Assembly: GCA_020445415.1 (NCBI GenBank) | Contig: JAGRGP010000011.1 | Location: 1-64,000, forward strand | Length of the DNA: 64,000 bases | Direction of reading: 5' to 3' | DNA from: Gammaproteobacteria bacterium | GTDB taxonomy: Bacteria; Pseudomonadota; Gammaproteobacteria; Chromatiales; Chromatiaceae | Shown here: positions 1 to 64,000 of the stretch, one piece after another | How the letters are laid out: each line of letters begins with the position of its first letter | Position numbering within the stretch: position 1 is the stretch's first letter | Translations under genes and position numbers: made by a program | The notes under the pieces: model-generated | The model's input: only the letters and a program-made list of their open reading frames with translations | Database searches by the model: none | Told to the model about the DNA's origin: nothing

Positions 1-101
1 AGTGCCAGCAGGTGCCAGACAGAAACGATATTTTTATAGTTAATACAATAAGTTATGTATCGTTTGGTGCTTGTGGGTGCCTGTCAGTGCCAGACGTGGA
101 A
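1..101. repeat. Cluster of short repeats with an inverted repeat, downstream of guaA
   Basis: The heptamer GTGCCAG occurs at 2-8, 12-18 and 88-94, with the variant GTGCCTG at 76-82. Between them AAACGATA (23-30) and TATCGTTT (58-65) form a perfect 8-bp inverted repeat around an AT-rich 27-nt loop. GTGCC-type repeats around a hairpin resemble intergenic REP-like elements known in gammaproteobacteria, but that identity is inference. The left part is cut by the window edge. It lies just past the guaA stop codon and could also act in transcript termination. Confidence 0.45.
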
Positions 102-1679
102 TCATTCCCACTCGATGGTAGCCGGGGGCTTACCCGAGATGTCGTAGGCTACCCGAGAAATCCCTTTAACCTCATTGATGATGCGGCGCGATACCTCTTC
201 GAGAAAATCGAAGGGTAAATGAGCGAACCGGGCTGTCATAAAGTCCACGGTTTCCACGGCCCTAAGGGACACTACATACTCGTACTGCCGGGCATCCCCC
301 ACTACCCCCACCGAGCGCACGGGCAGGAACACGGCGAAGGCCTGGCTCACCCGATCATAGAGACCCTGATGGTGCAGCTCCTCGATAAAAATATGGTCGG
401 CCTGGCGTAATATATCGGCATAGTGCTTCCTGACCTCGCCCAGTATCCGCACCCCAAGACCCGGCCCCGGAAAGGGATGGCGGTACACCATCTCGTAAGG
501 CAGCCCCAGCTCCACGCCAATCTTGCGCACCTCATCCTTGAACAGCTCACGCAAAGGTTCCACCAACTCCAGTTTCATAAATTCGGGTAAGCCTCCCACG
601 TTATGATGGGACTTGATCACGTGAGCTTTACCGGACTTGGCACCGGCAGATTCGATGACATCGGGGTAGATCGTCCCTTGCGCCAAAAAGCAGACTTGGG
701 AGAGTTTTGCCGCCTCTTCCTCAAATATCTTAATGAACAAATTACCGATGATTTTGCGTTTCTGTTCAGGATCCCGTTCGCCAGCCAAGGCGTCCAAGAA
801 GCGTTGTTCCGCATCCACACGGATTACCTGCACCCCCATATGCTGGGCAAAGGTTGCCATAACTTGATCACCTTCCCCAAGACGCAGCAAGCCGTTGTCT
901 ACAAACACACAGGTGAGCTGGTCTCCGATGGCACGGTGCAGCAGTGCGGCGACCACCGACGAATCGACCCCGCCGGACAGACCCAATAGCACCTTGCCAT
1001 CCCTTACCTGGCTCTGAATCTGTGCAATGCTATCGTCAATGATTTGGCCCGGGGTCCAGAGTGCTTCACAACCGCAGATCTCAAACAGAAAATGGCCGAT
1101 GATACGCTGGCCTTGCCGGGTGTGCGTCACTTCGGGGTGAAACTGGATCCCGTAAAACCCCCGAATCTCGTCCGCCATCCCAGCCAGGGGCGCATTGTCC
1201 GTTTCGGCAATGACATGAAACCCGGGGGGCAACACCTCAACCCGGTCACCATGACTCATCCACACGTCGAGTATTCCGTAGCCTTCTGGTGTGGTATGGT
1301 CCTCGATGTCCCGCAGCAGCCGCGAATGACCCCGAGCCCGCACCTGGGCATAGCCATATTCCCGAGCATTCGACGAGACCACTTCCCCACCTAGCTGAGC
1401 GGCCATGGCCTGCATTCCGTAACATATTCCAAGTACCGGGACACCTAACGAAAACACCTGCTGAGGCACCCGTGGGGTGTCGTCCTCGGTTACCGTTTCC
1501 GGACCACCCGAGAGAATGATGCCGGATGGTCGGTGATTAGCGATCACTGCTTCGCAGTGGTCGTAGGGCCATATTTCGCAATACACGCCCGCCTCCCGGA
1601 CCCTTCTGGCAATGAGTTGGGTGTACTGGGACCCGAAATCCAGTATGAGGATACGGTGGGCGTGGATATCGGCACTCAT
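102..1679 (-). CDS. guaA: GMP synthase (glutamine-hydrolysing)
   Basis: Converts XMP to GMP with ATP and glutamine in the cytoplasm, the last step of guanine nucleotide synthesis. The 525-residue length matches the family. The N-terminal class I amidotransferase domain has the nucleophile Cys86 in GICYGMQ and the His181/Glu183 pair in FHPE. The ATP pyrophosphatase domain carries the P-loop SGGVDSS at 235-241. The C-terminal dimerisation domain ends in KPPATIEWE, the normal end of GuaA. The ATG is preceded by a strong AGGAGG ribosome site. It follows guaB by 16 nt on the same strand, a guaBA operon. Confidence 0.97.
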
Positions 1680-1695
1680 GCAATGGTCCTCCTGA

Positions 1696-3162
1696 TCAGT
1701 CCCGGCGGTAGTTCGGTGCTTCTTTGGTAATGGTCACATCGTGCACGTGAGACTCTGCGATGCCGGCGTTGGTAACCCGCACGAACTCCGGTTTGGTGCG
1801 CATCTCATCGATATTGGCACAACCGGTATACCCCATGCTGGAGCGAATCCCACCGATCAGCTGATAGACGATGTTCAGCATACTGCCTTTGTAAGGTACC
1901 CTGCCCTCGATTCCCTCTGGTACCAATTTTTCGGCATCCACCGTCCCCTCCTGGAAATAGCGGTCGCTGGAGCCTTGCTTGCCCGACATTGCACCCAGTG
2001 AACCCATTCCCCGGTAGGATTTGTACGAGCGCCCCTGATATATCTCAATCTCACCGGGCGACTCATCGGTTCCGGCGAACAAACCGCCGATCATTACCGA
2101 GTAGGCACCGGCGGCGATAACCTTGGCGATATCCCCGGAATAACGCAACCCGCCGTCGGCGATAAGCGGAATTCCGCTTCCATCAAGCGCCTTCGCCACG
2201 TCGGATACCGCGGTGACTTGCGGGACCCCTACACCGGCAACGATTCGGGTAGTACAGATTGATCCGGGACCGATTCCCACCTTGACAGCATCGGCTCCCG
2301 CATCCACCAGCGCTCGCGCGGCGGAAGCTGTGGCGATGTTTCCTCCGATAACCTGGACCGCCGGGTAGTTCCGCTTCACCCACGCCACGCGCTCCAGCAC
2401 CCCTTGGGAATGGCCGTGCGCGGTATCCACGACGATCACATCGACCCCCCCGTTGACTAGCGCCTCCACCCGCTCCTCCGTGCCCTCGCCGGTCCCGACC
2501 GCAGCCCCCACCCGCAGGCGTTCCCGGTCGTCACGACAGGCGTGGGGATTTTCCTTGGCCTTTTGAATATCCTTGACCGTGATCAGCCCTCGCAGCTCGA
2601 ATGATTTGTTCACCACCAGTACCTTCTCGATACGGTGCTTGTGCAGGAGTTTTATCACCTCCTCCCGGCGAGCCCCTTCCTGAACCGTTACTAACCGTTC
2701 CTTGGGTGTCATGATGGAGGAAACGGGATCGCTCATACGGGTTTCAAACCGCAGATCGCGGCCGGTAACGATTCCCACCAGTTGGCTTCCGTCGGTAACC
2801 GGCACGCCCGAGATATTATGGGCACGGGTCAGCTCCATAACCTCGAAAATACTGGTTTCAGGTGAAACCGATATGGGATCCTGGATCACCCCGCTTTCGT
2901 ATTTCTTGACGCTCAGCACCTGTTGGGCCTGCTGGTACGGTGTCATGTTCTTATGAATAATGCCGATACCGCCCTCCAATGCCAGGGCGATGGCAAAACG
3001 AGACTCGGTCACCGTGTCCATGGCCGCCGATACCAGTGGGATACTCAGCTTGATCTCTCGGGTGAGCGAGGTGGAAAGATCCACGTCCTTGGGTAACACG
3101 GTAGAGTGTGCCGGCACGAGTAGCACGTCGTCGAATGTGAGGGCTTCCTGGATAAGGCGCAT
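1696..3162 (-). CDS. guaB: IMP dehydrogenase
   Basis: Oxidises IMP to XMP with NAD+, the committed step to GMP. The 488-residue protein has the (beta/alpha)8 barrel interrupted at about residues 93-205 by a tandem CBS (Bateman) domain. The catalytic loop GPGSICTTR places the active-site cysteine at Cys303, and the flap region follows in the C-terminal third. The start ATG has an AGGGAGG-type ribosome site. It is first in the guaBA operon, with a recognisable sigma-70 promoter upstream and a small hairpin in its leader. Confidence 0.97.
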
Positions 3163-3195
3163 TGTCGATCCTCCCTAAAACAGGTGGGCGGCCGG

Positions 3196-3214
3196 ATCGC
3201 CGAGAGTTGGCGAT
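3196..3214 (-). promoter_or_regulatory. Hairpin in the guaB leader
   Basis: ATCGCC and GGCGAT form a perfect 6-bp inverted repeat around a 7-nt loop. It lies between the predicted guaB promoter and the guaB start codon. It does not match the PurR operator. It could be an operator or a leader RNA structure; its role is unknown. Confidence 0.3.
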
Positions 3215-3231
3215 GACGGGTAAAACGGTTA

Positions 3232-3260
3232 ATTATAAAATTTGCGCCATTCAAGGTAAA
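3232..3260 (-). promoter_or_regulatory. Sigma-70 promoter of guaBA
   Basis: On the minus strand a perfect -10 TATAAT (3232-3237) follows TTTACC (3255-3260, 4 of 6 to the -35 consensus) at a 17-nt spacing. It points at guaB, with a predicted leader of about 60 nt. Confidence 0.65.
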
Positions 3261-3323
3261 CTCAGCGGCCAATGTTTTTCTTAGGTGGACAAACCGCCTC
3301 AGCCGGCCAGATTTGGATTTTCC

Positions 3324-4682
3324 ATGCCCCACTCGCTGGAACAGACAAGTTTCGAGAGAGACATATTCAGTGTCAGCCGCCTCAACACCGAGGTAAGAGC
3401 GGTATTGGAGGGCAGTTTTCCCCTGCTGTGGGTCGAGGGGGAGATATCCAACCTGGCGCGGCCCGCCTCGGGCCACCTCTACTTTTCCCTCAAAGACAAT
3501 CACGCCCAGGTGCGCTGCGCCATGTTCCGCATGAAGCGGAACTATCTTCGCTTTCAACCGGAAAACGGATTACAGGTACTGGTCCGTTGCCGAGTCAGCC
3601 TGTTCGAAGGCCGGGGAGAGTTTCAACTATTAATCGAGCATATGGAGCCCGCCGGCGAGGGAGCACTACGCCGGGCCTTTGACGAACTCAAGGGGAAGCT
3701 TGCCGGGGAAGGGTTGTTCGATAGCGCGCGGAAAACCCCGCTGCCGCCGTTTCCAAAGCGGATCGGCGTCATCACCTCCCCACAGGGGGCGGTGCTACAC
3801 GATATTACCACCGTGCTAAACCGCCGCTATCCGATCGCCGAGGTGATTGTCTACCCGGTGCCCGTACAAGGACAGGGAGCCCATCGAGTGATCGCGGATA
3901 TGATCAGTCTTGCAGACCGCAGAGGGGAATGTGATCTGCTGATTCTGGCGCGGGGCGGCGGATCTCTGGAGGATTTAGCGGCCTTTAACACCGAAGAGGT
4001 GGCCCGCGCTATCCATCGAACGAAGATTCCCCTGGTGTCGGCAATCGGGCATGAAACCGATTTCACGATTGCCGATTTCGTTGCCGACTTACGGGCGGCT
4101 ACCCCTACCGCAGCGGCGGAATTGGCCACTCCGGATCGGCGGGAGTTGAACGAGCAGATCGGTGCCCTTTGGCAACGGCTTGGATCCCATGCTCAGCGAT
4201 TGCAGTATCGTCTTGATTCCCGACTGACAGAGCTGCAACAACGCCTGGAACGTTGCCATCCGCGGAGCCGTCAACACCAAAGGCAACAGCGGATCGACGA
4301 GTTGGAGGGCCGATTAACCCAGACCGTGGCCCAGCATCTTCATGGCCACCGTGCCTTGTTCGCCAGCTTAGGTGCCCGGCTAAACGGCTCCACCCCGATC
4401 CACGCGTTAAGGCACTTGAAGCAACGCAACCTGTCGCTCGGGGCACGGTGTTTGTTTGCCATGAAAACACAGTTGGAATCACGAAACCAACAGTTGACGG
4501 CGCGGGCCTCCCGGCTACACACCCTGAGTCCGCTGGCAACACTGGAACGGGGCTATTCCGTGACCCGCAAACTCCCGGAGGGATCCATCGTTCATGACTC
4601 CGCCACATTGACCCCTGGCGATACCGTAGAAACCCAGCTGGCTCGAGGCCTGCTGATCTGCCGGGTTGACGAGATTCACTAG
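3324..4682 (+). CDS. xseA: Exodeoxyribonuclease VII large subunit
   Basis: Large subunit of the single-strand-specific exonuclease that acts with XseB in repair. An N-terminal OB fold (IFSVSRLN to about residue 100) is followed by the ExoVII domain with RGGGSLEDL and SAIGHETDFTIADFVADLR, and a coiled-coil C-terminal half. From the ATG at 3324 it is 452 residues, close to the E. coli length, and begins just before the conserved FSVSRLN block. An in-frame GTG at 3285 adds 13 residues; neither start has a strong ribosome site. It is divergent from guaB, the common arrangement. xseB is not in the window. Confidence 0.95.
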   Translation: MPHSLEQTSFERDIFSVSRLNTEVRAVLEGSFPLLWVEGEISNLARPASGHLYFSLKDNHAQVRCAMFRMKRNYLRFQPENGLQVLVRCRVSLFEGRGEFQLLIEHMEPAGEGALRRAFDELKGKLAGEGLFDSARKTPLPPFPKRIGVITSPQGAVLHDITTVLNRRYPIAEVIVYPVPVQGQGAHRVIADMISLADRRGECDLLILARGGGSLEDLAAFNTEEVARAIHRTKIPLVSAIGHETDFTIADFVADLRAATPTAAAELATPDRRELNEQIGALWQRLGSHAQRLQYRLDSRLTELQQRLERCHPRSRQHQRQQRIDELEGRLTQTVAQHLHGHRALFASLGARLNGSTPIHALRHLKQRNLSLGARCLFAMKTQLESRNQQLTARASRLHTLSPLATLERGYSVTRKLPEGSIVHDSATLTPGDTVETQLARGLLICRVDEIH

Positions 4683-4740
4683 CCCATGATTTTCAGGAGA
4701 CCGCTGCATCCATATCGGGCGCGGACTGTCGTGCCGGAAA

Positions 4741-5931
4741 ATGTTTGATCCCAAATCGGTGTGGACCACTGCGGTCATTGCCTCCCTAGTCGCCCTGGGG
4801 CCCCTGTCGACCGATATGTATCTGCCCGCCTTCCCAGCCTTGGTGCTCGCGTTTGGCGCACGCATGAACCAAGTACAACAAACTCTCAGCATTTTTTTGG
4901 TCGGGTTTGCCCTCGCCCAGCTATTGTACGGCCCGTTGTCCGATCGTTTCGGACGCAAGCCTATGCTGCTGGCGGGGATGTTGTTGTTCTTGCTGAGCAG
5001 TATCGGTGCAACGCTGACTCAATCCATCGAACAGCTCAGTGTGCTACGGCTGTTGCAGGCCATTGGTGGCAGCGCAGGACCCGTTCTCGGCAGAGCTATG
5101 GTCCGGGATATTCACGGGCCGGCCGAATCGGCCAGATTACTCTCCTATATCGGTACGGCCATGGCGGTGGCACCCGCCGTGGCGCCAATCGCAGGCGGAT
5201 ATCTCACCCTCTGGTACGGTTGGGAATCGGTGTTCCTTTTCCTCGCCATCTACGCGGCCGCCGGTATCGGGATGCTCAGCCTGCGGGTTCCGGAAACGGC
5301 CCCGCCCGGCAGTCACCACCCACTGAACCCCAAGGCACTACTCTCCGGCTACCGCCGGTTGCTGAAACATCCCACGTGGCGTTGGTATACACTCTGCTGT
5401 GCATTTTCCTTCAGCGGTCTGTTTTCTTTTCTCTCCGGTTCCGCTTTCGTGATAATCAATTACTACGGTTACCGGGAAGAGCAATTTGGGCTGCTATTCG
5501 CGTTGGTGGTTATCGGTTACATGTGTGGCACCCTGATTGCCGGACGTTTGGTCCGTACCCAGGGAATCGATCGACTGCTTGGTAGCGGGGCTATGATCGC
5601 CGCAGTCAGCGGTGCCGTCATGGCCATTTTGGCAGTCGCCGAGGTCCACAGCGTGTGGGCAGTAATCGTCCCGCAGACTCTGTATATGCTTGGCACCGGT
5701 ATCGTCATGCCACAGTCCATGGCGGGAGCACTCGTCCCGTTTCCGCGAATGGCTGGAACCGCCTCGGCGCTACTCGGATTTGTGCAGATGGGGTTGGCCG
5801 CTCTAATTGGTATTGTGGTTGGACACTACCATGATGGGGGCCCCCTCTCCATGTCCCTTGCGATCGGAATCATGGGGTTGATGACCTTGATATGCTATTG
5901 GCTACTGCGCACATCCACCCCTGAAAGATAA
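4741..5931 (+). CDS. Bcr/CflA family MFS drug exporter
   Basis: Predicted inner-membrane, proton-driven efflux permease with about 12 transmembrane helices in 396 residues. The loop 2-3 signature GPLSDRFGRKP is present after helix 2, and the N-terminal LSTDMYLPAFPAL segment is typical of the Bcr/CflA subfamily (bicyclomycin, chloramphenicol, sulfonamide export in characterised members). The substrate cannot be deduced here. It starts 58 nt after xseA on the same strand and may be cotranscribed. It ends facing der, which is convergent. Confidence 0.85.
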   Translation: MFDPKSVWTTAVIASLVALGPLSTDMYLPAFPALVLAFGARMNQVQQTLSIFLVGFALAQLLYGPLSDRFGRKPMLLAGMLLFLLSSIGATLTQSIEQLSVLRLLQAIGGSAGPVLGRAMVRDIHGPAESARLLSYIGTAMAVAPAVAPIAGGYLTLWYGWESVFLFLAIYAAAGIGMLSLRVPETAPPGSHHPLNPKALLSGYRRLLKHPTWRWYTLCCAFSFSGLFSFLSGSAFVIINYYGYREEQFGLLFALVVIGYMCGTLIAGRLVRTQGIDRLLGSGAMIAAVSGAVMAILAVAEVHSVWAVIVPQTLYMLGTGIVMPQSMAGALVPFPRMAGTASALLGFVQMGLAALIGIVVGHYHDGGPLSMSLAIGIMGLMTLICYWLLRTSTPER

Positions 5932-6083
5932 CCTAGGTGGAAATCCGCGTCATGCTGTTCCCCCCAACCGCAACAATCTGCCGAGGGCGATACTCAGGCC
6001 CAGAGTGCTCCTGATAGAAATTTGGCCAGTCACTGCCCCGAGCGCCGCTAGCTCAATATCACCTACCTGGGGTATTGCGGTGC

Positions 6084-7481
6084 CTATTTTCTATTCACAA
6101 ATTTCTTGAGCCGCTGGCGCTTGCTGATCTGGCGGGGGGTGAGCATGTTCTTCCTGCCTTGAAAGGGGTTTTCACCCGACTTGAACTCGATGCGAACCGG
6201 GGTCCCTTGCAAACCCAGTGCCTCCCGAAATCGGTTGACCAGATACCGTTTATAGGTCATCGGCACCGCTTCCGTCTGATTGCCGTGGATGACGATGATC
6301 GGCGGATTCTTGCCTCCTTGGTGCGCATAACGGAGCTTGATCCTGCGACCGTGCACCGTCGGTGGTTGATGTTCGCGCACGGCGCTCTCCAAGACCCTCG
6401 TCAGTTGGGGTGTGGACAGATCTCGCAAGGCATTGGCACCCGCCGTATCCAGCAGTGGATAGAGATTCCCGACACCGGATCCATGCAAGGCGGATATATA
6501 TTGCCGGCTGGCGAAATCGAGAAAGGGGAGTTTACGCTCTAGCACTTCCTTGATCTTTTCCCGCTGCCCTAGATCCAACCCGTCCCATTTGTTGACCACC
6601 AGCACTAATGCCCTGCCACTCTCCAAGATATGCCCCGCCAGGCTCGCATCCTGTTCCCCAATCCCTTGACGGGCATCCAACACCAGCATAACCACGTTGG
6701 ACTGCTCAATGGCATCGAGCGTTTTGATAACGCTAAATTTCTCGACCACATCATCAACACGTGAGCGGCGCCTTACGCCAGCGGTATCGATGAGGGTGTA
6801 GCGCTTTCCAGCATGCGTATAGCCAATGAAAATACTGTCCCTGGTGGTACCCGGCTGATCGAACGTCACCACCCGCTCCTCGCCCAGCATGCGGTTAACC
6901 AAGGTGGATTTACCCACATTGGGCCGCCCCACCACGGCGATCTTTAGTCCACTGTCCTCGGGGACGTCCGGGTGGCTGTCCTGGGACTGTCCGCTAGCAG
7001 TCAACAGGGCATCGATCAATGCCCGTACCCCGTGCCCATGAGCGGCCGCGATGGGAACCGGTTCACCGAGACCGAGAACATGGAACTCGATTTTCGCCAG
7101 CTCCCGATCCAGATTTTCACTCTTGTTGACTACCAGCGTTATCGGCTTGCCAGTACGTCTCAGACTTGTGGCGATTAATTCATCACCTGCCGTGCAACCG
7201 CTCTTGGCGTCTACCATCAACAGGACGTGATCGGATTCTGTTACCGCCGCCCGAGCTTGCCGGTCCATGAGCAGATCCACTCCACCATCCACTCCGCTGA
7301 GTCCACCGGTGTCAACCACCACATAGGGCTTGGAACCCAGCCGCCCCACGCCGTACTGTCGGTCTCGCGTCAGTCCCGGTTGGTCGGCGACCAACGCGTC
7401 ACGGGTCCGCGTGAGGCGATTAAACAGCGTGGATTTACCCACGTTTGGGCGGCCTACCAAGGCGATCACGGGCAGCATCAA
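6084..7481 (-). CDS. der: Ribosome-assembly GTPase Der (EngA)
   Basis: Essential GTPase for 50S subunit maturation, with the family's tandem G domains followed by a KH-like domain. G domain 1 has GRPNVGKS (10-17), DTGG (57-60) and NKSE (118-121); G domain 2 has GRPNVGKS (184-191), DTAG (231-234) and NKWD (296-299). The basic C-terminus ([10 protein letters not shown]) is typical. It is the last gene of the hisS-yfgM-bamB-der order seen in E. coli, with 17 nt between bamB and der. The first domain's fourth motif has Glu in place of Asp. Confidence 0.97.
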
Positions 7482-7498
7482 TCGCGCTCCAGGTAAGG

Positions 7499-8827
7499 TC
7501 AGTAGTTTTCTCTGGAGCCCGCGGGAAGCGTGGAATCAAACCCGGACGACTCCGCGTCGTAATCCCGTTGTATCCTGGTTCCGAAATCTGGGGTATCGGT
7601 AATTCCAGTCTCATCACCGCCAATAGGATCGAGGGTACCGAAATAGTAGCGAGTGCTCTCACCACCCTGGGAGTCACCAACGGCGAAAACCGCCAGATCC
7701 CCCCCTGTCCCGTAGACGTAGAGCCTGTCGTCGGCGACTATCGGAGACAGGATGGGCTCACTGCCGACACGCACCCGCGCCACCAATCCCCCATCCACGC
7801 TAGACAACCAATGCAGATAACCTTCGAAATCGCCGACCACCACATAATCTCCAAGCACCGCTGGCGCAGAGAGCCCCCGATTCAACAAGTCCTTGTTTTT
7901 CCATAGAGCCACGCCATTTCCGGGATCAAATGCCCAGACCTGCCCCGCGGCATCCGACACATAGAGGCCACGCCAATCGGCCCGAATATCGGAGTACGCC
8001 GAAAGGTCCTTGCGCCAGAATACGCTCCCGTTGTCCTCGCCCACCGCCGCCAGCTGCCCTTGATAGGTGGTGACAAAGACGAGCCCGCCCATGACCAGGG
8101 GATCACCGTCAATATCCACCATCCGCTCCAGTTCAGACCGGCCACTGGGTAGAGTCACCGATGTCTCCCAGAGCAGAGTGCCGTTCAGTATGTCCAAGGC
8201 AACCAGTTTACCCGAGGCGAACCCCACCAGAACCCGGCCGCCACTAACCGCCGGCGAGCTGCTGCCATGAAGGGTCAGAACCGGAATCGGACGCTCGTAG
8301 AGCCATATCTGCCTGCCATCCAGCACATCAAATCCAAACAGTTTGCCATCCACGGTATGAACAACAACCACCCCCAGGGCACTCTTGGGGACCGACAGAA
8401 TCTCACTGCTAACCGGAGCCCGCCACTGCTCCTCTCCGGTCTCGGAACTTAATGCCACCAGCTCCGCATCCCGTGTACCCACGAAGACAAGTTCGCCATC
8501 CACACCTGGCCCGCCAGAAATTTCCAGCCCGGTTTGCACCCGCCAAAGCGGCTTACCGGTGATCGCATTCAAGGCCATCACTATCCCATCGCCACTGGCG
8601 ATGAACAGCCTTTCTCCATCCACCTGCGGAACCAATTTAGCCGATTTCTCGTCGGCTCCCTGGCCCACGGTGCCGGCCCAAAGCTGATGAATCTGAAATT
8701 GATTACTGATCGGAACCAACTCCGCAGGTGGGTCGGTAACTTCTTCCGGCGCCAGCCAGCCAAATGGGTTCATTGACCCGCACCCGCTGACCAATAGGGC
8801 CAAAACTGCCGGAACAAGCCGCTTCAT
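7499..8827 (-). CDS. bamB: Outer membrane assembly lipoprotein BamB
   Basis: Beta-propeller subunit of the BAM complex that inserts outer-membrane proteins, acting from the periplasmic face. I place the start at the ATG encoding [16 protein letters not shown], which gives a lipoprotein signal with lipobox LVSGC and a GAGGG ribosome site; an earlier in-frame ATG at 8860 would extend into yfgM. The mature protein has PQQ-like repeats (for example [18 protein letters not shown]). The C-terminus has an extra tail of about 50 residues beyond the propeller, rich in Asp, Gly and Ser. It is 10 nt downstream of yfgM. Confidence 0.93.
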
Positions 8828-8837
8828 CGTGCTGCCC

Positions 8838-9467
8838 TCAGAGATTCGCTGCCAGGTCATCCATCTTCATCTGCACCAGAACCGGATTCCCTACCTGATT
8901 ATCAAGTGCCTCTTGGTAAGCCGCTTTGGCCGCTTGGATATCTCCCCGGGCACCGGCGATGTCACCCCTAAGCTCTGCAAACTCACCGCGATAACCATCA
9001 TCCCCGGCGGCGGCCACCTGCGCCGCGGCGGCATCAAGTTGACCCTCACTCAGCAGGATACGCACCAGCCTGATCCGAGCAATCTGTTTAAGTGAATTAT
9101 CGGATGCATTCTCCAAGGCCCATTTGAGCTGTGCGACCGCCGCAGGCCCGTCCCCCTGTTCCAGACTCGCCTTGGCAAGGCTCAAGGCGGCAAATACCGC
9201 ATAGGTCGTTCCGGCATGTTCCTTCATCAGCATTTCTGCCTGAGCGCTGGCCCGTTCCGTCTCCCCCCGCTGCATGAACTGGTTCATCTGCTCAAATTCC
9301 AAAGAGGCCTGGTTGGAGATAGATTCATTGTACTCTACCCAGTACTTCCATCCGAACACCGCGCCCAGCCCCAGGACAACGCCGCCCACCACGGATTTGC
9401 CATTCTCCTTCCACCATTTTTTCAGCGCTTCAACTTGCTCTTCTTCTGATAAATTTGGGTTTACCAT
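8838..9467 (-). CDS. yfgM: YfgM-like TPR membrane protein
   Basis: Single-pass inner-membrane protein with a cytoplasmic N-terminus (LSEEEQVEALKKWWKENGK), a transmembrane helix at about 23-42, and a periplasmic tetratricopeptide domain to residue 209. In E. coli YfgM is an ancillary subunit near SecYEG that works with periplasmic chaperones. Length, topology and position between hisS and bamB all match. The ATG has a GAGG-type ribosome site. Confidence 0.9.
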   Translation of the reverse strand: MVNPNLSEEEQVEALKKWWKENGKSVVGGVVLGLGAVFGWKYWVEYNESISNQASLEFEQMNQFMQRGETERASAQAEMLMKEHAGTTYAVFAALSLAKASLEQGDGPAAVAQLKWALENASDNSLKQIARIRLVRILLSEGQLDAAAAQVAAAGDDGYRGEFAELRGDIAGARGDIQAAKAAYQEALDNQVGNPVLVQMKMDDLAANL

Positions 9468-9551
9468 AATCTCCTCGCTACCCTACCCAATTCGGAGTCT
9501 ACGCCAGCCAGCAACGGCCCAAGTTGGGATCCAATTCATTCGCTCAAGATT

Positions 9552-10847
9552 TCAACGACAGACAAAAGCGCCATTATTGCACCCCATCTTCCCAAGAAAT
9601 TCCACCAAAGCCGCCTGGGTGATCTCCTGTTGCTCGGTGTCGTCACGCAGGGATTTAATGCCAACCGTACCACGGCCGAGCTCCTCTTCACCCAGGATCA
9701 ACGCGAACCGCGCTCCACTGCGATCAGCCCGTTTGAACTGGCTCTTGACGCTCCCCCCGCCGCAATGGGTTAGCAGTTGCAGCCCGGGCAAGGCAGTACG
9801 TAACGTCTCTGCCAGGATCATCCCGTGACGCTGTGGCTCGTCGCCGACCAGTACCAGGTAGGCGTCGGGACGCCCCATATCCAGCCGCGGCAAGCCCTGC
9901 TCAAGCAGTAAAATCAAACGTTCAACACCCATCGCAAAACCGATACCCGGCGTGGCGCGTCCACCCAGTTGCTCAACCAGCCCATCGTACCGGCCGCCGG
10001 CACAGACCGTTCCCTGGGCGCCTAGCCGAGCGGTTACCCATTCGAAGACCGTGCGGGAATAGTAATCCAGGCCCCGTACCAGCCGGTGGTTAATCTGATA
10101 GCCGATACCCAGCTCATCCAGGCCACGCCGAAAGGTATCGAAGTGTTCCCGGGATTCCGTGCCGAGATAGTCCATCAATACGGGGGCCTGACCCAGAACC
10201 TCACGCAGATCCGGATTTTTCGAATCCAGGATACGCAGCGGATTGCTATCCAGACGACGCCGGCTTTCCTCGTCCAGAAGCTGACGGTGTGCGGATAGAT
10301 ACTTTACCAGCGCCTCTCGGTATAACAATCGCTCTGCGGAGCTGCCCAGTGTATTAATCTGCAGTTCCAATCCATCCAAACCCAGCTCACGCCAAAAGCG
10401 GTGGGTAATGGCAACGATCTCGATATCGATATCAGGGCCCTCCATTCCGAAGGCTTCGGCCCCAATCTGATAAAATTGCCGGTACCGGCCCTTCTGAGGC
10501 CGCTCGTGCCGAAACATCGGGCCGGCGTACCAGATACGCTGTACCTGGTTGTGAAAAAGGCCATTCTGTATCCCCGCCCGCACGCACCCCGCGGTACCCT
10601 CCGGCCGCAAGGTCAAACTATCGCCATTGCGGTCGGCGAAGGTATACATCTCCTTCTCTACGATATCGGTAACGTCCCCAATCGAACGGCGAAACAGCTC
10701 GGTCGGTTCGGCCACCGGCGTTCTGAGCTCGCGGTATCCATATCTCCCGAGTACATCCACCACCCGTCCCTCGAGAAACCGCCAGAGTCCACTTTGCTCG
10801 GGGAGGATATCGTGCATGCCACGAATCGCCTGAATATTCTTCGCCAT
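9552..10847 (-). CDS. hisS: Histidyl-tRNA synthetase
   Basis: Class II aminoacyl-tRNA synthetase charging tRNA-His. In 431 residues the class II motifs appear in order: motif 2 [15 protein letters not shown], histidine motif [13 protein letters not shown], the GGRYDGL block, motif 3 [11 protein letters not shown], then the anticodon-binding domain from about residue 330. It precedes yfgM. A 67-nt gap separates it from rodZ, where many relatives carry ispG; no ispG remnant is visible. Confidence 0.96.
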
Positions 10848-10914
10848 CTTAAGGTGCTTTCCAAAGTGTTGCTCGAGAAACCGGTCTAGATTCTCGACCG
10901 CGGAATACCGGATT

Positions 10915-11952
10915 TCAGCGGTCTATCTTCTCCGGATCCAGCGTCAGACGGGCGACATTTCCGCGCGTGTAGGGGGTGATATCAAACTCCCGGCCATCGA
11001 TAAAAACGCGAGCCACCGCCGCCTTGCCCAAGACTAGGCTGAACGGCGGACTGCCCTCCAATACTTGCCGGGTGCCGCCCTTGACTTCGCCCATCAGGTT
11101 GAAGCGGCCACTCGCATCACTGATCTTGACCCAGGACGCCCCATCGAACTGCACCACGACCCGTCCCGTATCGCCGCCTGCGGGAGGCAGCGGTTGCTCA
11201 AGCGGGGAAACAGGCGGACCCGGGCTCGGGGTTACCGTTTCTGATTCCAACCCATCGGTTGCCGGCACGGCAGGCGGCTCGGGGGAAGTCACCAGCGCGT
11301 CGTCGACCACTGATTCCCTCTTTGTGGAAATAGTTTCGGCCACCGCTTCTTCGTCCGCTTTTTCGGTCACAGCGTTCCCATCGAGGGACTGGGGTAACAG
11401 CAATGTGGCCGGGCCACCGTCGCCGATCTCAATCAACTTGTCGGTTGTCGAAAACGTTTGAACCTCGTCATCATCACCTGCCTGCTGACTCGTGTCCTCC
11501 ACTGGGCTGGACTTGCCCATCAGTGGAAACTGTATAGGCCACGGCAGATATCCCCGCCACCAGACCGCCACCAATACCAAAAGGCCAAGCACAATCAGCC
11601 AGGTGACAACCCGCATGATTATCCGGCTACCCCCAACTTCGTGACTGACCTGGGCAATCTTGAGGTCGGGCAACCGCCCCTTCTCCGGATTTAGCTTGTG
11701 ATAGGCATTTAGGATCGGCTCGGTGGGAACCCCCAGGAATCGGGCATAGTTTCTGAGATACCCCTGAATGAACACCGGTCCGGGAAGCTCGCCATAAGCG
11801 TCCGCCTCGAGCGCCTCGAGCTTCTGATCACTGAGGTGTAGCAACGTGGCAACCCGCGATAAATCAAGGTCCTGAGACTCCCGTAACGCCTTGAGACGCT
11901 GACCGGGTCCTTCGGCTACCTGTGCCTGCCCTTCGTTAACCGCTGCATTCAT
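10915..11952 (-). CDS. rodZ: Cytoskeleton protein RodZ
   Basis: Inner-membrane protein coupling MreB to the elongation machinery. An N-terminal Cro-type helix-turn-helix domain spans about residues 18-85 ([19 protein letters not shown]), then a basic linker, a transmembrane helix at about 111-131, a low-complexity Pro/Glu/Thr periplasmic linker, and a C-terminal DUF4115 beta domain ([18 protein letters not shown]). Its ATG overlaps the pilW stop by 4 nt, so translation is probably coupled. Confidence 0.93.
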
Positions 11953-12758
11953 CGGATTAGGGTTTCTCTCGCAATCTGCGCTTCCCTGGAATCGGGATAG
12001 TTACTGTTCAACTGTAAAAGGTAATTGGAGGCCATGTCCCAGTCCCCGAGCTTACGTGCAACCTGAATGCCGACCCAGAGAGATTCCGCGGTGTGTCCAC
12101 TCACTCGGGAAAATCTCAGAACGTAATCCCTGGCGGATTGATACCTTTTCTGATCCAGATCGAGCTTAGCCATCTCCAGAAGTGCCACCGGAAAGCGGGG
12201 ATTGGTCTCCAACGCTTTTCTCAGGAAGCTTTCGGAACGATCCAGTTCCCCCATTTTCCCAATACAGATCCCGGCGTTGGTATATGCGAGTTCTGGCGTG
12301 CGGTACAGCGGATTAGCCAGTGCCGATTCAAATTCCGACACCGATTCAGCGTAGCGTTCCTGCTTACAAAGAAAAGTACCGTAAGCATTTCGAATATAGG
12401 AATTCTCGGGCTCCAAACCAATCGCGGTCCGGAAATGACGTTCCGCTAGCGGAAACTCGCCAATGCGATCGTAGATCAAACCGATGATATTGTGGGCCTC
12501 AGCGCTGTCGGGTTCGACCCGAAGCGCCTTTTTGGCTTGCTGAAGCGCAACATCCAATTGGCCCGACTGCAGATAGGCGATTGCCAGTTTGACATAGATG
12601 TCGCCAGATCTACTGGTCGTCTGGGGTGACTTAATCTCCCCTAAGGACCCGGTATGGTCGTCCCCATCCGGGCGCACCATACCCTCGGAACAACCCCCGA
12701 TTAACGCGCAAATTACCACCACTGGCGAGAGGCGGCCCAATCCAGTGATCTCCCTCAC
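11949..12758 (-). CDS. pilW: Type IV pilus biogenesis lipoprotein PilW (PilF)
   Basis: TPR lipoprotein that stabilises or localises the type IV pilus secretin. The N-terminus has a lipoprotein signal with lipobox ALIGGC. About six TPR units follow from residue 50 (for example [21 protein letters not shown]). Its location between rlmN and rodZ is the standard one in gammaproteobacteria. It overlaps both neighbours by 4 nt. No other pilus gene is in the window. Confidence 0.88.
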
Positions 12759-13855
12759 GGTGTGGTGACCCTCGCCGGGAAGGGTGAGTTGGCCGCTCGG
12801 CGACTGCGATCCCGGACCCGGCCGACCAACTGTCCGCAGGCCGCATCGATATCATCCCCCCGGGTCTTGCGCGTCAGGGTGACGATTCCGGCCCTGATGA
12901 GCCGCCGCCGAAACTCGTCGATCCGCTCCTGCGAAGAGCTACGATAACCACCCCCGGGAAAAGAGTTAAAGGGAATCAGATTCACCTTGGACGGTGTCCC
13001 CTCAAGTAATCGGATCAGTTGCTTGGCCTGGTGGTCGCTGTCGTTGACACCTTCGAGCATGACATACTCCCAAGTTACCTTGCGGCGGCGATCTTTCCCA
13101 AGATAGGCACGACACGCGGGGATTAGTTGTTCCAGGGGATACTTCTGGTTGATTGGCACCAACTGGTCACGCAAGGCATTGTCGGGAGCATGCAATGATA
13201 CCGCCAAACTAACGTCGCTGACTTCACCCAACCGCTGCAGCGCCGGGACCAAACCCGCAGTACTCACGGTTACCCGGTATTTGGAGAGCATGTATGCGAG
13301 ATCGTCCTGCATGATATCCGTGGCCGCGATAACCGCTTCCAGGTTGGCGAGGGGCTCTCCCATGCCCATCAGCACCACATTGGTCACCGGCTTGCCTAAC
13401 TGATGCACCGCAATCCAGAGTTGCCCCAAGATTTCTCCGCTGGTGAGGTTGCGGTTGAAGCCCTGGCGCGCCGTGGAGCAGAAACTACAGCTCAATGCAC
13501 AACCCACCTGAGAGGAAACGCACAAGGTGCCACGCCCGGACTCCGGGATAAATACCGTCTCGATCCTATTACCGCATTCCAGCTCCAACACCCATTTATG
13601 CGTGCCATCCAGCGACGGCTGTTCAAGCACGATCAACGGCAGTCTGATCTGCGCGACCTCGCTCAACCGGCCACGCAACTGCCGCGACAGATCCGTCATG
13701 GCGTCAAAATCGGTAACTCCATGCTTGTGGATCCATTTTAGCAAGATTCGCCCGTGAAACGGCTTTCCCCCGTGTTTCTGGACAAAGGCCTGGATGCCTT
13801 CACGGTCCAGATTCAGGAGATTAATCTTATCCTCGCAAAAACCGGCCAACGCCAT
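12755..13855 (-). CDS. rlmN: Dual-specificity rRNA/tRNA methyltransferase RlmN
   Basis: Radical SAM enzyme making 2-methyladenosine in 23S rRNA (A2503) and certain tRNAs (A37). The CX3CX2C cluster is Cys119, Cys123, Cys126 (CALSCSFC), with GEPLAN and a C-terminal cysteine in AACGQL that forms the mechanistic pair. The reading frame extends upstream to 14044, but only the ATG at 13855 gives the normal N-terminus ([13 protein letters not shown]) and avoids overlap with ndk. That start follows the ndk TGA by one base, so it is probably translated by coupling. Confidence 0.95.
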
Positions 13856-13856
13856 C

Positions 13857-14285
13857 TCAACGGGTACGTTCGCAGACGCCTTCAGGGAAAAAGAACGCAA
13901 TCTCCACCGCCGCGGTTTCCGGGGCATCCGAACCATGCACGGCGTTCTCGTCAACCGTCTTGGCGAAATCCGCGCGAATCGTTCCCGGCGCCGCATCCTG
14001 TGGGTTGGTGGCTCCCATAACCTCCCGGTTTTTGGCAATGGCATTCTCGCCTTCCAGTACCTGCACCATGACCGGCCCGGAGGTCATGAAATCCAGCAGG
14101 TCGTTGTAGAAGGGCCGCTCCTTGTGCACGGCGTAGAATTCACCCGCCTGTTCCCGGGTAAGGTGCAACATCTTGGAAGCCACTATCCTGAGGCCAGCAT
14201 CTTCAAAGCGGGAGTAGATCTTTCCGATGACATTCTTAGCGACTGCATCAGGTTTAACTATGGAAAAAGTACGTTCGATTGCCAT
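13857..14285 (-). CDS. ndk: Nucleoside diphosphate kinase
   Basis: Transfers gamma-phosphate between NTPs and NDPs. The 142-residue protein has the N-terminal [16 protein letters not shown] segment and the active-site histidine in [12 protein letters not shown]. The frame is open further upstream, but the ATG at 14285, with a GGAGC ribosome site, gives the canonical MAIERTFS start. It heads the ndk-rlmN-pilW-rodZ run. Confidence 0.97.
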
Positions 14286-14595
14286 CAAAAGCTCCAATAA
14301 TTCAAACAATAACAAGCCTTGCGCATCAGTTGCCGCGCATTGCGCGGTGTTACCGGAAACGTGCCGGGAGCACGCATCGGGTGGGAGCACCCCAGAGAGG
14401 GTCTACCATGGCCGGAAGAATGCGCTTGCCCTCAACAGTTAACTTATAAATCAAAGGCTTACAGAGACACGACAGGATGCTGCACTGACTCTCCCTAGCC
14501 GCTATCAAGCCCCGGCTAAAAGTACTTACAAAACCGGGGCTTAGTTTACCTTGAGGAGACTGACTCAAGCAATACACGTCGACTAGCGTTAGCGA
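14286..14595. other. Intergenic region between relA and ndk with two hairpins
   Basis: No convincing gene. AAGCCCCGG (14507-14515) and CCGGGGCTT (14534-14542) form a perfect 9-bp stem with an 18-nt loop. It has no clean T-run on the minus strand, so termination of relA is possible but unproven. CCGCGC/GCGCGG (14333-14347) forms a second, tight 6-bp stem with a 3-nt loop in the ndk leader. No clear sigma-70 promoter for ndk was recognised. Confidence 0.4.
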
Positions 14596-16803
14596 TTAAA
14601 CCTGGCGCCTAGCCTCACTGACTCCGGGGAGCTGGCTTATTTTGTCGAGGATACGGCTTAACTGCCGCATATTGGATATTTCTATCGTAAAGCGCATATT
14701 CGCTAGCTCGGTTTTGCGGTTTGACTGGGTACTGACACCCGTTACGTCGACATCCTCGTTGGTGAAAATCGATGAGATGTCCCGCAACAGCCCCTTACGG
14801 TCAGCGGCAACGACCCGGATATCAACAGGATAACTGGTCTCGGGTGGTTGTTCCGCCCAAGCCACTTCGACCATCCGTTCCCTTTCCCCGTCTTCAAGAT
14901 TACGGATCATCGCGCAATCGGCACGATGCACGGTTACTCCCCTGCCCCGTGTGATGAAGCCAACAATATCGTCTTGAGGCACTGGCTTGCAGCAGCGCGC
15001 CATGTGCGTCATCAAGTCGTTGACTCCCTCCACCACTACCGATCCACCCGCCCGTGATAGCGGCTTGACCACTCGCTTCGGCTTCGGCAGCAGGTCTGTG
15101 GGGACGCGGCGCCGCTCACCGCCGAGTCCAGCCACCTGCACCGGTGATACTTCACCGCGACCGATCGCGGCTAGCAAATCGTCGGGCTTCTGCAGATTGA
15201 AACGCCGCGCGGCCGTATCCAGGTCGGGCCGGCCGACCCCCAGCCGGACCACTTCGCGTTCCAGACTGGCGCGACCGAGTTCCAGATGCTGGCCATAATC
15301 CTGCTGTTTGAACCATTGGCGGATTCGGTTTCGCGCCTTACTGGTCTTGATATAACCTAAATGAGCACTTAACCAATCCCGGCTCGGTCCCCCTTCCTTA
15401 ACCGTGAGAATTTCGACTACCTTTCCACTTTCCAGGGTGTGGGTCAGGGGCACTATGCGACCATCCACCTTGGCACCCCGGCAACGGTGACCTACATCAG
15501 TATGCACGGCGTAGGCAAAGTCGACCGGCGTGGAGCCCTGGGTGAGTTCGATTACACGACCTTGAGGCGTCAAGGCATAGATGTGCTGCGATTCCAGCTC
15601 ACTCCTCAAGGTCTCAACGAAATCCTCGGAAACACTATTGTCATCCTTCAGGTCGAGCCAGCTGCGCATCAACGTCACCCGTTTCTCAAACTCCGGGTCC
15701 TGCTTTCCTGCCTCTTTATATCGCCAGTGCGCGGCCACTCCGAGTTCCGCGTGTTGATGCATCTCGTGGGTGCGAATCTGAATCTCCACGGGCCAATCAT
15801 CCGGACCAATCACCGCCGTGTGGATGGAGCGGTAGAGGTTGGCCTTCGGTGTGGCGATATAGTCATCAAACTCCCCAGGAATATGACGCCATATGCCGTG
15901 CACCACTCCCAGTACGGAGTAACAGTCCGCGACGCTATCGACCAGTACCCGGAGGGCTCTAAGGTCGAATATTTGCTCGATGGGCACGGACTTCCGCTTC
16001 ATCTTTTTCCAGATACTGTAGATATGCTTTGGCCGGCCGCTAACCTTGGCCTCGATCCCCAGCCGGGAGAACTCTTCTTGTAACCGGTCGATAACCAACC
16101 GGATAAAGTTTTCCCGTTCACTGCGTCGGGAACTCAGTCTCGAGGCAATTTCCCGATACTCCTCCGGGTGCAAATAGCGCAGGCAAAGATCCTCCAGTTC
16201 CCACTTTATCTGCCAGATACCCAGACGATTGGCGAGAGGCGCATAGATCTCCTCGGTTTCCTGAGCGATGGGAATCTGCACCACCGCCGGCTGGTGTTTG
16301 AGTGTGCGCATCTGATGCAGCCGCTCGGCCAAGAGGATGAATACCACCCGCAGATCATCAGCGATACTCAGCAACATGCGCCGAAGATACTCGGCATGAC
16401 GAGTCTCGTTCTCTTGCCGCCCGCCGGCGCTTATCCGGGGTAATGAGCCGATGCGCCGCATGTCACTGACCATCCGGGAAACATCTTCGTCAACCAGAGT
16501 ATCAAAGGCTTCCGGCTCGACCGCCTCATCGGCCGTGAGGCTATGCAATATCGCTGCAACCAACGTATCGATATCGAGGCCCAGCCGGAACAGGATGTCG
16601 GCAATGGCGATGCCCCGTTTCAGCGGCGCTTCCTCTCCCTCCGGAACCTCATGGAGCCGCAGTGACAATGCCAGATGGCAGACATCCCGCAACGCTTGCA
16701 GTCCGGGCTCACCACGTTCGCCGGCAACCGCGGCCATCCAAGCATCGACCCCCTGTTGATCCAGAGAATCACCTGCCGAAAAGTGTGAAGTGACGCTGAC
16801 CAT
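14596..16803 (-). CDS. relA: (p)ppGpp synthetase I RelA
   Basis: Ribosome-associated alarmone synthetase of the stringent response. At 735 residues it has a degenerate HD region (ILHSLTADE instead of the HD hydrolase motif), a synthetase domain with FDLRALRVLV and EFDDYIATPKANLYRSIHT, a TGS domain (GRVIELTQGSTPVDFAYAVH), and a C-terminal ACT domain. The EFDD motif is the ExDD signature of synthesis-only RelA, as opposed to RxKD of bifunctional SpoT. The intact synthetase plus the lost hydrolase motif make RelA rather than SpoT the confident call. It is preceded by a 360-nt non-coding stretch. Confidence 0.96.
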   Translation of the reverse strand: MVSVTSHFSAGDSLDQQGVDAWMAAVAGERGEPGLQALRDVCHLALSLRLHEVPEGEEAPLKRGIAIADILFRLGLDIDTLVAAILHSLTADEAVEPEAFDTLVDEDVSRMVSDMRRIGSLPRISAGGRQENETRHAEYLRRMLLSIADDLRVVFILLAERLHQMRTLKHQPAVVQIPIAQETEEIYAPLANRLGIWQIKWELEDLCLRYLHPEEYREIASRLSSRRSERENFIRLVIDRLQEEFSRLGIEAKVSGRPKHIYSIWKKMKRKSVPIEQIFDLRALRVLVDSVADCYSVLGVVHGIWRHIPGEFDDYIATPKANLYRSIHTAVIGPDDWPVEIQIRTHEMHQHAELGVAAHWRYKEAGKQDPEFEKRVTLMRSWLDLKDDNSVSEDFVETLRSELESQHIYALTPQGRVIELTQGSTPVDFAYAVHTDVGHRCRGAKVDGRIVPLTHTLESGKVVEILTVKEGGPSRDWLSAHLGYIKTSKARNRIRQWFKQQDYGQHLELGRASLEREVVRLGVGRPDLDTAARRFNLQKPDDLLAAIGRGEVSPVQVAGLGGERRRVPTDLLPKPKRVVKPLSRAGGSVVVEGVNDLMTHMARCCKPVPQDDIVGFITRGRGVTVHRADCAMIRNLEDGERERMVEVAWAEQPPETSYPVDIRVVAADRKGLLRDISSIFTNEDVDVTGVSTQSNRKTELANMRFTIEISNMRQLSRILDKISQLPGVSEARRQV

Positions 16804-17162
16804 GATTGATCGATAGTATGAAGTCCCGTTTCCCGGAATTACCGCGATGGGGATGGTCCTGGCCGAGCCTTACACCAAGCCACGCTGGCAAAGGGGCGAT
16901 GAGAAGCTACCGGTCGCGGACTGCAATTAGCCCAATTCAAGCGAATCCTTAGTGGGCACAAGTCCCCACGCGTACCGCTTCGGGTCCCACGGACTCCGGC
17001 GATCATCGATACCTAGCGGACCTGCCTGGGTCTCAGGGGAACAGCCCGCCGGGAGACCCAGTGAAACGACCCCAATGCGCGCGCATACTAGCACTTTTTT
17101 CAGGCATCCCCAAAGGCTGCCCGGTGCCCCCACGGGAGGGCCGGAGGACCAATCACCGGAAA
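16804..17162. other. Structured non-coding stretch between the DUF1015 gene and relA
   Basis: No convincing coding frame; a 79-residue frame on the minus strand has no recognisable features. CTGGGTCTC (17026-17034) and GAGACCCAG (17053-17061) are a perfect 9-bp inverted repeat whose loop can itself pair (GGG with CCC). ATGCGCGCGCAT at 17075-17086 is a perfect 12-bp palindrome, followed on the plus strand by a T6 run (17095-17100). Both the relA promoter and the end of the DUF1015 transcript must lie here. It could also hold a small RNA. Confidence 0.35.
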
Positions 17163-18407
17163 TCAAAGGAGGTGACTGACTAGGCCATCGGCCAGCTTTG
17201 GTTCGAACCAGGTGGATTTTGGCGGCATCATGCTTCCGGCGTCGGCCACCGCCATAAGCGCCTCCATACCGGTGGGGAACAGCGAAAACGCCACTGCCAT
17301 CTCGCCGCTCTCGACCCGTTGCTCCAGCGCCCGCAGCCCCCGTATTCCTCCCACGAAGTCAATCCTCTCGTCGCTGCGCTGATCCCCGATTCCGAGGACC
17401 GGCTCGAGCAGTTCCCGGGTGAGAATACTGACGTCCAGACGGCCTACCGGATCACACTGGCGGAGACGTTCCAAGTCGAATTGCAATCGGTACCACTGAC
17501 CCGACAGGTACATACCGAATTCGCCAGGAGCGGCCGGCTTGAATGGCTCGCTACTGATGCTCACGCTAAACCGCCTGACCACCTCATCGAGAAAACCCTC
17601 ACTTCCCAACCCGTTGAGGTCACGCACCACTCTGTTGTAATCCAAGATCCGCACCTGGTCATGGGGAAACAATACGGCCAGAAAATAGTTGTGCGGAGAC
17701 TCCGCCGGCCCCGCCGCAGGATGGCTGGTCTCGTTTCGACTTGCCGCCACCCGCGAGGCAGCGGCGGAACGATGGTGGCCATCTGCCACATAGAGTGCCG
17801 GCATGCCGTCAAAACTGCCCGTCAATCGCCCGATCAACGGCTCGTCGTCAATCACCCACAGTTGGTGCCGTACACCATCCCCCCCCAAGACATCGACCGC
17901 GGAGGGGCCATTGGCGACATCCGCCAGCACCCGATCCACATCCCCATCGCTTTTATATACAAGAAACACCGGCCCGGTCTGGGCGTTTAGCGCCTCGATC
18001 TGCCGCACCCGATCATCTTCCTTCTTAGGTCGGGTGTGCTCGTGTTTCTTGATCCGGCCTTGATCGTAGGCAGCCACGGAAGCGATCGCCACTATACCCG
18101 TCTGGATATGCCCGTCCATGGTGAGGCGATAGACATAGAAACAGGGTGATGGATCCTGAATCAACACCCCTTGCCGCCGCATCTCGGCGAGATTCTCGGC
18201 GGCCTTTTGGTACACCTCCGGGGCATAAGGATGGACCGATTCAGGCAGACTGGCCTCTGGCCGGGAAATGTGCAAAAAACTCCAAGGCCTCCCGGCGATC
18301 ATCTCACGGGCTTCCGCACGGCTCATGACATCGTACGGAGGAGCAATCACGTCCCTTGCACGGGCCGCCATGGGTCTCAGTCCCGCAAAAGGCAATATCA
18401 ATGGCAT
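17163..18407 (-). CDS. DUF1015 family protein
   Basis: A 414-residue soluble protein of the DUF1015 family, whose function is not established. Family features seen are the N-terminal LPFAGLRP and VIAPPYDVMS, the central KKHEHTRPKKEDDR block, and ADGHHRSAA, which recalls ParB-like nuclease cores. The last two motifs are rich in His, Asp and Lys and may form a nucleotide or phosphate site. It is divergent from the SUMF1-domain gene. Confidence 0.85.
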   Translation of the reverse strand: MPLILPFAGLRPMAARARDVIAPPYDVMSRAEAREMIAGRPWSFLHISRPEASLPESVHPYAPEVYQKAAENLAEMRRQGVLIQDPSPCFYVYRLTMDGHIQTGIVAIASVAAYDQGRIKKHEHTRPKKEDDRVRQIEALNAQTGPVFLVYKSDGDVDRVLADVANGPSAVDVLGGDGVRHQLWVIDDEPLIGRLTGSFDGMPALYVADGHHRSAAASRVAASRNETSHPAAGPAESPHNYFLAVLFPHDQVRILDYNRVVRDLNGLGSEGFLDEVVRRFSVSISSEPFKPAAPGEFGMYLSGQWYRLQFDLERLRQCDPVGRLDVSILTRELLEPVLGIGDQRSDERIDFVGGIRGLRALEQRVESGEMAVAFSLFPTGMEALMAVADAGSMMPPKSTWFEPKLADGLVSHLL

Positions 18408-18569
18408 TGTTAGCTCCCAGCGATCCGTTCCAGCGGATCATAATCGTCAACAGCAAAATTCATCCCAATCGGCCACGACACGTCCAAATTTGACCGATAT
18501 CAAGCCCCGACGCGTGATTTCTGGTTTACTAGTCTCACCCAACCCGGGCAGGAAACGATACCACATGCA

Positions 18570-20018
18570 ATGACAACCTCCAGAGGTCTGATTGGATTTT
18601 TTGCCTTATGCCTTGTCTCTGCAACTAGCGCCCAGGAGAATCAAGACTTTGATGTGGTCACCATGAATAATGGCGACATCTTTAACGGTAATCTGGTGCT
18701 GGAGCAGTTCGATATCGATACCGGATACGGAACGGTCGCTGTTTCTGCGGATTATGTGACCGATGTCGAGATCGATGCAGACCGACTGGGGGTTCGAATC
18801 CACACCCGGTTTGGGGACCGATTTCATGGCCGAGCCAAACACCCTGCGCTACGAATCATCCGGCCGCTGGAACCTACCCTGCCATTGGCGATCGCCGATA
18901 TCTCGACAATCCGGATTGCCCCACGGCCGCTGCGGATAAAAGGGCTCAACGCCGCCGACACCCTGGAGACCGTCAGCGGCGATCTGTTTGCCGCTCGGCT
19001 CATCAGCCGGGAACTGCTCTTGAAAACCCGTTCGGGATTACAACTGATCAACCTCGACAATGTGCATATCGTGGAGATTGAGTTGTCCCAGGAAGAACCT
19101 CTCGCACAAGTTACCTTTAACGGTGGCGACATTCAGCAGGGGCAGCTGTTGACCGAGACAGTCCGGGTTCATAGCCGCTATGGCGATACGCTCGATATTC
19201 CGGTGGAAAAGATTACCCGCATGGGTATCAGGGTAAATTACCGGGACAACGATAGCCCCCGGTTCAACTATCGTAAACAGGTACCTCAGGCTGCCTGGTT
19301 TCAAGACCGGCTGCGTGACGGAAATATGGGACCTGAGATGGTAGCCCTGCGGGGTGGTGCGTACACAAGGGGCGATAGCCGGGGAGATGACGACGAGTCG
19401 CCACCCCATACCATCAATCTCTCACCGTTCGCGATCGCAATCTATGAAATCACCTTCGAAGACTACGACCGGTTTGCCGCCAGTACCCACCGGGAACATC
19501 CGAATGACGAAGACTGGGGTAGAGGACGGCGTCCGGTCATCAATGTCTCCTGGGACGACGCCCGCGCATATGTCGACTGGCTGAGCCAGCAGACAGGCGA
19601 AACCTACCGCTTACCTACAGATGCGGAGTGGGAGTACGCTGCGCGAGCACGAAGCCAGAGCCGATTCTGGTGGGGCAGCGAGACAGGTATCGCGAGGGCG
19701 AACTGTGCAGGCTGTCAGAGTCTATGGGACGGTGAGAAAAGTAGCCCAGTGGGGCGCTTTCTCCCCAACAGTTTCGGCCTGCACGATACTGCGGGGAATG
19801 TCTTTGAGTGGGTGGAAGATTGCTGGGACAACCGTTTTTCGGAAGCCCCCCGGAACGGTGGCGCCCTGGTAAAGCCAGGCTGCGGGGTGCGGGTTATCCG
19901 GGGTGGGGCCTGGAGCTTTCCCCCTACGGAGTCCCGCTCCGCGAATCGGTGGCGTAATTTCCAGTCCAGGCGAAGTGACGACACCGGTTTCCGAGTGGTT
20001 AGAGAACTGCCAAAATAA
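18570..20018 (+). CDS. Secreted SUMF1 (formylglycine-generating enzyme-like) domain protein
   Basis: The 482-residue protein begins with a signal peptide (MTTSRGLIGFFALCLVSATSA) and is predicted periplasmic or exported. Residues about 25-220 contain beta-rich modules of similar form (TMNNGDIFNGNLV..., TVSGDLFAARLI..., TFNGGDIQQGQLL...), which I do not recognise as a named family. Residues about 240-480 form a C-type-lectin-like SUMF1/FGE-sulfatase domain (VALRGGAYTRGD, YRLPTDAEWEYAAR, VIRGGAW, TGFRVVRE). The catalytic cysteines of true formylglycine-generating enzymes are not apparent at the C-terminus, where the usual GFR-C-A reads GFRVV. A binding or structural role is therefore more likely than sulfatase activation. 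There is no sulfatase gene nearby. Confidence 0.8.
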   Translation: MTTSRGLIGFFALCLVSATSAQENQDFDVVTMNNGDIFNGNLVLEQFDIDTGYGTVAVSADYVTDVEIDADRLGVRIHTRFGDRFHGRAKHPALRIIRPLEPTLPLAIADISTIRIAPRPLRIKGLNAADTLETVSGDLFAARLISRELLLKTRSGLQLINLDNVHIVEIELSQEEPLAQVTFNGGDIQQGQLLTETVRVHSRYGDTLDIPVEKITRMGIRVNYRDNDSPRFNYRKQVPQAAWFQDRLRDGNMGPEMVALRGGAYTRGDSRGDDDESPPHTINLSPFAIAIYEITFEDYDRFAASTHREHPNDEDWGRGRRPVINVSWDDARAYVDWLSQQTGETYRLPTDAEWEYAARARSQSRFWWGSETGIARANCAGCQSLWDGEKSSPVGRFLPNSFGLHDTAGNVFEWVEDCWDNRFSEAPRNGGALVKPGCGVRVIRGGAWSFPPTESRSANRWRNFQSRRSDDTGFRVVRELPK

Positions 20019-20080
20019 GCCAGCCCCCACCTCCGGCCGTCCTACCTTTGGGTAGCGCGAGTCATAGGACTGTATCCGAA

Positions 20081-20842
20081 ATGAGCGAAATCACCTTGGC
20101 CACCGACTTGATGTTGCTGCTGTTCGTTACGGGCATGGTGGCAGGGACTTTGGACGCCATGGCCGGCGGCGGCGGACTCATCACCTTGCCGGTACTACTC
20201 TTCGCCGGCCTCCCGCCCACCGAAGCCTTGGCAACCAATAAGCTACAGGGCAGTTTCGGAACCTTCTCCGCCAGCTTATATTTTCTGCGCCATCGGGCGG
20301 TCAGGCTGTCGGATATTCCGTTCCTGATCATCTGCACGTTTATCGGTTCAATGTCCGGAACACTGCTGGTTCAGCACCTGAACACCGATTTACTAAACCG
20401 CATGGTCCCGGTGTTGTTGATCCTGACAGCCCTCTACTTCTGGTTTGGCCCCGGTATTTCTCCGCTGGACCGGGAACAACGAATCTCTAGAGCCGCCTTT
20501 GCGTTACTGATCGGGTTCACGGTCGGTTTCTACGACGGATTTTTTGGGCCGGGCGCGGGTACATTCTTTACGCTGGGATTCGTCGCCCTACAAGGGTTTA
20601 ACATCATCAAAGCAACCGCGCATACCAAGATTTTGAACTTTACCAGCAATATCGCCTCGCTGATCTTTTTTGCGGCGGGAGGGTATGTGGCGTGGAGCCT
20701 TGGGCTGATTATGGCGGCGGGGCAGCTGATTGGCGGACGCCTTGGAGCCAAGCTGGTAATCCGTAGCGGAACCCGCTTGCTACGCCCGTTGATTGTGATC
20801 GTCAGTCTGGTGATTAGCGTGAAACTACTTATTGGGTACTGA
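20081..20842 (+). CDS. TSUP family (TauE/SafE, YfcA-like) permease
   Basis: A 253-residue inner-membrane protein with about eight hydrophobic helices in two repeats. The first repeat has GTLDAMAGGGGLITLPVLL and the second GFYDGFFGPGAGTFFTLGF; these Gly-rich helix turns with NKLQG are diagnostic of the TauE/SafE (DUF81) superfamily and closest to YfcA. Members are proposed exporters or importers of sulfite, sulfonates or related anions; the substrate here is unknown. I chose the ATG at 20081 over an upstream in-frame TTG at 20048. It follows the SUMF1 gene on the same strand with a 62-nt gap. Confidence 0.85.
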   Translation: MSEITLATDLMLLLFVTGMVAGTLDAMAGGGGLITLPVLLFAGLPPTEALATNKLQGSFGTFSASLYFLRHRAVRLSDIPFLIICTFIGSMSGTLLVQHLNTDLLNRMVPVLLILTALYFWFGPGISPLDREQRISRAAFALLIGFTVGFYDGFFGPGAGTFFTLGFVALQGFNIIKATAHTKILNFTSNIASLIFFAAGGYVAWSLGLIMAAGQLIGGRLGAKLVIRSGTRLLRPLIVIVSLVISVKLLIGY

Positions 20843-20871
20843 GGCCGGTTTTCAATCCCCGCCTGGTTGAT

Positions 20872-21297
20872 TTAGTCGTCCGGCATCTGACCGGCAGTAG
20901 CGGCCTCTGCCTCATCCCGAGTGTAGAAACGGCCATGGCTAATGAATCCCGCGATCACCCCATCGCGGGCCGAGAGCACACTCCCGTTCTCGTCCCGTGC
21001 GGTAATCCATTCCTCCGGTAATCCGTCAAGCACATGAATCGGTGCCGGCCGGCCATCCGCAAAACGGGATACCACACTTTCACCGCTATCGGCGTCCATA
21101 AACGCGGGTACGAACCCCAGCTCCCGGTTGTTCTCGCTAACACCACCTGTGCCATCGAAATAAAGATTTTGGCGATGCAGTAGCTGCTCACTCAGCATTC
21201 CTTGCCGAACTACCCTTTCCCGCCGCTTGTCTGGCGACTCAGCTTGTACGTGCTCCACCTGCTCGTTGAATATTGGTTCCAATCGTCGACGCTCCAT
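20872..21297 (-). CDS. Conserved hypothetical protein, 141 residues
   Basis: Soluble protein with no named domain that I recognise. The N-terminal third is charged and helical (ERRRLEPIFNEQVEHVQAES); the rest has conserved-looking blocks GTGGVSENNRELGFVPAF, SRFADGRPAPIHVLDGLPEE and AGFISHGRFYTRDEAE. I have the impression of similar small unnamed proteins in beta- and gammaproteobacteria but cannot confirm it. The ATG at 21297 is preferred to the in-frame TTG at 21303; there is no obvious ribosome site. A sigma-54-type promoter lies about 35 nt upstream. Downstream it converges on the TSUP permease. Confidence 0.7.
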   Translation of the reverse strand: MERRRLEPIFNEQVEHVQAESPDKRRERVVRQGMLSEQLLHRQNLYFDGTGGVSENNRELGFVPAFMDADSGESVVSRFADGRPAPIHVLDGLPEEWITARDENGSVLSARDGVIAGFISHGRFYTRDEAEAATAGQMPDD

Positions 21298-21330
21298 AAA
21301 CAAAAACCCGATACTGCATATAAACTACAG

Positions 21331-21345
21331 GCATGATCCGTGCCA
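21331..21345 (-). promoter_or_regulatory. Sigma-54 (-24/-12) promoter candidate
   Basis: On the minus strand the sequence reads TGGCACGGATCATGC. It fits the TGGCACG-N4-TTGC consensus except A for the first T of the -12 element, and the invariant GG and GC are exactly 10 nt apart. The predicted start at about 21320 leaves a leader of roughly 22 nt before the 141-residue gene. Tandem repeats about 50-85 nt upstream could bind an activator. Confidence 0.5.
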
Positions 21346-21382
21346 AGATACCCAACATTCCCAACGCCCAAAAACCAACGGT

Positions 21383-21416
21383 GGGGTACCCCGCTATGTA
21401 ACAAAAAGTAACAAAA
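21383..21416. repeat. Palindrome and tandem 9-mers upstream of the sigma-54-like promoter
   Basis: GGGGTACCCC (21383-21392) is a perfect 10-bp palindrome. Next to it GTAACAAAA occurs twice, at 21398-21406 and 21408-21416, a 10-nt period that puts both copies on the same DNA face. Placement 40-85 nt upstream of the -24 element suits an enhancer-binding protein site. This is inference. Confidence 0.45.
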
Positions 21417-21454
21417 TTCGTCTCACTGCCAAGATTCAAGCAACCACGTGCGCC

Positions 21455-21482
21455 AAAAAACCGCGTTTTCCTGTCAGAAAAC
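21455..21482 (-). terminator. Possible terminator downstream of the ferritin-like gene
   Basis: On the minus strand GTTTTC and GAAAAC (6-bp stem, loop TGACAG) are followed after GCGG by a run of six T. It lies about 130 nt past the ferritin-like stop. The stem is AT-rich and the T-run is offset, so the strength is doubtful. The rest of 21298-21614 holds no convincing gene. Confidence 0.4.
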
Positions 21483-21614
21483 TTTACATCCTCTCCTTGC
21501 GACCACCGCCGTCCCGGTCCGTGCCAACATTCCGTCGACATCGGCACACCCCCAGGGACTAACCCTCTACCCTTAGGTAAAACATAAGTGATCAGTCCGC
21601 CGTACCAACGTAGG

Positions 21615-21902
21615 CTAATCGTGGGCGATGGTTTTGTCCGTAAATAGGTAATCCTGCAACTCTTTATCAAAACTTGGATCCTGACGCCGAATCCATTCCA
21701 ACACCATCGCCGCGTGCTCCTTCTCCTCGTCACGATTGTGCGCCAGTATCGCCTTCAAGGCAGCATCACTGCAGGCGTCGACCCGTTGGTTGTACCAGTC
21801 AACCGCTTCGAGTTCTTCCATTAACGACACAATTGCCCGATGCATGTCACGGGTTTGATCGCTGAGTTCCGCTACGGGTTCGTGGTACCCTTCGTTCGCC
21901 AT
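21615..21902 (-). CDS. Encapsulin-type ferritin-like protein (EncFtn core, no targeting tail)
   Basis: A 95-residue, two-helix ferritin-like protein strongly resembling the encapsulated ferritin (EncFtn) of Rhodospirillum rubrum. The shared blocks are HRAIVSLMEELEAVDWY, QRVDA and ILAHNRDEEKEHAAM. The ferroxidase ligands of that family (Glu32, Glu62, His65 in R. rubrum numbering) correspond to Glu30, Glu60, His63 here, with Trp36 and Tyr37 also kept. Characterised EncFtn forms an annular decamer that oxidises Fe(II). This protein ends at LFTDKTIAHD right after the core, so the C-terminal encapsulation peptide is missing, and no encapsulin shell gene is in the window. The ATG has an AGGAG ribosome site. 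It lies downstream of oxyR on the same strand. Confidence 0.88.
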   Translation of the reverse strand: MANEGYHEPVAELSDQTRDMHRAIVSLMEELEAVDWYNQRVDACSDAALKAILAHNRDEEKEHAAMVLEWIRRQDPSFDKELQDYLFTDKTIAHD

Positions 21903-22098
21903 AACCGTTGTGCTCCTTCCGCTGTTGATTTGTTAGGCTTTGGCCAATAGCGTGCATCGGTCCAGCCCATGGAATCGCCTCCCGCCACCAGCGTGACGGC
22001 GGCTAGTTTCCCACAAGTGATGTGCGGACTGTAGTGTTTTCTTTCAAGTGCGGCGAATACCGTCCGGGCAAGCCGGCAGGTTTGGCAAATTACGAGGA

Positions 22099-23031
22099 TC
22101 AATCCGGAGCAGGAATATCGATGAGGCGCACGGTATTGGGCAGGTGCTCGCGGATCACCTGGGCAAACACTTGCAGTGCACCAATGCGCGGAAAGCTCTG
22201 GCGGAACACCAACGATACCCGCCGTTCCGCACCGGGGATATTCAGCTTGCGCGCAATAATACCCGCATCCGTCATCCACGCTCCCCGGGTTGCCAGCGCC
22301 GGCACCAAGGTAGATCCAAGCCCTGCTCCCACCAGTTGTAAAAGGGTCTCGAGACTGGCCGCCTGCAAATCCCCCATCTCGCCCCGAAATGGTCGCTCCT
22401 TGAGCCCGCACACCTCCATGACTTGCCCAGCCAGACAATGCCCTTCCGCCAGCAGCAGTAGATCGAGTTGTTCCAAATCCTGACGGCTAATTTCGTCCTT
22501 GGTGTACAAGGAGTGCCCCCGAGGATGCGCCAACCAGAAAGGCTCGTCGAATAGGGGAATCGCGTCCAGGTCGGCAGCTTCCACCGCCGTAGCTACCATC
22601 GCGGCATCGAGCTCATGATTTCGAAGCCGCTGAATTAACCGCTCCGTTATCTCTTCGGATAGCACCAGCTGCAGGTTGGGAGAACGCTTTTTGAGGGGCA
22701 GGATAATAAACGGGATCAGATAAGGGCTAAGAGTCGGGATTACGCCAACCCGAAAGGGACCGGACAGAGGATCGTGATAAGCCTGCGCCAACTGACCAAT
22801 GGCATCGGCTTGTTCCATGATCTTGCGCACATGATCAACGATAAGCGCTCCAATGGCCGTCAACTCTACCGAACGGCGGGTTCGCTCGAACAGCGTAACC
22901 CCCAATTCGGACTCCAATTTCTTGATCTGCCCGCTGAGAGTCGGCTGGCTGACGAAACAGCGCTCGGCCGCCCTGCCGAAGTGCCGTGTCTCAGCCAGGG
23001 TCATTACATATTTAAGGTCGCGAAGATTCAC
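22099..23031 (-). CDS. oxyR: Hydrogen peroxide sensor regulator OxyR
   Basis: LysR-type regulator of 310 residues. The N-terminal winged helix-turn-helix has FGRAAERCFVSQPTLSGQIKKLE. The sensing loop has EGHCLAGQVMEVCGL with cysteines at 199 and 208, the same positions as the redox pair of E. coli OxyR, so peroxide sensing is well supported. The start is a GTG with an AGGA ribosome site, beginning in the canonical MNLRDLKY. The encapsulin-type ferritin gene follows 196 nt downstream, and iron storage is a plausible but unshown target. Confidence 0.94.
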   Translation of the reverse strand: MNLRDLKYVMTLAETRHFGRAAERCFVSQPTLSGQIKKLESELGVTLFERTRRSVELTAIGALIVDHVRKIMEQADAIGQLAQAYHDPLSGPFRVGVIPTLSPYLIPFIILPLKKRSPNLQLVLSEEITERLIQRLRNHELDAAMVATAVEAADLDAIPLFDEPFWLAHPRGHSLYTKDEISRQDLEQLDLLLLAEGHCLAGQVMEVCGLKERPFRGEMGDLQAASLETLLQLVGAGLGSTLVPALATRGAWMTDAGIIARKLNIPGAERRVSLVFRQSFPRIGALQVFAQVIREHLPNTVRLIDIPAPD

Positions 23032-23167
23032 ATGATCCTAGAGGGAGTAAGCGCCCGGCTTTTCATCTTACCCGAAAACCCGTGTACCCAGCGCTTTTAC
23101 TTGGATGCGGTTGGTTGGGCGATTGGGCGCCCGGATCAATGGCATCAACCCATAATGCAGGTGGCCC

Positions 23168-24076
23168 TCAGCCGATCGCAGCGACCAAAACCGAGCCGGT
23201 AGCCTCCCGGCCATGCTCCTGGAGCGCCGCGATCCGCTCCATACCCACCCGATGAGCCGCAGGTAACCTTTCTAGATTAACCTTAGCGTAACGGTGTTGC
23301 TGGTGGTTTTCATAACATAGAATATTGGCCACCTGCACAATATCGACATAGTCCACCTGGCCGGATTCGGACACCCGGTCTAGCTTGTCGTGACTCGCCG
23401 CGACGTCAATCAGCGCGGAATCAAAATTCCAGTGGGTCAGCATGAATTTGCCCACACTCATGTGCAGAACCCGAATCAGTTTATCCAATAGGCCCTCGGT
23501 ATCGAGAACTTCAGGCATGTCTTTCGCTTTAATCAGGATGGGGATGACGCCGACGTCATGAATCAGCCCCGCCAGCATCGCCTCCTCCTGGTTAAGGTGG
23601 CGAAACTGGCCGGCCAACAGCGCGGAAATCGATGCCACTTCCACGCTGTGCTTCCACAATGACTCCATGCGTTCCTGAATCGTTTCTATCCCAGTTGTGA
23701 AGACATCCCGCATCGCCAGGCTGAGGATGGCGTGCTTGACGGCCTCTATGCCAATCCGTGTGATCGCCGCCCTGACCGAAGTAACATTCTCCATACCCCG
23801 GTACAGCGGGCTATTCGCGTACCTTACCAACCGCGCGGCCATCGAGGTGTCCTTGCCAATGATGCGCGCTACATCCTTCATCGAACTCCCCGCATCATTC
23901 ACTACAATCAGTGCTTCAAGGGAAATCGCCGGCAGGGTGGGCAACTTAATGCGATTCTGCTCGATATCCTTGCGCAACTCCACTGCGAAGGCCTTCACAT
24001 CGAACTTATCCCCATCCGCCATGTCGGCTGGCTTGGCTTCCCGCTTGTGGGAAAAACTATCTGGGATTAACTGCAA
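23168..24076 (-). CDS. HDOD domain signalling protein
   Basis: A 302-residue cytoplasmic protein with an HDOD domain at about residues 35-240. It shows LPTLPAISLEAL, the helix KDTSMAARLVRYANSPLYRG, and GLIHDVGVIPIL, which retains an HD dyad. HDOD proteins are usually non-enzymatic scaffolds in signalling, motility or c-di-GMP networks. Its partner is unknown. It lies 25 nt downstream of a 165-residue unknown gene on the same strand, which suggests a functional pair. Confidence 0.85.
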   Translation of the reverse strand: MQLIPDSFSHKREAKPADMADGDKFDVKAFAVELRKDIEQNRIKLPTLPAISLEALIVVNDAGSSMKDVARIIGKDTSMAARLVRYANSPLYRGMENVTSVRAAITRIGIEAVKHAILSLAMRDVFTTGIETIQERMESLWKHSVEVASISALLAGQFRHLNQEEAMLAGLIHDVGVIPILIKAKDMPEVLDTEGLLDKLIRVLHMSVGKFMLTHWNFDSALIDVAASHDKLDRVSESGQVDYVDIVQVANILCYENHQQHRYAKVNLERLPAAHRVGMERIAALQEHGREATGSVLVAAIG

Positions 24077-24101
24077 TTGAGTTCACCCGTTTGATCCGTG
24101 A

Positions 24102-24599
24102 TCAGCGATCCAACACAGATACGCTCCGGCCGTTCCAGGTCGGTCCTGCTAAAGCGGGACGACCGAGCTCGTTCCAGAGGCTAGCAATCTGTTCGTACGA
24201 AATAGAGTTCTTTGACAGCTGCAGGACGTCGCGTTTCAAGATTAGGATATAGGCCTCTTTCCCGATCAACTCGACCAAATCCAACATCGACAAATCAACG
24301 CCCTGCTTTTGGAGGACAAGGTCCAAAACATCTTCAATTTGATTGTCCCGCAGTAACTCCAGGCAGAGTGATTTGATATCGACCTGCTCTTCCAGCGCTT
24401 CCCCGGGAGTCACAAGATCGGTAGATTCCGATCGTTCCGCATTATCCTCCTGGCTCTCCACTTGCGTCTTGGTCCGCTGCCATGACTGCACACCGGCACG
24501 GCTGACGGGTGTTGCCAGCTCGGGAAATAGCTCATTCAGACGATCCAGCCGGTCGGCAAAGTCATTCATCATGCGATGCAGCCCTGCCAGTTGTTCCAT
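24102..24599 (-). CDS. Hypothetical protein upstream of the HDOD gene
   Basis: A 165-residue soluble protein with no domain I recognise. The N-terminus is amphipathic helical (MEQLAGLHRMMNDFADRLDRLNELFPE), followed by a charged Gln/Glu/Ser linker, then a more hydrophobic alpha-helical C-terminal half (IEDVLDLVLQKQGVDLSMLDLVELIGKEAYILILKRD). Tight linkage to the HDOD gene (25 nt) suggests cotranscription. No transmembrane or signal segment is present. Confidence 0.65.
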   Translation of the reverse strand: MEQLAGLHRMMNDFADRLDRLNELFPELATPVSRAGVQSWQRTKTQVESQEDNAERSESTDLVTPGEALEEQVDIKSLCLELLRDNQIEDVLDLVLQKQGVDLSMLDLVELIGKEAYILILKRDVLQLSKNSISYEQIASLWNELGRPALAGPTWNGRSVSVLDR

Positions 24600-24714
24600 A
24601 CCAGTGACCCCGTGGGTATATGGTTACCTTCACGGCTATCGGCAGCATGCTGCCGGATCTTTAAGATGGACCAGCGCTCGGGGTACCGCCGGTCGGCATG
24701 CGACCAGCTCGGAG

Positions 24715-26286
24715 TTACAAACTGGCGGTTAGCGTGGCTGGATTACCGGGCATACCCCCCCGTTGCTTATGAATTTGCAGATTAAGCATGCGAATCGTAG
24801 CGTTGATCGCCGCAAACACTTGGTTGGAATGAACGCCACGCGTCTTGAACGCGCCGGTTGGACTCTCCCAGGTTACCGTTGCCTCCGTCAGCGCATCGGT
24901 CTTGCCCCCCTTGGGGATGCGGACCTCGAAATCGATCAACCTGGGCAGATGAATTCCGTATTTTTTCAATATCTTGGAAATGGCATTCATAAACGCATCG
25001 AAACCGCCGTTGCCGATTCCCGCGGACAGTTCCTCCTGGCCGTGGATGCGTACCCTGATGCTGGTAGTGGACTGTAGGTCCAGCCCGGAAGTAATCGAGC
25101 AGTTAATGATTTCGATATAATCGTAGCCCCGGCTTTCCAATACCTCGGCGATTATGAATGGAAGATCCTCGAAGGTAATGCTCTTCTTTGAATCGCCCAG
25201 TTCAACCACCCGTTGGAGCACTCTTTCAAGATTGTCGTCGGAGAGCGAGATATCTAGACGCTCGAGATTTTTCTGCAGCGATGCCTTGCCACTCATCTTC
25301 CCCAAGGCATAGCTGCGCTTACGGGAAAAGCGCTCGGGACTCAGCGCGGTCTGGTAGAGACCGCCTTTTTTGTCGCCATCCGCGTGAATGCCACTGGTTT
25401 GTGTGAAAACATCCGCTCCCACGATGGGGGTATTCTCGGCAAGCCGCTTCCCGGAGAAATTCTCCACCATCTCGCTCAGACTAAGCAGGTGGGACTCATC
25501 GATGGAAATCTCCAACCCCATACGATCCTTGAGATTGACCGCTACTTCAGACAATGAAGCGTTGCCGGCGCGTTCTCCTAAGCAGTTGATAGTACAGTGA
25601 ATGGTCGAGGCACCGGCCCTCACACCCGCCAAGGCATTGGCGGTTCCCAACCCGTAATCATTGTGGGGATGGAAATCGAACTCCAAGCCGGGGAAGCGGG
25701 TAACCATGTCGCTGACACTCGCGAATACCTCCTCTGGCGTCAAAATTCCCAAGGTATCGGGCAGCATAAAGTGTCCGATACCCGCATCCTGAAGACGCCC
25801 AACCAGATCGTAGACGTAGTCCGGATCATCCCGGAAGCCGTTGGACCAGTCCTCTAGGTAGAGGTTTACGGCAATATCTCGCTTGTGTGCGTAGTTGACG
25901 GTCCGCTTGATATCGCCCACATGCTGAGGCAGCGACTTGTTTAGCTGCCGTTTACAATGCTTGCGGCTGCCCTTGGCCAATAGGTTAATCACCCGGCCGC
26001 CAGCATCCGCTATCCAATCCACACTCCGCTTGTAATCGACGAATCCCAATACCTCTACCCGGTCGGCAAGGCCCACCCGGTCCGCCCACCGAACAATATT
26101 GGCAACCGCCTCCTTTTCTCCCTCAGAGACCCGCGCCGATGCGACTTCGATACGGTCCACCCGCAGTTGCTCGAGCAATGCCTTGGCAATATTCAATTTC
26201 TCTGCGGGAGAGAACGATACACCCTGAGTCTGCTCACCATCCCTGAGTGTGGTATCGAGGATGCTGACCTGCTGTCGATTTTTCAT
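24715..26286 (-). CDS. cimA: (R)-citramalate synthase
   Basis: Condenses pyruvate and acetyl-CoA to citramalate, starting a threonine-independent route to 2-oxobutyrate and isoleucine. The 523-residue protein belongs to the alpha-isopropylmalate synthase/homocitrate synthase family. It has the DTTLRDGEQTQGVSFSP signature, FDFHPHNDYGLGTANALAG, NCLGERAGNASL, and a C-terminal LeuA-type regulatory domain from about residue 385. The sequence style fits CimA rather than LeuA; 2-isopropylmalate synthase is the alternative. The frame is open to 26376, but the ATG at 26286, with a GGAAG ribosome site 14 nt after the thrC stop, gives the canonical N-terminus. Confidence 0.85.
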   Translation of the reverse strand: MKNRQQVSILDTTLRDGEQTQGVSFSPAEKLNIAKALLEQLRVDRIEVASARVSEGEKEAVANIVRWADRVGLADRVEVLGFVDYKRSVDWIADAGGRVINLLAKGSRKHCKRQLNKSLPQHVGDIKRTVNYAHKRDIAVNLYLEDWSNGFRDDPDYVYDLVGRLQDAGIGHFMLPDTLGILTPEEVFASVSDMVTRFPGLEFDFHPHNDYGLGTANALAGVRAGASTIHCTINCLGERAGNASLSEVAVNLKDRMGLEISIDESHLLSLSEMVENFSGKRLAENTPIVGADVFTQTSGIHADGDKKGGLYQTALSPERFSRKRSYALGKMSGKASLQKNLERLDISLSDDNLERVLQRVVELGDSKKSITFEDLPFIIAEVLESRGYDYIEIINCSITSGLDLQSTTSIRVRIHGQEELSAGIGNGGFDAFMNAISKILKKYGIHLPRLIDFEVRIPKGGKTDALTEATVTWESPTGAFKTRGVHSNQVFAAINATIRMLNLQIHKQRGGMPGNPATLTASL

Positions 26287-26300
26287 ATCTTCCAGGCCCC

Positions 26301-27692
26301 TCATCCGGACCTTGCTGACAATGTGTTCTGAATGTATGCCTTGATTACCCCAACATCGGCGGACAACAGCTCGCACCGTGTCTCTCGCTCCATCAATCCT
26401 TGCAGCGAAGCAGGTGGCGGCGCCTCAACCCCGATTGCCTGCCGCACCGCATCACCAAACTTAGCAGGATGCGCGGTAGCCAGGCACACCGCGCCGGCCA
26501 CCCCCTTGGCAGCCCGCACCCCCACTGCGGTATGTGGATCCAGTATGTAGCCGGAGTCGAGATAGGTCTCCCGAATCTGTTCCAGCGTCTCTGTCTCACC
26601 AACCGCTTGGGCCTGAAACAAGGCGGCCACTTGCCTTCGCCTCGCCTCGGACACCTCCATACATCCCGTTTTTGACATCGTATCCATCAGCTCGCGAATC
26701 CGTAACGGTCGCTCATCCATGAGATAATACAGATAGCGCTCGAAGTTCGAGGAAACCTGAATGTCCATCGAGGGGCTGATGGTATGGTGCACCGAGCGCG
26801 CTTCATAGACTCCACTGTTGACAAACCGGCTGAGGATATCGTTACGGTTGGTGGCCAAGATCAGGCGCTCGACCGGCAATCCCATCCGCTGGGCTACGTA
26901 CCCCGCGAATATGTCGCCGAAATTCCCCGTTGGCACCGAAAAGGTAACTCCCCGCGAAGGATCTCCGCCGGTAACCCGTCCCCAAGCGTAAAAATAATAC
27001 ACGACCTGGGCTAGAATCCTCGCCCAGTTGATGGAATTAACCGCTCCCAGTCTGAATTCATCTTTGAATGCCAGGTCATTGAACAGTGCCTTAACGATGC
27101 GCTGACCATCATCGAACGTACCATCGATAGCAATATTATGGACGTTTTCATCCAGCACCGTGGTCATCTGCCGTTCTTGAATCGGGGATACCCGGTTATG
27201 AGGGTGGAGAATGAAGATGTCGATCCGTTGCTGGCCACGTACACCGTATATGGCCGCTGACCCGGTGTCACCCGAGGTTGCGCCTAAAATGTTGAGACGG
27301 CCGCCGCTGCGTTCCAGCAGCCATTCGAAAAGATTGCCCAGAAACTGCAGTGCGACATCCTTGAAAGCCGCCGTGGGCCCATGAAATAACTCCAAGACAG
27401 AATACCCATTCAGCTGCACCACCGGCGTCACCTCCGGGTGGTTAAAACCGGTGTAGGAACGTTCTACCAGCTGACGGAGCTCATTCCGACTGATATCGCT
27501 CCCGACGAACGGGATCATCACCTCCACCGCTAACTCGGCAAACGGCAATGCCGACCAGCGGCGCAGGGTGTCGCCGTCAACCCCGGGGAAAAATTCGGGA
27601 AGCAAGAGTCCTCCATCGGTGGCCAGGCCCATCATCACGGCCTGGGAAAAGGTCACCGGCTCGACACCCCCGCGGGTACTTACATAGCGCAT
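26301..27692 (-). CDS. thrC: Threonine synthase
   Basis: PLP enzyme converting O-phosphohomoserine to threonine. The 463-residue protein starts MRYVSTRGG, as in the family; the codon before it is an in-frame GTG. PLP-binding Lys111 lies in the block HGPTAAFKDVALQ, and the phosphate-binding GATSGDTGSAA loop is present. It is cotranscribed with cimA. hom, the preceding pathway step, is about 11 kb away, so the usual hom-thrC pairing is broken here. Confidence 0.95.
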   Translation of the reverse strand: MRYVSTRGGVEPVTFSQAVMMGLATDGGLLLPEFFPGVDGDTLRRWSALPFAELAVEVMIPFVGSDISRNELRQLVERSYTGFNHPEVTPVVQLNGYSVLELFHGPTAAFKDVALQFLGNLFEWLLERSGGRLNILGATSGDTGSAAIYGVRGQQRIDIFILHPHNRVSPIQERQMTTVLDENVHNIAIDGTFDDGQRIVKALFNDLAFKDEFRLGAVNSINWARILAQVVYYFYAWGRVTGGDPSRGVTFSVPTGNFGDIFAGYVAQRMGLPVERLILATNRNDILSRFVNSGVYEARSVHHTISPSMDIQVSSNFERYLYYLMDERPLRIRELMDTMSKTGCMEVSEARRRQVAALFQAQAVGETETLEQIRETYLDSGYILDPHTAVGVRAAKGVAGAVCLATAHPAKFGDAVRQAIGVEAPPPASLQGLMERETRCELLSADVGVIKAYIQNTLSARSG

Positions 27693-27781
27693 CACTCTTG
27701 TCCTCGATACTTGCCGGAAACCGGCGCGGGCGACTCCAGATGATCGACCCCAAACAGTTAAACGCCGCGGCTGAGCGCGGA

Positions 27782-27811
27782 ATTATAGCAGTCTTACGGT
27801 GACTGTTCAGT
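27782..27811 (-). promoter_or_regulatory. Promoter of thrC-cimA
   Basis: On the minus strand an extended -10, TGCTATAAT, has its hexamer at 27782-27787. The -35 region is poor (CTGAAC or TGAACA at a 16-17 nt spacing), as is common with an extended -10. The predicted leader is about 83 nt and starts with a CCGCG/CGCGG hairpin. No leader peptide rich in Thr or Ile is visible, so classical attenuation is not supported. Confidence 0.5.
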
Positions 27812-27882
27812 TAGGACCACGGCAGGTTCCCGGGCAGCTGTACATTATCGCTCAGCCCACCGCCAGGCCCCCCTCAAAACAC

Positions 27883-27938
27883 CGGATGTTCTGGTCCAGC
27901 CGTTCCCCGGAAAGCGCGCGACCATCCAGGAACATCCG
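27883..27938. repeat. Long-range inverted repeat between thrC and a small gene
   Basis: CGGATGTTC (27883-27891) is matched by GAACATCCG (27930-27938), with further pairing inward apart from a one-base bulge (TGG with CCA). The 356-nt region 27693-28048 otherwise contains the thrC promoter and a weak plus-strand -10, TATGAT (27992-27997), for the next gene. No coding frame in it is convincing. Confidence 0.4.
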
Positions 27939-28048
27939 AGTCTGGTGTCGGAGCAATCATCGATTCGATCAGAATTAGGCTTCGCGTCTGATATGATGTA
28001 GCGACTATCCTTGTAGGCTGAACACCGGACAACGACCGAGAATCCGCA

Positions 28049-28297
28049 ATGACAACGCCAGATCTCCCCAAGGACCGAGACCACAGTTTGCTCGACAGGC
28101 AATTCGCGGTAGTCTACACGCCTCGCCGGCAGCGTCAGCGGTTTCCGGAGAACTGTGTGCAAATCGTGGGTTCCCGGGAAGAAGCACAAGCGGCCGGAGA
28201 TCCCGACAAGAGCCTCTTCCCGGCCATGGTCTATGGCCCCTCCCGGTCTTCCGAGGGATTCCGCCTGTACTACCTTGTCGAGTGGATCGGTCCGTGA
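28049..28297 (+). CDS. Small conserved hypothetical protein, 82 residues
   Basis: Soluble 82-residue protein with no recognised domain. It has basic and aromatic character (FAVVYTPRRQRQRFPENCVQIV, FRLYYLVEWIGP). It ends in a TGA that overlaps the GTG start of the lipoprotein gene, which suggests translational coupling and a shared operon. A weak promoter-like TATGAT lies about 50 nt upstream. The function is unknown. Confidence 0.6.
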   Translation: MTTPDLPKDRDHSLLDRQFAVVYTPRRQRQRFPENCVQIVGSREEAQAAGDPDKSLFPAMVYGPSRSSEGFRLYYLVEWIGP

Positions 28298-29046
28298 AAA
28301 GCTTCGGCTGGTTTCCGTTGTCCTTGCTGATAGTACTGCTATCCGGCTGCGAATCCCTTCGGCTAGACCCCACCAACACTACTGTGGTTGACCGCTCGGC
28401 CGCTGAGCCGGCGGTAGCGCAAGACGATCTGGAAGCCTTGCGGTCCCGCTTGGCGCTGCGTTCCCGGGAGGTTGCCGAGTTGCGCTTGCAACTCCTCGCT
28501 AAGCAAGCGGAAATCAACCGATCACTGGCAGCCCATGAGCGAGCTCTGGAGGAGGTGGTTCGTACCAATGCAAAACTGCGAAGCCGGGATACCCGGGCGG
28601 ACACCGTGTCCCGAATCGCGGAAGCCAGCCTGGAGATTGAAAACGCCCGGGACAGAGTGGGCGAGGAGCAACAACACACCTTGGAACAGGCGGAAAACTT
28701 ACTGGAATCGAGCCGGGAAGAGCTGGATAAAGGCCACTTCAGCAGCGCTTCATATCTGGCCGACAAAGCGCTCAATCTGGTGCGTCCACTACATGCGCTA
28801 CCCGAGGCCGACAGTGGATTATCCCTTCAGGAAGAGACCCGATTTGCCACCTCGCTCGCCATGAAAACGACGCGGCCTAGCAATGTGCGGGAACGGCCCG
28901 AGCGGGGCGCAAGGATCCGCTATCAACTCGAAAGAAACCGTGTCGTCGAGGCTCATGCTCACAGTGGCCGCTGGATCCGCATCAGCGACGAGGATGGTGT
29001 AGAAGGCTGGGTGTACTACAATTTGCTAGAGTTGGTTTCCCCCTGA
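28294..29046 (+). CDS. Lipoprotein with coiled coil and C-terminal SH3-like domain
   Basis: Envelope lipoprotein of 250 residues. A signal peptide with lipobox LLSGC is followed by long alpha-helical segments with heptad character (DDLEALRSRLALRSREVAEL, QAEINRSLAAHERALEEV). A C-terminal bacterial SH3 domain spans about the last 65 residues (TRPSNVRERP to GWVYYNLLEL). SH3b domains commonly bind peptidoglycan or proteins. I chose the GTG at 28294, which overlaps the previous stop by 4 nt; an upstream in-frame GTG at 28282 would add four residues. Confidence 0.75.
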   Translation: MKSFGWFPLSLLIVLLSGCESLRLDPTNTTVVDRSAAEPAVAQDDLEALRSRLALRSREVAELRLQLLAKQAEINRSLAAHERALEEVVRTNAKLRSRDTRADTVSRIAEASLEIENARDRVGEEQQHTLEQAENLLESSREELDKGHFSSASYLADKALNLVRPLHALPEADSGLSLQEETRFATSLAMKTTRPSNVRERPERGARIRYQLERNRVVEAHAHSGRWIRISDEDGVEGWVYYNLLELVSP

Positions 29047-29175
29047 TCCTATCTTCATCCCGATGGGCCAGCCCGTGAGGCTAGGGTAAGCCGAAATTTC
29101 CGGTGCTCAGGGCACATTGTCCAGCCCTCGGCTCGGTCGACGATAAGTAGGTCCCGGCGAGCTGAGTGGATACCC

Positions 29176-30858
29176 TCAACCGCCATCCTTGACCACCCCG
29201 TCATGCGTCGCAAGGCGAAACCCCCTACCCGGCATGACACAGTTGCGACCGCATTCCTTGGCGCGGTACAACTGCCGGTCGGCAGATCGAACAATCTCTT
29301 CCGCGCTGCGCCCTGCATCCTCGCTGACAGTGGCTACACCAATACTGATGGTAAGTTGGATACGCTTTCCTTCGAATACCAGTTCGGTGGATTCCACCGC
29401 GGCCCGAATTCGTTCCGCAGTGAGCAAGGCTTCCTGAAAACCCGTCTGCTCAAGAATAATCAGAAACTCTTCTCCACCGTACCTGGCGGCACTATCGATA
29501 CTGCGCAGCAGCTCGAGAAACAACTTACCGACACGCTCCAACGCGGCGTCGCCCGCCAGGTGTCCGAATTGATCGTTAATACGTTTGAAATGGTCCAAGT
29601 CCGCCATCAGGATCGAAAATCTGGGGCCGTTGCGCCGAAAGCGCTGCAATTGCTGGCCCAACACCTCCAAAATATGATTTCTGGTAAACAGCCCGGTAAG
29701 CGGATCCGTTACCGTCAGCCGTTCCAACTGTTCTCGGCTGGCGCGTAGTCTGGTAACCATATCGTTGAACACGGTGATCGCAAAGCCAAGCTCATCTCGG
29801 CCGTGGGGATTAACCCGCACCGCCAGATTGCCTTCCGCGACCTCGGCTGCGGCGCCGGTCAGCCGTTTCAAAGGTACGAGAATTCCCCGCGATACCAGAA
29901 AAGACAGCAGCCCAAAGCCAAGCAACAGCAACACCATGATTGCCAAAGCGATATCCCGCAATCGATCGACCTCGGCAAAGGTTGACGCGTAGTCTGCCTC
30001 GATCACCAGCCCCCATGGAAGTTCAGTGGCTGGCACGAGCAGGCCCGCTACTTTGCGCCCATCCCGATTGTGATAGATGTTGACCTCGCCGGGATGGAGA
30101 AACAGCTCGGCCACGGCCTGATCGGGGCTGATGCCGTTAGGGGTTTCTCCCGAGGGCAGGGCCTTGGCCAGCATACCGCCGCTTCTGTCGACCAATGCCA
30201 GTTCCACGCCGTCCATGGATGGCGATAGCTGCAGGGTCCTGGCAAATGAGCCCATCGGGATCAATCCAGCGAAAAAACCGATTCTCACCCCTAAATTGAC
30301 ATCCACGGGCACTGCCACAAGGATCCTGTCTTCACCATCGCTGTCTGCAACTGGTGGCAAAAGCCGCAGTCCGGGCTGAGTCAGGCGGGTCAGCCATTCG
30401 ACCGGAATGTTGAGGGAAGTGCCGTCGGAGGAGGTCTGGGCGATTAGCTGGCCCGCCATGTCCGTTACCAACAGGTCACGGTAGTCATCCACTTCGCTCA
30501 TCAGTAATTCAAGATAGTCGGTGAGCCGGTTGTCCGACTCGGCCGTGGCAACCGACCCGCCGCCGGAAGATTGCTCAGCGCGTTGGTGTTTCTCCAAACC
30601 CGCTCTGACCACCGGGGAGTTGGCAAATACGTTTAGTTCATCGAGTCTTTGCTGAAGCAAGCCCTCCAGAGACTGCGCGGCATAGTTCACCAAACGCAAA
30701 AGCTGGTATTCGGTCTTCTCCAGCTGCAATTGATGCGTCTTGAAATAGGCGACCCAACCAAGCAGCAGCGACGGGACCAACGTCGCGCAGGTTACGAACA
30801 ACAAAATCCTTCGTCTGATGCCAAAGCTTCCTATCTTTTCAACCCGACCCGCACCCAT
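29176..30858 (-). CDS. Membrane-bound diguanylate cyclase (sensor-HAMP-GGDEF)
   Basis: Makes cyclic di-GMP from GTP. The 560-residue protein has a transmembrane helix at about 17-38, a large periplasmic sensor region (dCache-like) to about residue 300, a second helix at about 305-325, a HAMP domain (LTGAAAEVAEGNLAVRV), then a GGDEF domain from about residue 390. The active-site motif is RYGGEEF, so catalysis is expected. RSID five residues upstream matches the RxxD inhibitory site, which suggests product feedback. The periplasmic ligand is unknown. It is convergent with the SH3 lipoprotein gene. Confidence 0.92.
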   Translation of the reverse strand: MGAGRVEKIGSFGIRRRILLFVTCATLVPSLLLGWVAYFKTHQLQLEKTEYQLLRLVNYAAQSLEGLLQQRLDELNVFANSPVVRAGLEKHQRAEQSSGGGSVATAESDNRLTDYLELLMSEVDDYRDLLVTDMAGQLIAQTSSDGTSLNIPVEWLTRLTQPGLRLLPPVADSDGEDRILVAVPVDVNLGVRIGFFAGLIPMGSFARTLQLSPSMDGVELALVDRSGGMLAKALPSGETPNGISPDQAVAELFLHPGEVNIYHNRDGRKVAGLLVPATELPWGLVIEADYASTFAEVDRLRDIALAIMVLLLLGFGLLSFLVSRGILVPLKRLTGAAAEVAEGNLAVRVNPHGRDELGFAITVFNDMVTRLRASREQLERLTVTDPLTGLFTRNHILEVLGQQLQRFRRNGPRFSILMADLDHFKRINDQFGHLAGDAALERVGKLFLELLRSIDSAARYGGEEFLIILEQTGFQEALLTAERIRAAVESTELVFEGKRIQLTISIGVATVSEDAGRSAEEIVRSADRQLYRAKECGRNCVMPGRGFRLATHDGVVKDGG

Positions 30859-31010
30859 CGCCTTCGTAAGTCTCTCATGCTAGTTACATTTACTCTAATT
30901 AGCACAGACTGCTTGGGAATTATTACGACTGGGTCGAAAAATTGGCAAAACAGTCGCCTTGGCCTACGCACCGGAATCTCCCCTCCCCCCCTCAGAGCGG
31001 TTGGAGACCC

Positions 31011-33185
31011 CTATTTCCGGCGCCGACCAACCCGTCCGTCGCCCCCGCACGACCTGGTTCGCCCAGTCTTGGGCCGTTTACCGGAGCCTTTGGGAGGAAG
31101 TACCGGCGGTTTAGAGGTCCCCTTGGAACGGCGCTCCTCCTGCATTGTCTTGGGTTGCCACGCAGGAACCAGGTGCCGCTTACCATTGCCGATCAAATCA
31201 CCTCGCCCCATCCGCTTCAACGCCTCTCGGATCATCGGCCAGTTTTGCGGATCGTGCCAACGCAGAAGCGCCTTGTGCAACCGGCGTTGACGCAATCCCT
31301 TGGGTACCGCCAGCCGAGGCTCTCCACGCCGAATCTGCCGCAATGGATTGTGGCCACTGTGATACATGGCCGTGGCTAGGGCCAGGGGGGTAGGAAGAAA
31401 GGCCTGTACCTGATCCAGACGAAAGTCGTTCCGTTTCAACCACAGCGACAAGTTAAGCATGTCCTCGTCAGCGGTTCCCGGATGGGCGGCTATGAAATAG
31501 GGGATCAAATACTGCTCCTTACCGGCCTCCCTGGAAAAACGGTCGAACTGTTTCTTGAAGCGGTCATAAGCGCGAATCCCGGGCTTCATCATCATCTCCA
31601 GGGGACCGGGCTCGGTGTGCTCGGGTGCAATCTTTAGGTAGCCACCCACGTGGTGGGTAACAAGCTCCCTGACATACTCGGGATCACGCACCGCCAGATC
31701 GTAACGCAGTCCCGAGGCAATCAGCACCCGTTTGATCCCGGGCAACATTCGGGCCCGCCGATAGAGGCGCACCAGGGGCTGATGGTCGGTAGACAGATTG
31801 GGGCAAATGTCGGGAAATACGCAAGACAACCGACGGCAGGCGCTCTCGATTCTGTCATCCTGGCAGCGGAGCCTGTACATGTTGGCGGTTGGCCCACCGA
31901 GATCGGATACCACACCGGTAAATTCGGGCACACTGTCGCGGAGTGTCTCAATCTCTCGAATCACAGAATCCTCGGAGCGGCTCTGGATAATGCGCCCTTC
32001 GTGCTCGGTGATAGAGCAAAACGTGCAACCGCCAAAGCATCCGCGCATGATGGGAATGGAAAAACGGATCATCTCCCAGGCGGGATTTTTCGCTGTACCA
32101 TAAGCGGGATGGGGACGGCGCGTGTAAGGAAACTCATAAAGCCGGTCGAGCTCCCGAGTCTCCAGCGGCACTGGCGGCGGGTTGAGCCACAACTCCCGCT
32201 GGCCATGCCGCTGTACCAGCGCCCGGGCATTTCCCGGATTGGTCTCCAAATGAAACACCCGTGACGCGTGGGCGTAGAGCGCTTTGTCTCCTGACACCTG
32301 TTCGTATCCGGGAAGTCGCACCACAGTGCGCGACCGGTCAAACCGTTTGGGGCGGCTATGAAATGTCACGGGAACCGCGATGGACTCAGACTTCGAAGCA
32401 CAGATTGTCCCCGTGGTATAGGGGCTCTGTTGGGCCACCAACGGGCCCGGCATGTCGACCTGAGTAGAATCTATCTCCAGCCAACCCTCGGGAACCGACC
32501 GACACATCAAGGCGGTGCCCCGTATATCATCGATGGTGGAGATACTTTCCCCGGCGGCCAACCGATGGGCCAATTCCACCACGGCTCGCTCGCCATTGCC
32601 GTAAATTAGCAGATCCGCCTTGGCATCCAGGAGTACGGAGCGGCGTACCTTGTCCGACCAGTAATCATAATGCGCGATACGCCGCAAACTTGCCTCGATA
32701 CCGCCGATGATCACCGGGACCCCCGGAAATGCTTCCCGTGATCGCTGAGAATAAACAACCACGGCGCGATCCGGTCGCCGGCCTGCCTCCCCGCCGGGAG
32801 TGTAGGCATCGTTAGACCGAATGCGGCGGTCGGCGGTATAGTGGTTGACCATCGAATCCATATTTCCAGCGGTGACGCCGAAAAACAGGTTGGGCCTCCC
32901 CAGCGACCGAAAAGACTCCACCGACCGCCAGTCCGGCTGGGCGATAATCCCCACCCGGAATCCCTGGGATTCCAAAAGGCGGCCGATCAACGCCATGCCG
33001 AAACTCGGATGATCAACGTAGGCATCCCCAGTGACCAGGATTACATCGCAGCTGTCCCATCCCAGCTCATCCATCTCCGCTCGCGATAGAGGCAGTACCG
33101 GAGCGGTGCCAAATCGTTCTGCCCAGTATCGGCGGTAAGAAAAAAGATCGGGAGCAGTCAGCATCGTGTAGCTATTTCCCGGCAT
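31011..33185 (-). CDS. ygiQ: YgiQ family radical SAM protein
   Basis: Large (724-residue) B12-independent radical SAM protein of the YgiQ/UPF0313 family; the reaction is not established. Family blocks include [20 protein letters not shown] near the N-terminus, [18 protein letters not shown], and the radical SAM cluster [18 protein letters not shown] (CX3CX2C). The C-terminal tail is Lys/Arg/Pro-rich. Another in-frame ATG at 33164 has a better ribosome site (GGGAAA) and may be the true start. Confidence 0.9.
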
Positions 33186-33490
33186 CGGGCCATCGACTAG
33201 TGAGCAAAGCGAAAGGAAGCCGAGTATATACCCTGAGCGACTATCGAAAAACCGTCAGCGGGAAGCGACATGGCGGGATTTCCTCACGCATTAGCCTCCC
33301 GATATAGAATACCGGTGAGATAGCAGAGTGCAGTAGCGATGGACTAATTTATAATCGCCTAGAGGCCGAGACTACCAGGCTAGCCATCAGCGACGTCCTT
33401 ACCCAGCCGGCGGCGCAAGGCAACGGTGCTTCTGCCTACAGGGCATCGCCGAGGCAAGACACATCGCCAATCTTCTTTGGGAGCGCATCC
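33186..33490. other. Divergent intergenic region, ygiQ/lutB
   Basis: No convincing coding frame. A TATAAT at 33350-33355 on the plus strand, with a poor -35, could be the lutB promoter, giving a leader of about 130 nt. No LldR or GntR-type palindrome was recognised. Confidence 0.3.
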
Positions 33491-34909
33491 GTGACACCAC
33501 AGACCGTTGAGATTCACCGGAGGATCCGGGACGCGCTGAACGACCCGCTAATCCGCAACAATTTCCGTATCACCATGGACGGTTTGATCGCCAAACGGAG
33601 ACAGAGTTTCCCCGATGGGGCGGCACGCGAGTCGCTGCGCTTACAGGCGGCCGCTATTCGCGCTAACGCTCTTGCCAACTTACCGGCACTGTTGGAGAAG
33701 CTCGAGGAAAACTGCCAGCGCAACGGGATTCAGGTGCATTGGGCGGAGAGTACGGATCAGGCTAATGAAATCGTGCTCGGTATCCTCCGGCACCACAATG
33801 CGAAAAAGCTGATCAAAGGCAAATCCATGGTTTCGGAAGAGATGGGATTAAACAGCTTCCTAGAAAACCGGGGAATCGAGTGTCTGGAATCCGACCTGGG
33901 AGAGTTCATCATCCAACTCGTGGGAGAGGCACCATCCCATATCATCGCCCCCGCCATCCACAAAAACCGCCGTCAGGTTGCCGAGATATTCCGGGACAAA
34001 TTTCCTGATATCCCCTACACGGAGAACATCGAGCAGCTGACGCAGAATGCCCGCGCCTTACTGCGGGATAAATTTCATAATGCGCCAGCCGGTCTCTCCG
34101 GTGTTAATTTCGTGGTGGCGGAAACGGGGACATTGTGCCTGGTTGAGAACGAAGGTAACGGCCGCATGTGCACCACAATCCCACCGGTGCATATTGCCGT
34201 CACCGGGATCGAGAAGGTAGTGGAGCGGTTAGCCGATGTACCTCCGCTGCTTGATATCCTGGTGCGCTCCGCCACCGGCCAGCCGATTACTACCTATTTC
34301 AATATGATCAGTTCACCACGCCAACCCGGTGAGCTGGATGGTCCCGACGAGGTTCACTTGGTGCTGCTCGACAATGGCAGGTCCCGCATCTGCGGGGACC
34401 CGGAACTGTCCACCACCCTGCGGTGTATACGCTGCGGTGCTTGTATGAACCACTGCCCGGTCTATGCTCGCATCGGCGGCCATGCCTATTCCAGTACGAT
34501 TCCCGGACCGATCGGCTCGGTACTCGAACCGCAACGCCAGGGGCTCGAAAGACTGGGAATACTGCCGACAATTTCCACCCTATGCGGCCGCTGCGGAGCC
34601 GTCTGTCCGGTGTGCATCCCGCTGCCGGACCTGCTAAACAGGCTGCGATTTGAGGGAGTAAATACCGGAGCGAGCCGTATCCCCGGTGCAGGAAGTCAGC
34701 GACAGTTGGCGGAAACACTGCTCTGGACAATCTGGTGCTTTGTGCATACCTACCCTACCCTCTATCGTATCTTCACCTCGCTGGCTATCAGGCTGCGCAG
34801 GCTGATACCCCGAAACTTGCGCCCCTGGACCCAGATCAGGACACTCCCCCGGCCGGCCCGCAAATCGCTCCATCAACTGAGCCGCAAACGTGGATTCGGG
34901 CAGGATTAG
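33491..34909 (+). CDS. lutB: LutB-like iron-sulfur protein (lactate utilisation)
   Basis: Homologue of LutB, the ferredoxin-like subunit of the LutABC L-lactate dehydrogenase complex. The N-terminal domain of the LUD family has KGKSMVSEEMGLN and VAETGTLCLVENEGNGR. Two 4Fe-4S motifs follow, CIRCGACMNHCPVY and CGRCGAVCPVC, and the C-terminal DUF3390-like region ends the protein at 472 residues. The start is a GTG. Neither lutA nor lutC adjoins it, which is unusual, so the electron-transfer partner must be encoded elsewhere or differ. Confidence 0.88.
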   Translation: MTPQTVEIHRRIRDALNDPLIRNNFRITMDGLIAKRRQSFPDGAARESLRLQAAAIRANALANLPALLEKLEENCQRNGIQVHWAESTDQANEIVLGILRHHNAKKLIKGKSMVSEEMGLNSFLENRGIECLESDLGEFIIQLVGEAPSHIIAPAIHKNRRQVAEIFRDKFPDIPYTENIEQLTQNARALLRDKFHNAPAGLSGVNFVVAETGTLCLVENEGNGRMCTTIPPVHIAVTGIEKVVERLADVPPLLDILVRSATGQPITTYFNMISSPRQPGELDGPDEVHLVLLDNGRSRICGDPELSTTLRCIRCGACMNHCPVYARIGGHAYSSTIPGPIGSVLEPQRQGLERLGILPTISTLCGRCGAVCPVCIPLPDLLNRLRFEGVNTGASRIPGAGSQRQLAETLLWTIWCFVHTYPTLYRIFTSLAIRLRRLIPRNLRPWTQIRTLPRPARKSLHQLSRKRGFGQD

Positions 34910-35392
34910 CACCCGGGCACAGGCCTGCCGGGGGGGTCCACGGCCAAGGCACCATCACCGTTATCATTTAGCAGATACCGCCAACCCATGAAGATCGCTG
35001 ACCCATTGAGCAATCGGTCCGGTGTGTTACAGAAGTGACGGAGATCGTGGGCGTGGGAACCTGGGTCTTCAGCCTGGAACTTGACCTGTTCAACGGAAGG
35101 CAGACCCAATTGATCGGCCGGGAGGAGCGATACCTCAAGCTACTCACCCGTCTATTTTGATAGCGGCTTGTTACCAAACGACCGGTAACCAACAGACCTT
35201 GTCCTGCCGCTTGCGAAGGCCTGTAGAACTGATCCCCAACCTGTCTAATTGAACGCCATCCCATTCAGCCAAACATAGTAACCATTTTCAAGTTTGACAG
35301 GCGATGACCAGGAATGATAGAAATCTTTAAAAAACAAGGAACATAGGCTATTAATGCCCAAATTAGTTAATCTGTTTAGACGGAGGTGAAAA
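34910..35392. other. Gene-poor region downstream of lutB
   Basis: Two overlapping candidate frames exist, neither convincing. On the plus strand a GTG frame at 35035-35160 encodes 41 residues of beta-strand-like sequence (VGTWVFSLELDLFNGRQ) and stays open upstream to a TGA at 34999. On the minus strand a 67-residue frame spans 34906-35109. Either could be a small gene or a decayed remnant. The right end holds the promoter of the Gly/Tyr-rich protein. Confidence 0.3.
35294..35323 (+). promoter_or_regulatory. Promoter of the Gly/Tyr-rich protein gene
   Basis: A perfect -35 TTGACA (35294-35299) is followed by an 18-nt spacer and TAGAAA (35318-35323, 4 of 6). The coding start is about 70 nt further on, with GGAGGTG just before it. 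Confidence 0.5.
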
Positions 35393-35932
35393 GTGAAAAA
35401 AATCCTGGTGGTTTACCTGGGTGGTGTGATGGCGATCGGCGCAGGTAGCTTGCTGCCGTATCAGGAAGCCAGCGCACTGAACTTCGGTAATATGATGAAT
35501 CCTTCCCGATGGTTTGGTGGTAACCGGCACTACGACGACTATGATGACTACGGCTATGGGTACGGTCCACCCCCGGGATATGGCTATGGATACGGCGCTC
35601 CCTATGGTGCCCCGGGCTATGGTTATGGCTACGGCGCCCCATACGGTTACGGCGCTCCCACCTACGGCTCCCCCCCTGCATATGGCGGTTATGCGGCTCC
35701 AGCACAACCGGCAGCACCGACATCCTCTGCGCCTCCTACCCCCGCGGATTCAAGCGAGCAGAAGATTCAGTTACTGGAAGAGCGAATCCGGCAGCTCGAG
35801 GCAACCCAGCAGTCTCCGGCTGCCTATGGGGGCGGCGGCTACCCACCGGAACCTACCCGCAGCAACAACTATCAAACACCCCCGGGGGGCAACTATCCGC
35901 CGGCAGGATCGGCCTTCCGGCCAACTAACTAA
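35393..35932 (+). CDS. Exported Gly/Tyr/Pro-rich repeat protein
   Basis: A 179-residue exported protein with a signal peptide (MKKILVVYLGGVMAIGAGS...ASA). The mature part begins LNFGNMMNPSRWFGG, then an acidic DDYDDY stretch, then about 50 residues of GYGYG, APYG and PPG repeats, an Ala/Pro linker, a short coiled coil (EQKIQLLEERIRQLEATQQ), and a Gly/Pro/Asn tail. The composition recalls coat or structural proteins such as the Gly/Tyr-rich sulfur globule proteins of purple sulfur bacteria, but that is only a resemblance. The GTG start has a strong GGAGGTG ribosome site. A clear terminator follows, so it is transcribed alone. Confidence 0.75.
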   Translation: MKKILVVYLGGVMAIGAGSLLPYQEASALNFGNMMNPSRWFGGNRHYDDYDDYGYGYGPPPGYGYGYGAPYGAPGYGYGYGAPYGYGAPTYGSPPAYGGYAAPAQPAAPTSSAPPTPADSSEQKIQLLEERIRQLEATQQSPAAYGGGGYPPEPTRSNNYQTPPGGNYPPAGSAFRPTN

Positions 35933-35959
35933 CTGATTCGTTTATCGCTTTCCTAACCG

Positions 35960-35986
35960 GCCCGCGCTTCACGCGCGGGCTCTTCT
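35960..35986 (+). terminator. Intrinsic terminator after the Gly/Tyr-rich gene
   Basis: GCCCGCGC and GCGCGGGC form a perfect 8-bp stem (35960-35967 with 35973-35980) with a 5-nt loop, followed by TCTTCT. It lies 28 nt past the stop codon. The U-tract is interrupted. Confidence 0.65.
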
Positions 35987-36035
35987 ACGATCTTCACGCA
36001 ATAGCCTTCCCCCGCACTCACCCGCCTCCGTGCGC

Positions 36036-36062
36036 TAAAGATTTTAGTGACTCCGCCGAAAC
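36036..36062 (+). promoter_or_regulatory. Sigma-28 (FliA) type promoter of cheV
   Basis: TAAAGATT, an 11-nt spacer and GCCGAAAC closely match the flagellar consensus TAAAGTTT-N11-GCCGATAA. The predicted start leaves a leader of about 40 nt before cheV, a chemotaxis gene, which supports the assignment. Confidence 0.65.
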
Positions 36063-36109
36063 TAGGTTCAATAAAGGGGTATATCTGGTCTCCAACCTGA
36101 GGAAAATCC

Positions 36110-37078
36110 ATGACGAGTTTTATTCAGTCTGTAGACGCGCGGACGCAACTGGCGGGCACCAACCGCCTGGAAGTACTCTTGTTCAGCTTGGGCACGAATT
36201 CCGGAACTGGCCGGGATGAAGTCTTCGGAATCAACGTCTTCAAGGTTAGAGAGGTAATGCACGCCCCGGAGATTACCCATGCCCCGGACATGCCGGACGC
36301 GGTCGAAGGGATTGTCAGCCTGCGGGGAACCATGGTGCCGGTCATCAATCTGCAGAAATTTTGCGGCATAGTGGTTGAGCGCAAACCGAACATCCTAATG
36401 GTGACCGAGTACAACAAGCATGTGCAGGGCTTTCTGGTGGACTCGGTAGATATGATCGAGCGCTTGAACTGGGACGAAGTAAAGGCGCCACCGCGAATGC
36501 TGGCGAAGCGTATGGGCGGGCTGGTGACGGCCGTAGCTGAACTGACCAATAACCGCCTGGTAATGATCATGGACGTGGAAAAGATACTTTCCGAAACCGC
36601 GGGTTTCTACGACGACGACAATATCTTCGAAGGGATCAACCGGTATCACGATACTAACGTCACAGTGCTCTACGCAGACGACTCCAGCGTCGCCCGGAAC
36701 CAGATCCGCAAAACTCTCGACAAGATGGGATTGAACCACATCAGCACGATAAACGGTCAAGAAGCCTGGCAAGCCTTGACCGCCATTGCCGACAGCTGCC
36801 AGTCCAGCGGACAAAAGGTCACCGAAAAATTGCAAGTGATCCTCACGGACGTGGAAATGCCAGAAATGGACGGCTATGTATTAACCCGCAAGATCAAGGG
36901 AGACGCTCGATTCAAGGAACTACCGGTCATCATGCATTCATCGCTAACCGCGGATGCAAACCAGAATTTGGGTAAAGGTGTCGGCGCAGATGCCTATGTG
37001 CCAAAATTCCAGCCACAGGAACTCTCTAAGGTGCTGGCGGAGCTACTGGACACCAAGGTCACTCCCAATAGAAAGTAA
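36110..37078 (+). CDS. cheV: Chemotaxis coupling/response regulator CheV
   Basis: A 322-residue chemotaxis protein that couples receptors to CheA and is itself a phospho-acceptor. The CheW-like domain spans about residues 20-165 (FGINVFKVREVM, GIVSLRGTMVPVINL). The receiver domain spans about 185-310, with acidic pocket ADDS, phospho-acceptor Asp247 in ILTDVEMPEMDG, and Lys in YVPKF. The ATG has a TGAGGA ribosome site and a sigma-28-type promoter. It is a solitary chemotaxis gene here. Confidence 0.95.
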   Translation: MTSFIQSVDARTQLAGTNRLEVLLFSLGTNSGTGRDEVFGINVFKVREVMHAPEITHAPDMPDAVEGIVSLRGTMVPVINLQKFCGIVVERKPNILMVTEYNKHVQGFLVDSVDMIERLNWDEVKAPPRMLAKRMGGLVTAVAELTNNRLVMIMDVEKILSETAGFYDDDNIFEGINRYHDTNVTVLYADDSSVARNQIRKTLDKMGLNHISTINGQEAWQALTAIADSCQSSGQKVTEKLQVILTDVEMPEMDGYVLTRKIKGDARFKELPVIMHSSLTADANQNLGKGVGADAYVPKFQPQELSKVLAELLDTKVTPNRK

Positions 37079-37092
37079 CAACCTCACAATCG

Positions 37093-38121
37093 TCATTCAA
37101 CCCACGATGTGATCGGCCGGGGCCGTTTCCAAAAACGCCACCGGCCAAATCTTGTCAGGCGGAATAACCTGCCGTCACAGGGATAAAGCACCAGTTCGTT
37201 TACCATCCCGGAACCAAGTGCTTCGGCAATGGGCGCGAGCCAAGCGTTGACACCGGCAAGCCCGTTGTACCAATTTTCTACATCGTTTTGCCAAACTAAC
37301 CGTTGTAACGCGGTATAAACCAGTAGCTTGGTACCTCCTGATTTTAGCATCGGATACAAATCGCCTGCCGGCGCGATGACGGGGGTGTTTGAGAGTTTTG
37401 CCAGGCCGCGAATAAAGTGGTCGTCGCTGTGGATTTCATCAAACCGGCCAGCGGGTAATCTCTCCGGCAAGACACCGCCGCCGGAAAACCAGAGCCCGCT
37501 AACCGGAATCCGGTCCTGGGCCTCGCGTTGATGATTGAGGGTGGAGGAAAAAAATAGCATCTGAATTTCATTTAGTATCGCGTGCCAACGCAAACCATCT
37601 TCTCCCTGCGGCATGAACTGGTCCGGATTGCGGCCGACCACGTCCCCCAAATGCCGAGTTTTTATCCGGGGGAAACGGATGGGTGACACAAACCAAGGTA
37701 ACGAACCGCCGGCCTCGACCAACCAATCCTTCTCGTGGAAATGATCACGAAACAGCACCGCAAGTGACTCGAGTTCTGCAATGGTCAGCTCCGAGTCGGG
37801 AACATCGAATAGCAGCAACCGGGAGTGGTCGGCGCGTAGATAGATGGGCTCTGCCTGCAGCCAAAACCGCCGGTCGGTATCTGCTCCCGCCCCAAATCGC
37901 CGGATCGCCGCAACCGGGAGATCTTCGTCCTGTTGGGTTACCCCAAACAGATGGCATAACGTGGACTCCAGATCCCAGCCAGGGATTCTTGCCTGCCGGG
38001 CATGAACCAGGCAACGTTCCAGCAACGGGACCCTAATGGGGGCTGTGGACAGGCCTGCGCCAGTCACCGGCCCCAACAGGCCAGGTATCAAGATATGCAG
38101 GGAACGCTTCGCGCTATCCAT
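37093..38121 (-). CDS. COG4255/RpfE-like conserved protein
   Basis: A 342-residue cytoplasmic protein. The N-terminus LHILIPGLLGPV, the middle RFDEIHSDDHFIRGLAKLSNTPV, and the C-terminal WYNGLAGVNAWLAPIAEALG and LVLYPCDGRLFRLT match proteins from beta- and gammaproteobacteria often labelled phosphoglycerate mutase or RpfE. The catalytic evidence for such labels is weak, and I assign no reaction. It lies 9 nt downstream of the GNAT gene, in what looks like an alaC-hom-GNAT transcription unit. Confidence 0.65.
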   Translation of the reverse strand: MDSAKRSLHILIPGLLGPVTGAGLSTAPIRVPLLERCLVHARQARIPGWDLESTLCHLFGVTQQDEDLPVAAIRRFGAGADTDRRFWLQAEPIYLRADHSRLLLFDVPDSELTIAELESLAVLFRDHFHEKDWLVEAGGSLPWFVSPIRFPRIKTRHLGDVVGRNPDQFMPQGEDGLRWHAILNEIQMLFFSSTLNHQREAQDRIPVSGLWFSGGGVLPERLPAGRFDEIHSDDHFIRGLAKLSNTPVIAPAGDLYPMLKSGGTKLLVYTALQRLVWQNDVENWYNGLAGVNAWLAPIAEALGSGMVNELVLYPCDGRLFRLTRFGRWRFWKRPRPITSWVE

Positions 38122-38130
38122 AGCGAGGGA

Positions 38131-38625
38131 TCATTGAGCCAATGATTTACACAGCAAGGCGACCTGCTTTTTTCCACCTTCCGTGGGTTGCTGACCCACC
38201 TGGGAAAACCCCATCGATTGGTGAAAACTGATAGACCCGGGATTGGGAGGCTCTAGATTGACCTCACAGACGATGCGGGGAGCCCCCTTCGACAATTTCA
38301 ACACCAGATCTTGGTAAAGCAGCCCACCGATGCCTCGTCGAAAATAGGCTGGCGCGATCACGACCCGGTCGACATACACGAAACTACAGTAACGCTTGGA
38401 AAACCAGCGATAGTTGTCACTGGAGTATGGGGTACCTTCCCGCATCGCCAGCAGAAACCCGGCAACAAGGGAGTCGACGCAGGCCACACGAAAATAGCAG
38501 GACATCGCGGCCAACGCTTCCAGTGTTTCCCGGCTAATGCTGTTGACATGCGGGAGGGCCGCCTCATTAAGTGCCAGAATCTGAGCAAGGTCCCGCGCCT
38601 CAACCGGCCGCAAAATCGGCATCAT
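38131..38625 (-). CDS. GNAT family N-acetyltransferase
   Basis: A 164-residue acyl-CoA-dependent acetyltransferase. The acetyl-CoA binding motif appears as VDRVVIAPAYFRRGIGGLLYQDL, with strand 4 and the V-shaped opening, and the fold ends with NPGSISFHQSMGFSQVG. The substrate is unknown. Its ATG overlaps the hom stop (ATGA), so translation is coupled to homoserine dehydrogenase. Confidence 0.85.
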   Translation of the reverse strand: MMPILRPVEARDLAQILALNEAALPHVNSISRETLEALAAMSCYFRVACVDSLVAGFLLAMREGTPYSSDNYRWFSKRYCSFVYVDRVVIAPAYFRRGIGGLLYQDLVLKLSKGAPRIVCEVNLEPPNPGSISFHQSMGFSQVGQQPTEGGKKQVALLCKSLAQ

Positions 38626-39935
38626 CCGGACAAATGTTCGACCCGAATACGCACCACCTGCCCCTTGACCGAATCCAGTTGCTCGATCTTGGCGATGGCT
38701 TCCTTCATATCCCCCTCCCTGACTTGCCGTGTCAATAAGATGAGGGCGATCTCCCCGCCTTCCCTGGTCGGCTCTTTTTGTTGTATCGCCTCGATACTGA
38801 TCCGTGCCTGACCCAGAATACCGGCAATCTCCGCCATGACACCCGGTTCATCCACCACCCTCAATCGCAAATAAAAAGCCGTTCTCACCTCGTCAATAGG
38901 CAAGACTGGTACATTGCTCAGCTCACCTGGCTGAAACGCCAGATGGGGTACCCGGTTTTCGGGATCGGTGGTCAAGGCACGCACCACGTCCACCAGGTCG
39001 GCCACCACTGCGGAAGCAGTGGGCTCGGATCCCGCCCCAGCGCCATAGTAGAGGGTTGGTCCCACGGCATCACCCTTAACCAAAACAGCATTCATCACAC
39101 CATCGACATTAGCGATCAGCCGCCGTTCGGGAATCAGCGTGGGGTGCACCCTAAGCTCCACTCCCTGAGCCGTCTTACGGGCGATTCCCAGGTGTTTGAT
39201 TCGATAACCCAGTACTTCCGCGTGAACTACGTCTTGGGGCTCGACCTGGGTGATGCCCTCTATATAGGTTCTGTCAAACTGCAATGGGATGCCGAATGCG
39301 ATGGACCCCAAGATAGTGAGCTTATGGGCAGCATCTATCCCCTCGACATCGAAGGTTGGATCAGCTTCCGCATAGCCGAGTGATTGAGCCTCTGCCAACA
39401 CCTCCGTGAATGCCCGGCCTTTGTCGCGCATTTCGCTGAGGATAAAATTGCCGGTGCCATTGATAATACCCGCCACCCACTCGATACGGTTTGCCGCCAA
39501 CCCTTCGCGCATCGCCTTGATAATGGGTATTCCTCCGGCTACGGCGGCTTCGAAGGCCACTGTCACCCCCTTCCGCTGGGCCGCGGAAAATATCTCGTTG
39601 CCATGCAACGCGATCAACGCCTTATTGGCGGTGACCACATGCTTGCCGTTGGCAATGGCCCGCAACACCAGCTCCTTGGCCGGACTGTAGCCCCCAATCA
39701 ACTCGATAACGATAGCTACCGCTGGATCATCGACCACCTCGAAGGCATCCTCGGTGACAAGCATGTTGTCCAGGCCACGGATCGCGCGAGGATCGTACTC
39801 GCGGGCAGCGGCATGAGTAATCAAAATACCCCGGCCAGCCCTGCGGGCAATCTCTTCCGCGTTACGTATCAAGACGTTTACGGTGCCGCCACCCACGGTG
39901 CCCAATCCTAGAATACCTACTTTGACCGGTTCCAA
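38622..39935 (-). CDS. hom: Homoserine dehydrogenase
   Basis: NAD(P)-dependent reduction of aspartate semialdehyde to homoserine, shared by threonine and methionine synthesis. In 437 residues there is a Rossmann motif GLGTVGGGTVNVL, the catalytic region with GTGNFILSEM and FDVEGIDAAHKLTIL, and a C-terminal ACT domain (VVDEPGVMAEIAGILGQ) that normally mediates threonine inhibition. It is a stand-alone enzyme, not fused to aspartokinase. It follows alaC by 90 nt. Confidence 0.96.
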   Translation of the reverse strand: MEPVKVGILGLGTVGGGTVNVLIRNAEEIARRAGRGILITHAAAREYDPRAIRGLDNMLVTEDAFEVVDDPAVAIVIELIGGYSPAKELVLRAIANGKHVVTANKALIALHGNEIFSAAQRKGVTVAFEAAVAGGIPIIKAMREGLAANRIEWVAGIINGTGNFILSEMRDKGRAFTEVLAEAQSLGYAEADPTFDVEGIDAAHKLTILGSIAFGIPLQFDRTYIEGITQVEPQDVVHAEVLGYRIKHLGIARKTAQGVELRVHPTLIPERRLIANVDGVMNAVLVKGDAVGPTLYYGAGAGSEPTASAVVADLVDVVRALTTDPENRVPHLAFQPGELSNVPVLPIDEVRTAFYLRLRVVDEPGVMAEIAGILGQARISIEAIQQKEPTREGGEIALILLTRQVREGDMKEAIAKIEQLDSVKGQVVRIRVEHLSG

Positions 39936-40025
39936 ATCGCTTCTCCTCGACTACTGATGGTCTAGCGGACCAATCCTTAAAACAGACTCTGGCAACCCAA
40001 CCCGATCACCTGGCCTATCTAAGGG

Positions 40026-41231
40026 CTAGGCTCCCGGCTTAACATCCTTGCGAATCATATCCCGAATTCCCCGAATAGCCTGACGTGTCCGGTGCTCGTT
40101 CTCGATCAATCCAAAACGAACATGATCATCACCATGTTTCCCAAACCCGATGCCGGGCGATACCGCAACCTTGGCTTCGAGCAGCAGTTTCTTGGAGAAC
40201 TCCAGTGATCCTGATTCGCGGTACTGCTCAGGGATGCGAGCCCAAACAAACATGGTAGCCCTTGGCTTCTCGACCTCCCATCCGGCGGCATTTAATCCAT
40301 CGCATAAAACGTCGCGTCGTCGCTCGTACATGCCCCGGATATCGGCTACACACTGCTGAGGACCCTCCAGGGCCGTGATCGCCGCGATTTGTATCGGAGT
40401 AAACATTCCGTAATCCAGGTAAGACTTCATACGGGCTAACGCCGCTACCAGGGTTCGGTTTCCCACCATGAACCCGACCCGCCAGCCGGGCATGTTGTAA
40501 CTCTTGGACAACGAAAAAAACTCGACGGCAATTTCCTTGGCCCCGGGCACCTGCAGAATGGATGGCGCCACATATCCATCGAAGACGATATCGGCGTAGG
40601 CGATATCGTGGATTACCCATATGTTGTACTCGCGGGCGATTGCCACAACCTTCTCAAAAAAATCCAAATCGACACATTGAGTAGTCGGATTACTGGGAAA
40701 ATTGAGAACCAGCATCTTGGGGCGTGGCCAGCTCTCGATTATCGCCTCCTCCAACTTGGCGAAGAAATCGATCCCGGGCCAGATCGGCACATGGCGAATA
40801 TCCGCGCCCGCAATGACGAAGCCATAAGGATGAATTGGGTATGACGGATTAGGCACCAGCACCGAATCTCCCGGTTCTACGCAGGCCAGCGACAGATGGG
40901 CCAGCCCTTCCTTCGAACCGATAGTGACGATGGCCTCGGTCTCGGGGTCCAAATCCACCGCGAAGCGCTGCCGATACCAGTTGCAAATTGCCCGCCTCAG
41001 GCGTGGGATCCCCTTTGACATCGAATACCGGTGAGTATCCTTACGCTGTGATGCCTCCACCAGCTTGTCGACAATATGCTTCGGGGTGGGCTGATCCGGA
41101 TTCCCCATGCCAAAATCGATAATATCTTCTCCACGGGCTCGTGCCGCTGCCTTCAATTCGTTAACTATATTGAAAACATAGGGTGGCAAGCGACTGATTC
41201 TATGGAATTCTTCCATTTCTGGCGTGGACAC
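40026..41231 (-). CDS. alaC: Alanine transaminase AlaC-like aminotransferase
   Basis: Fold type I PLP aminotransferase of 401 residues, probably glutamate-pyruvate transaminase. The PLP lysine is in [17 protein letters not shown], the substrate Arg block is [13 protein letters not shown], and the N-terminus has [14 protein letters not shown]. The GTG start has an AGAGG ribosome site; an ATG five codons in lacks one. A TTGACA at 41304-41309 on the minus strand suggests a promoter, with a weak -10. An Mth938-like gene lies divergently beside it, a neighbour I associate with alaC in related bacteria. Confidence 0.9.
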
Positions 41232-41472
41232 TTCCGGTAACCTCTTAGGGTAGGAGCAAGGGTGGTGTAAAAGGTGTTTAAGTTAACCGACAGCCGACTA
41301 AACTGTCAAAAGAATCACATGGATATGGGAACATCGACAAAGAGTCTCGTTTTATTGAGGCATTGAAAATCGGTTGACGCGTCCCGGGCGAAACGGTTAC
41401 AGCAGTGGCTGACAATCTCCCCAATCGCGGCATCTTTGCCAACGGGAGTCACCAACTGTTATCTTCAACAGC

Positions 41473-41853
41473 ATGAAATTTTCTGCAGCCGACCCGGCAG
41501 ATGGCTATACCATCCAAGCCTACGATAAATATGTGATCGTGATCGGAGAACGGCGCTTCACGGAAAGCCTCGTCTTGCTGCCCGATCACATTATTCCGCG
41601 CTGGAGCCCCAGGTCCGTCGAAGACCTGAGGATTGGGCATTTCCAGGAGATCTTGGAGCTGGGGCCTGATCTGCTGCTGTTGGGAACCGGAGAGACGCAG
41701 CAGTTTCCCGGCACTGATATCTATGGCGTCATCAGCGCGGCCCACCGAGGACTGGAGGTAATGACCACTCCCGCCGCCTGCCGCACCTACAATATCCTGG
41801 CTGCCGAAGGCCGGCGGGTAGCGGCGGCACTACTGATTGATCCGTCAACTTAG
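41473..41853 (+). CDS. Mth938-like (DUF498) domain protein
   Basis: A 126-residue protein of the Mth938/DUF498 family, related to the mitochondrial assembly factor NDUFAF3, though the bacterial role is unknown. Conserved blocks are YDKYVIVIGERRF, PDLLLLGTGETQQFP, GLEVMTTPAACRTYNIL and EGRRVAAALLI. It is divergent from alaC with about 240 nt between. Confidence 0.88.
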   Translation: MKFSAADPADGYTIQAYDKYVIVIGERRFTESLVLLPDHIIPRWSPRSVEDLRIGHFQEILELGPDLLLLGTGETQQFPGTDIYGVISAAHRGLEVMTTPAACRTYNILAAEGRRVAAALLIDPST

Positions 41854-41865
41854 AATCGCCTGCGA

Positions 41866-42399
41866 TCACTCATCTTCGATCACCACTGCCTCGGGATTCG
41901 GATATGCCGTGAGAATCCACTTGGGAAGCTTGTGCAGAGCGGCCTGATGCAGCGCATCGGACTCCATGAGGATCAGCACAAGCACCGTAACCATTATCGG
42001 CAACATCCCCATCCCACCCACCAACGCGTAGACCGCCTCCTTCATCAGGCCAAGCTGGGTATACCCCAGCCAACCGAAAACACAGACCACCGCAAACATC
42101 AGTAACATATAGACAAAAATCCGACTGCGTCGAGCGCAAATCTGCCAGTGGCACATCACGTACCAGCTATCACGGCCTATCGAACGCCTGGCACGCCAGA
42201 GGCAATAACCGAGTGAACCCACTGATAGCAGCGGTACCAAGGCCAACGGTTGCCAGTAGGATCTGGCAAGGCCGAGAGAAGCAACAAACCAGAGGATATG
42301 ATTCCCGATCAAATTGGTCAGAAAGATCTCATGGGGGATCTTCGCCTTTCGGGACTCCTCATTGCTAATCGCGAATTTCATCGTGAGGGAGATTCCCAC
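41866..42399 (-). CDS. Hypothetical polytopic membrane protein
   Basis: A 177-residue protein with about four hydrophobic segments (near residues 28-45, 50-70, 92-112 and 120-147) and a charged, Pro-containing C-terminus. I recognise no family. It starts either at a GTG (42399) or at an ATG six codons in (42381); neither has a good ribosome site. It lies 18 nt after a 69-residue membrane protein gene on the same strand, and the two are probably translated together. It is convergent with the Mth938-like gene. Confidence 0.65.
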   Translation of the reverse strand: MGISLTMKFAISNEESRKAKIPHEIFLTNLIGNHILWFVASLGLARSYWQPLALVPLLSVGSLGYCLWRARRSIGRDSWYVMCHWQICARRSRIFVYMLLMFAVVCVFGWLGYTQLGLMKEAVYALVGGMGMLPIMVTVLVLILMESDALHQAALHKLPKWILTAYPNPEAVVIEDE

Positions 42400-42417
42400 C
42401 CCACCATTGGCACCAAC

Positions 42418-42627
42418 TCAATGGAAGTGCGGATCCTCGGGAATATCCGTTTCTCCCGGGGATTTGGTGGACCCAGAAAGGGCCTTTTTACGCTCCTGAT
42501 TTTTGGAGTAGAAGTAGACAATGAGGTTTTTCGAACCGAACATTAACCCAAGAAACACCAACCCAATAAGGAAACCCACCCAGGGTTTTTCCTGGAGAAT
42601 CGTAATGAACCAAATCGTGTTGCCCAT
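42418..42627 (-). CDS. Small hypothetical membrane protein, 69 residues
   Basis: One strong transmembrane segment (VGFLIGLVFLGLMFGSKNLIVYFY), then a basic and Ser/Pro-rich cytoplasmic-type tail (SKNQERKKALSGSTKSPGE). The ATG has an AGGT-type ribosome site. It is upstream partner of the 177-residue membrane protein gene. No family recognised. Confidence 0.6.
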   Translation of the reverse strand: MGNTIWFITILQEKPWVGFLIGLVFLGLMFGSKNLIVYFYSKNQERKKALSGSTKSPGETDIPEDPHFH

Positions 42628-42731
42628 CGTACCTGCACTGTCCGTATCAAGCTACTGTAAAATAAATTATCGCTACCAGCCGGCCCCAATAGCCATGACA
42701 TCCATCAACGCTCCAGATCCTACGCTACTCA

Positions 42732-43418
42732 ATGGATAAGAAACACTTTTTGATGATATCCGGAATCACGCTGATCGCCCTGGCACTGGCGATCCTGTTA
42801 CCAGGTGGCCGCCCGGTTCAGGACAACCCAAGACTACCCTGGCTGATCGAAATCGACCCACATGGACAGACCAGGGTCTTCGGCCTCACCCTGGGGACGA
42901 GTACCTTGCAACAGGCTCGCCAGGAGTTACAGCAACCGGGTGAGGTCAGCCTTTTTTCGACACCGGAGGGGCACTTCATGGTAGAAGCGTATTTTCAAAG
43001 ATTACACTTGAGTGGGATCCGGGCAGACATGGTGCTAACCCTGGATCTGGACCAATCCCGGCTTGCGGAAATGTATGATAGGGGGTTGCGTATCAGTCAG
43101 TTGGAGAGCGGCGCAAAAAAGGTAAAACTCGCCGAAACAGACATGGCCAGCGTCGCCCAAGCGGCGATTCGGCACATTACCTACCTCCCTGCCGCCGACC
43201 TGGACGAGGATCTCATTCGCCGTCGGTTCGGTGAACCCATGCAACGGATCTCCGAACCGTCCGGCGTAGTGCACTGGATCTATCCCCAGAAAGGACTTGA
43301 TATCGCTTTGAATCCAGACGGGAAAGAGATATTCCAGTACATTTCTCCCGCCCACGTCGGGGAACTGCTGAAACCACTCGAAAACCTTGAGCGGTCTCAG
43401 CCGTCAGCGGCGAACTAA
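42732..43418 (+). CDS. Hypothetical membrane-anchored protein
   Basis: A 228-residue protein with a single N-terminal hydrophobic anchor or uncleaved signal (FLMISGITLIALALAILLPGG) and a mostly soluble remainder, probably periplasmic. Blocks include FGLTLGTSTLQQARQEL, YFQRLHLSGIRADMVLTL and VVHWIYPQKGLDIALNPDGKE. I recall no named function. It is divergent from the small membrane protein pair and convergent with the next gene, with 2 nt between stops. Confidence 0.7.
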   Translation: MDKKHFLMISGITLIALALAILLPGGRPVQDNPRLPWLIEIDPHGQTRVFGLTLGTSTLQQARQELQQPGEVSLFSTPEGHFMVEAYFQRLHLSGIRADMVLTLDLDQSRLAEMYDRGLRISQLESGAKKVKLAETDMASVAQAAIRHITYLPAADLDEDLIRRRFGEPMQRISEPSGVVHWIYPQKGLDIALNPDGKEIFQYISPAHVGELLKPLENLERSQPSAAN

Positions 43419-43420
43419 AC

Positions 43421-43777
43421 TTACTCCCATTGCACGGGATTCTGGACGTAACTGGGTTCAACGCCTTCATCCATCTCACCCAACGGCCGCATAAATGTAT
43501 ATTTGAGCGGGCCCGATACCCATGCTCGACCCGCCTGCTCCGCGTTGCCCGCAGGAACGGAAACCGGCAGTGCCAATACCCAACCGGCCGCCCCTAGCAA
43601 TGAATAACCAAGGGTCAGGGGACGCACGATGAACGCATCTGCAGCCATTTCGAGACCGCTGGGTTCGGTGCTATAGTCAAAAATGCTCCCTGTCTGATTA
43701 GTGGTACCCGCGAGGGCCTGGGTCCCGATACCTGCGACCAACGCAGCCGTCAACATGAGGTTTCTCGTCATCTTCAT
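43421..43777 (-). CDS. Small exported conserved protein
   Basis: 118 residues with a signal peptide (MKMTRNLMLTAALVAGIGTQALAG). The mature part has SIFDYSTEPSGLEMAADAFIVRPLTLGYSLLGAAGWVLALPVS, with a moderately hydrophobic centre, and ends PSYVQNPVQWE. Similar short proteins are often mislabelled multidrug transporter; nothing here supports transport. I chose the ATG at 43777 over an upstream frame extension to 43822. Confidence 0.65.
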   Translation of the reverse strand: MKMTRNLMLTAALVAGIGTQALAGTTNQTGSIFDYSTEPSGLEMAADAFIVRPLTLGYSLLGAAGWVLALPVSVPAGNAEQAGRAWVSGPLKYTFMRPLGEMDEGVEPSYVQNPVQWE

Positions 43778-43911
43778 GATTTGTTCACACCACTCACAAT
43801 TGTTAGTAACCACTCGAAGCATAGCATGTTAGACAAATAATAACAGGCGGTTAGCTTCCTATTCAAAAGTAACGCATTATATTTTTCCAGTTCGTTGGTA
43901 TCCGTCAATCA

Positions 43912-45540
43912 TCAGTTCCCCGGCAGCCGGCTCCAGGGCGATGCGACGGTCGCATCCGCACGGGACAGCGCGAGGCCCTGCTGCACGGATAACAACCGGG
44001 ATATCTGGCTCCTGTGTTCGGTAGCGGCCAACCGGACACCATCTGAACCCTGTTTTTTTATTGCCTGAATTCCCGCCTGTATCGCGCGCTTAAAAGCCCG
44101 ATTCATTTTCTCGGCCACACGGGGTTTCATGCGACGTTGTAAAAGCCAGGGCAGCAACCAGGAAAGACCGATGAGCAACGCGGAATGCACAGCGAAGTCC
44201 ACGCCCAAGAAGTCACCTTGGCCCTGAGTTCCTGCATAAAAGCCGATTACGGCATGATAGATTGCCCAACCTGCCGCGGCGGTAGGCAGCAGCCAGCTCA
44301 ACTGCCCAGCAATTTTGTAGGCCAAACTCTTGAGATTTCCATCCGGCTGGGAAAGCGAGATGGCCAGCTCGCTCTCCGCACGGTTGAGAAAAGACGCCTT
44401 TACCCCCGCGCGAATGGGTTCAAGAGCCTTGCTGAAAGGCGCCAAAGGCAAATGTCTTCCGACGATCAGGTTCTCCAGCTCGTTGGTCAGATCCCGGGTA
44501 CGGGTGTCCATTCGCTCACCCCAAACCTCGCCCACCAGATCGGCCAGCGGTGCCAATGGCGGGGGTTTGGGCTCCTTAGATCGCCGCCAAGGGATCAGCC
44601 CCTCCTCGTTCGGTATAGTCTGCACCAACAGTGCCGCATTATTTGACAGTTGCACCTCAAATTCATCCAGCCGTTTAACCAGCAGCGCTTCCCAGGCAGA
44701 TACCCCTTCATCGAGAGAATAGCTGCGCAACCTGTCCAGTAACCTATCACTCAAATGGTAGAGCTCCCGCAGGCGCGCATCTGTGCCCAGCTGCTGCAGC
44801 CATTCTATTCCGTATTGCTCGATGGCGCCGTTGATGGTTTGTTCTAGGAGGTGGAAATCATCAGTCACCGCCGCTCCGGACGGATGACAGCTGGTGCGCA
44901 GTATCACGGGGTTTGGAAAACCCTCGTCTTTCAGGCGAGCGCGCAAATGGGACACCTGATCCGGACTGCCCTGATCCCACTGATTGATAATGAACAGCCA
45001 AGAGTGCAGATTGCCGCGCTGTTGCAGAAAGCGCCACCCGATATCGTCCAGGTAGCGCCCCGGGCTAACCACATAAACCAGCCAATCGATATAAGGCAAC
45101 CAGAGCTTCACCAGCTCCCGGTGCCGTTCCTCCACGCTGTCGAAATCGGGCATATCGAGCCAAGCTACCAACCGCCGGCGGTTATCCCCATGGTAGGCCA
45201 CCCGTGTTTCCTCCAGCGGCAGTTCCGCCGGCAATTCACCCAGGCGATATTCCTGATGCAAATACAGGGTGACCTCACTGGATGTAGGTCGCTGCAGACC
45301 CACACTGGCGATCTCTGCCCCCGCTAACCGATTCAGGAGGCTGCTCTTGCCGACACCGGTACCACCGAAGAACGCCACGATTAACGGGCGTTTGCCGCGC
45401 TGAGCAAATAGTGCGGCGGCTTGCTGCTGTTCTATTTCTTCGATGGGATAAGCGTCCTGTTGGGTAATCCAACCAGTCTCAAGGGCTTCGTCGATCCATG
45501 CTTTGAGTGACTGGAAGCGGTGTTCGAATCCATCATCCAT
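43912..45540 (-). CDS. Membrane-associated GTPase (second of a pair)
   Basis: A 542-residue dynamin-like or TrmE-Era-like GTPase. The P-loop is GGTGVGKSS (59-67), the third motif DMPDFD (129-134), and the fourth NQWD (186-189), so GTP specificity is intact. After a helical middle region there are two hydrophobic segments at about 425-470, then a basic, helical C-terminus. This is the layout of membrane-remodelling or stress GTPases, although no family name is certain. Its ATG lies within the end of the upstream GTPase gene (8-nt overlap), so the products are probably made together and may interact. Confidence 0.75.
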   Translation of the reverse strand: MDDGFEHRFQSLKAWIDEALETGWITQQDAYPIEEIEQQQAAALFAQRGKRPLIVAFFGGTGVGKSSLLNRLAGAEIASVGLQRPTSSEVTLYLHQEYRLGELPAELPLEETRVAYHGDNRRRLVAWLDMPDFDSVEERHRELVKLWLPYIDWLVYVVSPGRYLDDIGWRFLQQRGNLHSWLFIINQWDQGSPDQVSHLRARLKDEGFPNPVILRTSCHPSGAAVTDDFHLLEQTINGAIEQYGIEWLQQLGTDARLRELYHLSDRLLDRLRSYSLDEGVSAWEALLVKRLDEFEVQLSNNAALLVQTIPNEEGLIPWRRSKEPKPPPLAPLADLVGEVWGERMDTRTRDLTNELENLIVGRHLPLAPFSKALEPIRAGVKASFLNRAESELAISLSQPDGNLKSLAYKIAGQLSWLLPTAAAGWAIYHAVIGFYAGTQGQGDFLGVDFAVHSALLIGLSWLLPWLLQRRMKPRVAEKMNRAFKRAIQAGIQAIKKQGSDGVRLAATEHRSQISRLLSVQQGLALSRADATVASPWSRLPGN

Positions 45541-47326
45541 TGATCACTTCCCGCGGCATGACCCGCAGCTTCGGTAGGGCACTTGCCGCTCGCTCCACCA
45601 ATTCCCGGGGGATGTGCAAACACTGGTTCGCCGATAACTGGTTGGGTAACTCCAGCAACCGAGACCGCAGAATCCGCTCAAATATTCGCTCCCGTACTTG
45701 CTCTAGCTGTTTTTCACGGAGCTCTTTACCGATCTGTTTCATGTACTGGCCTACCGCGCCTTCGGCCAACAATGATGTAATGGACAGCATGGCCGGGGTT
45801 AAGATCAGATCGTTAACGCCAATGCCACCCGTCTTGACGGCCAGTACCACCGCGGCCACATCAGTGGTGGCGCGCGCGGCACGCAGGCTGTTCAGAGTAG
45901 CCGGGTGTTGCCGCAGATGCTGGTAAAGGCGCCGCCCGGCGGCTTCGATCTCCGCTTCGAAATCTTCCTGATATTCCTTTACCGCCACGGCTGCCGCTGC
46001 CCTGATTTCCGGTTCCTGTTGGTCATATAAGGCAATGACGCCCTGCCACCACAAGTAACTGGGACCACCGGTCGAGGCGGGTAACTGCCGGTTGAGCCGG
46101 CTACGCAGGTTCACCGACAGGTGAGCAATGGCCTCTTCCAGTATCTCGCCTTCCGGCTCTCCCTTGCCCGCTCCCCCACCGGGGGACCACCGGCTACCCA
46201 GTACATCCCGTAACTTGCGCACTGGCCAAGTCAGCACCGATCTGACGCGTGCGACCGCTGGCGCGATTCCGGGTATTTCGAGCAGCTGGAGCAACTGATA
46301 AATAGCCCGCTGCAGGGTATCGGATGAGCGTGGATTATCGAGATAGTCGCGCTGATAAAGCGAGAGCGCATCCTCCAGTTCTGCACGCACCACCGCATCC
46401 CATTGCTCCGTGGCGGAGATCTCGAGCTGCACTGCGGCTGTCCAGCTCTCCCAATGGCGAGCCAAAAAATCATAGATCAGCCTGGCGGATCTCGGCGCCG
46501 GAGATCGTGGAACCAGGGCAGCGATTCGCTCGACCAAGGCGCTCGCCTCCCCGGTATCTTCCAATCTTCCCTCGCCAGCTGGGATATATGGCAAAGCCGC
46601 CATACCCGAGCAGCTGATCCCAGCCTCATCCATGCGCTGTTGCAACGCGGCCAGTAGAGTGGCTTGCTCGCCCACATGCACCTTGTTCAAGCATACGAAC
46701 AACGGGATCTCCATCGCGGAGACCAATCCAAGCATTTGCCAAACTGATCGATCCGCGTACTTTTCCCGGCAAACAACCAGCACGATAACATCGGCGAGGG
46801 CACAGATTCCGGGTACAGTTTCCCGATACTCACGGGAACTGACAGAATCGAAATCCGGGGTATCCCAAACAATCACGGGGACATCGGTAAATGGGACCTT
46901 GTCACCGATCTGGGTAAAGGAATACACAGCGTTTCGCGCCACCTCCTGATCGGTGTCCGCCTCGACCCGGCTCCAGTTGATCAACATGCGCTCCAGGCAC
47001 GACACCGCTCCCTCACCCAGCTCTCCGACACTAAAACCTTGTGCATACTGGGTATAACCCGCCAGCGGACTGGCCTCCGCCATGTTGCTGCCAAGGAGAA
47101 GATTGACCGCGGTGCTCTTGCCCGATTGGGTCGGGCCGATCACCATCACTTGCGGCGGCAGGGTACAATCGCCGAGCCGTTGTGCCTGATGGCGAAGCAG
47201 CGCATTGGCATAGTTGAGCGACGACCCTGTCTCCCGATCCGTCGCGGTATCACCGGGGCGGAGCAGCGCTTGCCGGTTCTGTAGCAGACTTAGAAACTCA
47301 CTAATATCATGGACCAGGGATTGCAT
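45533..47326 (-). CDS. Large GTPase (first of a pair)
   Basis: A 597-residue protein. The N-terminal G domain has P-loop GPTQSGKST (64-72) and DTPDFD (155-160), but the fourth motif reads NKVH (214-217), with His for the Asp that selects guanine. A long helical region follows, then a hydrophobic, Gly-rich segment at about 500-545 (VAAVVLAVKTGGIGVNDLILTPAMLSITSLL) and a charged helical end. The frame is open to 47548, but residues before the ATG at 47326 look non-coding. It overlaps the second GTPase gene by 8 nt. ccoS lies 130 nt upstream on the same strand. Confidence 0.75.
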   Translation of the reverse strand: MQSLVHDISEFLSLLQNRQALLRPGDTATDRETGSSLNYANALLRHQAQRLGDCTLPPQVMVIGPTQSGKSTAVNLLLGSNMAEASPLAGYTQYAQGFSVGELGEGAVSCLERMLINWSRVEADTDQEVARNAVYSFTQIGDKVPFTDVPVIVWDTPDFDSVSSREYRETVPGICALADVIVLVVCREKYADRSVWQMLGLVSAMEIPLFVCLNKVHVGEQATLLAALQQRMDEAGISCSGMAALPYIPAGEGRLEDTGEASALVERIAALVPRSPAPRSARLIYDFLARHWESWTAAVQLEISATEQWDAVVRAELEDALSLYQRDYLDNPRSSDTLQRAIYQLLQLLEIPGIAPAVARVRSVLTWPVRKLRDVLGSRWSPGGGAGKGEPEGEILEEAIAHLSVNLRSRLNRQLPASTGGPSYLWWQGVIALYDQQEPEIRAAAAVAVKEYQEDFEAEIEAAGRRLYQHLRQHPATLNSLRAARATTDVAAVVLAVKTGGIGVNDLILTPAMLSITSLLAEGAVGQYMKQIGKELREKQLEQVRERIFERILRSRLLELPNQLSANQCLHIPRELVERAASALPKLRVMPREVING

Positions 47327-47456
47327 CGGCAGAGCATATACGGATTGACGCCGCTTTGTCACATACGACGCTGCGTTGGGCAATCCATGTGCCGCGAAGG
47401 TACAGCTAGCGTGGTTGCCTGTAGGTGAGGAACTCCCCGTGCTGGGGTAGCAAAGA

Positions 47457-47678
47457 TCATCCGGGCTTAGAGGGATCGCCGTCAGCCTGCGTGTTTTCCT
47501 CGGGCTCCTGCAAACTCGGTTTCGGCGGGCCGGAATCGAGGTCGTCATCCATCAAAATACGGTTGGCCTCTCCCTCCAAATCATCGAATTGGCCGCTCTT
47601 AGCTGCCCAAAAGAAGACTCCTACCGCGACCAACCCCAGTAGGATCATCCCCGGAATTAGACCGTAGATGACGTCCAT
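47457..47678 (-). CDS. ccoS: cbb3 oxidase maturation protein CcoS
   Basis: Small inner-membrane protein needed for cofactor insertion into cbb3 oxidase. 73 residues with one N-terminal transmembrane helix (LIPGMILLGLVAVGVFFWA) and the family signature SGQFDDLEGEANRILMDD. The tail after it is Pro/Glu-rich and longer than usual. It follows ccoI by 11 nt. Confidence 0.92.
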   Translation of the reverse strand: MDVIYGLIPGMILLGLVAVGVFFWAAKSGQFDDLEGEANRILMDDDLDSGPPKPSLQEPEENTQADGDPSKPG

Positions 47679-47689
47679 AACCGATACCT

Positions 47690-50179
47690 TTATTTAAACA
47701 GGGTCCTTATCCTGGCGGCATTGCCAATTACCAGCAGCGAACTGACCGGCATCGAGACCGCCGCCACCAGCGGTGTGATGACCGCCAGCATTGCCAAGGG
47801 CACCATAACCAGATTATACGCGATGGATATTCCAATGTTTTGTCGGATGGTCCGTAACGTCCGCCGGGAGAGTGCCGCCGCCAATCCAACCCTGTCCAGA
47901 CGGTCACTCACCAACACCAGGTCGGCGCTGGCGATCGAGACGTCGGTGCCCGATCCCAGGGCGATGCCGACATCGGAGCGAACCAAGGCGGGCGCGTCGT
48001 TGATCCCGTCCCCCACCATGGCCACCTTATGTCCGCCTTTTTGCAAGTTGGCAATAACCCTGTCCTTCTGTTCAGGCAGCACTTCGGCAATCACCTCCAA
48101 TCCCCCCAGGCGCTGGGCCACCGCCTCCGCCGCCGAGCGGTTATCCCCACTCAGCAGGGTGAGTTTAATTCCCTGCCGTCTAAGCTCATCCATCAGCTTG
48201 ACAGCTCCTTCCCTAAGCTGTTCCTGCAATCCGATAACGGCCCGCTCTGTCCCCTCCACCGCAAAACAAATACAGTTCATACCCTGCGTCTCAAGACGCT
48301 GATATGTCCCTTCAAGAATGGGGTTTCGAACCACTCCATTTCGTGCCATCCAGGCGCGGGTGCCAGCTATCAGTTTACGGTCGTTATATACCGCCGACAC
48401 ACCGTAGCCCGGATGGTAGGTAAAGGCTCCCGCGGTGGATACGGCCTCGTCTGCATCGGGTGACCCTGCCAGTTCCCGTAACGCCGCGGCTACGGGATGA
48501 TCGGAAAATCGCTCCAGGACTGCCAATTCTCCCAGCATGGCACGGATACCGTCGCTCATTCCGTGATCACCCACGTTCCAACATTCATCTGCTGCGGTTT
48601 GGATGACGGCAACTGTCATCTTCCCCTCGGTCAGGGTGCCGGTTTTGTCAAAGACAAAGTGCCGAATCGCTGAGAGGGTTTCGAGAACTTCGCCGTTTTT
48701 CACCAAAATGCCGTTTTTCGCACCCAATCCGGATGCCACCGCGATCGCCATCGGTGTCGCCAAACCAAAGGCGCAGGGGCAGGTAATGATGAGCACCGCG
48801 GTCGCCGCCATCAAGGCGACCTCGAGGTCGGTACCCAGCCACCCAATAAATGTGGCGGTGGCCAGCCCTAGGGTAGCCGCCACAAACCAAGGTACAATAC
48901 GGTCTGCCACACATTGAATCGGCGCCTTGCTGGCCTGGGCGTCCTCCACTAACCGGATAATCCTGCCGAGTGCGGTATCACGCAGTAACCCCTCAACCTG
49001 AACCGTTAGCGCGCCTTGCCCGTTAATCGTACCGGCGGAAACCCGGTCATCTACCCCCTTCGCCATGCCCACCGACTCACCGGTCAGCATCGCCTCGTCC
49101 ACTGAGCTACGCCCTTCCGTCACTCGGCCGTCCACCGGAATCCGCTCTCCGGGCCTCACCAACACTAACTCACCGAGCTTGACCGCCCGGATCGGCACAA
49201 CCTGGTCCTGTCCATCACGGATTACCGTAGCCACTCTGGGTTGTAAATCTAATAATCTTTGTGTGGAGGCCACAGCCTGGCGTTTAGAGGCCGCTTCAAG
49301 ATAGCGTCCCACCAGTATCACAAAGAGGAAATTAACCACGGTATCAAAATAAACCTCCCCGCTCCGGGAGCCGGAAACCGTGATGTAGACCGAATAGAGA
49401 TAGGTTGCGCCGGCACCAATGGCAATGGGCAGATCCATCCCTAGGTGGAGACTGCGAAGCCCCCTCCACGCCCCTGTGAAAAAGGGGGCGCCAGAATACA
49501 GCAGCGTTGGGGTAGCGAGGGCGAATCCAACCCAATGAAATAAGTTACGGTACTCGCCTTGATCCGCTCCCGAGTAAAGGGCGATCGAAACCCAAAGCAA
49601 GTTCATCATGGTGAAGCCGGCGAAGGCCATGCGATACAGCAATTGACGGTTTTCGCGCTTCAGCTGCCCTTCTGCAGAATCCGGATCGAAGGGGACCGCA
49701 GCATAACCGATTGCCGCCAAGCTGCCGAGGATGGCTGATAGCCGCACACGGCTGCTATCCCATCGCACCCGCAGGCGCCGGCCAGATAGGTTGACCCTAG
49801 CTTCGATTACTCCGGGTTGGCGGTGCAGGCAATTCTCAATCAACCAGACGCATGCGGCACAATGAATACCCTCCACCAGCAGGTTGATGTCCCGGCCGCT
49901 CTCTGTCTCGGTAATGAATTCTTCCTGGACCTCATCGAGATCATACAGCGCCAGTTCTTTGGGGATTTCCGGTGGTGGCCCAAGCAGTGTACCTTCGGGG
50001 GTACGCCGGTAGAAACCCTCTAGCCCGGAAGAAAAAATAGCCTGACATACGGAACGGCAACCGATACAGCAGAAACTCCGCTGGTCACCGTTGATATCAG
50101 CGCTGACCGCCGTGGCCTTGGGAACCGGTAAGCCACAGTGAAAACAGTGAGCTTTCTCATCGGCGTCCAGGACGCTCAT
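47690..50179 (-). CDS. ccoI: Copper-translocating P-type ATPase CcoI (FixI)
   Basis: Exports copper for assembly of the binuclear centre of cbb3 oxidase. The 829-residue form has an N-terminal Cys-rich zinc-finger-like block ([18 protein letters not shown]), a metal-binding domain (GIHCAACVW), eight transmembrane helices with the ion motif [11 protein letters not shown], the phosphorylation site [10 protein letters not shown], and [11 protein letters not shown] chose the ATG at 50179, 13 nt after the ccoH stop; the frame is open to 50245. It lies in ccoG-ccoH-ccoI-ccoS order. Confidence 0.95.
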
Positions 50180-50192
50180 CAACGTCCCGGTT

Positions 50193-50687
50193 TCATCTGA
50201 CCCCGGCGCTAATCCAGTAGGGTGTATTATACTCGTCCTCCCCATTCTTGACGCTAACCAGGATATCCCACACCCCTTTCAACGGGAAACTGACTTCCGC
50301 CTGGTAGCGCCCCAGTCCAATCTCCCGCATGGATACCGAAAAATCCTGTTTCGCATCGGATGGACGATAGGCGTAGAAGACTACCGAATCCGGCGTCACT
50401 GGCTCACCTTCCGTATTGAGCACCGAGAAACCCCACAGCGAAGGGGTAGCTACATCCACATACTCCGGAGCATCGATCGTCATCTGCCAACCCGGGTCCC
50501 TGGCCAGTCGCTTCAGACGGTTTTGGGCGTGATCCTGACCTCGTTCGTAATAGTTTTCATCCACCAGTCCGGGATCGGTTTTCACCGCGAGATAGATACG
50601 AAAGACGCTGACTCCAATGAATAAAATCAGCAGGGTGACCCACCCGATGACCCATGGACTGCGCCAAGCTGACTGTTTTCTACTCAT
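50193..50687 (-). CDS. ccoH: cbb3 oxidase assembly protein CcoH (FixH)
   Basis: 164 residues with an N-terminal transmembrane helix ([24 protein letters not shown]), the family motif [15 protein letters not shown], and a periplasmic FixH domain ending [18 protein letters not shown]. It is thought to help CcoI and to stabilise early assembly intermediates. It sits between ccoG and ccoI. Confidence 0.92.
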
Positions 50688-50834
50688 ACGTTTTTCACGC
50701 TCGCATTACATAACAAGAAACTCCGTTTTTACCTTGTCACCCCTCCTGGGTTGGGCTTTGCAATTCGAATAGTCTTGGATCTCCCACCACTCCGGGTCCT
50801 TGGATACCCCGGAATACGACCACCCAAGGCGCTT

Positions 50835-52262
50835 TTACTTTGGACCGATGAACACGCTTTCCCGTTGGCTCGAGAACGTCTGGCCACTACTGTCCATGCC
50901 CTCGCCAACAAACCGGATAGCGGCTGATTCCTCGACGATATTTTCCGGCAGCACTCTGACAAATAGGGTGCGGGGGGTCACTTTTCCATGACGGGCGGTT
51001 ATCGGGGTCTCACCACCAATGATTTCAAGTCCCTTGGGTCCTCTGGCGGTAACCCGGACATCCACGTCCTCCGTCATCTTGTTCAGCACCTTTACCGTGT
51101 ATTTGTTTTGGATCGAGCCGTCACTCTGCAAGACAAACATGGGTTGGCGGGAATGAATTACCTTGATCTCTATGGCTTCCAGGGAAGAGAGCCCGTAGGC
51201 GATGCCTGAAAGTGCCAACACCAGTACCGCACCATACGCCCATACCCTGGGTCGCCGTAGAAGTGAACGGCTTTCTTTGCCGTTGAGTACATCCAACGAT
51301 TCATAGCGAATCAACCCGGTAGGCCGATCCAGCTTTTCCATCACGATGTCGCATGCATCGATGCAGAGCGCACACATAATACACCCTTCCTGCTGCCCAT
51401 GACGAATATCCACGCCGGTGGGACAAACAGCGACGCACTGGTTGCAATCGACACAATCCCCGGTCGTCCTGTCCGCATCGGATTGGCCCTTTTTAACCCG
51501 TCCCCTGGGCTCGCCACGGTGAAAGTCGTAGGTTGGGACCGATGTGGTGTTGTCCACCATCACCCCTTGAATACGGGCGTATGGACACAACCAGAAGCAG
51601 GCCTGCTCACGAAGGAACCCCGCGAGACCGTAGGTGCCGGCGGTAAACAACCCTAGGGTCGCCAGCGTGACCGTTCCTAACTCCAGATTCCAGAGATCCA
51701 TCCAGAACTGATAGGCATCGACAAACCAGGTCACAAACCCCACGCCGGTAAGGAATCCGATCAACAGCCAAAGCGCATGCTTCACCGCCTTGATGCGGAA
51801 CTTGGTAAAGTCTAACGGTGCCTTATCCAACTTACGGCGTTTGGCGGGAGGACCCTCCAGTTTTTCTTCGATCCAGGTAAAGACGTCTGTCCACACGGTT
51901 TGAAAACAAAAAAAGCCGCAGTAGACACGACCGGCAAGCGCTGTGACAACGGCCAACAAAATCGCAAAGAACAACAACAGCAGCGACAACATCCAAAAAT
52001 CCTGAGGGAGAATCGTCGAGCCAAAGATATGAAACTGGCGATTTGGAATATCGAACAATACCGCCTGCCGGTCACCCCAGCGTAAATACGGGCCGAGGAA
52101 GAAGACGAGCCAAACGCTGCTGGTCAGCCACTTAACCACACGCCACTTACCGCCCACGCGTTTAGCATGGATGGTTTCTCCGCCGGTGTTTACCTGCCAA
52201 TGACCAGCCTCTGCGTACAACTCGTCTACCGCGGCATCCCGGCTCGATTGGTTCTGGCTCAA
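50835..52262 (-). CDS. ccoG: cbb3 oxidase accessory iron-sulfur protein CcoG (RdxA/FixG)
   Basis: 475-residue membrane protein with about five transmembrane helices, polyferredoxin cysteines and a C-terminal periplasmic Ig-like domain. Cys motifs seen are CGFFCFQTVW, CFWLCPYARIQ, CVDCNQCVAVCPTGVDI and CIMCALCIDACD; the last two bind 4Fe-4S clusters. It is reported to act in copper reduction for cbb3 assembly. It heads the ccoGHIS operon, which is separated from ccoNOQP by a strong terminator. Confidence 0.95.
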   Translation of the reverse strand: MSQNQSSRDAAVDELYAEAGHWQVNTGGETIHAKRVGGKWRVVKWLTSSVWLVFFLGPYLRWGDRQAVLFDIPNRQFHIFGSTILPQDFWMLSLLLLFFAILLAVVTALAGRVYCGFFCFQTVWTDVFTWIEEKLEGPPAKRRKLDKAPLDFTKFRIKAVKHALWLLIGFLTGVGFVTWFVDAYQFWMDLWNLELGTVTLATLGLFTAGTYGLAGFLREQACFWLCPYARIQGVMVDNTTSVPTYDFHRGEPRGRVKKGQSDADRTTGDCVDCNQCVAVCPTGVDIRHGQQEGCIMCALCIDACDIVMEKLDRPTGLIRYESLDVLNGKESRSLLRRPRVWAYGAVLVLALSGIAYGLSSLEAIEIKVIHSRQPMFVLQSDGSIQNKYTVKVLNKMTEDVDVRVTARGPKGLEIIGGETPITARHGKVTPRTLFVRVLPENIVEESAAIRFVGEGMDSSGQTFSSQRESVFIGPK

Positions 52263-52430
52263 TGCTGTGCCTCCCGTTTGGGCATGATCAAGTTTGACGA
52301 TAACAACTACCCTCTCCTGTTTACAAACATGAGCGATTGTTTGGGTGAGGATTATCGAAGTGGGAGTGTACCCTAGGAACAGTCAATAACAATGAGAATA
52401 ATCAATACACTACATTGACATAGCCAGATA

Positions 52431-52458
52431 AAAAAAGGGGGAAATATCCCCCTTTTTC
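52431..52458 (-). terminator. Strong intrinsic terminator of the ccoNOQP operon
   Basis: GGGGG (52437-52441) and CCCCC (52448-52452) form a stem extended by A/T pairs (AAAAA with TTTTT), with loop AAATAT. On the minus strand it is followed by a run of six T. The A-rich other flank makes it possibly bidirectional. It closes the oxidase operon just past the 42-residue gene. Confidence 0.85.
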
Positions 52459-52483
52459 TGTCAACAACCACTGATGGTAGTAA

Positions 52484-52612
52484 CTAATTCTTATGAGCCT
52501 GTGCATCCTTTTCGATCAGATTCTTGACCTTGTACACAAGGAACCCAAGAATAACCACACTGATCACCACAGCAAGAATTGAACCCCAAACAACCGGATC
52601 GCCCATACCCAT
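52484..52612 (-). CDS. 42-residue single-pass membrane protein at the end of ccoNOQP
   Basis: A short frame reading MGMGDPVVWGSILAVVISVV and onward to QAHKN. It has one transmembrane helix (about residues 9-27), then a basic/charged cytoplasmic-type tail (YKVKNLIEKD). It has a strong ribosome site (GAGGTG, 7 nt before the ATG; an in-frame ATG two codons later is the alternative). It lies 84 nt downstream of ccoP and 26 nt before a strong terminator, so it is almost certainly the last gene of the oxidase operon. Small single-helix cbb3 subunits such as CcoM are known elsewhere; homology to CcoM is not evident. Confidence 0.75.
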   Translation of the reverse strand: MGMGDPVVWGSILAVVISVVILGFLVYKVKNLIEKDAQAHKN

Positions 52613-52696
52613 TGCAATCACCTCGTCCGTTTATCTCCGACCGGTCCCGGAAAGATTCGGTCCGGGAACCAGCCCTGTTTGCTTCCCGTCAGAGAC

Positions 52697-53548
52697 CTAC
52701 TGGCCCCCTCCGAACTTGTGCACATAAACCGCCAGTTTCTTGATCTCGTCCGCCGATAACCTGTCGCCGAACTTGGGCATCTCCGCCTCACGGGTCAGCG
52801 GATCGCTGATGTCATTGACACCGTGGGTGATGGTGTATTTTACACTGGCCAAGATGTCCTGGTCGTCCACCGGGACAAACCGATAAATGCTGTCGGTAAG
52901 ATTGGCTGAACCAAGAGCCGCCATTCCCTTGCCATCCATTCCGTGACAGGCAATACAACCCTTCTGCAGGAACAAGGGGGTAGATGCAGGTTCTCCGGCA
53001 ACCACAGCGTTGGCAAGTTCATCCACCTCTTCCGGTTTTAGAATCTTGCCGTGCGCATTCATGATGCCCTTACGACCCATGGTGATACTTTGTTCAATGT
53101 TCTCGATCATGCCACCGTACAGCCAGTCGTCATCCACCAACGCGGGAAACCCGGGACCACCCTGTCCGGCGCTGCCATGACAGGCGGCACAATTATCACC
53201 AAAAAGCACCTTTGCCGATGCGACGGTATATGAAGACAACGCTTCGTCCTTCAGGATCTCCGCGGCAGACACCCCTTGAAGCTTCGCCTCAAATTCAGCA
53301 CGCACTTCGTCAACCTCGGCTACGCCCTCTTGGTATTCCTTCATTTGGGTCCAACCCATGACTCCTTTTGTATAGCTGCTCAATGTAGGCCACATGGGAT
53401 AAAGGATACCGTAGGCAATGACCCAAAAGATGGATGCCCAAAAGGCAATCATCCACCAGCGTGGGGGGGGATTCGCCAACTCCCGCAGGTTGTCGTCCCA
53501 GACATGTCCGGTATTGTTTTCACCGGGGAAAGGATTATGTTCAGCCAT
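52697..53548 (-). CDS. ccoP: cbb3 cytochrome c oxidase subunit III, dihaem CcoP
   Basis: Dihaem c subunit that passes electrons to CcoO. 283 residues with an N-terminal transmembrane helix at about 33-52 (MIAFWASIFWVIAYGILYPMWP) and two haem c sites: CAACH at 120-124 and CIACH at 198-202. Methionine axial-ligand regions follow (GRKGIMNAHG, REAEMPKFGDRL). It overlaps ccoQ by 8 nt. Confidence 0.96.
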   Translation of the reverse strand: MAEHNPFPGENNTGHVWDDNLRELANPPPRWWMIAFWASIFWVIAYGILYPMWPTLSSYTKGVMGWTQMKEYQEGVAEVDEVRAEFEAKLQGVSAAEILKDEALSSYTVASAKVLFGDNCAACHGSAGQGGPGFPALVDDDWLYGGMIENIEQSITMGRKGIMNAHGKILKPEEVDELANAVVAGEPASTPLFLQKGCIACHGMDGKGMAALGSANLTDSIYRFVPVDDQDILASVKYTITHGVNDISDPLTREAEMPKFGDRLSADEIKKLAVYVHKFGGGQ

Positions 53549-53753
53549 TACTATCTCCGCTATTAATCGTTTCGTCGTCGTCCAACGGGATATGCTTATT
53601 TACCTCAAACTTATCCCTATTCTTGGGACGCAGGACGTAGACATAGAGTCCGACCATGAGGAGGAAGATGACCACCGTTAGGATTGTGCCCACCCAATCG
53701 GTGGCGGTCATCGCCGCCCAGTCTGTGTGAAAATAGTCCTTGAGACTATTCAC
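53541..53753 (-). CDS. ccoQ: cbb3 cytochrome c oxidase subunit IV, CcoQ
   Basis: Small non-catalytic subunit that stabilises the complex. From the GTG at 53753 it is 70 residues: a short amphipathic N-terminus ([14 protein letters not shown]), one transmembrane helix ([20 protein letters not shown]), and the conserved tail [13 protein letters not shown]. The GTG start overlaps the ccoO stop by 8 nt; an ATG at 53711 would drop the amphipathic part. It also overlaps ccoP by 8 nt. Confidence 0.85.
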
Positions 53754-54459
53754 GATAAACCTTGTCCTCGTCCAGTTTGGCCATCGTGCCCAGCACCTGG
53801 AGGTAGGCAACCATCGCATCTTCTTCGGTCTTGCCACGCACCAAACCCGGAGCCTCGGCGATATCGGCGTCGGTATAGGGTACGCCAATCATCTGCAGCC
53901 CGGTCATATTGGCCTGGATCTGAGCACCATCCACCAGGTTGTCTTTCAACCATGGGTAGTTAGGCATCACAGATTCAGGCACCACGGACCGTGGAGCACG
54001 AAGATGTTTACGGTGCCAATCATCGGAATACTTGCCGCCGAGGCGCGCAATATCCGGACCGGTTCTTTTGGACCCCCACTGAAAAGGATGGTCATACATC
54101 GATTCCGAAGCCAGGGAGTAATGACCATAACGCTCCTTTTCATCACGGAACGGGCGAATCATCTGTGAATGACAGAGATAGCATCCTTCACGCTGATATA
54201 CATCGCGACCGGCAAGTTCCAATGCCGAAAACGGGCGCATTCCATCACCAGGCTTGTGATCGGCCAGGGTCTGCCCCTGTTGACGTTGCCAAACCAACTC
54301 CGGGTACTGGTTATGCTCCATGGTACTTTTGAGATAGAACAACGGGACGATCTCGACGATCCCGCCAACCGATAACGCAATCGCCAAGCCGACGAATAGC
54401 GCGAAAACATTTCGCTCCATCCAGCTCTGGAAACGACCGGATTCAGAATTGCTAGACAT
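53746..54459 (-). CDS. ccoO: cbb3 cytochrome c oxidase subunit II, monohaem CcoO
   Basis: 237-residue membrane-anchored cytochrome c. An N-terminal helix ([24 protein letters not shown]) precedes the single haem c site CYLCH (Cys93, Cys96, His97). The family's conserved block [32 protein letters not shown] and the Met ligand region [13 protein letters not shown] follow. The gene order N-O-Q-P is standard. Confidence 0.97.
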
Positions 54460-54471
54460 GTTTCTCCCTCC

Positions 54472-55905
54472 TTACGCGGTCGCTGTCGCAGTACGTGCAC
54501 GCTGCACGCTGCCTTCGGATGAAGCCTTGACGACTGTCATCAGAATATTGAAAAGCATGAGCACCGAGCCGGCCAGAAAAATCATACCGCCCACGGCCCG
54601 CATCGCATAATAGGGGTGCATAGCCTCTACCGACTCCGCAAAGGTGTAGGCCAAAGTGCCGTACTCATCGTAGGCACGCCACATCAAGCCCTGCATGATT
54701 CCAGAAACCCACATGGCAACGATGTAAACCACGGTACCGATGGTTGCGGTCCAAAAATGCACATTGACCAGTTTCTCAGACCAAAGCTGGACATGGAAAA
54801 CGCGCACCATCATGTGGTAGATGGAGCCGATTGCTATCATGGCAACCCAACCCAGTGCTCCGGAGTGCACATGACCCACGGTCCAATCGGTGTAGTGGGA
54901 GAGGGCGTTAACGGTCTTGATCGACATCACCGGCCCCTCAAAGGTCGACATAGCGTAGAACGCCAACGACATGATAAGGAAACGCAGCACGTAGTCGGTA
55001 CGCAACTTATCCCAAGCACCGGAAAGGGTCATCATTCCATTCACCGCGCCACCCCAGGAGGGGATGATCATAGCCAGCGAAACCGCCGCACCCAGGGAAC
55101 CCGTCCAGTCCGGCAAGGCGGTGTATTGGAGATGATGGGCACCGAGCCAAACATAGCCAAACATTAATGCCCAAAAATGGATAACGGACAACCGATATGA
55201 GTAAATCGGACGGCCTGCCTGCTTAGGCACGTAGTAATACATAATCCCCAAGAATCCCGCGGTAAGATAGAACCCCACGGCGTTGTGTCCCCACCACCAC
55301 TGGATCATAGCGTCCTGGACACCGGAAAAGATTGAATAAGACTTGAACATCCCCACGGGAATGGCAAGGCTATTGACCACGTGCAGGTAGGTAATCATCA
55401 CCATCATACCCAGGAAGAACCAGTTTGAAACATAGATATGGGAGGTCTTCCGGTTATGAACCGTCATAATGAAATTGAACATATAGGAGAGCCAGACAAC
55501 CGCAATGGCGATATCGATTGGCCACTCAAGTTCCGCATACTCTTTTGTCTGGTTAATACCCAGGGGCAGGGTAATGACGGCCGACAGAATGATCAGATTC
55601 CAGCCAATGAAGGTGAACCAAGCCAGCTTATTGCTCCACAGTCTGGTGGCACAGGTCCGCTGCACGGTATAAAAAGCGGTTGCCATCAGAGTACAGCCGC
55701 CAAATGCGAAAATGACCGCATTGGTATGTAGCGGGCGCAGACGCCCGAACGTGATGTATGGAGTATCAAAATTCAGAAACGGCCAGGCCAGTTCCGAGGC
55801 GATGTACACCCCGACTAGTGCACCTACGACCAGGTAAACAACTGCCATGACGGTGAACCAGCGTACGACCCCGTAGTCGTACTTTTGCTCAGCTGCGGCG
55901 TCCAT
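54472..55905 (-). CDS. ccoN: cbb3 cytochrome c oxidase catalytic subunit I, CcoN
   Basis: Haem-copper oxidase subunit reducing O2 with high affinity. 477 residues and about 12 transmembrane helices. Haem ligand His60 is in RPLHTNAV; CuB region [11 protein letters not shown], then GAHHLQYT, and the haem pair HVHSGALGW. It is first gene of the operon. Two FNR-type boxes lie in the 292-nt upstream region, shared with the end of fnr. Confidence 0.97.
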
Positions 55906-55996
55906 GAGCCCCCCTTCGAAAAAGATAAAAACAACAAAAAAAACGCGGGTATACCAGCACTTGAACCCCTGAAATATGGGGCTCTAAGTAGGGGAT

Positions 55997-56025
55997 ATGA
56001 CACTGCAATTAGTGATAAATGTCAA
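55997..56025 (-). promoter_or_regulatory. ccoN-proximal promoter overlapping an FNR-like box
   Basis: On the minus strand TTGACATTTATCAC (56012-56025) matches the FNR palindrome TTGAT-N4-ATCAA at 8 of 10 positions. Its TTGACA (56020-56025) also forms a perfect -35 with TGTCAT (55997-56002, 4 of 6) at 17 nt. Binding of FNR here would cover the promoter and could repress; alternatively it activates a further downstream start. The region 55906-56197 otherwise holds no gene. Confidence 0.45.
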
Positions 56026-56116
56026 GGTAAAAGCCCCAAATCAAGCATTTCCCCGATCCAAAAAACAAGACTTAACTATATGTTATACAAGTTATTTTTT
56101 ATTAATCGCCGAGCTT

Positions 56117-56130
56117 TTGACTTGGATCAA
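56117..56130 (-). promoter_or_regulatory. FNR box upstream of ccoN
   Basis: TTGACTTGGATCAA on the plus strand is TTGATCCAAGTCAA on the minus strand, 9 of 10 to the FNR consensus half-sites. An AT-rich segment with TATAAC (56082-56087) and TATAGT (56075-56080) lies 35-55 nt downstream, a suitable distance for activation of ccoN. FNR itself is encoded next to it. Confidence 0.65.
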
Positions 56131-56197
56131 AAAAACCTAATACTCTAATCAACTGATCCTCGGGAAGCAGGCGTGGGAAATCGAACGAACTCAACTG

Positions 56198-56953
56198 CTA
56201 ACTGCGGGAGAGGTGCTCTAGCGCGGGACGATCAAGCAGCCTCGCCCGCTTACGGTGAAGAAGAATCAGCCTCGCCTGCTGGAGTTTGCTCAGGATGCGG
56301 CTCACCGTCTCACTCGCCAGGCCGAGGTAACTGCCGATATCCGATCGTGACATGCTGAGGTTGAATTCTTCGTTGGGCAGCCCCCGACGTTGCAAACGGT
56401 TGGAAAGGCTGAGAAGAAATCCGGAAATACGTTGCTCGGCAGATTGATGAATCAAGGACGAGATCAGCTCATGACTAAAGGCAACTTCGTTGCCCAGCAG
56501 ATTGATGATAGACCGCTGGATAGTCTCCAGCGACCGCCCAGTCTCGGGCAGACGATGTACACGAAGTTCGCAGACACTGCTTTTCTCCAATGCTCTGGCA
56601 GTACATGGATAGCAGTCCCCGGACATCGCCTCTACCCCTATCAATTCACCGGGCAGGTGGAAACCAATTACCCGCTGCTGGCCACCGGGTTGGGTCCCAT
56701 ACAGCTTAAACGCACCGGACTTGACCGCAAAGATTGATTGAAACGGATCACCTTGACTGAACAAGACCGCTCCGCGTAGTAATGGACGCCGCCTGATCAA
56801 TACGCCCTCGGGTACCCGGCTGTCCTCAGCCGCATAATCAAGAACCGAACAGATGGGATCCAAGCCACAAGCCTGGCAGGCCACTTCGAGTCCCCCTGGA
56901 AGGGGCCCGGCCGGGGCGCTGCCGTGGTGCAAGGGGACATTACCCACGGGCAC
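56198..56953 (-). CDS. fnr: Oxygen-sensing regulator FNR
   Basis: Crp/Fnr family regulator with an oxygen-labile 4Fe-4S cluster. Cluster cysteines are three in ACQACGLDPIC near the N-terminus and one in SSVCEL, matching the four of E. coli FNR. The cNMP-like barrel and the recognition helix LGLASETVSRIL (E..SR) are intact, so TTGAT-N4-ATCAA binding is expected. No ATG is available before the cysteines; I chose the GTG at 56953 with a GGGGG site (251 residues, near the E. coli length). The frame continues to a TTG at 57046. It is immediately upstream of ccoNOQP. Confidence 0.92.
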   Translation of the reverse strand: MPVGNVPLHHGSAPAGPLPGGLEVACQACGLDPICSVLDYAAEDSRVPEGVLIRRRPLLRGAVLFSQGDPFQSIFAVKSGAFKLYGTQPGGQQRVIGFHLPGELIGVEAMSGDCYPCTARALEKSSVCELRVHRLPETGRSLETIQRSIINLLGNEVAFSHELISSLIHQSAEQRISGFLLSLSNRLQRRGLPNEEFNLSMSRSDIGSYLGLASETVSRILSKLQQARLILLHRKRARLLDRPALEHLSRS

Positions 56954-57073
56954 GATACCCCCGCTGTTTATTAAGGTGATCCCCTCCCCGCATTTTGAAA
57001 TCCGCCTCCCCGAAATCCAGTCGGACGGGATTGAAGAGAGCCTCAATCTGAAAGGTAAATTCCAAACCTTGTC

Positions 57074-58051
57074 TCACTTAAAAATGGTTTCCACCGAGAA
57101 CCCCTCCTTCTCCAGGATTACGCGAAGACGTTTGAGGGCATCCATCTGTATCTGCCGCACCCGCTCCCGGGTGACACCCAACTCGTTGGCAACCTGCTCA
57201 AGGGTCGAATTTTCGTAGCCGTGGAGGCCAAACCGGCGTTCCACCACCTCCCGTTGCTTATGGTTCAACTTGTTGAGCCACCCATCCAAGTTGGCATTGA
57301 GGCCATCATTTTGAAGACTCACCGAGGGATCCTCGGTCTGGCTGTCGGGTATGGTATCGAGCAAGGGTTTGTCGGCGTCCTTGCCAAACGGCGTGTCGAC
57401 CGACGCGATCCGCTCGTTGAGCCCCAGCATACGTTTGACCTCTCCGATCGGCTTGTCTAGTAACTCAGCGATCTCCTCCGTAGTGGGTTCGTGATCCTGC
57501 GACTGGGAGAGGCTCCGGGCCGCCCGCAGGTAAACGTTGATCTCCTTCACGACATGAATCGGCAGGCGGATAGTACGGGTCTGGTTCATGATCGCCCGCT
57601 CGATCGTCTGCCGTATCCACCAAGTAGCATAGGTGGAGAAACGAAAACCACGTTCCGGGTCGAATTTTTCCACGGCCCGAATCAATCCGAGGTTTCCCTC
57701 CTCGATCAAATCAAGCAGCGCCAGGCCGCGATTCATGTAACGCCGAGCAATCTTGACCACCAGCCGGAGATTACTTTCAATCATGCGCTGGCGGGCCGAC
57801 ATCTCACCTTTCTGAGCCAACCGTGCGAAATAGACCTCCTCGTCGGCGGTCAGTAGCTCCGAGCTTCCAATCTCATTGAGATAAAGGCGGGTGGCATCCA
57901 TTTGCATGTTTGACAGATCACCGGTCCCAAAATCGATGACCTCATCTTTCTTGTCATCCGATGGTCCGAGTATCTCCATATCATCCCCATCGTCGTCGAT
58001 CTCCTTGATATCGCTCTCCTGTGGATTACTCAACCGCGGATTATTCTCCAT
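57074..58051 (-). CDS. rpoS: RNA polymerase sigma factor RpoS
   Basis: General stress/stationary-phase sigma factor. From the ATG at 58051, with a GAGAGGG ribosome site, it is 325 residues. It has region 1.2 ([21 protein letters not shown]), region 2 ([41 protein letters not shown]), region 3, and region 4 helix-turn-helix ([19 protein letters not shown]). The N-terminus is acidic (DDDGDDME). It follows nlpD by 10 nt, the conserved nlpD-rpoS order. Confidence 0.97.
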
Positions 58052-58061
58052 ACATACCCTC

Positions 58062-58907
58062 TCATGGTTGCCGGGGCAGCAACTTAAGTGGATCGACTGG
58101 CGTACCATTGCGTCTAATCTCGAAATGGAGAACCGGGCTACCTCCACCCTGCTGCCCCATCTCTGCAACCTGCATGCCTTTTTTCACTAAAGCTCCCTCG
58201 TTAACCAGAAGCTTTCGATTGTGCCCGTAGGCACTCAGATAGTTTTTGTTATGTCTGATTATTAATAGAAGACCATATCCTATTAGCCCACTCCCTGCAT
58301 AGACCACCTTACCACTTTCTGCGGCCAGTACGGGTTGTCCCTGAGTACCACCTATCTTAATACCCTTGCGTGATGGATCGGTTCCGGAATACCGTTGTTT
58401 TAGTTGGCCTTGGGTCGGCCACCGCCAATAAAGCTTACGGGTCGATTCAGATAGATCCGGGACGGCCCGTGAGGCCTTATCGGCGTTACCCGGGGACTTG
58501 TGATTTGATGCCGGCGCTGACTGCGCTGAGCGTATTGGTTTGGGCTGGGGGGGGGGAGCCGGAACCTTCGTTCCCGATGGTTGAGGATTGCGAGGGGCTA
58601 ACCGGGGTCCGGCCAAGACAAGCGTCTGCCCGGGATAGATTGTGTACGGCGGCGCTATGGCGTTCCACCGTGCCAGGGTTCTGAAATCTAACCCATAATT
58701 CCAAGCAATGGTATAGAGCGTGTCTTTCCGCTTGACCGTGTATCTGCTGGGCCTGCCAACCGTCTTGTACGCCGGTTGCTCGAGGGAAACCACTTTGGCT
58801 CGGGTAGGTGCGGTGCAGGCAGTCAGCAACTGGACACCCGACAACATCAGGATGACGGCGAAGTACGGGACCAATCGGTATCTGGGCAGGCAACCTGCAC
58901 AAATCAT
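58062..58907 (-). CDS. nlpD: Amidase activator lipoprotein NlpD
   Basis: Outer-membrane lipoprotein that activates the cell-division amidase AmiC. 281 residues: lipoprotein signal with lipobox LLTAC, LysM domain at about 54-98 ([20 protein letters not shown]), Pro-rich linker, and LytM/M23 domain at about 165-275. The M23 metal site is degenerate: the HxGxD-like motif reads SRKGIKIGG, without His or Asp, as expected for an activator rather than a peptidase. It is cotranscribed with rpoS. Confidence 0.94.
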
Positions 58908-58923
58908 CAGGTGATCGATCCCC

Positions 58924-59505
58924 CTAAAGCTTAGCCACGAAAACTACCAAGAACATAAGAACCACCATTACCCAACCGATCCTATCGATATACTGCCTCA
59001 GCCGCCGCTCCATGCGTTCTCCACCCCAGGCCATCAGCGATGCAACCAAGAAAAAGCGGGCCCCGCGCCCGAATAGGGAGGCAAGGGTGAAGGGCACGAT
59101 TGCCATAGCGATCACACCGGCAGTCACCGTAAACACCTTGTACGGTATCGGTGAAAAGCCGGCCAGGAATATCGCCCAGAAGCCCCAGTCATCGAACCAT
59201 GCCTTGGCCTGAAGATACTTCGGATAGTACCCGGCGTCCCGCAGCAATGGCTCGATTACATCAAATGCAAACATCCCGATAAGATAACCAAATATACCGC
59301 CGACCACCGAGGCCACCGTCGTCAAAGCGGCCAATCGCCAGGCCGTGGATGGTTTAGCCAAGGCCATGGGGGCAAGCATCACGTCCGGAGGAATAGGAAA
59401 GAACGAGGACTCCGCAAAACTTAGCCCCGCCAGATACCGGGGCGCGTGGCGATGCCTCGACCAACGCATAACTCGATCATAAAGCGCGGAAAACAACGCC
59501 ATCAA
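58924..59505 (-). CDS. yqaA: DedA-family membrane protein YqaA
   Basis: 193-residue inner-membrane protein of the DedA/SNARE-associated superfamily. It has [21 protein letters not shown] and [16 protein letters not shown], the family's glycine/proline re-entrant signatures, and about four transmembrane segments. DedA proteins are implicated in lipid scrambling and proton-motive-force homeostasis. Its start overlaps the pcm stop by 4 nt. Confidence 0.9.
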
Positions 59506-60164
59506 ACCAATCCTCCCAATAACGGGACAAACACGACTCGTTCTAAAAACTCCTTTTCATAACCACCTGCCGTGCGTGTGACCCGTACCAACACCTGCTC
59601 CTTGCGAGGCCCGATCGGGAGCAATAACCGGCCGCCCGGTTTGAGCTGCTCAACAAGGGTCAGTGGTATCCCTTCAGGTGCCGCGGTTACCAATATGCCA
59701 TCAAAGGGTCCATACTCGGGCAACCCCATGCCACCATCCGAATGGCGCAGCCTGATGTTACGCAATCCCAGCTCCTGAAATCGCCGCCGTGCCTGCTTCT
59801 GCAGTGCCGCGATACGTTCCACACTGTAGACCCGCTTCACCAATCGAGCCAGTAGCGCTGTTTGATAACCAGACCCAGTACCGACCTCGAGTACCGTGTC
59901 CAACGCCTCCCCCTGCATGAGCAACTCGGTCATCCTCGCCACGATATAGGGCTGGGAAATGGTCTGCCCATGCCCAATCGGTAGCGCGGTATCCTCATAC
60001 GCTCGGCTAGCCAATGCCTCGTCGACGAAGATGTGCCGGGGCGTGGCTCGCACAGCGTTGAGTACCCGCAGATCTTCTATTCCTTCCTCCCGAAGGCGTT
60101 GGACTAACCGCTCCCTGGTGCGCAAAGAGGTCATACCGATTCCTCTGTGCAGTGGATCGTTCAT
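59502..60164 (-). CDS. pcm: Protein-L-isoaspartate O-methyltransferase
   Basis: Repairs isoaspartyl residues with S-adenosylmethionine. 220 residues with the substrate-loop block [23 protein letters not shown] motif [17 protein letters not shown], and [13 protein letters not shown]. It overlaps surE and yqaA by 4 nt each. The surE-pcm-nlpD-rpoS cluster is a stationary-phase survival group. Confidence 0.96.
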
Positions 60165-60913
60165 CTTGCTATTTCACCAAGCCACGTGCTCAATTTCTCG
60201 ATAGCACCATGCCGTGTCAGGTCCACCTGCAAGGGAGTCAACGAAACATAGCCTTCCCGCACCGCATGAAAATCGGTACCGGGACCGGCGTCCTGCTCCG
60301 GTCCGGCAGGTCCTACCCAAAATATCGGCCTCCCCCTGGGATCCGTAGACCGCACGACCGGCTCGGCCTTGTGGCGATGGCCAAGCCGGGTGGCCCTAAA
60401 GCCCTTCAAGTCATCATACGGCAGATCGGGAATATTGATATTAATGATAGTGTCCCAGGGCAAGGGCGATCGTAACAACTGACTTATCAGGATCACGGCC
60501 ACCCGGGCGCCGGTCTCGTAATGTTTGGGGTCGTCGCTGTCCATTGATAACGCCATGGCCGGTAACCCGAGGAAACGGCCTTCGGTGGCAGCTGCCACCG
60601 TCCCGGAATAAAGCACATCGTCACCCAGATTAGGACCGGCATTGATACCTGCGACCACCATATCCGGCTCTTCGTCGAGCAGACCCGTTATCGCGAGATG
60701 AACACAATCGGAGGGAGTGCCATCCACTCGGACATAGCCGTTGTCCATCCGCTCCGCCCGGATCGGATACTCCAATGTCAAGGAGTTACTGGCGCCACTG
60801 CGGTTACGCTCAGGCGCGACCACAACGATCTCCGCAATAGCCGCGAGGGCATGCGCAAGGACTTTCAGCCCCACGGCTTGATAGCCGTCGTCGTTACTGA
60901 CCAAGATCTTCAT
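60161..60913 (-). CDS. surE: 5'/3'-nucleotidase SurE
   Basis: Metal-dependent nucleotidase and exopolyphosphatase linked to stationary-phase survival. 250 residues. The metal site is [13 protein letters not shown] (Asp8-Asp9), followed by [14 protein letters not shown] and the nucleotide-binding block [21 protein letters not shown]. It is first of the surE-pcm-yqaA-nlpD-rpoS run; a divergent smr gene is upstream. Confidence 0.97.
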
Positions 60914-61037
60914 CGGCCGGGGCTAACTCCCTCTGATAAAAGCTAAACTATACTGGAAATGGGCCTGAGACTCATCCCCATCCAGAGGAGCGGTTGTTGT
61001 TATACTCCCTAGCGGATACGCAACAGGCAATAAGCTC

Positions 61038-61586
61038 ATGAGCGGCAAATACCAAGATGAGGAGAACGACGAGTTCAAGCTTTTTTTGGAGGAAATGGCA
61101 GAAACCACCCGTCATCGGCACGATGGAATAGAACCCTTCCGTCCCCGATTACGCCCGCTCCCTCGCCAACCGGAGGCTGAGAAAACGGATGCTGGCGAGC
61201 TTGAGCTGGTAGATCTCAACATCGAGACAGAAGACGAACTGGCATTTGTTCGCCCGGGGGTGCAAAAACGGCTGTTTCAAAACCTGAGGCGTGGGCAATT
61301 GACACCCCAGGCATTATTGGACCTGCACGGTCTCAGGGTTGTCGAGGCGAGAATCGAGCTAGTGCGATTTCTCGACTACGCCCGACGGCACCGGCTGCGG
61401 GTCGTCCAGATCATCCACGGGAAGGGCTATGGGTCCGAGGGACGTCAACCGATACTGAAACAGAAGGTGAATCAGTGGCTGCGCCAACCGGAGATGGTCC
61501 TGGCTTTTTGTTCCGCACCCCATTTTGACGGTGGCAGGGGTGCGGTCTATGTATTGCTTAGTCGCAAGGCCGGTAGCGGAGACTAG
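61038..61586 (+). CDS. Smr domain protein
   Basis: 182 residues with a C-terminal Smr (small MutS-related) domain from about residue 90: LDLHGLRVVEARIELVRFL, then VVQIIHGKGYGSEG and GGRGAVYVLL. Smr domains have nicking endonuclease or RNase activity; SmrB in E. coli cleaves mRNA in collided ribosomes. Whether this is SmrA or SmrB cannot be said. The N-terminal half is charged and probably helical. It lies between surE and truD, facing truD. Confidence 0.88.
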   Translation: MSGKYQDEENDEFKLFLEEMAETTRHRHDGIEPFRPRLRPLPRQPEAEKTDAGELELVDLNIETEDELAFVRPGVQKRLFQNLRRGQLTPQALLDLHGLRVVEARIELVRFLDYARRHRLRVVQIIHGKGYGSEGRQPILKQKVNQWLRQPEMVLAFCSAPHFDGGRGAVYVLLSRKAGSGD

Positions 61587-61619
61587 ATCACCCTCTCAGG
61601 TAGCTCAGGGGCATTCCGG

Positions 61620-62663
61620 TCAGGAGGGCAGATAGTCGATGATCTCGGCGAGTAACACGGTCGCGAAGCTCCCCTTGGGAAGATAACACTGGACCTCCAA
61701 CTGTCCCCCCGCTATCGACCATTCCAAATCCCCAACCCGAGCCCGTAAAGCCCGGCGTTCCTGAATCAAACCGGCACCTTCCAAGCCAGCCTGAAACTCC
61801 TCGGTTCCACTCAAAGCCTCCCGCTCCAGTTGCGCTACATCGCCGCTAACCAGATTGTCCCCTCTCCCCCACAAGGGCCCCGAGGGGTGGATCTCCAACG
61901 CCTCTGCCCGCCGCAAAATCTCGTGATCAATTTGCTCCGCGAGAAAGCTGTTGCGGCTGCCGTCGAGCATCATGCGGTCTCCGGACAGCGGCTTATTCCA
62001 GTTTCCTGCCGATACCCGCCAGGCAAGCACTCTGTTGAACAATGCGCTCCGGGCCGCGGAAAGATAAATTCCACGCTTTCGACCAGGAATTTTCCGCTTC
62101 CCGGTTCGAAACAGGGCAGCGGCACCCTCCAGGTTCCCTCCCGCAATTCCAAATCGTTGGGTTCCAAAATAATTGGCGATACCCCCGTCCGCGATTAGGC
62201 TAAGCTGTTCGTCGAGCCGCTGAACATCGCCCTGCAAATCGCGCACCCGGATTTTGAAGCGATTGCCCTTGAGGGCACCCCTGCGTAGTTTTCTGCTGTG
62301 GGGCGCAGAGTGAATCACCCGAAAATCATCGGACGTCAGTTGCCGCCAATCAGGGGCTTGGCGGCCGGCAAGCCGGACAGAAAACCACTGCCGGGTAAGC
62401 GCGTGCCGATCCTTCATTCCCGCAAAGCTCACATCCCTGAGGGGGACAGACGCATGGCGGGCCAGCTGAGTCGCTACCCATTCCGTATTGGTATTCCGTT
62501 TTTCGATCCACAGCAACACATGCTCACCACCGCCATCCGCCTCCACCAAACTCACTTCGTCAACTTGAAAGTCTTCTGGCTGTGCCCGGATGCAACCCCG
62601 GCAACCGCTGCCCCCATAAACCAGGGGCAGATTTGCTATGCCCTCGGAGGGAGCAAATCTCAT
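61620..62663 (-). CDS. truD: tRNA pseudouridine(13) synthase TruD
   Basis: Makes pseudouridine-13 in tRNA-Glu. 347 residues. Catalytic Asp85 is in FAGMKDRHALTRQWFSV, with the earlier block EDFQVDEV and the NYFGTQRFG motif. Its ATG follows the ispF stop by 6 nt. Confidence 0.96.
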   Translation of the reverse strand: MRFAPSEGIANLPLVYGGSGCRGCIRAQPEDFQVDEVSLVEADGGGEHVLLWIEKRNTNTEWVATQLARHASVPLRDVSFAGMKDRHALTRQWFSVRLAGRQAPDWRQLTSDDFRVIHSAPHSRKLRRGALKGNRFKIRVRDLQGDVQRLDEQLSLIADGGIANYFGTQRFGIAGGNLEGAAALFRTGKRKIPGRKRGIYLSAARSALFNRVLAWRVSAGNWNKPLSGDRMMLDGSRNSFLAEQIDHEILRRAEALEIHPSGPLWGRGDNLVSGDVAQLEREALSGTEEFQAGLEGAGLIQERRALRARVGDLEWSIAGGQLEVQCYLPKGSFATVLLAEIIDYLPS

Positions 62664-62669
62664 CCCAAT

Positions 62670-63140
62670 TCATCCTTCTAACAAGACAACGGCATAAGCG
62701 GCGATCCCCTCGGCTCGACCCGCGAACCCCATCCCTTCGGTCGTAGTGGCTTTAACGTTGACCCGGTCAGCATGCATCCGTAGATCCGCACCGAGGCGAA
62801 GCCTCATGGTCGCGATATAAGGCGCCAATTTCGGGCGCTGAGCGACAATCGTGGAATCCAGGTTCACCGGAACCAGATTCAGCGCTGCAAGCTGGTCGCG
62901 TATCCCGCGGAGCAGAACGCGGCTATCGACATCCCGATAGCGGGCATCACTGTCAGGAAAATGCCCTCCTATATCTCCCAGTCCGGCAGCACCCAACAAT
63001 GCATCGCAGATGGCGTGTATCAATACGTCGCCATCCGAGTGCGCCAACAAACCTTGGTCATGAGGTATCTCCACCCCCCCGAGAACCAACCGCCTTCCCG
63101 GGATGAAACGGTGCGCATCGTAGCCTTGTCCGATTCTCAT
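62670..63140 (-). CDS. ispF: 2-C-methyl-D-erythritol 2,4-cyclodiphosphate synthase
   Basis: MEP-pathway enzyme. 156 residues, with metal ligands Asp8 and His10 in GYDAHRF, and His42 in HSDGDVLIHAI. Further blocks are GDIGGHFPD and VNVKATTTEGMGFAGR. It pairs with ispD upstream (110-nt gap). Confidence 0.97.
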   Translation of the reverse strand: MRIGQGYDAHRFIPGRRLVLGGVEIPHDQGLLAHSDGDVLIHAICDALLGAAGLGDIGGHFPDSDARYRDVDSRVLLRGIRDQLAALNLVPVNLDSTIVAQRPKLAPYIATMRLRLGADLRMHADRVNVKATTTEGMGFAGRAEGIAAYAVVLLEG

Positions 63141-63250
63141 ACGGGTTGTTTCTCTTAAGCCGATACCGGTGTTACCCCAAGTTGCGTATCTCGACCCGGC
63201 GATGGCTCCGCACGGCCTAGCGGGTAGGTGGTGCCCTCAATCGATGGCCT

Positions 63251-63955
63251 TCAGGTCCGTTGCTGATGCAAATAAAATGCAGCCAATGCCAAATCATCAG
63301 GCCGGGTAATCTTGATATTATCAGTCTGCCCCTCCACCAACTTTGGGGCGTACCCGGCAAGTTCCATGGCGCTCGCCTCGTCGGTCACCAAATCGCCGCG
63401 ATCCATTGCCCCTTCCAAAGCGGACTTGAGGGGGCCCAACCTGAACATCTGGGGCGTGAATGCCCGCCACAGCCGCTCCCTCGGAACGGTTGCGATCACG
63501 GTTCCCGCCAGATCGGCCTGTTTTACCGTATCCAGTACCGGAACCCCTAGGATCCCACCGACGGGATGATCTTTCAGCAGCGCAATCAACTTATCGATAT
63601 CCGAGCGACGCAGACAGGGACGCACGGCATCATGTACCAAAACCCAGTCCGAGGGAGCGGCTATCTGTTCCAAGTAACCTAACGCATTGAGTACCGAATG
63701 CGCACGCTCGGCTCCACCGGTAACCGGAAAAACCCGAGAAGCAACCGCGCCCCGACAGGTGGGCCACCACCCGTCCGCCTCTGCCAGGGCGACGCATATA
63801 CCCTGGACCAGAGGGCAATCCAACAGTCGTTCCAACGAGTGGTCCAGTATCGACCTGTCACCCAGGAGCAGATACTGTTTGGGGACAGCACCGCCCATGC
63901 GCCGGCCAATGCCCGCAGCCGGGATCACTCCCCAGAAACGGGCATCCGTGCTCAC
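63251..63955 (-). CDS. ispD: 2-C-methyl-D-erythritol 4-phosphate cytidylyltransferase
   Basis: Third step of the MEP isoprenoid pathway. 234 residues, with the nucleotide-binding N-terminus VIPAAGIGRRMGGAVPKQYL, VLVHDAVRPCL and VTDEASAMELAG. The GTG start overlaps the ftsB stop (GTGA), which suggests coupling in an ftsB-ispD unit. Confidence 0.96.
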   Translation of the reverse strand: MSTDARFWGVIPAAGIGRRMGGAVPKQYLLLGDRSILDHSLERLLDCPLVQGICVALAEADGWWPTCRGAVASRVFPVTGGAERAHSVLNALGYLEQIAAPSDWVLVHDAVRPCLRRSDIDKLIALLKDHPVGGILGVPVLDTVKQADLAGTVIATVPRERLWRAFTPQMFRLGPLKSALEGAMDRGDLVTDEASAMELAGYAPKLVEGQTDNIKITRPDDLALAAFYLHQQRT

Positions 63956-64000
63956 TCGCTACGGTCCATAGAAGGTTCCACCACTTGGTAGAAAACCTCA
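63952..64000 (-). CDS. ftsB: Cell division protein FtsB, C-terminal end (partial)
   Basis: The minus strand reads EVFYQVVEPSMDRSE and a TGA that overlaps the ispD start by 4 nt. The FYQVVEP-like end and the location directly before ispD fit FtsB, a short divisome protein. The gene continues past the window edge, so only 15 residues are seen. Confidence 0.7.
   Translation of the reverse strand, partial: EVFYQVVEPSMDRSE

What the first reader, a model, noticed from the sequence alone, without database searches (positions are those of the whole stretch)
21615..21902. Encapsulin-type ferritin without a shell gene or targeting peptide
The protein carries the full EncFtn core, including Glu30, Glu60, His63, Trp36 and Tyr37, but stops right after the second helix. 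Known EncFtn proteins carry a C-terminal encapsulation peptide and are usually beside, or fused to, an encapsulin shell gene. Neither is seen here. It may work free, or load into a shell encoded elsewhere by another route. The upstream oxyR suggests a link to oxidant and iron handling.
Basis: partly seen in the sequence, partly recalled or inferred. Interest (0 to 1): 0.6.

Follow-up and report, generated by a model that had tools for sequence, protein, structure and literature searches.

The report
Shell-free EncFtn-type ferroxidase (s-FLP)
The gene encodes a small iron-oxidising protein of the encapsulin-ferritin family that naturally lacks the tail for entering a protein shell; it belongs to an already described, widespread class, and genome comparisons made here show that this class almost always lives in bacteria with no such shell, often among peroxide-defence genes.

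Summary
Confirmed: 21615-21902(-) encodes an intact 95-aa EncFtn-family protein with every ferroxidase residue and no targeting tail; the genome has one EncFtn gene and no detectable encapsulin shell. This is not a truncation or a new kind. It matches Nitrosomonas europaea NE0167 (PDB 3k6c, also 95 aa) end to end and belongs to the class called 'Non-EncFtn' (2016) and 's-FLP' (2024). Open was whether s-FLPs are encapsulated; the 2024 review lists LFTDKPIAHE as a putative, uncharacterised targeting peptide. In 370 genomes of the window's class, 89 of 113 full-length EncFtn genes are short-tailed. Of their 89 genomes, 83 lack a family-1 shell, and the other six each carry a second, tailed or fused EncFtn beside the shell. 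All 22 tailed or fused genes lie in shell genomes. C-terminal residues L86, F87 and I92 are shared with EncFtns that have a separate tail. s-FLP is therefore most likely a shell-free ferroxidase ring. Of the 89, 22 lie exactly between RFO and DUF3501 of the aerobic rubrerythrin cluster, supporting a peroxide/iron role better than the window's oxyR, a neighbour rarely seen elsewhere. In this genome that cluster stands elsewhere, beside a second oxyR, without s-FLP.

The parts
21615..21902 (-). s-FLP gene: 95-aa EncFtn-family protein without encapsulin targeting peptide (stop codon included)
   Evidence: PF22277 152 bits; TIGR04535 139 bits; 3k6c NE0167 95 aa aligned 1-95 to 1-95; Foldseek best hit 3k6c
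21618..21641 (-). codons 88-95, C-terminal segment TDKTIAHD: the conserved s-FLP end, proposed in the 2024 review as part of a putative targeting peptide
   Evidence: 49 of 89 class short-tail genes end exactly 8 residues after F87; residue counts; review Table 2
21913..21918 (-). AAGGAG, likely ribosome binding site, 10 bases before the ATG
   Evidence: sequence
22099..23031 (-). OxyR-type LysR regulator (C199 and C208 present), 196 bases upstream on the same strand; possible regulator, inferred
   Evidence: PF00126 + PF03466; best NCBIfam model NF008361 OxyR 253.9 bits, below its cut-off of 329; cysteine positions

Best explanation
The gene encodes a shell-free EncFtn ('s-FLP'). As in its close homologue NE0167, subunits are expected to form a decameric ring in which pairs of subunits build a di-iron ferroxidase centre from E30, E60, H63 and Y37. 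The ring is expected to work free in the cytosol, oxidising Fe(II) (with O2 or H2O2) so that it cannot feed Fenton chemistry, and passing Fe(III) on rather than storing it, because an open ring has no cavity. It most likely serves peroxide and iron defence, in many relatives alongside the aerobic-type rubrerythrin / RFO / DUF3501 system. Shown here: fold family, residues, absence of tail, absence of shell in most carriers, gene neighbourhoods. Inferred: decamer and ferroxidase activity of this protein, its oxidant, the iron acceptor, regulation by OxyR.
For: Family and structure. Active-site residues conserved in 89/89 short genes apart from one W36 and one H55 change. Shell test: 370 class genomes at least 90% complete; short tails in 89 genomes, 83 without PF04454; the 6 with a shell have a second, tailed or fused EncFtn next to it; 22/22 tailed or fused genes are in shell genomes. 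By locus: 0 of 190 short-tail loci contain a shell gene, 45 of 47 longer-tail loci do (some loci are repeat views of one gene). Own genome: no PF04454, no PF19307. C-terminus: L86, F87 and I92 are also common in EncFtns that have a separate targeting peptide, so they look like core fold rather than a disguised tail. Oxidative-stress context: 22 of 89 class s-FLPs, in 16 families, lie exactly between RFO and DUF3501, all same strand, gaps 14-182 bp, against 0 of 24 other EncFtn loci; rubrerythrin, peroxiredoxin and thioredoxin reductase also recur.
Against: No biochemistry or expression data for this protein. EncFtn without shell oxidises iron but precipitates it in vitro (review), so an acceptor must exist; this genome shows only one divergent PF00210 ferritin-like protein above the cut-off. 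Shell families other than PF04454 and PF19307 were not searched. The genome is 96.8% complete in 185 contigs. In this genome s-FLP is not in the rubrerythrin cluster. The s-FLP/DUF3501 co-occurrence test is not corrected for phylogeny.
Confidence: 0.68

Rival explanations
1. s-FLP is encapsulated through an unrecognised signal in its conserved C-terminus (LFTDKPIAHE), which the 2024 review lists as a putative targeting peptide.
For: The segment is conserved and ends precisely in many genomes; review Table 2; the 3k6c decamer resembles encapsulated ones.
Against: 83 of 89 carriers have no family-1 shell; the six with a shell carry a tailed or fused EncFtn for it; L86, F87 and I92 are shared by EncFtns that already have a separate tail.
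Confidence: 0.07
2. The gene lost its tail by frameshift or assembly error, or its shell lies in the unassembled part of the genome.
For: The assembly is in 185 contigs, 96.8% complete.
Against: No targeting motif in any 3' frame; the same end in independent genomes including an experimentally solved protein; every class genome with a shell has a tailed or fused EncFtn, and the 45 longer-tail loci hold the shell itself, whereas this EncFtn's flanks are assembled over tens of kb in a genome where the shell model finds nothing.
Confidence: 0.03
3. s-FLP is mainly a peroxide reductase or partner of rubrerythrin, receiving electrons from RFO, rather than an iron-handling ferroxidase.
For: RFO - s-FLP - DUF3501 order in 22 of 89 class genomes, rubrerythrin next to RFO; RFO proposed as electron carrier for aerobic-type rubrerythrin.
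Against: The ferroxidase-centre and entry/exit residues of iron-oxidising EncFtns are all kept; three quarters of class s-FLPs lie outside the cluster.
Confidence: 0.17

Closest known systems
NE0167 of Nitrosomonas europaea (PDB 3k6c), s-FLP class of Eren et al. 2024 (PMC11202242); 'Non-EncFtn' group of He et al. 2016 (PMC5012862)
   Same: Same length (95 aa), end-to-end alignment at about 80% identity, same kind of C-terminus (IAHE / IAHD), no targeting peptide
   Different: NE0167 has L instead of W at position 36; no functional difference known
EncFtn with targeting peptide (Rhodospirillum rubrum Rru_A0973, Haliangium ochraceum Hoch_3836)
   Same: Core fold, ferroxidase, entry and exit residues
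   Different: Tailed EncFtns carry 27-47 residues after F87 with a targeting peptide and are found with a shell gene; the window gene has neither
Aerobic-type rubrerythrin cluster RBR - RFO - DUF3501 (Cardenas et al. 2016, PMC5114695)
   Same: A frequent genomic setting of s-FLP: 22 of 89 class genes lie between RFO and DUF3501
   Different: In the window's genome the cluster is on other contigs and holds no s-FLP

Membership tests
EncFtn-like (PF22277) | Score above the curated cut-off | tested here: met
   152.3 bits against 27
EncFtn-like (PF22277) | Ferroxidase residues E, E, H, Y (R. rubrum E32, E62, H65, Y39) | tested here: met
   E30, E60, H63, Y37
EncFtn-like (PF22277) | Decameric ring with ferroxidase centre at the subunit interface | not testable with these tools
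   Inferred from 3k6c and 5da5; only a monomer was modelled
s-FLP / Non-EncFtn | EncFtn core without long C-terminal tail or targeting peptide | tested here: met
   8 residues after F87; no TP motif
s-FLP / Non-EncFtn | Groups with other short-tailed proteins rather than with tailed ones | tested here: met
   Falls in a group of 83 short-tail and 2 K-rich-tail rows without tailed EncFtns, SH-aLRT 90 (below the 95 mark)
Encapsulated EncFtn (family-1 encapsulin cargo, FLP-TP) | C-terminal targeting peptide | tested here: not met
Encapsulated EncFtn (family-1 encapsulin cargo, FLP-TP) | Shell gene adjacent or in the genome | tested here: not met
   No PF04454 in the genome; the model rings in 21 class genomes and 3 controls
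OxyR (upstream gene) | Redox cysteines C199 and C208 | tested here: met
OxyR (upstream gene) | Score above the NCBIfam equivalog cut-off | tested here: not met
   253.9 bits against 329, though its best model

The most novel reading that the evidence does not exclude
s-FLPs are a functionally distinct, non-encapsulated branch of EncFtn that acts as a fourth component of the aerobic-type rubrerythrin peroxide system (RBR - RFO - s-FLP - DUF3501), so EncFtn rings have a physiological role outside encapsulins, contrary to the 2024 review's listing of them as encapsulated.
Probability: 0.4. Interest if true: 0.6.

Novelty: new member of a known kind. Interest (0 to 1): 0.4.

Why it matters
EncFtn is studied as encapsulin cargo. 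The counts here indicate that in this class most EncFtn genes (89 of 113) are of the short form, and that most of their genomes have no shell to enter. They give a concrete setting (peroxide defence, often inside the rubrerythrin cluster) in which to test what an EncFtn ring does on its own. They also make the proposed s-FLP targeting peptide directly testable and, on this evidence, unlikely.

Tried and rejected
The first script for shell genes in loci found no reference proteins and gave a void result; it was redone with working references. A first structure job used an alignment that included the 3k6c sequence, which is a database sequence and not one of the window's own; I noticed afterwards, did not collect it, and ran a clean one from window and locus proteins only. 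Considered and rejected: truncation or frameshift; plasmid origin (plasmid hits are few and below 80% identity); a conserved oxyR/s-FLP unit (this genome and one other with OxyR upstream). The short/DUF3501 co-occurrence (64 of 89 against 104 of 281 genomes, Fisher 1e-8) is reported but not relied on because relatedness is not removed. Short-tailed proteins are not strictly one clade: 6 changes on a poorly resolved 87-column tree against 23.7 for shuffled labels.

Full report
What is there. Window 21615-21902(-) is a complete 95-codon gene with a good ribosome binding site. It is an EncFtn-family protein: PF22277 152 bits, TIGR04535 139 bits, above both curated cut-offs. The predicted monomer has helices 14-42, 46-73 and a short one 77-85 (mean pLDDT 83); the best structural matches are 3k6c, then 5da5 and 5n5f. 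There is no targeting peptide in frame, in the other 3' frames, or by pattern anywhere in the window.

It is a known class. NE0167 of Nitrosomonas europaea (3k6c) is the same length and aligns end to end. He et al. 2016 put such proteins in a 'Non-EncFtn' group. Eren et al. 2024 call them s-FLP, note that encapsulation is unclear, and list LFTD(E/N)KPIAHE as a putative, uncharacterised targeting peptide. Relatives at 83-90% identity with the same kind of end occur in many species, mostly Gammaproteobacteria by their record titles.

Is it encapsulated? The genome has one EncFtn gene, no PF04454 and no PF19307 (that model finds 7 genomes in the class). I compared 370 genomes of the window's class, at least 90% complete, for EncFtn and family-1 shell, fetched every full-length EncFtn gene and read its C-terminus. 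Of 113 genes, 89 have 7-16 residues after F87 (49 have exactly 8), 21 have a tail of 27-47 residues that I classed as targeting-peptide type by pattern, one is fused to the shell, and two have a lysine-rich tail. The 22 tailed or fused genes are all in the 21 shell genomes. The 89 short genes are in 89 genomes, 83 without a shell; the other six each have a second EncFtn, tailed or fused, at the shell. In a separate reading by locus, no short-tail locus among 190 holds a shell gene, including 80 named loci averaging 15.6 kb, while 45 of 47 longer-tail loci do; the two without are the lysine-rich ones. G033, in the window's own family, has a tailed EncFtn with a shell in its locus.

The C-terminus. 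If LFTDKPIAHE were a targeting peptide its hydrophobic residues should be special to s-FLPs. L86 (88/89 against 21/21), F87 and I92 are common to both groups; A93 and H94 are the ones enriched in the short form. This favours a structural role; it is a sequence argument, not a binding test.

Tree. Short-tail proteins gather in one large group (83 of 90 rows plus the two lysine-tailed), with 6 changes of the label against a shuffled mean of 23.7; resolution is poor with 87 columns. A few short proteins lie among tailed ones, which would fit separate tail losses.

Neighbourhood. In 22 of 89 class genomes, from 16 families, s-FLP sits exactly between an Fe-S/CCG protein and DUF3501, same strand, gaps of 14-182 bp; in none of the 24 other EncFtn loci. 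Cardenas et al. 2016 named the Fe-S protein RFO and described RFO and DUF3501 as partners of the aerobic-type rubrerythrin; rubrerythrin is next upstream in several loci that reach far enough. The Cardenas paper does not contain the word encapsulin, and my paper searches found no mention of EncFtn in this cluster; a figure legend there lists an unnamed 'HYP' gene, which could be s-FLP. Other recurrent neighbours are peroxiredoxin with thioredoxin reductase (three class genomes) and glutathione-reductase-like proteins.

The window's own genome. Here RFO and DUF3501 are adjacent without s-FLP on contig C99 (31 bp apart). The rubrerythrin gene is cut by the contig end, and the ends of C18 and C99 share 44 identical bases within it, so they very likely join: oxyR2 is divergent from rbr - RFO - DUF3501. 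The s-FLP stands downstream of oxyR1, which is 58% identical to oxyR2. Two genomes of the same genus have s-FLP between RFO and DUF3501. So s-FLP has probably moved here, or been replaced, while staying near an OxyR gene; which of these is not shown.

Mechanism. The best reading is a free ring-shaped ferroxidase in peroxide and iron defence. Ring and activity are inferred from 3k6c and characterised EncFtns. EncFtns oxidise but do not store iron without a shell, so an acceptor is needed; this genome has one divergent ferritin-family candidate above the PF00210 cut-off.

Noticed in passing
L170 (G373) and L201 (G099), EncFtn gene 3' ends: Two EncFtns of one genus have a 31-35 residue Lys/Ala/Pro-rich tail (such as AEKPAKKPATKATKAKSP) instead of a targeting peptide, no PF04454 shell, and both genomes carry a family-2 (PF19307) shell elsewhere. 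Could be a nucleic-acid-binding tail; same genus, so perhaps one event.
   Followed up: partly
G000:C18 end and G000:C99 end (L251, L249): The rubrerythrin gene of this genome is split over two contig ends that share 44 identical bases; together they suggest oxyR2 divergent from rbr - RFO - DUF3501.
   Followed up: yes
G385:C1:314086-314265, G060:C28:31480-31575, G035:C5:169028-169117: Remnants of EncFtn genes (partial or with internal stops) in genomes of 1.2-1.9 Mb, suggesting decay of the gene.
   Followed up: no
window 18570-20018(+): 482-aa protein with a C-terminal FGE-sulfatase (SUMF1-like, PF03781) domain and an N-terminal part without a Pfam match.
   Followed up: no
window 20872-21303(-): 143-aa ORF downstream of s-FLP with no Pfam or NCBIfam match; found beside s-FLP only in this genome among the loci examined.
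   Followed up: partly
L006, L009, L014, L016, L038, L047, L087: In several relatives s-FLP lies directly downstream of PstB and PhoU (phosphate uptake regulation), an unexplained second recurrent setting.
   Followed up: partly
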